Assembly (NCBI GenBank): GCA_017882305.1
Contig: JADGPU010000034.1
Coordinates: forward strand, 1 to 32,136
DNA length: 32,136 bases
Reading direction: 5' to 3'
Source: Bacteroidales bacterium
GTDB lineage: Bacteria > Bacteroidota > Bacteroidia > Bacteroidales > VadinHA17
Shown here: piece after piece, positions 1 through 32,136 of the stretch
Layout of the letters: each line of letters opens with the position of its first letter
How positions within the stretch are numbered: position 1 is the stretch's first letter
The notes under the pieces: model-generated
Told to the model about the DNA's origin: nothing
Database searches by the model: none
Seen by the model: only the letters and a program-made list of their open reading frames with translations
Program-made: the position numbers and the translations under genes

Positions 1-267
1 TACGATTTTGAAGTCTGGTCAGCAGCACAGAAGCGCTGGCTTGAAGTAAGTTCCGTATCGAATTTTGAATCATTTCAGGCTAACAGGTTAAAATGCAGGT
101 TTAAAGAAAAAGGAGATAAACAAACACGCCTCGTGCATACACTTAATGGAAGTGCCCTGGCTCTGCCGAGAATTGTCGCGGCATTACTTGAAAATAACCA
201 GACCGAATCAGGTATTAAGATTCCTAAGGTGCTGATACCATACACTGGTTTTGATGAGATTAATTAA
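1..267 (+). CDS. serS: Seryl-tRNA synthetase, C-terminal fragment (5' end outside window)
   Basis: This is the last 88 codons of a gene that begins before the window. SerRS charges tRNA-Ser with serine in the cytoplasm. The fragment opens with [18 protein letters not shown] and continues with [15 protein letters not shown], then [19 protein letters not shown], and ends [13 protein letters not shown]. These are the class II motif 3 region and C-terminus typical of bacterial SerRS: the motif 3 Arg sits in LPRI, and the family usually ends near PY.GFD. The reading frame is open from base 1 to the TAA stop, with no sign of damage. The eamA gene starts 8 bases downstream on the same strand, so the two may be co-transcribed. 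The family call is very secure; the N-terminal tRNA-binding arm cannot be seen. Confidence 0.96.
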
Positions 268-275
268 GATTATTA

Positions 276-1163
276 ATGAATCGCACCAAACAATCTTACA
301 TTTACGCCGGGTTGGCAATTTTATTCTGGTCAACTGTTCCCACAGCATTTAAAATCAGCCTTGGTGAACTCGACATTCTCCCGATGCTTACAATAGCTTC
401 TCTTACTTCAACATTGATATTGCTTATTGTAGTTTTAGCCGGTAAAAAATTTCATCTTATTAGAGTAATCTCCCGGAAAGATCTGCTAAACTCGGCAATT
501 CTTGGGTTTATAAATCCATTTCTCTATTATCTTATTCTTCTTAAAGCATACCAGTTGCTTCCTGCTCAGGTTGCCCAGCCACTTAATATGATATGGCCGA
601 TAATACTAGTTTTCCTTTCGGTTCCCATTCTCAGACAAAAAATTGAAAGGAAAAGCTATATTGCCCTGTTTATCAGCTTTATAGGAGTCTTTATAATCTC
701 ATCTCAGGGAAGGCTTTTTAAATCTGGCCATTCGGATCTTTTGGGTATACTTCTCGCTACAGGAAGTTCGATTTTCTGGGCATTTTATTTTATACTTAAT
801 GTAAAAGATAAAAGGGATGAAGGAGTTAAACTTCTTCTTAATTTTGTTTTTGGTTCATTCTATCTTATTGTTACAATGATTATTATTGGAAAATGGCAAA
901 TTGAAACAGGATTCAGGGGAGCAGCTGCATCAGTCTATGTTGGAATATTTGAGATGGGAATAACCTTCCTATTTTGGCTGAAAGCTCTTCAGCTGGCCTC
1001 TACAACTGATAAGGTAAGTAATCTTGTTTATCTTGCTCCGTTTTTTTCTCTTTTTTTTGTACACTTTTTTCTTCATGAACCCGTTTATTATACAACTCCG
1101 GCAGGATTATTGCTGATCATTTCCGGCATATTGATTCAGAACCGTAAATCTGCAAGGATATAA
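276..1163 (+). CDS. EamA/DMT-superfamily inner-membrane transporter
   Basis: A 295-residue, very hydrophobic protein with about ten predicted transmembrane segments, the usual size of DMT-superfamily (EamA, RhaT-like) permeases. It shows the internal two-fold pattern of the family: a first half with LLPAQVAQPLNMIWPI, and a second half ending LVYLAPFFSLFFVHFFLHEP followed by GLLLIISGILIQNRK. Members export or import small metabolites; the substrate cannot be told from sequence. The start ATG follows serS by 8 bases. Codons 254-256 (Ala-Pro-Phe, bases 1035-1043) mark the point from which a second, truncated copy of this gene reappears at about 2788-2901, so this is the intact left-hand member of a tandem duplication. 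Nothing in the sequence points to regulation separate from serS. Confidence 0.93.
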   Translation: MNRTKQSYIYAGLAILFWSTVPTAFKISLGELDILPMLTIASLTSTLILLIVVLAGKKFHLIRVISRKDLLNSAILGFINPFLYYLILLKAYQLLPAQVAQPLNMIWPIILVFLSVPILRQKIERKSYIALFISFIGVFIISSQGRLFKSGHSDLLGILLATGSSIFWAFYFILNVKDKRDEGVKLLLNFVFGSFYLIVTMIIIGKWQIETGFRGAAASVYVGIFEMGITFLFWLKALQLASTTDKVSNLVYLAPFFSLFFVHFFLHEPVYYTTPAGLLLIISGILIQNRKSARI

Positions 1164-1168
1164 TTAAT

Positions 1169-1176
1169 TATCTTTG
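1169..1176 (+). promoter_or_regulatory. Candidate -7 promoter box for the first S41 peptidase gene
   Basis: TATCTTTG fits the Bacteroidota -7 consensus TAnnTTTG and lies 34 bases before the peptidase ATG at 1211. No TTG was found at the usual distance upstream for a -33 box, so this is a half-site call only. Confidence 0.4.
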
Positions 1177-1210
1177 AACCCGCAATTTGAAATATTTAAT
1201 CAGAACTGAA

Positions 1211-2557
1211 ATGAAGAAGTCGTTTATCTTACCTTTAATATTCTTAGCACTGTTTATATCGTGCAAAAAAGACAATATCACTCCTGAGAATAATGTACCC
1301 CCGACAACTACACCTACTTATAAGGAGAAAGATAGGAATGCCCTATATGGCTTAATGAAGGACTGGTATTTCTGGTACAATGATCTTCCTGCCATTACAC
1401 TGACAGACTATAAAGATCCCTATGAATTGATGGACGCTTTGCGCTATAAACCAAAAGACAGATGGAGTTTTGTTGCTGATTATGACGCATTTGTGGCATC
1501 GATGCAGGGGTCATTTGTTGGTCATGGCATACGCATTGGACTTGATACCCAGGGTAACGCAAGAATCGGAATGATTTATAATAACTCGCCTCTTTATACG
1601 AATGGTGCAGGAGGCCCCGGTGTAAGAAGAGGATGGATAATTAAAAAACTGAACGGGCAGGATCTTGCTCCAATTCTTATTTCCAGAGATGCAACTGCCT
1701 ATAATAACCTGATCGGGGCTTCAACAGCTGGTGTGACGAATACATTTATCTTTCAGACTCCGCGAGGAAATGATACAACTGCTGTATCTACAAAATCAGG
1801 TTTTCAGGTTAATTCAGTAACGCTGTATGATACTCTTACTATTAATACTGTAAAAACCGGTCACCTGGTTTTTGATGAATTTATTGAGCCTTCCTCTGAT
1901 GAACTTGCAACTGCATTTGCCTTTTTTAAGGCACAGAATGTCAAAGACCTTATTCTTGACCTGAGGTACAACACAGGAGGTATACTGAATGTTGCCACAG
2001 AACTGGCCAGCTATATAGCAGGAACACCAACATTTTCAACTCCGTTTATAAAAAGTTCCTATAACGACAAAAAAACCATTAATGACACAACCTATAATTT
2101 TATAAGTATTGCTTCTCCCTTAAATCTGAGCAGGCTGGTAGTAATAACAACAAGGGAAACGGCCTCAGCAAGCGAGGAAGTGATTAACGGACTCAAGCCG
2201 CATCTTGCCCTGACAACTATTGGTGATACAACCAACGGCAAGCCAACGGGCATGAATGTATTTCAAACAACGGATAATAAATACATCTTCGCACCTGTCA
2301 CATTTGAACTTGTAAATTCTCTCGGGGATGGCAACTTCTACGCAGGCTTTGTACCTGCTAAATATGTCACAGATGATATTACGCACGATTTCAGAGATAA
2401 AAATGAATTATGTTTTAAAGAGGCTATTTATTTCCTTACGAACGGATCTGTCTCATCTAAAGGAGGTTACACGTTCAATAAATCAAAACAATTTTCCGAA
2501 AAACCGGAATGGATGAAAAATATGTTTATTCTTAATAAATCCATGATTAACAGATAA
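1211..2557 (+). CDS. S41-family serine peptidase lipoprotein, copy 1
   Basis: A 448-residue lipoprotein of the C-terminal-processing-peptidase (S41) family. I chose the ATG at 1211 over an in-frame upstream start at 1187 because it places a clean lipoprotein signal directly at the N-terminus (MKKSFILPLIFLALFISC, lipid-modified Cys followed by KKDN). The peptidase core shows LILDLRYNTGG and then TTRETASASEEV. By spacing to E. coli Prc (Ser430/Lys455), the nucleophile should be Ser319 and the general base Lys344 in TTNGKPTG; the 25-residue spacing is exact. A degenerate PDZ-like segment (GPGVRRGWIIKKLNGQDLAP) precedes it. Compared with copy 2, it carries a five-residue AGGPG insertion in this segment. 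It is probably anchored in the cell envelope; the substrate is unknown. It is a paralogue of the gene at 2953, about 55-60% identical by eye. Confidence 0.92.
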   Translation: MKKSFILPLIFLALFISCKKDNITPENNVPPTTTPTYKEKDRNALYGLMKDWYFWYNDLPAITLTDYKDPYELMDALRYKPKDRWSFVADYDAFVASMQGSFVGHGIRIGLDTQGNARIGMIYNNSPLYTNGAGGPGVRRGWIIKKLNGQDLAPILISRDATAYNNLIGASTAGVTNTFIFQTPRGNDTTAVSTKSGFQVNSVTLYDTLTINTVKTGHLVFDEFIEPSSDELATAFAFFKAQNVKDLILDLRYNTGGILNVATELASYIAGTPTFSTPFIKSSYNDKKTINDTTYNFISIASPLNLSRLVVITTRETASASEEVINGLKPHLALTTIGDTTNGKPTGMNVFQTTDNKYIFAPVTFELVNSLGDGNFYAGFVPAKYVTDDITHDFRDKNELCFKEAIYFLTNGSVSSKGGYTFNKSKQFSEKPEWMKNMFILNKSMINR

Positions 2558-2566
2558 TACGGCCTT

Positions 2567-2796
2567 TTGAAAGAAAAGTTAAAGGAGCGGATAATTCTTG
2601 GTATCGACCCGGTACAAGTATTACCGGATACGGAGTAATAAAAACTATGGGTACTGTTGCCGAGCTCATAACCATCGGGTCAATTGATCTTTCAAGATAT
2701 AAAGATCATTATATTAAACTAAAATATATTTTTACCGCAAAATTGGTATTATAGATAAGTATCATCCACGTTGTAGTGGCTATTGAGGCTCCATTT
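2567..2796 (+). pseudogene. Truncated, frameshifted ruvC remnant (N-terminal part only)
   Basis: This stretch matches the first 77 codons of the intact ruvC at 4452-5024 and then stops matching. It starts at the same TTG (TTG AAA) 9 bases after the first peptidase gene. Correcting one missing base in GAC-CC-GGT gives GIDPGTSITGYGVIKT, LITIGSIDLS and KDHYIKLKYIF, about 80% identical to the intact protein. A second missing base falls near 2735 and an extra base near 2775, so the remnant is 218 instead of 219 bases from start to the conserved Glu codon. The similarity ends at Ile-Glu-Ala-Pro-Phe (2782-2796), where eamA-derived sequence takes over in the same phase. It cannot encode a nuclease: the C-terminal Asp pair is absent. 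Confidence 0.88.
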
Positions 2797-2901
2797 CTTT
2801 CTCTGGTCATTGTACACTATATTCTTCATGAACCCATTTATTCTACCACACCTTTGGGATTAGTTTTTATCATTTCAGGAATCTTTGTTCAAAACCAGTG
2901 A
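2788..2901 (+). pseudogene. Truncated eamA remnant (C-terminal 3' part only)
   Basis: From GCTCCATTT (2788-2796) to TGA (2899-2901) this reads APFLSLVIVHYILHEP, then TTPLGLVFIISGIFVQNQ. It matches the last ~37 residues of the intact EamA protein (APFFSLFFVHFFLHEP, GLLLIISGILIQNR). Everything upstream in the transporter gene is missing. The distance from its stop to the next peptidase ATG (51 bases) is close to that from the intact eamA stop to the first peptidase ATG (47 bases), so the segment order is preserved. The bases 2558-2952, otherwise without a gene, are accounted for by this remnant and the ruvC remnant joined to it. Confidence 0.88.
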
Positions 2902-2952
2902 TCAAAAATCATGGTTTAATTGTTATATATACAATATTTTATATTCATAAAT

Positions 2953-4248
2953 ATGAAAAAGCTTGTTATTCTTCTTTCTTTCTTAATTCTTGGAGTCATT
3001 TCCTGTAAAAAAGATGTTTCTCCGGTTGTCACCCCTCCAACCTTGGATGAATTGGCAAGGGATTATCTCTTTAATGCAATGAATCTAGATTATTTTTGGT
3101 ATAATCTTATGCCTGTTGTTGTTAAAACTGATTACAAGGATCCTTATGAACTTTTGGATGCAATGGAATATAAGACTCTTGACAGATGGAGTTTTGTGCA
3201 AACCTATGACGAGTACCAGGCTCAGACTCAGGGAACCTTTGTCGGACATGGGATCAGCATGGGTCTTGATCCGTCAAACCAGGTAAGAATTGCCCAGATC
3301 TACACTCTTTCACCACTGTATAGTAAAGGAGTCCGAAGGGGATGGATTGTGAAAAATCTCAATGGCACTGATCTGGCTCCGATATTTATTGCCAGGGATA
3401 AGGCTGCTTATAATCAGCTTATTGGTCCGTCTTCGGCAGATGTGACTAATACCTTTCTTTTTCAGACGCCAGCTGGAAAAGATTCCACAATTACATCCAC
3501 GAAAGCTTCTTTTACATTAAATACAGTAATTCTTGCTGATACTTTGCATCTGAAATCGGGAATAACAGGCCATCTTGTTTTTGACCAGTTTATTCCACCA
3601 TCGAACCTGGAATTGCAGACTGCATTTTCATTTTTTAATCAGAATAACATTAAAGATCTTATTGTGGATTTAAGATATAACGGTGGAGGAGTTCTGAATG
3701 TATTGGCAAATATGGCAAGTTATATTGCAGGTTCCACAAAATTTAATTCTCCCTTTCTCAATGTAACCTTCAATGACAAAAATACGGCGTCTAACTTTAC
3801 ATATAACTTCAATACGGTATCTTACCCTCTGAGTATAACAAAATTAATTGTAATCACCACAAGAGAAACTGCCTCTGCCAGTGAAGATTTTATAAATGGG
3901 TTGAAACCCATTCTTGATGTCAGAACTCTGGGTGATACAACAAACGGGAAGCCCGTTGGAATGGTTGGAATTCCATATCAAACAAGTTACATGTTTTGGC
4001 CAATATCTTTCTCACTTGTTAATTCTTCTGGTCAGGGTGAATTTTATAAAGGCTTTCCTCCTGAAAAATATGTCCCTGATGATTTTACCCATGATTGGAA
4101 TGACAGAAATGAGGCTTGCCTTAAAGAGGCTATTTATTATTTAGAGCATGGAAATGTTTCATCAAAAGGATTATATGTTAATCAACCTTCAGTTAAGTTT
4201 TCTGAAAAGCCTGATAAAATTAATAATGCATATATAATCAAAAAATAG
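2953..4248 (+). CDS. S41-family serine peptidase lipoprotein, copy 2
   Basis: A 431-residue paralogue of the gene at 1211, with the same architecture. The ATG at 2953 is preferred over an upstream in-frame TTG at 2920 because it gives a normal lipoprotein signal (MKKLVILLSFLILGVISC then KKD). The N-terminal domain holds LDYFWYN and DYKDPYELLDAMEYK; the PDZ-like part is SKGVRRGWIVKNLNGTDLAP; the core has LIVDLRYNGGG and TTRETASASEDF. The expected catalytic Ser308 and Lys333 (TTNGKPVG) keep the 25-residue spacing of S41 peptidases. It differs from copy 1 at roughly four residues in ten, so the pair is old, yet both frames are open and both catalytic dyads are kept. This suggests that both are in use. 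Substrate unknown. Confidence 0.92.
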   Translation: MKKLVILLSFLILGVISCKKDVSPVVTPPTLDELARDYLFNAMNLDYFWYNLMPVVVKTDYKDPYELLDAMEYKTLDRWSFVQTYDEYQAQTQGTFVGHGISMGLDPSNQVRIAQIYTLSPLYSKGVRRGWIVKNLNGTDLAPIFIARDKAAYNQLIGPSSADVTNTFLFQTPAGKDSTITSTKASFTLNTVILADTLHLKSGITGHLVFDQFIPPSNLELQTAFSFFNQNNIKDLIVDLRYNGGGVLNVLANMASYIAGSTKFNSPFLNVTFNDKNTASNFTYNFNTVSYPLSITKLIVITTRETASASEDFINGLKPILDVRTLGDTTNGKPVGMVGIPYQTSYMFWPISFSLVNSSGQGEFYKGFPPEKYVPDDFTHDWNDRNEACLKEAIYYLEHGNVSSKGLYVNQPSVKFSEKPDKINNAYIIKK

Positions 4249-4288
4249 AAGCCATTTGCCAGTGATCTTTGTGTGCCTTCGTGTTATC

Positions 4289-4343
4289 CTTTGTGTACCT
4301 TTGTGGTAAGAGTGAATTCATTTAACCACAAAGGATCACAAAG
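4289..4343. repeat. Palindromic CACAAAGG-type intergenic repeat
   Basis: Left arm CTTTGTGTACCTTTGTGGT (4289-4307) pairs with ACCACAAAGGATCACAAAG (4325-4343); only two positions in 19 do not pair, with a 17-base loop. Degenerate direct copies of the CTTTGTG unit precede it from about 4267. It sits in the 203-base gap between the second peptidase gene and ruvC. The corresponding gap in the duplicated copy is only 9 bases, so the repeat block looks inserted. It has no poly-T tail, so I do not call it a terminator. Confidence 0.75.
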
Positions 4344-4451
4344 TATTCAAAAAGTAACACTAAGAGGTATTATTTTTCGATACTCTTGGAATTACTGAGT
4401 TAACAATGAACCTCGATAGTAATAAAATATATTACCAACTGAATAACAAAA

Positions 4452-5024
4452 TTGAAAGTTAAACCAAAGGAGAGGATAATTCTGGGTATCGATCCTGGTA
4501 CGAGTATCACAGGGTATGGAGTTATAAAAACTGTCGGTACAACCCCTGTGCTTATAACCATCGGATCGATAGATCTGTCAAAATATGAAGATCACTACCT
4601 GAAATTGAAACACATTTTTGAGAGAACCATCGGTATTATAGATGAATATCATCCTGACGAACTGGCGATAGAGGCTCCTTTCTATGGCAAAAATGTCCAG
4701 TCGATGCTAAAACTTGGCAGGGCACAGGGTGCCGCTATAGCTGCGGCACTAACCCGTTCATTGCCAATATTTGAATATGCGCCAAGGAAGATCAAAATGT
4801 CCATTACCGGTCAGGGTGCAGCATCAAAGGAGCAGGTAGCAGCAATGCTGATGAATATACTAAAATTCAATCTGACAGAAATAAAACTGGATGCCACCGA
4901 TGGTCTTGCTGCTGCTCTCTGCCATTTTTACCAGACAAATAGTCCAACGCAGGCAAAAGCATACAATAGCTGGAAAGATTTTATGAATAAAAATCCCAAA
5001 AGAGTAAAAGCTAAGGGGGAATAA
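4452..5024 (+). CDS. ruvC: Crossover junction endodeoxyribonuclease RuvC
   Basis: RuvC resolves Holliday junctions in the cytoplasm with RuvAB. The 190-residue product has the RNase H-like fold signatures in order: ILGIDPGTSITGYGVI (Asp14), LAIEAPFYGKN (Glu74), and LDATDGLAAALCHF (Asp147, Asp150), matching the four acidic residues of E. coli RuvC (D7, E66, D138, D141). The start is a TTG: an in-frame TGA lies at 4440-4442, no ATG fits, and the same TTG-AAA is preserved in the upstream remnant at 2567. A basic tail (NKNPKRVKAKGE) follows the domain. The gene is the intact right-hand member of the local duplication and converges on comF, whose stop lies 4 bases away. Confidence 0.96.
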   Translation: MKVKPKERIILGIDPGTSITGYGVIKTVGTTPVLITIGSIDLSKYEDHYLKLKHIFERTIGIIDEYHPDELAIEAPFYGKNVQSMLKLGRAQGAAIAAALTRSLPIFEYAPRKIKMSITGQGAASKEQVAAMLMNILKFNLTEIKLDATDGLAAALCHFYQTNSPTQAKAYNSWKDFMNKNPKRVKAKGE

Positions 5025-5028
5025 TCCG

Positions 5029-5730
5029 TTATACTACTGCAAATGCAAGTGCAACTACACTTACCTTAACCCCTTCAATCTTAAGAAGTTCATTTGCACA
5101 CGATTCAATAGTCGATCCTGTGGTGATAACGTCATCAACGAGTAATACGTGCTTGCTTATTATGGTTTGAGGTTCAATTATCCGGAAAATACCCTCAACA
5201 TTTGTCCATCTTTCGTAACGCGACCGTTTCGTCTGCGTCGCTGAAACCATTACTCTTGCAAGAGATTCTATATCAACTGGTAAATGAGTCGCATCGGCAA
5301 TTCCCTTTGAAATAGTTTCACTCTGATTAAAGCCTCGAATTCGTTTTTTCCCGGGATGAAGCGGAACCGGTATAATCAGATCAATATCTTTCGTAAAACC
5401 TGATGCTTTAAGAGATAAACCATATATCCTGCCCAGTTCATAGCCTATTTCCCTGATTCCCTTGTACTTCAGATTATGGATTAGGTTCCTGATGCGACTG
5501 CCTTTATTGTAAAATGAAAATGCTGCTGCTTTTTCTATCATACATCTTCCCCAGAAGAGCTGCGCAACTGGATTATCCTCTACATTATGATAATTAGTCC
5601 GAGGGATAACGACATAACACTCTGTGCAAATAAGGTTTTCGTTCCTCATAAGATGATTACCACAGGCATAGCACAGCCTTGGAAATAAAAGACTTATAAA
5701 ATCGTCCCAAAAATCATATAAGTAATTCAT
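5029..5730 (-). CDS. comF: ComF-family phosphoribosyltransferase-like protein
   Basis: A 233-residue protein of the ComF/GntX family, in some bacteria needed for uptake or processing of transforming DNA. The N-terminus has a four-Cys zinc site (CYACG at 20-24 and CTEC at 35-38). The C-terminal half is a type I phosphoribosyltransferase domain, with DLIIPVPLHPGKKRIRGFNQ and the PRPP loop VLLVDDVITTGST near residues 194-206. The length is usual for the family. The biochemical reaction of ComF proteins is not settled, so enzyme activity is not asserted. A second competence-linked gene, comM, lies at the far right of the window. The downstream minus-strand end abuts the ruvC stop; upstream is the HIT gene, 21 bases away, probably in the same transcript. 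Confidence 0.93.
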   Translation of the reverse strand: MNYLYDFWDDFISLLFPRLCYACGNHLMRNENLICTECYVVIPRTNYHNVEDNPVAQLFWGRCMIEKAAAFSFYNKGSRIRNLIHNLKYKGIREIGYELGRIYGLSLKASGFTKDIDLIIPVPLHPGKKRIRGFNQSETISKGIADATHLPVDIESLARVMVSATQTKRSRYERWTNVEGIFRIIEPQTIISKHVLLVDDVITTGSTIESCANELLKIEGVKVSVVALAFAVV

Positions 5731-5751
5731 GCAGCGAGTTCAATCTAACCT

Positions 5752-6150
5752 TTAAAGAATAACCTTAAGACTTATCTTGTTAGCAATATCTTTAAATTCT
5801 TCAACTGTAAACTTAAGCTTTGGATTTCTAAAGTTAATATCTTCCATTGTATCCATAGGAACCAGATGTATATGGGCATGAGGTACTTCAAGACCCAGAA
5901 TGGCGACCCCGATACGGTTGCAGGGAATCGCACTTTTAATTGCTACAGCAATTTTCTTTGAAAAAATAATCATCCCGGCTAAATAAACATCTTCCAGGTC
6001 AAAAATATAATCTGTCTCCCTTTTAGAAACGACCAATGTGTGTCCCGCTCTTAAAGGGTTGATGTCGAGAAATGCAAAATAATCGTCATTCTCGGCGATC
6101 TTGTAACATGGGATCTCCCCCTTAATGATTTTAGTAAATATAGTGGCCAT
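5752..6150 (-). CDS. HIT-family nucleotide hydrolase (HinT-like)
   Basis: A 132-residue histidine-triad protein. The catalytic triad HAHIH falls at residues 91-95 followed by LVPM, and the N-terminal part has the family's KIIKGEIPCYKIAE and FLDINPLRAGHTLV. HinT-type enzymes hydrolyse AMP-lysine and other purine phosphoramidates in the cytoplasm. The length fits the Hint branch rather than the longer GalT or Fhit branches. It lies between greA (21 bases upstream) and comF (21 bases downstream) on the same strand, so a greA-hit-comF transcript is likely. Confidence 0.95.
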   Translation of the reverse strand: MATIFTKIIKGEIPCYKIAENDDYFAFLDINPLRAGHTLVVSKRETDYIFDLEDVYLAGMIIFSKKIAVAIKSAIPCNRIGVAILGLEVPHAHIHLVPMDTMEDINFRNPKLKFTVEEFKDIANKISLKVIL

Positions 6151-6171
6151 AATGGCTTATAAAATGATTTA

Positions 6172-6645
6172 TTAGATCGAAATGGAAATAATTTCAAATG
6201 GAATAGTTCCTGAAGGTACCTTTATCTGAACTATATCACCAACTTTCTTCCCGATAAGACCCTGGGCAATAGGAGAACTGACAGCAATCTTACCCAGTTT
6301 GAAATTCGCCTCACTTTCAGGAACAATAAGGTATTCCATTACCGAATTATTTGATTTATTCCTGATCTTTACCCTGTTAAGTAATCTTACAGATGAGATA
6401 TCAATTTTTGATTCGTCAAGAATTCTGGAGCGAGTCACGATATCTTCAAGCTTAGATATTCTTAACTCAAGCATCCCCTGTGCTTCTTTGGCAGCCGCAT
6501 ACTCGGCATTTTCAGAAAGGTCGCCTTTATCCCTTGCATCAGCTATCTGCCTGGATATTGAAGGTCTCTCAACATTTCTTAATTGGTCGAGCTCCTCTTT
6601 TAGTTTCTGAAGACCTTCTACAGTCACATATATAACGTCTGACAT
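6172..6645 (-). CDS. greA: Transcription elongation factor GreA
   Basis: A 157-residue GreA. It binds RNA polymerase through its C-terminal FKBP-like domain and inserts its N-terminal coiled coil into the secondary channel to trigger cleavage of backtracked RNA. The coiled-coil tip reads DKGDLSENAEYAAAKE, with the Asp and Glu that correspond to D41/E44 of E. coli GreA. The C-terminal domain shows SPIAQGLIGKKVGDIVQIKVPSG. Full length, and first gene of the probable greA-hit-comF unit. Its leader carries a good promoter and a hairpin followed by seven T residues, annotated separately, which suggests control by attenuation. Confidence 0.97.
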   Translation of the reverse strand: MSDVIYVTVEGLQKLKEELDQLRNVERPSISRQIADARDKGDLSENAEYAAAKEAQGMLELRISKLEDIVTRSRILDESKIDISSVRLLNRVKIRNKSNNSVMEYLIVPESEANFKLGKIAVSSPIAQGLIGKKVGDIVQIKVPSGTIPFEIISISI

Positions 6646-6661
6646 TTTTCTCTAATATATT

Positions 6662-6699
6662 AAAAAAATAAGAAGAATTCCGGGGTCGCCGGAACTCTT
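6662..6699 (-). terminator. Terminator-like hairpin in the greA leader
   Basis: Read on the minus strand, AAGAGTTCCGG, loop CGACC, then CCGGAATTCTT forms an 11-bp stem with one mismatch (6673-6699). It is followed by CTTA and seven T residues (6668-6662). The stem begins at about the expected transcription start of the promoter at 6706-6737 and ends before the greA ATG at 6645. It could attenuate greA, stabilise the mRNA 5' end, or stop read-through from the small gene at 6790-7170. Attenuation is inferred from position only. Confidence 0.6.
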
Positions 6700-6705
6700 C
6701 AACAA

Positions 6706-6737
6706 CAAATATACAAATTTTTTTAACTATTTACAAA
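6706..6737 (-). promoter_or_regulatory. Bacteroidota-type promoter of greA
   Basis: On the minus strand TTTG (6737-6734), a 20-base spacer and TATATTTG (6713-6706) match the -33 TTTG / -7 TAnnTTTG pattern used by the main Bacteroidota sigma factor. Transcription would start near 6699, about 54 bases before the greA start codon. Confidence 0.65.
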
Positions 6738-6789
6738 TAATAATCTTGTGAAATGGTGTTTTACAAGTATTTATCCTCAAAATTATTCA

Positions 6790-7170
6790 TTATTTATATT
6801 TTTTACCTGCTTTCTTCGTATTTGCCTTTATTTTTTTCTTTTTTTCTTTATCCCGTAAAGTGTATTCTTTTTTGTTTTGTTTCATACGTGCCTGTACTTC
6901 AGGTGTTTGGATATCTATTGTTCTTTTTTGGGATCGCCTCACATTTTTATCATACTCTTTTTTAAGTCTCCGGTCATTTCTTTCCTGCTTTCTTTTAGCT
7001 CTGAGGGCAGATCCAGGCTCTTTAACTTTTGGCGCTTGCTTAATTCCTGCCGTTTTACCGAATAATTGTTTCTCGGGATTCTTATGAAATAACTGAGCAT
7101 TACACGTACCGGTTGCCATTGACAAAAGAAAAAGGGAAAGTAAAAGCTTTCTCAATGATGTATTATTCAT
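6790..7170 (-). CDS. Small, highly basic exported protein of unknown function
   Basis: 126 residues. The first ~25 form a Sec signal peptide (MNNTSLRKLLLSLFLLSMATGTCNA, given here as a Lys/Arg start, hydrophobic core LLLSLFLLSMATG, and probable cleavage after Cys-Asn-Ala). The mature part is dominated by Lys and Arg (RAKRKQERNDRRLKKEYDKN, KEKKKKIKANTKKAGKKYK) and contains no Cys and no recognisable domain. I do not recognise a family. The composition would suit binding to a polyanion such as lipopolysaccharide, surface polysaccharide or nucleic acid in the periplasm, but that is conjecture. It is divergently oriented from the Rieske-like lipoprotein gene across 82 bases. Confidence 0.75.
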   Translation of the reverse strand: MNNTSLRKLLLSLFLLSMATGTCNAQLFHKNPEKQLFGKTAGIKQAPKVKEPGSALRAKRKQERNDRRLKKEYDKNVRRSQKRTIDIQTPEVQARMKQNKKEYTLRDKEKKKKIKANTKKAGKKYK

Positions 7171-7225
7171 CCTCAGATATTACAATAAAAAATTCTCAAT
7201 TTCGTTAGATTTCCAGTGGTAATAG

Positions 7226-7233
7226 TAATTTTG
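7226..7233 (+). promoter_or_regulatory. Candidate -7 promoter box for the Rieske-like lipoprotein gene
   Basis: TAATTTTG fits TAnnTTTG and lies 19 bases before the ATG at 7253. No convincing -33 element precedes it, so confidence is limited. Confidence 0.4.
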
Positions 7234-7252
7234 CAGTATTAATAATTCCCTG

Positions 7253-7729
7253 ATGCGTTCAGATTCAAAAATAAGATTTTTTTTAATTACATCGGCACTT
7301 GCCATAATCTTAAGTTCATGTAATAAAAAGAATGATGTAATACCCGATACTTATGTGAATTTTACTCTCGACCTGAATGACCCGGAGTTTGTTAATCTGA
7401 GTGGGTTTGGTGGTTCAATTGCAGTTAACTCCCATACAAATAACTGGGGACCAAGTGCCGCAGGATACGATGGCAATGGTATTATAATTTGTTATGGTGT
7501 CGAGGAGTTTTATGCATATGACCGCACTTGTCCACACGATTACAAAGTCAATAGTCTGAGTATAAAAGTAAATATTGATCCGGGAAATTCCACAATTGCT
7601 ATCTGTCCAAAATGCGGAACTAAATACGGACTTACAGTGGGAGGCACCCCTGCTTCGGGTATAGGGAGATATCCTCTCAAAAACTACAAAACGAGAATTC
7701 AGGGCAACTATGTCACTGTGTGGAACTGA
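7253..7729 (+). CDS. Rieske-like iron-sulfur lipoprotein with altered second ligand motif
   Basis: A 158-residue lipoprotein: signal MRSDSKIRFFLITSALAII with the lipid-modified Cys at residue 23, then NKKND. The C-terminal half has the Rieske layout. The first ligand pair is CPHDY (Cys93, His95). After 22 residues comes CPKCGTKYGL (Cys118, Cys121), then short beta strands to the end. In classical Rieske proteins the second motif is C-x-x-H (often CPCHGS); here the His position is a Cys, so any [2Fe-2S] cluster would have three Cys and one His, or the site may bind another metal such as zinc. The protein is probably an envelope electron carrier or a structural relative that has lost that role. 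It is a single gene converging on ahcY. Confidence 0.8.
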   Translation: MRSDSKIRFFLITSALAIILSSCNKKNDVIPDTYVNFTLDLNDPEFVNLSGFGGSIAVNSHTNNWGPSAAGYDGNGIIICYGVEEFYAYDRTCPHDYKVNSLSIKVNIDPGNSTIAICPKCGTKYGLTVGGTPASGIGRYPLKNYKTRIQGNYVTVWN

Positions 7730-7736
7730 AAAAAGC

Positions 7737-9152
7737 TTAATACCTGTAATGGTCCGGTTTAAAAGGCCCTGTTTCAGACACTCCGATATAATCAGATTGT
7801 TCCTTTGTAAGTATTGTGAGCTTTACTCCCAGCTGATCGAGGTGTAATCGTGCAACTTCCTCATCGAGATATTTAGGAAGCCTGTAAACACCTATTTCAT
7901 ATTTGTTTTTCCAGAGATCAATCTGTGCAAGCGTCTGATTGCTGAAAGAGTTACTCATAACAAATGAAGGATGGCCCGTTGCACAGCCAAGATTAACAAG
8001 TCTTCCTTCAGCAAGAATAAAGATTGCATGCCCGTCGGGGAAAAGATATTTATCTACCTGAGGTTTGATATTGATTTTTACAATCCCTTTAAATTCGTTC
8101 AGATTATCCACCTGGATTTCATTATCGAAATGGCCTATATTACAAACGATTGCCTGATCTTTCATTTTCAACATATGATCAAGAGTTATTATGTCCCTGT
8201 TGCCTGTGGCTGTTACAAAGATATTTCCTTCATTTAAGGTGTCATCAACTGTTTTAACCTCAAACCCTTCCATTGATGCCTGTAAAGCACAAATGGGATC
8301 AATTTCTGTAACTATGACCCTTGAACCATACGATTTCATCGATCTCGCACAACCTTTTCCCACATCACCATAGCCGCAAACAACAACTACTTTTCCTGCA
8401 AGCATTACATCAGTTGCTCTTTTTATTCCGTCAGCAAGCGATTCACGGCATCCGTAAAGGTTGTCGAATTTTGATTTTGTAACAGAATCATTGACATTAA
8501 TTGCCGGTACGAGCAATTCGCCATTTTCCATCATCTGGTATAATCTGTGAACACCTGTTGTGGTCTCTTCCGATATTCCCTTAAGTTCACTTACGGTATG
8601 GTGCCACCTTCCGGGTTCTTTAGCAAGAATATCTTTAAGAGTAGAGAGAATAATTGCCTCTTCTCTGTTCTCAGGTTTTTTGTTAAGTATCTCCGGTGTA
8701 TTCTCAGCTTTATATCCAAGGTGAACCATCAAAGAAGCATCACCTCCATCGTCAACCAATAGATTTGGACCTTTCCCTCCGGGGAATGAAAGTGCCTGCG
8801 CGGTACACCACCAATATTCTTCAAGGGTTTCTCCCTTCCAGGCAAAAACCGGTATGCCTCCGGCAGCTATAGCAGCAGCTGCATGATCCTGGGTTGAAAA
8901 AATATTACAACTGGCCCACCTTACTTCAGCACCAAGTTCAACGAGAGTTTCAATAAGCACTGCAGTCTGAATTGTCATATGCAACGATCCTGTGATACGA
9001 GCGCCTTTTAAAGGTTTCTCGAATGAATATTTCTTCCTGATCGCCAGTAAACCCGGCATCTCTTTTTCTGCAATTTCTATCTCTTTTCTGCCAAATTCAG
9101 CGAGAGATATATCTTTTACCTGGTATTGCATTGTATCAAAAATTACATTCAT
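7737..9152 (-). CDS. ahcY: Adenosylhomocysteinase (S-adenosyl-L-homocysteine hydrolase)
   Basis: A 471-residue SAHH, which splits S-adenosylhomocysteine into adenosine and homocysteine in the methyl cycle, using bound NAD. Visible signatures are [20 protein letters not shown] at the N-terminus, [38 protein letters not shown] (substrate site with the catalytic Lys/Asp), the Rossmann loop [20 protein letters not shown], and the C-terminal [10 protein letters not shown] that closes over the cofactor of a neighbouring subunit. The first ATG (9152) is used; a second Met eight codons in is also possible, because family members often begin near QVKDISLA. It is a stand-alone gene with its own promoter box at 9176-9183 and is not obviously coupled to its neighbours. 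Confidence 0.97.
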
Positions 9153-9175
9153 AATTCAGATTATTTTTGAGAGGT

Positions 9176-9183
9176 CAAAGTTA
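9176..9183 (-). promoter_or_regulatory. Candidate -7 promoter box of ahcY
   Basis: Minus-strand TAACTTTG fits TAnnTTTG and lies 23 bases upstream of the ahcY ATG, in the 51-base gap after ribF. A -33 TTG at the right distance was not found. Confidence 0.4.
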
Positions 9184-9203
9184 ACAAAAACATTTGGCAT
9201 TTT

Positions 9204-10133
9204 TCAGATTAACAATCGCAGTGTCTCCTGTTTATCGTGACCCATTTGCCTTGTTAACTGTTCTAAATTGTCAAATTTTTTCTCATTCCTGAGTCTTTTC
9301 CTGAAAACAACAGAAATTTTTCTTCCATAAATATCATTATCAAAGTTCAGAATATGAACTTCAATACTCCTTATTCTGAGATCTGAATTTACGGTTGGGT
9401 TGGAACCGATACTGAGCATTCCCGGATAGGCTTTTTCATTAAGATGAACTTCAACAGCATATACTCCGTTAGCGGGGATTAATTTATATTGAGAATCGGG
9501 GTAAATATTTGCTGTTGGAAATCCAATAGAGCGCCCGATCTTACGGCCTTCGATTACAGTTCCACTTACAGAATAGTTGTATCCAAGCCACCTGTTTGCA
9601 TTATCGAGCTTCCCTCTTAATAAAGCTTCACGAATTGATGAAGAACTGATTGTTCCCTCTTCAGTATGATATCCCTGTACCTGTTCAACCCTGAAATTAA
9701 ACTCTTCTGAACATCTCCTTATTGTATTAAAATCACCTTCGCCGCTTTTCCCGAAATGATGATTATATCCTATAATAAGATGTTTTATTCCAATTTTTTT
9801 GACGAGTATATCTTTTATAAAATCACACGCAGGAATCTTGCTGAACTGGTTATTGAATTCTATTACAATGAGATGGTCGATTTTTGCATTCTCCAGCAGG
9901 ACCTTCTTTTCTTCCATTGTTGTGAGGAAAGAGAGATTAGAATTGTTTTGTTCAAGGACCAGTCTTGGATGAGGAGAAAATGTAATCACTACGGATTCCC
10001 CTTTTGACTCCTGCGCACTTTTAACAAGGCAATCAAGAAGAGCCATATGTCCCCTGTGAACACCGTCAAAAATTCCTAGCGTCGCAACAGGAGCAATCAG
10101 ATTAAGGTTTTCATAACCCTCATGAATTATCAT
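9204..10133 (-). CDS. ribF: Bifunctional riboflavin kinase / FMN adenylyltransferase RibF
   Basis: A 309-residue enzyme that makes FMN and then FAD. The N-terminal nucleotidyltransferase domain (about 14-150) has GIFDGVHRGHMALLD, VITFSPHPR and the SSSSIREAL motif. The C-terminal flavokinase domain (about 180-305) has GRSIGFPTANIYP and ANGVYAVEV, and ends NEKKFDNLEQL, as expected. Length is normal for prokaryotic RibF. It is divergent from glgB with about 106 bases between the chosen starts, and a minus-strand TAnnTTTG box lies just upstream (10152-10159). Confidence 0.97.
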   Translation of the reverse strand: MIIHEGYENLNLIAPVATLGIFDGVHRGHMALLDCLVKSAQESKGESVVITFSPHPRLVLEQNNSNLSFLTTMEEKKVLLENAKIDHLIVIEFNNQFSKIPACDFIKDILVKKIGIKHLIIGYNHHFGKSGEGDFNTIRRCSEEFNFRVEQVQGYHTEEGTISSSSIREALLRGKLDNANRWLGYNYSVSGTVIEGRKIGRSIGFPTANIYPDSQYKLIPANGVYAVEVHLNEKAYPGMLSIGSNPTVNSDLRIRSIEVHILNFDNDIYGRKISVVFRKRLRNEKKFDNLEQLTRQMGHDKQETLRLLI

Positions 10134-10151
10134 AGAATAAAATTATGTCTG

Positions 10152-10159
10152 CAAAATTA
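10152..10159 (-). promoter_or_regulatory. Candidate -7 promoter box of ribF
   Basis: Minus-strand TAATTTTG matches TAnnTTTG, 18 bases upstream of the ribF start. No clear -33 partner. Confidence 0.4.
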
Positions 10160-10239
10160 ATAAAGCCATTGGAAATGAAACTAATTAATGATTTAGTTTT
10201 CGTATTTTTATAGAAAGATATCCTATTTTGCCGATCATC

Positions 10240-12267
10240 ATGAATACAACCAGTTTCTATAAGTCTGACCCATGGTTGAACCCCTTCACGGATGTCATTG
10301 ATAGACGCATTGCGAAATGTCTGCTAAAGGAAAAGCATCTGGCCGGGAAAGGTACACTTAGTGATTTCGCAATGGGGCATTATTACTATGGGCTTCATCG
10401 TAACAACGATTCATGGGTCTTCAGGGAATGGGCTCCAAATGCAATAAGCATTTTTGTTATCGGAGTTTTTACAGGATGGAAAGAGAAGAAGGAATTCATG
10501 ATGAAGAGGATCAATTCAATGGGTGACTGGGAGGTATTTCTGCCGCCAGAATTACTTAAACATGGTGACCTTTACAAACTTTCTGTTCACTGGGAAGGTG
10601 GAAGCGGAGAAAGAATTCCTTCATATGCTAACCGTGTGGTTCAGGATGATAAAACTAAAATATTCAGTGCCCAGGTATGGCAACCAGAGAAAAACTATAC
10701 ATGGAGCTGTGATTATTTCACTCCCCCATGTCCTGCTCCCGTGATCTATGAAGCCCATATCGGAATGGCTACACCGGAAGAAAAAATTGGAACGTACCGT
10801 GAATTTACAGAAAAGATTTTGCCAATTATAAGTAAATCCGGATACAATACCATACAACTAATGGCTATTCAGGAACATCCTTTTTATGGATCATTTGGGT
10901 ATCATGTATCGAGTTTTTTTGCCGCCTCATCAAGATTCGGAACACCTGAAGATCTTAAAGAACTGGTTGATAAAGCCCATTTAGCAGGGCTGATGGTTAT
11001 AATGGACCTGGTTCATTCACATTCAGTAAAAAACGTTAATGAAGGACTGGGCCTGCTCGACGGATCAATGGGCCAGTATTTCCATTCAAATCAAAGAAGA
11101 AATCACATAGCCTGGGATTCTTTGTGTTTCGACTATGGGAAGGACAATGTAATTCACTTTCTGCTATCCAACTGTCGCTACTGGCTTGAGGAATATAAAT
11201 TTGACGGATTCAGGTTCGATGGAATTACAAGTATGATTTATTATGACCATGGACTCGGAAAGAATTTCACATCATATAATGAATATTTTGACGGAAATCA
11301 GGATGAAGATGCGCTGGTTTATCTCTTTCTGGCGAATAAACTGATCCATAAGTTTAAGCCAGAGGCCATTACTATTGCGGAGGAGATGAGTGGCATGCCT
11401 GGATTAGCAGCTGATACCGGGAAAATGGGGTATGGTTTCGATTTCAGGCTGTCTATGGGAGTGCCTGATTTCTGGATAAAACTTGTAAAAGAGACATTGG
11501 ATGAAAACTGGGATATGGGAAAGTTGTTCTATGAACTGACTCAACATCGTCCCGAAGAGAAAATAGTATCTTACTGCGAATCGCATGATCAGGCACTCGT
11601 CGGCGATAAAACACTTATCTTCAGGATGATAGATGCTGAAATGTATTCAGGCATGAATAAATCCTATCATAGTATCGTCGTCGACCGTGGTATAGCACTA
11701 CATAAAATGATCAGGCTTATCACCTTCACCACTTCAGGAGGAGGATACCTGAACTTTATGGGGAATGAATTTGGTCATCCGGAATGGATAGACTTTCCGC
11801 GTGAAGGAAATAACTGGAGCTTTAAATATGCCAGACGCCAATGGCAGCTTGCAGATAATAAAGATCTAAAATACTATTACCTGAGAAAGTTCGACAGGAA
11901 AATGGTGAAGCTTCACACTGACTTCAAGATACTTGATGATCTTAATGTTAACAGGATATATGAAAATAATTCCGATAAGGTTATTGCTTATATGAGAGGG
12001 GAATTATTATTTGTTTTTAACTTTCATCCGACTACCTCATTTACTGATTACGGAATACCGGTTACCGGGAAATTCAGCGTTGTTCTTGATACCGATGACC
12101 CTTCTTTTGGCGGGTTCAACAGGATAGACAGGAAAACAATCTATCTCTCAATAAGAAAAGCAGAAAGGAACATTATTAATGCTCCTTTATACCTTTACCT
12201 TTATCTGCCTGCAAGAACAGCCCTTGTATTTAAAAAAGAACCGGTTCGACGGGCAACTGATCTTTAA
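10240..12267 (+). CDS. glgB: 1,4-alpha-glucan branching enzyme (GH13, eukaryote-like type)
   Basis: It cuts alpha-1,4 chains of glycogen and re-attaches them by alpha-1,6 bonds. I start at the ATG at 10240 (675 residues), since the in-frame TTG at 10228 adds only MPII. An N-terminal CBM48 domain (WVFREWAPNAISIFVIGVFT) leads into the GH13 barrel with GFRFDGITSM (nucleophile Asp327), TIAEEMSGMPG (acid/base Glu381) and ESHDQALVGDKT (Asp450). The spacing and the phrase MGNEFGHPEWIDFPREGNNW place it with the short, eukaryotic/GH13_8-like enzymes rather than the long E. coli GlgB. Its TAA shares the TTAA at 12264-12267 with the stop of the convergent synthase-phosphorylase gene, so the two transcripts must overlap at their 3' ends. 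Confidence 0.95.
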   Translation: MNTTSFYKSDPWLNPFTDVIDRRIAKCLLKEKHLAGKGTLSDFAMGHYYYGLHRNNDSWVFREWAPNAISIFVIGVFTGWKEKKEFMMKRINSMGDWEVFLPPELLKHGDLYKLSVHWEGGSGERIPSYANRVVQDDKTKIFSAQVWQPEKNYTWSCDYFTPPCPAPVIYEAHIGMATPEEKIGTYREFTEKILPIISKSGYNTIQLMAIQEHPFYGSFGYHVSSFFAASSRFGTPEDLKELVDKAHLAGLMVIMDLVHSHSVKNVNEGLGLLDGSMGQYFHSNQRRNHIAWDSLCFDYGKDNVIHFLLSNCRYWLEEYKFDGFRFDGITSMIYYDHGLGKNFTSYNEYFDGNQDEDALVYLFLANKLIHKFKPEAITIAEEMSGMPGLAADTGKMGYGFDFRLSMGVPDFWIKLVKETLDENWDMGKLFYELTQHRPEEKIVSYCESHDQALVGDKTLIFRMIDAEMYSGMNKSYHSIVVDRGIALHKMIRLITFTTSGGGYLNFMGNEFGHPEWIDFPREGNNWSFKYARRQWQLADNKDLKYYYLRKFDRKMVKLHTDFKILDDLNVNRIYENNSDKVIAYMRGELLFVFNFHPTTSFTDYGIPVTGKFSVVLDTDDPSFGGFNRIDRKTIYLSIRKAERNIINAPLYLYLYLPARTALVFKKEPVRRATDL

Positions 12268-15200
12268 TCAATCCAGCGAAGCAGGTAAAAATCCTGTTTG
12301 TGCGGAAGATCTTTGTGTTTCGGGTAGATGCGTATTCCATAGAAGAAAGACCCTGCTTTTTCAGGTACAAGACTAGCCCTATAAAGGCATTTGCCGCTCT
12401 TACAACTTATTAATTTAAACTCTTCACTGGCAACGAATTCATGTTCACCTCTTTTGCTCATATGAGCGATAATAAATTCGACACCAACGTTGTCTTTCGG
12501 AATTTTCTTTACATCAAGCACAATTTCTGCCCTGTAATCATGACCTGAGCGGTATACGTTCTCCCCTGCCCGTTCAAAACTATAATTTAAGACTTCAATA
12601 TTATCCCACTCATCTTTTATGGTTTTTTTCCATGCAGCAAGTTCTTTTGCCTTCTCAAAGTTATTTTCGATGAGATATTTATTTCGCTTAAATAGTTTAG
12701 AATAATATTTTTCATAATAATCGTCAATCATTCTCTTCATGGTAAATTCAGGAGCAATTTTTACCATCGTGTTTTTAATCAGACTTATCCATTCAGCAGG
12801 TATACCCAGTTCATTAAAGGAATAATAGGCCGGAACTATTTCATACTCAAGCATATTATAAATAGTTTCAGCATCAATATCATCCTGGAGATCCTGATTT
12901 TCGTATGTTCTTTTCTTCGGTAAAGCCCAGCCTGCAAATGCCCGGTATCCTTCAACCCACCATCCATCCAGAACACTGAAGTGAATCGTACCATTCATGA
13001 CTGCTTTTTCACCGCTAGTGCCTGAAGCCTCAAGAGGCCTGGTAGGTGTATTAAGCCATATGTCGACACCCCTGGTAAGGTATTTTGCCAACTCAATATC
13101 ATAATTCTCAAGGAATATCACTTTCCCAGTAAACTCTGGCATCTGTGATATTTCAAAAACTCTTTTTATAAGATCCTTCCCTCCGCCATCATTTGGATGT
13201 GCTTTCCCTGCGTAAATAAACTGGACCGGTTTTCCCGGATTATTAACTAAACGTGCAAGCCTGTCAAGATCCCGAAAGAGAAGTGATGCCCTCTTATATG
13301 TGGCAAAACGCCTGGCAAATCCTATAGTCAGAGCTTTTTCATCGAGATGACTGCTAATACTCAACAAAGTATGAGGACTGACATGCTTCTCAATCATATC
13401 TGACTGAAGTCTTTTCCTTATATTTGAAAAGAGATTCTTTTTAAGACCAGTTTTTACTTCATAAATCTTTTTATCTTCCAGACTATACAGTTTTTCCCAG
13501 AGGTCCCGGTCGGTCTGATCAAAATTTATATTTCCTGTCAATTGCCTGTAAACCTCTCTCCATTCAGGAGCAGTCCATGTAGGATGATGAACCCCGTTAG
13601 TCACATAGCCTATAAAGAGCTCTTCTTTAAGATATCCAGGCCAGAGTTTATTAAACATACCCTGGCTAACCTCACCATGCAGTTTGGAGACACCATTTAC
13701 CTCCTGCGACATTCGTGCAGCAAGATAACTCATGTTGAATTTTTTATCAGCGTCCCCTTTACATTGTCCCAGAGCCATAAGTTCGTCCCATGTAATCGTT
13801 AACCGGCTATGGTAATGAGAAATATACTTACGAAGAAGATCTTCTTCAAATGCATCATGTCCTGCAGGGACAGGGGTATGTGTGGTAAACAGTGTCGAGG
13901 ACCTTACTGCTTCAAGTGCCTGATAAAATGTAAGATGCTGATCATTTATAAAGCCCCTAAGTCTTTCAAGGCTTATAAATGCAGAATGCCCTTCATTACT
14001 GTGATAGATATCAGGTTTTAACTCCATAGCTACAAGAGCTCTTATCCCACCAATACCAAGTATGAGCTCCTGTCTTAACCTGTTCTCATTATCTCCGCCA
14101 TAAAGATAATGAGTGGCGGTTCTGTCTTCCGGTAAATTATCATCAAAATCAGTATCAAGAAGGACAAGCCTTACTTTCCCCACCATCGCTTCCCATACAC
14201 GGATTTTTACAGTTCTTCCCGGCCATACAACGTTTACATACAAATTATTGCCGTTTGAATCTTTAACCGGGTTTATAGGAAGACGCGAAAAGTCTTCAGC
14301 TTCATATATTGAAAGCTGCTCTCCTTTTGGTCCAAGTTTTTGTTTGAAATAGCCGTATCTGTAAAGCAAACCCACACCGATAATATTTAAATTCGAATCA
14401 CTGGCTTCCTTCAGATAGTCCCCCGCAAGGATCCCTAGTCCGCCTGAGTAAATTTTGAGGCAAGGGTGTATGCCAAACTCCATACTAAAGTAAGCTATTG
14501 AAGGTAAGGTGAGATTATCAGGACGACCCGTATGGGCTTTGAATATTTCATTAACATGTTTTAGCTCAGCCACAAAATCATCATCATCTTCAAGTACAAG
14601 AAGTCTTTTATAATCAATCTTCTCAAGAAGCAGTTTAGGATTATGCTGGACCTCATCCCAGAGAGATGGATCCATCCTTTTAAAAAGCAATTCTGCCTCA
14701 GTGTTCCATGACCACCAGAGATTATTTGCCAGATTTTTAAGTGAAGACAGTTTTTCAGGAACGTCGCTCTGAACATAAATATCTTTCCAAACCGGTACCT
14801 GATAAGGTTTACGAATATGTAATCCGGGAGCTTCAACGAACCTTATAAATTCCCTGGGCTCTTCTCTTCTGTCGCTACTTTGGAGAAGTGCCTGCTCATA
14901 AGCCTCAAGATAATACTTAACCAGGTTGTCCCACAGTGCAATTCTTGAAATCGCGTGAGCTTTCTCTCTCGCTGTCTTAATTTCAAAATCATTTAATCTG
15001 ATAAACTTTGCAATAAAGTTCCAGATCTCAGCAATGACTTCAATCTCATTATCATCTGTCCTTTCAATTATTGATATACCATTTCCGGGATCTTTAAAAT
15101 ATGTCCTGACCCATAGCCCGAATCCTGAAAGTGAAGTAGTTACAGTCGGAATAGAAAACATTTCACTTTCAAGTGGTGTATATCCCCATGGCTCGTAGTA

Positions 15201-16487
15201 CGAAGGAAAAACCGAAAGGTCAAATCCGATAAGCAAATCGAAGTAGGACATATTAAAGATGCCATCATTGCCATTCAGATAACATGGTACAAAAATGATT
15301 TTAACCTTTGATTTTTGATCATTATTAAGATTGTTTGCCGCCACCCTCTGCAGAACAGGATCTGTCGAGGGATAATGCAGACTATGTGTGAGGTATCTGT
15401 CACCACCGTTTCCCGGACCATTATTATAAAGGATGTCTTTTATATCCTGACGAGGTCCCTTATGATATGCGGGGATCAGTAAAAAAGTAATACACTCCTT
15501 TTCAATAGCACCTTTCTTTTGCAATTCCCCGAGAGAATCAATTAAAATATCAACACCCTTATTCCTGAATTCATATCTTCCGCTGTTTACCACTAATATG
15601 CAGTTTTCAGAAACTGAATAACCAAGTATTGCTTTAGCTACACTAAGAAGTTTTTCTCTGGCTACCTGTCTTCTTGCTGCAAAAACATCAGCAGCAGGAA
15701 TGAAAGAATCCTCGAATCCATTTGGTGTTACAAAATCAACTTCCTTGCCTAAAAAGTGATGGCATTCTCTTGACGTTATTTGGCTTACAGTAGTAAAAAC
15801 ATCTGCCTCGGTAGCAGAAATTTTTTCGAGTGATTGCTTTGCTACAACATTGAACTCCCTGGCGATTTGTAAAGGATTATATTCTTCCATTTTACCATAA
15901 AGGGGAAGATTATTCCCGGCAATGCATCTGCCAAGTACTGTGGCATGGGTTGTGAATGAAGTGGCAATCCACGGTGCATACTTTTTCAGGTAAAGTATTC
16001 CTGTGCCGGTCATCCATTCATGGAACTGAGCGACAGTATTTTGATGCTGGTGGTAGAAAGTTGAAAAACTTTCAATAAGCTTACCTGCAGCATATCCGAA
16101 GAGCACAGGTTCTACATAATCCCACTGCCCGGTAATACTGTCAAGTTTGTCTGTTTCCCAAAATCCGGCAAATATCTCATTCTGTTGGCCGAAATACGGC
16201 GTAAAGTCTATAAGGAATACTATCGGTTTTCCGGAAATATTCCATCGCCCTGTCTTAACTCTTAATCCTTCAGATGCAGCTCTGGCTTTCCATTCAACAA
16301 ACAGCGATTCATCAGGAATAAACTCAGGGTTTGTAATCTCTTCCCTCCATACGTCTGGTCCGATAAGTATGTACTTGTCTCCAAGTTCATTTACTATTTT
16401 AAGCGCTTTTGTTGAGACTACCGTATGTATTCCCCCCACTTTATTACATACTTCCCAGCTGGTTTCAAAAATAAATTCAACCTTCAT
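12264..16487 (-). CDS. Fusion of GT3 glycogen synthase and GT35 alpha-glucan phosphorylase
   Basis: A 1407-residue single frame with two opposite activities. Residues 1-~535 are a GT3 (animal/yeast-type) glycogen synthase: FIFETSWEVCNKVGGIHTVV at the start, QFHEWMTGTGILYLK, VTPNGF, and the E-x7-E motif EPWGYTPLE (Glu432, Glu440). Residues ~565-690 match the N-terminal DUF3417-type region of short bacterial phosphorylases (NLANNLWWSWN), followed by the GT35 body: FSMEFGIHP, YSGGLGILAGDYLKEASD, HSNEGHSAF, YVTNGVHHPTW, FARRFATYKRA. PLRPLEASGTSGEK-like sequence (TRPLEASGTSGEKAVMNG) supplies the expected pyridoxal-phosphate Lys at about 1161. A beta-rich domain of ~110 residues ends the protein. 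It is the last gene of the debranching-GT4-GH57 operon, 32 bases after GH57. GT3 enzymes usually use UDP-glucose; donor use here is inferred. Confidence 0.93.
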   Translation of the reverse strand: MKVEFIFETSWEVCNKVGGIHTVVSTKALKIVNELGDKYILIGPDVWREEITNPEFIPDESLFVEWKARAASEGLRVKTGRWNISGKPIVFLIDFTPYFGQQNEIFAGFWETDKLDSITGQWDYVEPVLFGYAAGKLIESFSTFYHQHQNTVAQFHEWMTGTGILYLKKYAPWIATSFTTHATVLGRCIAGNNLPLYGKMEEYNPLQIAREFNVVAKQSLEKISATEADVFTTVSQITSRECHHFLGKEVDFVTPNGFEDSFIPAADVFAARRQVAREKLLSVAKAILGYSVSENCILVVNSGRYEFRNKGVDILIDSLGELQKKGAIEKECITFLLIPAYHKGPRQDIKDILYNNGPGNGGDRYLTHSLHYPSTDPVLQRVAANNLNNDQKSKVKIIFVPCYLNGNDGIFNMSYFDLLIGFDLSVFPSYYEPWGYTPLESEMFSIPTVTTSLSGFGLWVRTYFKDPGNGISIIERTDDNEIEVIAEIWNFIAKFIRLNDFEIKTAREKAHAISRIALWDNLVKYYLEAYEQALLQSSDRREEPREFIRFVEAPGLHIRKPYQVPVWKDIYVQSDVPEKLSSLKNLANNLWWSWNTEAELLFKRMDPSLWDEVQHNPKLLLEKIDYKRLLVLEDDDDFVAELKHVNEIFKAHTGRPDNLTLPSIAYFSMEFGIHPCLKIYSGGLGILAGDYLKEASDSNLNIIGVGLLYRYGYFKQKLGPKGEQLSIYEAEDFSRLPINPVKDSNGNNLYVNVVWPGRTVKIRVWEAMVGKVRLVLLDTDFDDNLPEDRTATHYLYGGDNENRLRQELILGIGGIRALVAMELKPDIYHSNEGHSAFISLERLRGFINDQHLTFYQALEAVRSSTLFTTHTPVPAGHDAFEEDLLRKYISHYHSRLTITWDELMALGQCKGDADKKFNMSYLAARMSQEVNGVSKLHGEVSQGMFNKLWPGYLKEELFIGYVTNGVHHPTWTAPEWREVYRQLTGNINFDQTDRDLWEKLYSLEDKKIYEVKTGLKKNLFSNIRKRLQSDMIEKHVSPHTLLSISSHLDEKALTIGFARRFATYKRASLLFRDLDRLARLVNNPGKPVQFIYAGKAHPNDGGGKDLIKRVFEISQMPEFTGKVIFLENYDIELAKYLTRGVDIWLNTPTRPLEASGTSGEKAVMNGTIHFSVLDGWWVEGYRAFAGWALPKKRTYENQDLQDDIDAETIYNMLEYEIVPAYYSFNELGIPAEWISLIKNTMVKIAPEFTMKRMIDDYYEKYYSKLFKRNKYLIENNFEKAKELAAWKKTIKDEWDNIEVLNYSFERAGENVYRSGHDYRAEIVLDVKKIPKDNVGVEFIIAHMSKRGEHEFVASEEFKLISCKSGKCLYRASLVPEKAGSFFYGIRIYPKHKDLPHKQDFYLLRWID

Positions 16488-16519
16488 CTTCAGAAATTAT
16501 TCGTTTTAGTCTTTTATTT

Positions 16520-18013
16520 TTACTTTTTGTTTGACTTCACTTTATCGGACTTAATTGGAGCAGTCTTTTTTATTTTCTTTGAGTTCGTTTTTAATTTACC
16601 GGTTGCTCCTTTAGTAACATGTGGTTTCTCTGTTGCAGACACTTTTTCTGAAGATTTTAATGTTTTCTTTATAGTCGGTTTTATATCAGGATTTATTTTG
16701 GCAATTTTCTTAGTTAGTTTTGCAATTTCAATTGACTGCTTTTCGATAACCATATCTTTTTCTATGACCTGAGTGCCAAGTTTAAAGATCTGATCCTGTT
16801 CCGCAGTATCAGGAAATAATTTTTTCAGTCTGATTTCAAAATCACTTAGTACATTCATATAATTCATGAATGCGTCGTATGGTGTTTCATAAGGATTGAA
16901 ATAGGCATGAACTGCACCATCGGAGAAAAACTTAGTTGCCATATAATAAAAATGATCACTCGACTGAAGATATTCCCAGTCTTTTTTTATCAGTTCGTCT
17001 TCACATTTGTTTACTTTCCCTGCAAGGCTATATAATTTATCAAGGGCAGCAACCTGCAACTCATTTCCGAGCCATGCAGTAATATCGCGCTCTTCATCAG
17101 CCCATGAAATGGGTGAAGGGATGCTGATGGAGGATACCGGTTGTAATGTATCGGCAATCTCGGTCGGAGTCATGAACCTGAAAGGTGTTTTCTTTAGAAC
17201 TGCACCAGGCATATGACTCAGAAAATCAAATATCCCGGTCTCTTTCCAGTTGTGTTCTCCGAATGTTTCATAATCGAGAAAGATATTTATAAGTTCGCTT
17301 TTTGGAGCAAGCTTGTTTATCCATGAGGCATACTTTTCAGCTGTTAATGGCCATGCATTCCAGCTTCTGTTTGAAAACCTGAAAGCAATATCATCGCTCA
17401 GCACAAAGTTTCTCAACAGGACTTTCAGACGGGGATTAAGTGAGTTACAATACAGAAAGTTGGGGCTCTTCCACCCAAGGACATGTTTTGCACCCTCAGT
17501 CAATATCGATTTGAACCCCATATCAGCCACCCACGATCCAATGGTGTCAGAATAAATTAATTCAGTATTACGGAATGAAGTAGCTTCAACTCCAAGAAAC
17601 TCCTTCAACATTTCTATATGGTTGTTAACCTGCCGTTCAAATTCACTTCTGCTCCTTAGGGAAACAAGTGAATGAGAGTTGGTCTCAGCAAGAAATTCCA
17701 CCATTCCTGTTTCAGCTAGTTTCCTGAAAGAATCAAGAACTTCAGGAGCATAAAGTCTGAACTGGCTGATTGCCAGCCCTGACAGGGAAAAGGTTACCTT
17801 AAATTTTCCTTTATGTTTCTGGATCAGATCAAGAATAACATTATTAGCAGGCAGATAACATTTCTCTGCCACTTTTCTCATGATGGATTCATTCGAGAAA
17901 TCATCATAATAGTAATGATCATGCCCCAGATCAAAAAACCTGTATCTCTTGAGCCTGAAGGGCTGATGGACCTGAAAATATAAACAAATCGCCTTTTTGC
18001 CTGATACACTCAT
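16520..18013 (-). CDS. GH57-family alpha-amylase/4-alpha-glucanotransferase-like enzyme
   Basis: A 497-residue glycoside hydrolase of family 57. Conserved regions are visible: YFQVHQPFRLKRYRFFD (first region, HQP at 16-18), FLAETNSHSL, SFRNTELIYSD (nucleophile Glu151) and IFLDYETFGEHNW (acid/base Asp247). The family acts on alpha-1,4/1,6 glucans; hydrolysis and transfer cannot be told apart here. After about residue 400 a predicted coiled-coil-like stretch (VIEKDMVIEKQSIEIAKLTK) is followed by a low-complexity Lys/Thr/Ser tail to the C-terminus (KKTLKSSEKVSATEKPHVTK and on), unusual for the enzyme core. No signal peptide, so it works on cytoplasmic glycogen. Starts 3 bases after the GT4 stop, firmly in the operon. 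Confidence 0.92.
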   Translation of the reverse strand: MSVSGKKAICLYFQVHQPFRLKRYRFFDLGHDHYYYDDFSNESIMRKVAEKCYLPANNVILDLIQKHKGKFKVTFSLSGLAISQFRLYAPEVLDSFRKLAETGMVEFLAETNSHSLVSLRSRSEFERQVNNHIEMLKEFLGVEATSFRNTELIYSDTIGSWVADMGFKSILTEGAKHVLGWKSPNFLYCNSLNPRLKVLLRNFVLSDDIAFRFSNRSWNAWPLTAEKYASWINKLAPKSELINIFLDYETFGEHNWKETGIFDFLSHMPGAVLKKTPFRFMTPTEIADTLQPVSSISIPSPISWADEERDITAWLGNELQVAALDKLYSLAGKVNKCEDELIKKDWEYLQSSDHFYYMATKFFSDGAVHAYFNPYETPYDAFMNYMNVLSDFEIRLKKLFPDTAEQDQIFKLGTQVIEKDMVIEKQSIEIAKLTKKIAKINPDIKPTIKKTLKSSEKVSATEKPHVTKGATGKLKTNSKKIKKTAPIKSDKVKSNKK

Positions 18014-18016
18014 ATC

Positions 18017-19315
18017 TTAATACATTTTATTGTCAATAACTCTGTAATAAATATCACGTACATGTCTGGCTGAGTTATCCCATTTAAGCCGGATAACTTC
18101 TTCTTTCCCATTTCTGATAAACATGTTGGACAGGGCAGGATAGTTAAGGATACCATATATGGCGTCAGCCATTGCATCTATATCCCAAAAATCCGTTTTC
18201 ACAGCGTGTGTAAGTATTTCAGCCACTCCCGACTGTTTACTTATAATTACGGGTACGTTTGACTGCATAGCCTCGAGAGGTGAGATTCCAAACGGTTCTG
18301 ATACCGAAGGCATAATGTAAACATCGCTCATGTCAAGCATCGTAAAAACATCAGCCCCTTTTAGAAAACCGGTAAAATGGAAACGGTCAGTTATTTTCAG
18401 CGCTGCAGTTCTTCGCATCATCCTTTCCATCATATCCCCAGATCCCGCCATAACAAATCTTACATTGTCCATCACCTGCAAAACCTTGTAAGCTGCTTCG
18501 ATAAAGTATTCAGGGCCCTTCTGCATGGTTATCCGACCAAGAAATGTGACCACCTTTTCATCAAAACCTTTTTTAATGATACAGTCTTCGACAATCTTTA
18601 AAGGTTCAACTGCATTATATACGGTTTCAACCTTGTCAGGATTAATATTGTATTTGTTTATAACTATGTCTCTGGTCAGATTGCTGACAGTAATGATTTT
18701 AGACGCAGCATCCATCCCATTTTTCTCAACGCGGTAGACATCGGGATTCACACTCCCTCCGCTACGGTCAAAGTCAGTAGCATGTACATGGATGACAAGG
18801 GGTTTCCCCGATACTTCCATGGCGGCAATCCCGGCAGGGTAGGCAAGCCAGTCATGGGCATGGATGATATCAAACTCATTTTCATCAGCTATCACCGAGG
18901 CTACTACGGAATACTTGTATATTTCATCCATGAGGTTGGTGTCGTACCTTCCTGAAAAATCTACTTTGCCATAATTGTTTGTCTTGACATAAAAGTTATA
19001 ACCCGAGACTTCAGAATTGACCATTTTCCAAAAATCTTCAGGGTCGGTATAAGGCACAATTTTTGATGATACTTCAATTCTTTCAATTGGGCGCTTGAAT
19101 CCTTTATAAAAAACCTGTTTGAATGCTACCGGTATCTGGTTTGCACCGACCAGCCGTACCATACTCTGATCTTCATCGCCCCATGCCTTGGGAACAACAA
19201 AGATCACTTCCAGATCATCGAGCGTTGCCATACCTTTTGTCAGGCCATAGCTGGCAGTGCCTAATCCACCTGAGATATGAGGCGGAAATTCCCATCCGAA
19301 CATTAACACTCGCAT
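18017..19315 (-). CDS. GT4-family glycosyltransferase (glycogen synthase-like)
   Basis: A 432-residue GT-B fold enzyme. The N-terminus, MRVLMFGWEFPPHISGGLGT, has the GGLG donor loop, followed by IHAHDWLAYPAGI. The C-terminal half has VTFLGRITMQKGPEYFIEA and the E-x7-E motif in SEPFGISPLEAM. The order resembles GT4/GT5 synthases, but the glycogen-synthase KTGGL hallmark of GT5 is absent. It lies between the debranching enzyme (12 bases upstream) and GH57 (3 bases downstream), so a role in making or priming alpha-glucan, for example with a nucleotide sugar or maltose 1-phosphate as product, is reasonable but not shown. No membrane segment. Other possibilities are trehalose or sucrose-type transfer. 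Confidence 0.88.
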   Translation of the reverse strand: MRVLMFGWEFPPHISGGLGTASYGLTKGMATLDDLEVIFVVPKAWGDEDQSMVRLVGANQIPVAFKQVFYKGFKRPIERIEVSSKIVPYTDPEDFWKMVNSEVSGYNFYVKTNNYGKVDFSGRYDTNLMDEIYKYSVVASVIADENEFDIIHAHDWLAYPAGIAAMEVSGKPLVIHVHATDFDRSGGSVNPDVYRVEKNGMDAASKIITVSNLTRDIVINKYNINPDKVETVYNAVEPLKIVEDCIIKKGFDEKVVTFLGRITMQKGPEYFIEAAYKVLQVMDNVRFVMAGSGDMMERMMRRTAALKITDRFHFTGFLKGADVFTMLDMSDVYIMPSVSEPFGISPLEAMQSNVPVIISKQSGVAEILTHAVKTDFWDIDAMADAIYGILNYPALSNMFIRNGKEEVIRLKWDNSARHVRDIYYRVIDNKMY

Positions 19316-19327
19316 ATCCTACCTCTG

Positions 19328-21277
19328 TTATTGATTTGCAAATTTTGTTTCAAGTAAGTTTATAATCCTCAGAACTTCACCAACGCTCCAGGCTTGTGAA
19401 ATAGCTCCCTTGGGTGAATGAGGAGGATCGCCGTCATAAATCTCGGAAATAGTGCTAATTCCGTGTTCGCTCATTACAGCTTCAAGACCATAAATCAATT
19501 TTTTTACTTTCTGTACTCCCTGTTGCCCATATACTTTAAGCCATCCTTCACAGAAAGGGCCGTAGAGCCATGGCCATACTGTACCTTGATGATATGCATT
19601 GTCTCTTTCTTCCTGATTTCCTTCACATACACCCTGATACAACTTATTTCTAGGTGAAAGAGTTCTTAATCCTCTTACAGTAACAAGGTCTCTATCCGCT
19701 ACATCAAGTACCTTTTTCATCTGATCCTTATCAAGCATTGAGTATGCCAGCGAAACAGCTATTACCATATTAGGTCTGATAAAAAGATTCTTACCCTCGT
19801 CATCATTAACATAATCAGCCAGATAGCCTATTTTTTCGTCCCAGAATATATCAAGAAATGATTTCTTAATCAGGTCGGGTAACTTTTCATATCCCTTTAT
19901 AAACTTTTTATCATTTTCATTTGCCGCCATCTCAAGTGAAAAGCAGATGGCATTATACCAGAGAGCATTGATCTCTACATCATAACCTCTCCTTGGTGTT
20001 ACTGGAATACCATTTACTACAGCATCCATCCAGGTAAGAGCTTTCCCCGGCGCATCGGCGTAAATAAGACCATTTTCTCTCATGTGAATATTAAACGCAG
20101 TACCATTTTTAAATGCATTCAAGATTGATATTGCTGCTTCCCCATATCTTTCCCATCCATCGGTGCCGCCATGTTCAATATATTGTTGAACAGCCCAGAA
20201 AAACCAAAGTGGGGCATCAACAGAATTAAATGCCAGGGCATTTCCAAGACCCATATTTGGAAACAATCCATCCTTCATTTTGTTGATCTGTGTATCCAGA
20301 ACCTCCCTGTAGAGTATCAGTCTGTGTCGTGCTAAAGCTAACCCGGGAAGTGAAATAAAAGTATCCCTGCCCCATGCACCAAACCATGGATAACCTGCTA
20401 TAATAAGAGTTTTCCCTCCTCTTTTTTCAACGAATTGCTGGGCAGCATTTCTTAAACAATTAATAAAGCTATCTCTAGGTATTTTGCCTGAGAGATCCTT
20501 TGTAAACTTCTGCTTAAGTCCTGAGGTTTTTTCCTCTTTTGTTGAAGCAGATAAAACAATAATGTCACCTTTTTTTGCTTTAAGCTCAAAAAAACCGGGA
20601 GTAAATAAATCCTCTGAATAATCATAACCCCGTTTTTGCTCTTCAGGATATTCTACTCCTAAATACCAGTCAGGATTATGAATAAATTCAATATTTGTAG
20701 AAAACTGAATATTCAATGAAGGAAATCCTTCATACATTTTTGATTTGATACCGTTTTCAATGAAGTGAACCTTTGTATTTGCAGCCATGTTGGCATGCGT
20801 CAACTGGTGAATATTCCGGAACGCGAGAAACGGGCGGAACTGCAGTTTCATCGTTTCCGATGCTTCAAGGATTGAAAACCTCATAAGAAGCTGTTCTTCA
20901 TAATGAACCAGCAGTCGTTCCTGTTTAAGGATTACACCACCAACCCTGTAAATTCTTGAAGGAATGTTATCAATGTCATAGTCCTCAACATATTTATGAC
21001 CCTTCGGACTAAAATAATCTCCCTTATATTTTCTTATACCAGTGTTAAAACTCTTGTCTTTATTTACAACTGTAACATCAAGGGAAGAAAAAAGCACAAA
21101 CCTTTCACCTCCAAGCTCATCTACCGGACATATGAGCAATCCATGATATTTCCGCGTATTACAGCCAACAAGGGTAGTTGAAGAATAAGACCCTGCCCTG
21201 TTTGTTCTAATCATCTCCCTTCCCAGTGAATATTCAAGATTTACAACCTGAGCCTTATCGAACTTAATGTAACTCAT
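19328..21277 (-). CDS. Glycogen debranching enzyme (GH133 amylo-alpha-1,6-glucosidase type)
   Basis: A 649-residue enzyme of the archaeal/bacterial GDE type. The N-terminal GDE_N domain opens with LEYSLGREMIRTNRAGSYSS and TRKYHGLLICPV. The C-terminal (alpha/alpha)6 barrel has GYPWFGAWGRDTFISLPGL, carrying the Asp expected as a catalytic acid, and GNQEERDNAYHQGTVWPWLY with the conserved Glu. It removes alpha-1,6 branch points so that the phosphorylase can continue. No signal peptide. First gene of the four-gene glycogen operon; the 181-base gap to the divergent TlpA-like gene must hold the operon promoter, but I could not find a convincing -7 box there. Confidence 0.95.
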   Translation of the reverse strand: MSYIKFDKAQVVNLEYSLGREMIRTNRAGSYSSTTLVGCNTRKYHGLLICPVDELGGERFVLFSSLDVTVVNKDKSFNTGIRKYKGDYFSPKGHKYVEDYDIDNIPSRIYRVGGVILKQERLLVHYEEQLLMRFSILEASETMKLQFRPFLAFRNIHQLTHANMAANTKVHFIENGIKSKMYEGFPSLNIQFSTNIEFIHNPDWYLGVEYPEEQKRGYDYSEDLFTPGFFELKAKKGDIIVLSASTKEEKTSGLKQKFTKDLSGKIPRDSFINCLRNAAQQFVEKRGGKTLIIAGYPWFGAWGRDTFISLPGLALARHRLILYREVLDTQINKMKDGLFPNMGLGNALAFNSVDAPLWFFWAVQQYIEHGGTDGWERYGEAAISILNAFKNGTAFNIHMRENGLIYADAPGKALTWMDAVVNGIPVTPRRGYDVEINALWYNAICFSLEMAANENDKKFIKGYEKLPDLIKKSFLDIFWDEKIGYLADYVNDDEGKNLFIRPNMVIAVSLAYSMLDKDQMKKVLDVADRDLVTVRGLRTLSPRNKLYQGVCEGNQEERDNAYHQGTVWPWLYGPFCEGWLKVYGQQGVQKVKKLIYGLEAVMSEHGISTISEIYDGDPPHSPKGAISQAWSVGEVLRIINLLETKFANQ

Positions 21278-21387
21278 ATAATTACAGTTTGTATAACATA
21301 TAAAAAGCTATCTAAGATACCAATAAAAAATGAACCCTGCAAACCGGGATTATCTCGCGGGGAAATTAATAAAATTTCTTAAAAGTA

Positions 21388-21415
21388 TTGCCGGATTAAA
21401 AAAAGAATAACTTTG
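21388..21415 (+). promoter_or_regulatory. Promoter of the TlpA-like lipoprotein pair
   Basis: TTG at 21388-21390, 17 bases, then TAACTTTG at 21408-21415, which fits TAnnTTTG. It lies 43 bases before the ATG at 21459, inside the gap between the divergent debranching and TlpA-like genes. Confidence 0.55.
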
Positions 21416-21458
21416 CATTTCAATATTTGAAAATAATTATTAATTAACATTTTACTTG

Positions 21459-22622
21459 ATGAATAAGAAGCTTTTTCTCTACCTGTTTATTGTATTGCTT
21501 TTTGCCGGTTGCAAAAATAACATTGTCAGAATTTCAGGTACAATTGTGAATCCTGTTAGCGGGGCATATATTTATCTTGATGAACTGAAATCAAACGAAC
21601 TGAAACCTGTTGATTCAATAAAGGTTTCTGCTGACGGTATATTTAATTTCAGGAGAGAAATCAAACAGCCCTCCTTCTATCTCCTCAAAAGTACAGATAA
21701 TAACTTTCTTACTATGCTTGTTGAACCTGGAGAAAAGATCACACTGAAAGCGCATTGCGATTCATTGAATTATCCGATATCCTTAAAGGGATCAAAAGGA
21801 ACTGAATCGATGGCTGAATATAACAAAACACTTCAGGTAACAATAAAAAAACTGACAGGTTTAAGCAACATTTATTCGCAGAATGTGGATAAAACTGAGT
21901 TACCCAAAGTGATTGAAGCTCTCGACAGTCTGGCACAGATTTACCTGGGTGAGATTAACACCTATACAAAAAAATATATTGATGATAATCTCACATCGCT
22001 CGTCAGCCTTGTTGCACTCTATCAGCAGGTTGCACCTAGTGTATATGTCCTGAATCCCACAAAAGATATGAGTTATTTTGAAAAGGTTGACTCATCGATG
22101 TTTAGCCTTTATCCTGACTATGAGCCTGTTATTTCACTTCATGAACAAGTGAAAGAGCTGGTGGCTAAGATGAAAGGGGAAACAAGCGCTGGTCCGGCAT
22201 CAACATCCGGTACCGAGGCTCCTGAAATATCCCTTCCTACACCAGCCGGAGATACGATTAAATTATCTTCTACCAGGGGATCTGTAGTTCTGCTGGATTT
22301 CTGGGCATCATGGTGTGCTCCATGCAGAAAAGAGAATCCAAACCTGTTAAATGTCTACAGCATCTATCATAAAAGAGGGTTTCAGATTTACCAGGTATCG
22401 CTTGACAAAACCAAAGACGCCTGGATGAAAGGTATTCAGGATGATCACCTGGAGAAATGGATACATGTGAGCGACATTCAATACTGGAATTCTATAGTTG
22501 TTCCGCTCTATAAAATTGAATCAATACCCTGTAATTATCTTCTTGATAAGGAAGGGCGCATAATTGCATCAAACCTCAGAGGGGAAAAATTGCAGCTTAA
22601 ACTCGCTGAATTATTTAAATAA
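21459..22622 (+). CDS. TlpA-like thioredoxin-fold lipoprotein with intact CxxC
   Basis: 387 residues from the ATG at 21459; a TTG one codon upstream is possible but adds nothing. The signal NKKLFLYLFIVLLFAGC marks an envelope lipoprotein. Residues ~22-120 form a beta-rich DUF4369-like domain (ISGTIVNPVSGAYIYLDEL), then a helical linker. The C-terminal thioredoxin domain begins near EISLPTPAGDTIKLSS and has the active site WASWCAPCRKE (Cys286, Cys289) plus the cis-Pro region IESIPCNYLLD. Such proteins reduce or shuffle disulfides in the periplasm or assist cytochrome c maturation; the partner is unknown. First of a tandem pair. Confidence 0.92.
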   Translation: MNKKLFLYLFIVLLFAGCKNNIVRISGTIVNPVSGAYIYLDELKSNELKPVDSIKVSADGIFNFRREIKQPSFYLLKSTDNNFLTMLVEPGEKITLKAHCDSLNYPISLKGSKGTESMAEYNKTLQVTIKKLTGLSNIYSQNVDKTELPKVIEALDSLAQIYLGEINTYTKKYIDDNLTSLVSLVALYQQVAPSVYVLNPTKDMSYFEKVDSSMFSLYPDYEPVISLHEQVKELVAKMKGETSAGPASTSGTEAPEISLPTPAGDTIKLSSTRGSVVLLDFWASWCAPCRKENPNLLNVYSIYHKRGFQIYQVSLDKTKDAWMKGIQDDHLEKWIHVSDIQYWNSIVVPLYKIESIPCNYLLDKEGRIIASNLRGEKLQLKLAELFK

Positions 22623-22657
22623 TTAGCTGAAAACAAAAACTGGAAATCCGATATTTA

Positions 22658-23818
22658 ATGAAACGAATATTATTTCTGCTGGCTCTTGCTCTTATTTTTT
22701 CAGGATGCAATAACAAGGGCAAATTCGCTGTTAACGGAGTTATTAAAGATTCTAAAGAGAAATATATCTATCTCAACAGGCTGGACGTCGACACTCCTGT
22801 GCTGATCGACTCTGCAAAAATCAACAGGAAAGGTTCATTCTACTTTAGTGTAAAGGCAACAGGAGCCGATTTTTACCAGCTCGGCTTTTCATCAACAAAT
22901 TTCATAACATTATTAGCTGAACGAGGGGAAAAGATAAATCTGCTGTTTAACGGGAAAAACCTGTTTGAAAACTATAAGGTCGGCGGATCTGCGGGATCGG
23001 TTAAGCTACAGGTACTTGATCTTACTCTGGCTGATACAAAAAGAAAACTTGATTCTCTGAGTACCATATACACTAAGGCGTCCCAAGAGACAGGATTTGA
23101 TGTCAAAGGCCCTTTGCTTGAAGCTGAGTTTAATGCTTTAATAAAAACACAACGCAAAAAGAATATTGAATTCATACTTAATAACTTAAACTCACTGGCT
23201 TCAATTAAAGCGCTTTACCAGAGGATCAATCCTGAAACATACGTTCTTTACGACCAGCACGATCTCCAGTATCTGAAAATAGTAACCGATTCGCTCACCC
23301 GTCGTTATCCAAATTCAAAACAGGTGCAAGCCCTGGCAAGAGATTTTGAAAAAGAGATGAATCAGATGTATCTTTCTCAGATTGAGCAGATAAGCAAAAA
23401 CCTGCCAAAAACAGCACTTGATCCTGATTTAAAAAATATCGCTGGCAACAGGATTGCACTCTCCTCACTTAAAGGTAAATATGTACTTCTCACATTCTGG
23501 TCGGTTCAATCAAGAGATTGTATCGAAGAGAACCTTCAACTGAAAGAGTTTTACAAACTTTACAATAAAAAAGGATTTGAGATATATCAGATTAATCTCG
23601 ATGAAAATGAATCTGACTGGATAAAAGCTGTCAGATACGATGAGTTGCCATGGATAAGTACAAGGGAAGATGATCCCAAAAACCCTAAAAATGCAGTACT
23701 ATTCAATGTGAAGACTCTCCCTGCCAATTACCTGTTTAATAAAGAAAGTATGATTGTTGCATCGAACATTCATGGAAGGCCTCTCCAATTGAAACTCGAG
23801 CAGTTATTTAACAAATAG
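22658..23818 (+). CDS. TlpA-like lipoprotein, paralogue with degenerate active site
   Basis: A 386-residue paralogue of the gene before it, 35 bases downstream. It has a lipoprotein signal (MKRILFLLALALIFSGC), a DUF4369-like domain (FAVNGVIKDSKEKYIYLNRL), and a thioredoxin-like C-terminus aligned along its length (GKYVLLTFWS, YNKKGFEIYQINLDENESDW, LPANYLFNKE). At the active site, however, the WASWCAPC of the first copy is WSVQSRDC: Ser285 replaces the first Cys and only Cys288 remains. It therefore cannot form the usual intramolecular disulfide; it may act as a glutaredoxin/peroxiredoxin-like monothiol, as a chaperone, or as a partner of the first protein. Its TAG stop is in phase with the next gene. 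Confidence 0.9.
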   Translation: MKRILFLLALALIFSGCNNKGKFAVNGVIKDSKEKYIYLNRLDVDTPVLIDSAKINRKGSFYFSVKATGADFYQLGFSSTNFITLLAERGEKINLLFNGKNLFENYKVGGSAGSVKLQVLDLTLADTKRKLDSLSTIYTKASQETGFDVKGPLLEAEFNALIKTQRKKNIEFILNNLNSLASIKALYQRINPETYVLYDQHDLQYLKIVTDSLTRRYPNSKQVQALARDFEKEMNQMYLSQIEQISKNLPKTALDPDLKNIAGNRIALSSLKGKYVLLTFWSVQSRDCIEENLQLKEFYKLYNKKGFEIYQINLDENESDWIKAVRYDELPWISTREDDPKNPKNAVLFNVKTLPANYLFNKESMIVASNIHGRPLQLKLEQLFNK

Positions 23819-23827
23819 ACCTGCACC

Positions 23828-24574
23828 TTGACAGAAACAGGAAAAATATATTTTGCTTCTGATTTTCACCTCGGATTGCCAACAGGATCACCTCCCGTAG
23901 AAAGGGAAAAGAAGGTAGTCAGCTGGTTAAACTCGGTTGCTCATGATGCAAAAGAGATTTTCCTTCTTGGAGATATCTTCGATTTCTGGTGGGAATATGC
24001 GCTTGTAGTTCCACGGGGATTTACAAGGTTTCTGGGAACAGTTTCTGAAATAACAGATTCCGGTATCCCTGTTCATTTTTTTACAGGAAACCACGATATG
24101 TGGGTCGGCGATTATCTTTCAGGTGAATGTGGGATGACTATTCATACAACCCCGTTTACTACTTTATTTGACGGAAAAAAGTTTCACCTTGCACATGGTG
24201 AAGGATTAGGAACAAAAAACAGAGGTTATAAGATTCTTCTTTCCATCTTCAGGAACAGACCGTTACAGGCTATGTATTCAGCCCTCCATCCATCAATTGG
24301 CATTGGCATCGGACACAGGTGGTCTCTGAATTCGCGGCTCGGAAAAGGTATTACAGAAGAGTTTCTTGGTGAGGATAATGAGGATCTGATAAGGTATGCC
24401 AGATCGGTTCTTGAAAATGACAATATTGATTATTTTATTTTTGGCCACAGGCATCTGGCAATGACCTGCAAACTGCAACCGGAAACAGAAATTGTATTTC
24501 TCGGAGACTGGATAAAAAACGGCAGCTATGCTTCTTGGGATGGGAATACGCTTACCTTCAAAATATTGATTTAA
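23828..24574 (+). CDS. lpxH: UDP-2,3-diacylglucosamine diphosphatase-like metallophosphoesterase
   Basis: A 248-residue calcineurin-like phosphoesterase of the LpxH type. LpxH makes lipid X from UDP-2,3-diacylglucosamine at the inner membrane in lipid A synthesis. Metal motifs are in the expected order: YFASDFHLGLP (DxH), LLGDIFDFWWE (GDxxD), FTGNHDMW (GNHD), LAHGEGLG and FGHRHLA. The start is a TTG: the preceding gene's TAG lies in the same frame four codons before, leaving no other option close by. The stop overlaps that of the convergent SiaB-like gene at 24571-24574. The neighbouring genes are not lipid A genes, so the assignment rests on motifs and length. Confidence 0.9.
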   Translation: MTETGKIYFASDFHLGLPTGSPPVEREKKVVSWLNSVAHDAKEIFLLGDIFDFWWEYALVVPRGFTRFLGTVSEITDSGIPVHFFTGNHDMWVGDYLSGECGMTIHTTPFTTLFDGKKFHLAHGEGLGTKNRGYKILLSIFRNRPLQAMYSALHPSIGIGIGHRWSLNSRLGKGITEEFLGEDNEDLIRYARSVLENDNIDYFIFGHRHLAMTCKLQPETEIVFLGDWIKNGSYASWDGNTLTFKILI

Positions 24575-25686
24575 TTATAACTGCCTTCAACCTTTACAGT
24601 CAAAACATAATAGGAATAGAGTTCATTGATTTGTTCAAACTGGTATACTAATTTACTTCCTGATTTCCTTGCCATATCAATCAAGCCCATGTTCCCTGTG
24701 CTGTTTGAACTGATTTTCTGCCCGGAAAGCGATTTTCTGAAAAGTTCTTTAAGGCCTACTTTATCAAACTTATTTATGATATCGAGCTTCCCCTTAAGAT
24801 CCTCTACATTTTCATTAAGAATCAGATTACCTGTCGTCAGAGAATAGACATCATCCTCCAGTCTGATCATTGCTACCGGCATCCCGAATTTTTCTTCGGG
24901 CTCCCTTCCAGGACTATATTTAGCCACGTTCTCAAGTATCTCAACAAGTACGCTGAAAATCCTTCTTCTGAGATTTAATTCAATATCTTCTTCAGCAAGT
25001 TTTGTTTCAGTGAAAGTGAGAACTTCTTTCTCCACATCTGTGGATATATGCCCCGACCAGATAAGATAAACATTGTTTTCAGCCATAATTCTTTCAAGCT
25101 GGGAAATAGCTTTCCCATGAAAAGGCCGTTCATTTTCTCCGAAATGTATCCCGACTCCGATGGAATTAACTGTCTTGCTCAAAATAAAATAAGAAAATTC
25201 CTCATCCAGGGGAACAAAATCATAATCGAGCTTATTACCGGTTCTTTTTGCCATCTCTATCAGGCCAAGTCCTGCACCCCCTTTATTACTGAATTCAGCA
25301 GTACTAAGCATCTGTCTGTAGACATTTCTTATTTCATTGGTCTGAAGATTATTAATCTCATCCAATTTATTTTTTAGTGTATTAATACTTGCAGATGGAA
25401 GAACATTACCGGTAGTTACCGTATAACCATTACCTGTTTTAGAGTAAACGACCAGTGACATATCCGCATGCTGATTCTGATCACTATGTCTCGAGACATT
25501 CTGAAGACTCTCAAGTACGAACATAAAAAGTCGTTTCCTTCCGACAAATCCAAAGTCCGAATTCTCCATCTCTTTTTCGAGAAGCATCAGGAGGGGTATG
25601 GAATTCTCATTTGTTACAATGCCTCTGTAGACAAACATCAGACGTTCTTTCATCATTTTATCACGAATTCGACGGGTAAGATCCAT
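24571..25686 (-). CDS. Tandem two-domain SiaB-like (DUF6272) protein, GHKL kinase relative
   Basis: A 371-residue protein made of two similar halves, about 190 residues apart. Each half has an N-box-like helix (VLESLQNVSRHS near 57-67; LVEILENVAKYS near 247-258), a VTTGN/LTTGN strand, and a glycine loop (KGGAGLGLIEMAKRTGNKL near 135-152; STGNMGLIDMARKSGSKL near 329-346). These are the ATP-lid features of the SiaB-family kinases, normally single-domain proteins of about 180 residues that phosphorylate an anti-anti-sigma-like partner (SiaC) and control surface growth. The first half keeps GxGLG; the second reads GNMGL, so it may be regulatory. No SiaC-like or SiaA-like partner is present in the window. 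Confidence 0.8.
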   Translation of the reverse strand: MDLTRRIRDKMMKERLMFVYRGIVTNENSIPLLMLLEKEMENSDFGFVGRKRLFMFVLESLQNVSRHSDQNQHADMSLVVYSKTGNGYTVTTGNVLPSASINTLKNKLDEINNLQTNEIRNVYRQMLSTAEFSNKGGAGLGLIEMAKRTGNKLDYDFVPLDEEFSYFILSKTVNSIGVGIHFGENERPFHGKAISQLERIMAENNVYLIWSGHISTDVEKEVLTFTETKLAEEDIELNLRRRIFSVLVEILENVAKYSPGREPEEKFGMPVAMIRLEDDVYSLTTGNLILNENVEDLKGKLDIINKFDKVGLKELFRKSLSGQKISSNSTGNMGLIDMARKSGSKLVYQFEQINELYSYYVLTVKVEGSYN

Positions 25687-25884
25687 GCAAGAGAAATATT
25701 ATGGTTTATTGAGTTTTTAAAAATAGTATAATTTGATTATTTCACCAATAAAAATCATCAGAAAAGGGGTTGAAATCGAATCGTCCTGACCTGAAAGAAG
25801 AATTTATAAGTATATTTAGCCTTCAATAAATAAGTCTACACCATGAACTCTTATATAACATATTAGTTATTAGCCATCTAAAAT

Positions 25885-26781
25885 ATGCTTACTGTTTTTA
25901 ATATACAAAGGTATTCAATACATGACGGGAATGGAGTAAGAACAAATATCTTTTTCAAAGGCTGCCCATTGCGTTGTTCATGGTGTAACAATCCTGAAAG
26001 CCTCGATCCGGCTCCTTCAATAATGTTTGATGAAAGAATATGCCACAAGTTTGGCGAATGTCGGAGGATCGGCAACGGTGGGATTATTCTTGAAAATGAT
26101 AAACTGGTAATTAACAGGGATCTCATCTTAGATACAACTGTTTATAACAATATATGCCCCTCCAAAGCTTTGATTGTGTCGGGACAGGAGAAAACTGTTC
26201 TACAGATACTTCAGGAAATTGAAAAAGATATACCATTCTACAACATGAGTGGCGGTGGAGTTACCCTGACTGGTGGTGAACCTTTATCACAGGGAGCTGA
26301 GCTGATTGATCTGATAATTCAGCTTAAGAAAAGAGGGATACATGTTTCAGCTGAAACTTCACTCCATCTTCCCTGGGAAACTATTGAAAATTATGTCAAT
26401 CTGATAGATCTGTTTTTAGTAGATCTGAAACATCTTGATAATGATAAATTTACAGAATATACTGGAGGAAATGCAACCCTGGTCATGGAAAACTTTAAAA
26501 AGCTGGATGAAACCGGCAGAAAGTTCATAGTGCGTGTACCTGTTATTCCCGGATTTAACTTTTCATCAGCCGAACTATTTGCTATAATTGACTTTGCAGC
26601 CGGGTTAAAACATGTTTCCGAAATTAATTTTATCCCGTTTCATGCATTGGCAAAAGAAAAATATCTGATGCTTGGAAAAGATTATACATTTGGGAATCAT
26701 AGGTGTATTGAAAAATCAGAACTGAAACCCTTTACAGAATATGCTGAACGTAAGGGTCTTATTTCAAAAATCTTGAACTGA
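25885..26781 (+). CDS. Glycyl-radical enzyme activating protein (radical SAM)
   Basis: A 298-residue PflA-like activase that uses S-adenosylmethionine and a [4Fe-4S] cluster to place the glycyl radical on its partner enzyme. The start MLTVFNIQRYSIHDGNGVRT leads into CPLRCSWC (Cys27, Cys31, Cys34; C-x3-C-x2-C), then GGGVTLTGGEP (SAM contact) and a DLFLVDLKHLD strand. Between, where non-PFL activases carry two ferredoxin-type clusters on eight Cys, only Cys53, Cys59 and Cys91 remain. The next gene starts 1 base after the stop, so the pair is translated together. It resembles E. coli YbiY as I recall it, which also has fewer of these Cys. Its partner is the adjacent glycyl radical enzyme. Confidence 0.95.
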   Translation: MLTVFNIQRYSIHDGNGVRTNIFFKGCPLRCSWCNNPESLDPAPSIMFDERICHKFGECRRIGNGGIILENDKLVINRDLILDTTVYNNICPSKALIVSGQEKTVLQILQEIEKDIPFYNMSGGGVTLTGGEPLSQGAELIDLIIQLKKRGIHVSAETSLHLPWETIENYVNLIDLFLVDLKHLDNDKFTEYTGGNATLVMENFKKLDETGRKFIVRVPVIPGFNFSSAELFAIIDFAAGLKHVSEINFIPFHALAKEKYLMLGKDYTFGNHRCIEKSELKPFTEYAERKGLISKILN

Positions 26782-26782
26782 C

Positions 26783-29197
26783 ATGATATCTGACATAAAA
26801 ACAACAGAAATCACTGAACGTATTGCCAAACTGAAAAGCAATGTTCTCTCAGCACGCTCAACAATCTGTACGGAACGGGCAGGATTTTATACTGAAATCT
26901 ATCAGGAATTCGAACGCTCTCCTGTCATTCTTAAAAGGGCTTATGCCCTGGAAAAGACACTGAAGAAGATGACGATATTTATCAGTGAAGGGGAACTTAT
27001 TGTTGGTAACCAATCATCAAAACTGCGGGCTGCTCCGATTTTTCCCGAATATGTCACTTCCTGGATAATAAACGAACTTGATGAATTTGAAAAACGCCCC
27101 GGAGATGCATTCTATATTACCGGGGAACAGAAACAGGAACTTAAAGAAATCTGTAGTTGGTGGAAAGGGAAAACACTGATTGAAAGAGGCTATTCACTCA
27201 TGTCTCCGCTAAACAGGGAGATTCACGACTCCGGAATTATCAGGGCAGAAGGTAACCTTACATCAGGTGATGCCCATATAGCAGTAAATTTTGAAAAGAT
27301 ACTTGATATAGGCCTTGGAGGATATCTTCAGAGTATAGAATTGATACAGAATAAACTTACTGATTCGGATGCCCGTTTTTTTGAAAAGCAGGACTTTTAC
27401 AATGCACTTATCATTGGTATTAAAGCATTTCAAACGTTTATCAGAAGGTTTGAAACACTGTCATTTGAATTATCACAATGTGAAACTGATCTGAGAAGAA
27501 AATCAGAACTGGTTAAAATAAGTGAAATCTGCAATAGTATTTCTGAAAATCCCCCTTCAGGATTTTATGAAGCCTTACAACTGACATGGTTTGTACAACT
27601 GATTCTGCAGATCGAAAGTAATGGCCATTCGGTTTCACTTGGCAGGATGGATCAATATCTGTACAGGTTCTATAAAAATGACATTATCCCTGGTAAAATC
27701 AATGAAGATTTTGCACTGGAACTTCTTGAAAATACCTGGCTGAAATTACTTTCTGTAAATAAGATCAGATCATGGTCACATACCCGTTATTCAGCCGGAG
27801 GCCCTCTATATCAGAATGTTACAATAGGAGGCCAGACTATTGATGGCAAGGATGCCGTAAATGAACTTAGCTTTCTGATCCTCGACTCGGTAGGCAGGAT
27901 GAAACTTACCCAGCCTAATTTATCTATACGTTTCCATAAGAATATCAGCGATGAGTTTCTTACGGAATGTGTCAATGTAATAGGAAAAGGATTTGGGATG
28001 CCTGCATTCAACAATGATGAGATTGTGATCCCGTCGCTCATTGACCTTGGCATTAAGAAAGATGATGCCTATAATTATTCAGCAATCGGTTGTATCGAAA
28101 TAGCAGTCCCGGGGAAATGGGGATACAGGTGCACAGGAATGAGTTTTCTCAATTTCATGCGGGTCTTTTTGGCAGCCATGAATAATGGTCTGGATGAAAT
28201 GTCAGGAAAGACTTTTCATATCGGAACAGGCAATTTTGAAGATTTCAACCGCTTCAGTGACCTGATGCTGGCCTGGAAGGATCAGGTCGGATTTTACACC
28301 AGGGCAACTGTTGAGATTGACACGGCTGCCGATTTAGCTCTTGAAGAACTTGTACCTGACATACTCTGTTCGGCCTTTGTGGATGATTGTATCAGCCGCG
28401 GAAAAACAATTAAAGAAGGTGGCTCTGTATATGATTTCATCTCCGGACTCCAGGTAGGAATTGCCAATCTTGGAAATTCATTGGCAGCAATTAAAAAACT
28501 TGTATTTGAAGAGGCGACTATAAGCAAAGAGACCCTAACTGAAAATCTGAAAAATAATTTTGAAGGGAAAGATGGAGAGAAGATTCGTCAGTTGCTTCTT
28601 AATTATGCCCCGAAATATGGGAACGATGATGATTATGTTGACAAGTTGCTATATGAAGCTTACATGTATTATATTGACGAACTGACAAAATATCATACCA
28701 CGCGCTTTGGAAGAGGACCATTTGGATGCAGGTACTATGCCGGCACTTCAAGTATCTCATCCAATGTTCCTTCTGGTTCAGTTGTCCCTGCCACCCCTGA
28801 CGGCCGAAAAGCATTTACTCCGCTTGCCGAGGGGAGTTCACCTACTTCCGGAACCGATACCCTTGGTCCCACTGCAGTTTTTAAGTCTGTATCAAAGCTC
28901 CCCACAAATAAAATCCTCGGCGGAGTACTTTTGAATCAGAAACTTGCTCCATCGGCTCTTACCAACGAGACTCAAAAACAGAAACTGATTTCAATAATCA
29001 GAACATTTTTTGAAACTCTTAAGGGCTGGCATGTACAATATAATATTGTTTCGAGAGACACTCTGCTGGCGGCAAAAAAGAATCCTGAAAACTACAGGGA
29101 TCTGGTGGTTCGTGTAGCGGGATATTCCGCATTTTTTACAACATTGTCTCCTGATACTCAGGATGATATTATAGCCCGTACAGAACAGTCGTTATAA
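26783..29197 (+). CDS. Glycyl radical enzyme of the YbiW/PflD type (candidate anhydrohexitol-6-phosphate lyase)
   Basis: An 804-residue glycyl radical enzyme. The radical Gly780 is in RVAGYSAFF near the C-terminus and the catalytic Cys437 is in AIGCIEIAVPGKWGYRCTG with Glu439, the C-x-E signature of C-O-cleaving members; pyruvate formate-lyase has Cys-Cys instead. His165 in SGDAHIAVNF lies at the substrate-site position. The loop after GCIE lacks the GWHD stretch of glycerol/propanediol and choline-type enzymes; GKWGYRCTGMSF is instead shared, from my memory of its sequence, with E. coli YbiW, as are CTERA, RAAPIFPEY, YGNDDD and DDIIARTE. YbiW and PflD are reported to open 1,5-anhydroglucitol and 1,5-anhydromannitol 6-phosphates to 1-deoxyfructose 6-phosphate. 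That function is inferred here. Part of a tight operon with its activase and a ROK kinase. Confidence 0.93.
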   Translation: MISDIKTTEITERIAKLKSNVLSARSTICTERAGFYTEIYQEFERSPVILKRAYALEKTLKKMTIFISEGELIVGNQSSKLRAAPIFPEYVTSWIINELDEFEKRPGDAFYITGEQKQELKEICSWWKGKTLIERGYSLMSPLNREIHDSGIIRAEGNLTSGDAHIAVNFEKILDIGLGGYLQSIELIQNKLTDSDARFFEKQDFYNALIIGIKAFQTFIRRFETLSFELSQCETDLRRKSELVKISEICNSISENPPSGFYEALQLTWFVQLILQIESNGHSVSLGRMDQYLYRFYKNDIIPGKINEDFALELLENTWLKLLSVNKIRSWSHTRYSAGGPLYQNVTIGGQTIDGKDAVNELSFLILDSVGRMKLTQPNLSIRFHKNISDEFLTECVNVIGKGFGMPAFNNDEIVIPSLIDLGIKKDDAYNYSAIGCIEIAVPGKWGYRCTGMSFLNFMRVFLAAMNNGLDEMSGKTFHIGTGNFEDFNRFSDLMLAWKDQVGFYTRATVEIDTAADLALEELVPDILCSAFVDDCISRGKTIKEGGSVYDFISGLQVGIANLGNSLAAIKKLVFEEATISKETLTENLKNNFEGKDGEKIRQLLLNYAPKYGNDDDYVDKLLYEAYMYYIDELTKYHTTRFGRGPFGCRYYAGTSSISSNVPSGSVVPATPDGRKAFTPLAEGSSPTSGTDTLGPTAVFKSVSKLPTNKILGGVLLNQKLAPSALTNETQKQKLISIIRTFFETLKGWHVQYNIVSRDTLLAAKKNPENYRDLVVRVAGYSAFFTTLSPDTQDDIIARTEQSL

Positions 29198-29204
29198 TGA
29201 TCAA

Positions 29205-30164
29205 ATGGAAAAACTTCTTTGTGGAGTGGACCTTGGTGGCACCAAACTTTCAGTCGGATTAATTAGTGTCGATGGAAGAATTCATGATAAGCTTACTGTT
29301 TATGATCATGTAGGTAAGAATGAAATCATGATTGTAGATCAGATCATCAGACTTATAAAGCAGCTTATTTCCCAAAATGAACTCAGCGAGTCTGATCTGA
29401 GAGGAATTGGGATTGGGTTCCCGGGGCATGTCCGTTATAAAGATGGCCATACGCTAACCACTTCGAATCTTAAAGGTTTCAAGAATTTCCCTTTACGTCA
29501 GGCCGTGGCAGAACACTTTATGATTCCAGTATTGCTCGATAATGATGCCAACGCTCAGGCTTTTTGTGAGTACAAGTTCGGTGCCGGAAAGGGTTACGAT
29601 ACCGTGATTTTTCTGACTATCAGCACCGGGATCGGTGCCGGAATAATTTTAAATAATAAGCTTTACCGGGGCATTACAGGAACAGCCGGCGAATTTGGGC
29701 ACACAATAGTAAATTCAGACAATAATCAAATTTGTACATGTGGTAATGAAGGGTGCCTGATGGCATGTGCCTGTGGTCTCGCATTGCCATATCTTTTTAA
29801 AAAGAAGACCGAACAGGGAATAATAACAACACTTCCATTACCGGACGATTTTAATTATTCACATGTTGATGGGAAGATGATTATGAAAGGTCTCGAAATT
29901 GATGATCCCCTTTCAAAAGCAATAATTCAGGAGTGTGCCGATTATATCGGTATCGCAGTTTATAACATCTTTCAGATTCTCAATCCCCCATTAATTATCC
30001 TGGGAGGAGGCCTGACATGCTGGGGGGAAACTTATCTGACCCGTATCAGAAAAAAATTTCATGAACTGGCAAGAGATATGATTTTTGATAAAATTGAGAT
30101 AGTTGAAGCAGTAGCAGGTGGAGATGCAGGTTTGATTGGTGCAGCTGCACTGCTGTTGGAATAG
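29205..30164 (+). CDS. ROK-family sugar kinase
   Basis: A 319-residue ROK protein without a DNA-binding domain, hence a kinase rather than a repressor. It has the phosphate loop GVDLGGTKLSVGLI, LDNDANAQAFCEYKFG (catalytic Asp in NDAN), the GTAGEFGHTIV segment with zinc ligand His166, and CTCGNEGC (Cys177, Cys179, Cys184). After the zinc motif, where glucokinases usually have Glu, it reads LMACACG. It starts 7 bases after the glycyl radical enzyme, so it is the third gene of the operon and probably makes a 6-phosphate substrate for that enzyme. Glucose, mannose, fructose and N-acetylmannosamine are known ROK substrates; an anhydrohexitol is inferred from context. Its TAG ends at the first base of a palindrome. 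Confidence 0.93.
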   Translation: MEKLLCGVDLGGTKLSVGLISVDGRIHDKLTVYDHVGKNEIMIVDQIIRLIKQLISQNELSESDLRGIGIGFPGHVRYKDGHTLTTSNLKGFKNFPLRQAVAEHFMIPVLLDNDANAQAFCEYKFGAGKGYDTVIFLTISTGIGAGIILNNKLYRGITGTAGEFGHTIVNSDNNQICTCGNEGCLMACACGLALPYLFKKKTEQGIITTLPLPDDFNYSHVDGKMIMKGLEIDDPLSKAIIQECADYIGIAVYNIFQILNPPLIILGGGLTCWGETYLTRIRKKFHELARDMIFDKIEIVEAVAGGDAGLIGAAALLLE

Positions 30165-30195
30165 CGTCAGTGTTCGACTGCGCTCACCCTGACGC
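30164..30195. repeat. Palindromic repeat, left of the GIY-YIG gene
   Basis: Arms GCGTCAG (30164-30170) and CTGACGC (30189-30195) pair perfectly around TGTTCGACTGCGCTCACC. The ROK stop codon ends on its first base, and the stop codon of the convergent GIY-YIG gene (30184-30186) lies inside it, so it could act as a bidirectional terminator or mRNA end. The interior resembles the palindrome at 30552-30588 read on the opposite strand (18 of 23 positions by hand). Confidence 0.75.
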
Positions 30196-30504
30196 GTTAT
30201 GGTATTTATGACTTGTTTTGTTTTTGCATGCTGCCAGCTCGTGCAATAATTCAAGATTATTGTTCATTAAGGCTAATTTTTTAGCTTTCGACCATCTTTT
30301 TAATTGCTTTTCATACTCGATTGCTTTTATTGGACTATTAAACCGTTTACAAAAAACAAGTTTTAAAGGTCTTCTGCTGAAAGTATATGATTCCTCATGA
30401 AAACCAGTCATATGCTCAATAAATCTTCTACCAACATCATTCGTTACTCCAACATAGAAAGAATCATCAGAACATTCAAGTATATATACATAAAGAGTTT
30501 TCAC
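30184..30504 (-). CDS. GIY-YIG single-domain endonuclease
   Basis: A 106-residue protein of the small URI/UPF0213 GIY-YIG type. It has YVYILECSDDSFYVGVTND (GIY and YIG strands at 5-9 and 17-20), the helix with Arg26/Arg27 and His31, and AIEYEKQLKRWSKAKK with the metal-binding Glu65. The start is a GTG at 30504; no ATG is available in frame nearby. The last ~15 residues (KTSHKYHNASG and before) are outside the domain, and the final codons and stop lie in the left palindrome. A related palindrome lies 48 bases upstream, before the start. Such proteins cleave or nick DNA in other contexts; the biological role of the short stand-alone forms is poorly known. Confidence 0.92.
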   Translation of the reverse strand: MKTLYVYILECSDDSFYVGVTNDVGRRFIEHMTGFHEESYTFSRRPLKLVFCKRFNSPIKAIEYEKQLKRWSKAKKLALMNNNLELLHELAACKNKTSHKYHNASG

Positions 30505-30551
30505 TACTCTTGTTTTAGCATATTTAAGTCCTCATTGACTTGTTAATCAAA

Positions 30552-30588
30552 GGCCGGTCAGAGCGAGCGAAGTCGAGCTCAACCGGCC
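30552..30588. repeat. Palindromic repeat, right of the GIY-YIG gene
   Basis: Arms GGCCGGT (30552-30558) and ACCGGCC (30582-30588) pair perfectly, and inside them GAGC (30561-30564) pairs with GCTC (30577-30580), around GAGCGAAGTCGA. Read on the minus strand, the centre (CTCGACTTCGCTC) matches the centre of the left palindrome (TTCGACTGCGCTC), while the outer arms differ but still pair. The last two codons and the stop of the comM gene fall inside it. Confidence 0.78.
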
Positions 30589-32117
30589 CATCCTTCCCTG
30601 TCTAAATTTCTATAATTAATAGCTTCTGAGATATGTTCAGCAGTAATGTTCTCAGAATCACCCAGATCAGCAATAGTTCTGGCAACTTTCAATATCCTGT
30701 CATAAGCTCTTGCTGAAAGTCCTCTGATATCCATAGCTGTTTTAAGCAGCCTTCCTCCCGATTCATCGAGCTGACAATATCTTCGCTGCATAGAAGAAGA
30801 CATTTGTGAATTTGAGTAAACGCCTTTTATTGTCTCAAATCTTTTTGCCTGAATTCCTCTGGCTCGGACAACCCTATCGCGTACAACAGACGAATGTTCC
30901 ACTTTTCCCGAATCGGAAAGCTTGTCATAATTTACAGGAACAACTTCAATGTGAATGTCGATCCGGTCGAGCAGTGGCCCGGATATTCTGTTAAGATATT
31001 TTTGAACCATTCCGGGTGAGCACATACATTCCTTCTCAGGGTGATTATGAAACCCGCAGGGACATGGATTCATACTCGCAACTAACATAAAACTTGCAGG
31101 ATAGTCTACAGTAGATTTTGCTCTTGAAATTGTAATAACTCTGTCTTCTAAAGGTTGCCGCATAACTTCCAGGACAGTCCGTTTGAATTCCGGAAGTTCA
31201 TCGAGAAATAATACCCCGTTATGACCAAGGGAGATCTCTCCGGGTTGAGGAAAGGTACCCCCACCTACGAGTGCAACATCAGAAATTGTGTGGTGCGGAC
31301 TTCGGAACGGTCGCTTTGTCATAAGTGCAGTATGATCGTCGATCTTCCCTGCTACCGAATGTATTTTGGTTGTTTCCAGAGCTTCTTCAAGTGTAAGAGG
31401 AGGTATAATAGTCGGTAACCTTTTTGCAAGCATCGTCTTACCTGCACCCGGTGGGCCAATCATAATTATATTATGGCCACCGGCTGCTGCAACTTCGAGA
31501 GCACGTTTGACATTCTCCTGCCCTCGGACATCTGAGAAATCAACATCATACTTGTTTGCCTCGATAGCAAAAATCTCCTGGAGGTCAACTTTTACAGGAC
31601 TGAACTTTCTGGTGCCATTAAAGAAATCAACCACATCACCAAGGTTTTCCATTCCATAGACTTCTAACCCACCTACTACGGCCGCCTCCCTGGCATTTTT
31701 CACAGGTACAATAACTCCTTTGAACCCTTCTTCCCTGGCCCGCAGTGCTATTGGGAGGACTCCCTTGACCGGTTGAAGAGTTCCGTCGAGCGATAGTTCT
31801 CCCATCAATACAAATGATTCAATCTCCTCTTTTGAAACTTTTTCATCAGCTGCAAGAATACCGAGTGCAAGAGGCAGATCGTATGCAGATCCCTCTTTTC
31901 GGATATCTGCCGGTGCCATATTTATTACTACCTGTTTTCCGGGCCAATGAAGGTTGAGTGCACGAAGTGCCGATTCAATTCTCTGATGGCTCTCCCTTAC
32001 AGCACTATCGGGTAACCCTACAAGAAAAAACTGGATGCCACGCGACACATTAACTTCGATCGTTACGGTCACTGCATCAATACCAGTGACAGCACTGGCG
32101 AATGTTCTTACTAACAT
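30579..32117 (-). CDS. comM: ComM/YifB-family Mg-chelatase-like AAA+ ATPase
   Basis: A 512-residue protein. ComM is a hexameric helicase that promotes branch migration during natural transformation. An N-terminal Lon-protease-like domain (about 1-170; VNVSRGIQFFLVGLPDSAVR and NMAPADIRKEGSAYDLPLALG) precedes the AAA+ core with Walker A GPPGAGKTMLAKRL, the FRSPHHTISDVALVGGG segment, Walker B GVLFLDELPEF, and the zinc-like NPCPCGFHNHPEKECMCSP. The C-terminal part (SARAYDRILKVARTIADL) is as expected. Full length; the start ATG is 19 bases inside the right edge of the window. The GIY-YIG gene follows on the same strand after 74 bases. The 3' end overlaps the palindrome at 30552-30588. Confidence 0.95.
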   Translation of the reverse strand: MLVRTFASAVTGIDAVTVTIEVNVSRGIQFFLVGLPDSAVRESHQRIESALRALNLHWPGKQVVINMAPADIRKEGSAYDLPLALGILAADEKVSKEEIESFVLMGELSLDGTLQPVKGVLPIALRAREEGFKGVIVPVKNAREAAVVGGLEVYGMENLGDVVDFFNGTRKFSPVKVDLQEIFAIEANKYDVDFSDVRGQENVKRALEVAAAGGHNIIMIGPPGAGKTMLAKRLPTIIPPLTLEEALETTKIHSVAGKIDDHTALMTKRPFRSPHHTISDVALVGGGTFPQPGEISLGHNGVLFLDELPEFKRTVLEVMRQPLEDRVITISRAKSTVDYPASFMLVASMNPCPCGFHNHPEKECMCSPGMVQKYLNRISGPLLDRIDIHIEVVPVNYDKLSDSGKVEHSSVVRDRVVRARGIQAKRFETIKGVYSNSQMSSSMQRRYCQLDESGGRLLKTAMDIRGLSARAYDRILKVARTIADLGDSENITAEHISEAINYRNLDREGWAG

Positions 32118-32136
32118 AATTTTAAGTTTACTAGCA

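Follow-up and report, generated by a model that had tools for sequence, protein, structure and literature searches.

A YbiW-type glycyl radical enzyme coupled to a ROK kinase in Bacteroidales: a candidate kinase-fed variant of anhydroglycolysis

In E. coli anhydroglycolysis, a pathway of gut bacteria described only in recent years, 1-deoxyfructose-6-phosphate is split by FsaA or FsaB, and GldA acts downstream as hydroxyacetone reductase. The preceding ring opening belongs to glycyl radical enzymes (GREs): YbiW opens 1,5-anhydroglucitol-6-phosphate (AG-6-phosphate) and PflD the corresponding 1,5-anhydromannitol-6-phosphate, both after uptake by a phosphotransferase system (PTS; Ma et al., as told in PMC12441222). 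In a 32,136 nt contig from a Bacteroidales bacterium, the whole of which is here called the window, a YbiW-clade GRE with its own activase is coupled to a ROK kinase, in contrast to the PTS uptake of E. coli. How is the 6-phosphate made in such an organism, and what becomes of the product of ring opening? We consider it likely, with a probability of roughly 0.7, that the operon serves to bring 1,5-anhydroglucitol (AG) into sugar phosphate metabolism under anaerobic conditions and independently of a PTS. This would make it a kinase-fed form of anhydroglycolysis, with substrate and activity inferred from sequence comparison.

The operon and its glycyl radical enzyme

The three genes follow each other closely, with 1 base between activase and GRE and 7 bases between GRE and ROK kinase. 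The features used below are:

25885..26781, + strand: radical SAM activase of the GRE, YbiY-like, 298 aa (TIGR02494, 311 bits; 42% identity to YbiY, 32% to PflC)
26783..29197, + strand: YbiW-type GRE, 804 aa, proposed 1,5-anhydroglucitol-6-phosphate lyase (structure-chain scores, identity, tree)
28091..28099, + strand: codons of Cys437-Ile-Glu439, proposed thiyl radical site and base (sequence; common to YbiW)
29120..29122, + strand: codon of Gly780, proposed glycyl radical site (sequence; Pfam Gly_radical, 114 bits)
29205..30164, + strand: ROK kinase, 319 aa, proposed 1,5-anhydroglucitol 6-kinase (PF00480, 224 bits; ROK_glcA, 219.1 bits, below the cut-off of 260.35)
29760..29762, + strand: codon of Met186, which replaces the Glu/Asp binding the sugar 1-OH in other ROK kinases (alignment; role of the position from PMC10031466)

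Profiles identify a divergent DUF6272 gene upstream of the operon and a convergent GIY-YIG gene downstream; the second downstream gene is presumably ComM-like. There is no transporter among the three genes and, according to the window ORF list and the locus comparison, no PTS gene beside them. The statement that the window holds no recognisable aldolase, GldA-like dehydrogenase or glucan lyase was confirmed by reading the ORF list, with family profiles on some of the ORFs.

The GRE has the PFL-like and Gly_radical Pfam domains and carries GCIE (with Cys437 and Glu439), GKWGYRCTGMSF at 444-455 and the radical loop RVAGYS (with Gly780), of which GCIE and RVAGYS are common to it and YbiW in the alignment. 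By homology we take Cys437 to be the thiyl radical site and Glu439 the base. Among solved structures the highest score was that of 6xs4 (1001 bits), followed by YbiW (8yjn/8id7, 992 bits) and, at lower values, by glycerol dehydratase (636), diol dehydratase (568), the unnamed glycyl radical protein 9rco (550) and PflD (504 bits). Identity is 56–57% to E. coli YbiW and 37% to PflD. The enzyme had been described as YbiW/PflD-like; the first half of that name stands and the second has to be dropped.

For a GRE tree, 97 sequences were extracted, 23 near-duplicates dropped and E. coli YbiW and PflD added, giving 76 rows; a quick method was used, which issued long-branch warnings for some rows outside the Bacteroidales-type, YbiW and L046 groups. 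The label Bacteroidales-type refers to the nearest named loci among the matches listed, Odoribacter sp. (L044) and Bacteroidales UBA5072 (L045). The 20 rows of this type form one clade, which joins the gammaproteobacterial YbiW clade and the Spirochaetales GRE L046, apart from a clade of Bacillota, Actinomycetota and Spirochaetota. By scores and by this quick-method tree the window GRE belongs to the YbiW group and is separate from both PflD and the dehydratases. We therefore propose that it is a YbiW-type 1,5-anhydroglucitol-6-phosphate lyase, a ring-opening activity suggested by homology.

Could the GRE be a diol or glycerol dehydratase-type enzyme with an unrelated kinase beside it? It does fall under TIGR01774, a broad subfamily which includes glycerol dehydratase. 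However, the alignment of 26783-29197 that had been proposed as a check gave a YbiW relative and no closer match to the dehydratase subfamilies (992 versus 636 and 568 bits). The window enzyme reads KWGYRCTGMSF at the place of GWHD in glycerol dehydratase (1r8w) and of a GWHD/GWHDA-type sequence (dgWHDAAFFN) in diol dehydratase (5i2a), so that the reported absence of the GWHD loop holds against both structures; GCIE and GKWGYRCTGMSF are present as reported. With a sugar kinase adjacent and a DeoR-type regulator in sister loci, we find this reading scarcely credible.

A second GRE group, 38–41% identical to the window GRE, was seen in 13 genomes of the family (for instance G030:C223:85601-87952 and G039:C23:99814-102162).

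A methionine in the 1-OH site of the kinase

The window kinase keeps D9, T13, N113, D114, E163, H166 and the zinc motif CTCGNEGC, and thus has the features of the ROK superfamily. It shares DxGxT, the Asn-Asp pair with catalytic Asp114, ExGH and the zinc cysteines with ROK glucokinases and N-acetylhexosamine kinases (SgGlkA 3vgk, 2qm1, PsNagK 7p7i), which have Glu or Asp at the 1-OH site, whereas the window kinase has Met186. According to PMC5458393, CxCGxxGCx(E/D) forms the end of the ROK motif. In Plesiomonas NagK (PsNagK), D187 engages the sugar 1'-OH and the exchange D187N raises the Km (PMC10031466); D187 is the residue after GCI and aligns with Glu186 of E. coli NagK and with Met186.

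At the acid position of the motif the alignment has Met in 34 of 34 GRE-linked ROK proteins, a set from a single clade that contains near-duplicates and one gene twice (L042, L170). The 28 ROK proteins used for comparison all have Glu there; 26 of them were drawn from a sample of the phylum whose selection favoured high scores, and the remaining two belong to the window's genome. The 28 were parsed from 31 PF00480 loci, three being left out, and E. coli NagK was also aligned; the usual zinc cysteines are absent from four of the 28. All 34 GRE-linked proteins conserve D9, T13, N113, D114, E163 and H166. Besides the three background loci, L077, L087, L158 and L159 were left out of the Met/Glu count. 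L158, a ROK-like protein of the window's genome, scores 72 bits and has no ExGH, and the ROK-like L159 scores 20 bits.

In a ROK tree of 63 rows, 32 full-length Met kinases form one clade (support 100/99) with two deep branches, one Bacteroidales-type and the other comprising Spirochaetota and Lachnospiraceae; the controls are mostly from Bacteroidota and long branches meet, which leaves the sister group of the Met kinases unsure. Since the Met kinases form one clade, the methionine represents one event kept over time and not 34 events.

What could such an exchange mean? As the aligned residue binds the 1-OH, and 1,5-anhydrohexitols lack one, Met186 would fit a ring without 1-OH. Furthermore, for low-Km hexokinases AG is a 10,000–30,000 times poorer substrate than glucose (PMC12441222), and a special AG kinase is therefore to be expected. 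Linkage and Met186 together point to the ROK protein as a dedicated 1,5-anhydroglucitol 6-kinase. The original prediction that the 6-phosphate is made by an ATP-dependent ROK kinase thus gains support from the strict linkage to the GRE (see below) and from the replaced 1-OH-binding residue, both read from sequence. In literature searches, mostly outside subscription journals, no paper on a bacterial AG kinase was found among those listed, which speaks weakly for novelty. A regulatory role of the ROK protein was considered and rejected, as Pfam shows no DNA-binding domain.

Three other substrates have to be weighed. Kinase and GRE might act on another 1,5-anhydrohexitol, for example 1,5-anhydromannitol, instead of AG: Met186 suits any ring without 1-OH, and the mannitol form is the reported substrate of PflD, which is distantly related (PMC12441222). 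The GRE is, however, much nearer to YbiW, which takes the AG form, than to PflD (56% versus 37%, 992 versus 504 bits), and we hold this to be unlikely, if worth bearing in mind. An ordinary glucokinase or hexose kinase that came to lie behind the GRE by chance would agree with ROK_glcA being the best profile for the window kinase and with glucokinases being its best-matching solved structures. Against this, the score stays under the cut-off and Met replaces the acid in the 1-OH site, so that the protein falls outside the ROK glucokinases as the profile delimits them, and the kinase is linked to the GRE across genomes; such a coincidence seems improbable to us. Finally, the kinase might act on O1-blocked sugars (glycosides) and the GRE on a product of that route. 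In favour of this stands 4htl, a 'beta-glucoside kinase' in the PDB list, which has Asn at the matching place (PMC5458393, naming 4htl NanK). Unlike 4htl, with Tyr155 for His according to the same paper, the window kinase keeps the zinc site and ExGH; the operon contains no glycosidase and the GRE is a close YbiW relative, which makes this very improbable. We keep AG as the proposed substrate in what follows.

Linkage of kinase and GRE across genomes

A GRE at least 64% identical to that of the window occurs in 26 of the 117 genomes of the family. Activase, GRE and ROK kinase follow in this order in 20 of 20 neighbourhoods read among those 26, and in 22 of 22 Bacteroidales-type loci when L044 and L045 are counted, so the arrangement goes beyond chance. 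Together with the ORFs and family profiles, this recurrence bears out the tight three-gene unit that had been predicted. In a sample of 393 genomes of the order (thresholds E<=1e-200 for the GRE and E<=1e-60 for the kinase), seven genomes have the GRE and eight the kinase, and all seven are among the eight; G000, G006 and G013 are common to the GRE/kinase genomes of this sample and the family set. The GRE and kinase matches end 7 to 19 bases apart in six of the seven. G013 has its GRE spread over two frames, with the kinase beginning some 650 bases further on, and in G435, the eighth kinase genome, the end of a GRE is found beside the kinase at the contig end. The split YbiW-type GRE of G013 (C64:1404-3807) represents a frameshift or an assembly error. 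The gene behind the kinase belongs to cluster c8 in ten sister loci; the L045 member of this cluster is a DeoR-type regulator according to Pfam.

A scan of the genome collection yielded at least 80 GRE loci. Among the matches listed, 75 of 80 have a GRE more than 50% identical to that of the window or to YbiW, and nine of these 75 YbiW-clade loci have a ROK-like stretch within 8 kb: L044 and L045, three from Spirochaetota (L072, L073, L094), two from Lachnospiraceae (L067, L113) and two with a degenerate protein (L077, L087). Thus the same Met-type kinase stands beside YbiW-clade GREs in three Spirochaetota and two Lachnospiraceae loci among these matches. The degenerate ROK-like proteins (L077:13128-13988, Oscillospiraceae; L087:8889-9848, Selenomonadaceae), also beside YbiW-clade GREs, have EVSY for ExGH and no zinc motif.

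PTS- and FsaA-linked YbiW-clade loci of Bacillota, Actinomycetota and Gammaproteobacteria resemble the window operon in the GRE, the activase and often a DeoR-type regulator (BLAST). Among the matches listed, 50 of the 66 YbiW-clade loci that have no ROK protein carry an FsaA-like gene within 8 kb, versus none of the seven with the Met-type ROK, although contig ends truncate L072, L094 and L067 in part. One of the two degenerate-ROK loci, L077, also has an FsaA-like gene at this distance. PTS references were matched in eight of the 75 loci among the matches listed, none of them with a ROK protein, a count that is too low because few references were used; the PTS matches of L116 belong to a neighbouring PflD-type cluster. 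The GRE of Spirochaetales L046, 63% identical, has neither kinase nor activase in the stretch examined, which counts against the kinase–GRE scheme. Mapping 'ROK-linked' onto the GRE tree takes three changes or more; the kinase was therefore gained by transfer, or lost, more than once, with Met kept.

Genes reading as an ABC sugar transporter lie near the kinase in L073 and L067 (reading and BLAST between loci). Between the Met-type ROK and the ABC transporter genes of L067, from Lachnospiraceae, a 7-bladed propeller lactonase gene is located (5893-7050; PF10282, 308 bits). A GntP-family permease gene (L040:2-1345, 491 bits) near the operon in L040, L041 and L042 may represent another possible transporter.

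The lower pathway and the proposed route

In E. coli, fsaA adjoins ybiY. In the window's genome, which is 92% complete, no FsaA-type aldolase was found: the best TIGR00875 score is 40 bits versus a cut-off of 246, and E. coli FsaA as query gave 21 bits at best. The aldolase of the E. coli-type pathway, FsaA or FsaB, was hence not found here at HMM level, and the FsaA step of the original prediction is not supported. The absence of such a gene had itself been named as evidence against the prediction; it questions the lower pathway and not the ring opening.

FSA and transaldolase differ at a Phe/Tyr position. The only PF00923 match in the window's genome is a transaldolase-like protein of 414 aa (115 bits), which was rejected as the missing aldolase because similar proteins are encoded by many genomes of the family, whether or not these have the GRE. 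PF00923 is matched in 18 of the 26 GRE genomes of the family and not in the other eight (G004, G005, G006, G007, G008, G013, G034, G073), three of which are nearly or fully complete (G006 100%, G013 99%, G007 98%); G035 alone among the 26 has a match of FSA length (225 aa). None of 24 chosen GRE genomes (23 kinase-linked and that of L046) passes the FSA cut-off and 14 have some match, among them G508 (227 bits), G035 (220) and G512 (112), the first two of which come near the cut-off and are probably FSA-like. FsaA-type genes thus occur in a few kinase-linked genomes and were not found in most; the lower pathway may differ from that of E. coli.

The DeoC/LacD family PF01791 is present in 113 of 117 family genomes. 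Its short form was rejected as a general substitute: GRE-bearing G006, G007, G008, G015 and G016 have one PF01791 match each, and two genomes with no YbiW-type GRE, G061 and G081, have the short form as well. The search for GldA in the window's genome returned one Fe-ADH fragment at a contig edge.

We propose the following route. AG would enter by a transporter, and the ROK protein, judged by its anatomy and the comparison, would move the phosphate of ATP to the 6-OH, giving AG-6-phosphate. By homology, the activase would use SAM to place a radical on Gly780, from which Cys437 would become a thiyl radical, and the GRE would open the ring in the way reported for YbiW of E. coli, yielding 1-deoxyfructose-6-phosphate. 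As the search of the window's genome gave no FsaA-type gene, we assume that this product meets an aldolase of another kind or has a different fate. More tentatively, and at slightly less than even odds, a Glu-to-Met ROK subfamily of ATP-dependent AG 6-kinases may have travelled with YbiW-type GREs in Bacteroidota, Spirochaetota and Lachnospiraceae, most of these genomes handling 1-deoxyfructose-6-phosphate by a non-FsaA enzyme; this would amount to a second, undescribed lower half of anhydroglycolysis.

AG is a widespread polyol of the diet and of human blood, and AG-6-phosphate is toxic and underlies the neutropenia of GSDIb and G6PC3 deficiency (PMC12441222). If a bacterial AG-preferring kinase exists, anhydroglycolysis would reach beyond PTS-fed bacteria, and the enzyme could serve as a reagent for AG assays, with a one-residue signature by which to find it. 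The missing FsaA is a missing-enzyme question open to direct test.

A glycogen locus near the operon had been read as a possible sign of a substrate derived from starch or glycogen. Genes for a debranching enzyme, a glycosyltransferase and a GH57 protein accompany the operon in no other group of loci than the synteny group of the window; cluster c7, the debranching enzyme, is upstream in nine loci of this group and in none of ten sister loci (L035-L042, L044, L045; up to eight ORFs on each side). The proximity reflects local synteny, and we discarded it as evidence of function.

Some neighbouring observations may be added. A second DeoC paralogue of the window's genome, of about 237 aa, lies beside a hexokinase gene: at L222:7743-9908 (G000:C93), a hexokinase-family gene (PF03727/PF00349) is divergent to this short DeoC-family aldolase gene, and the two could form a separate sugar route. 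The pair recurs in L223, L224 and L229, and in L230, L231 and L240 its members again adjoin each other but are oriented differently. Two similar tandem genes at 1187-4248 of the window (456 and 442 aa), which fall into one cluster in the locus comparison, encode what we take to be S41-type secreted peptidases. On the minus strand of the window, 12264-16487 encodes a protein of 1407 aa with glycogen synthase (PF05693, 321 bits), DUF3417 (PF11897) and carbohydrate phosphorylase (PF00343) domains, which may combine glycogen synthesis and phosphorolysis in one chain.
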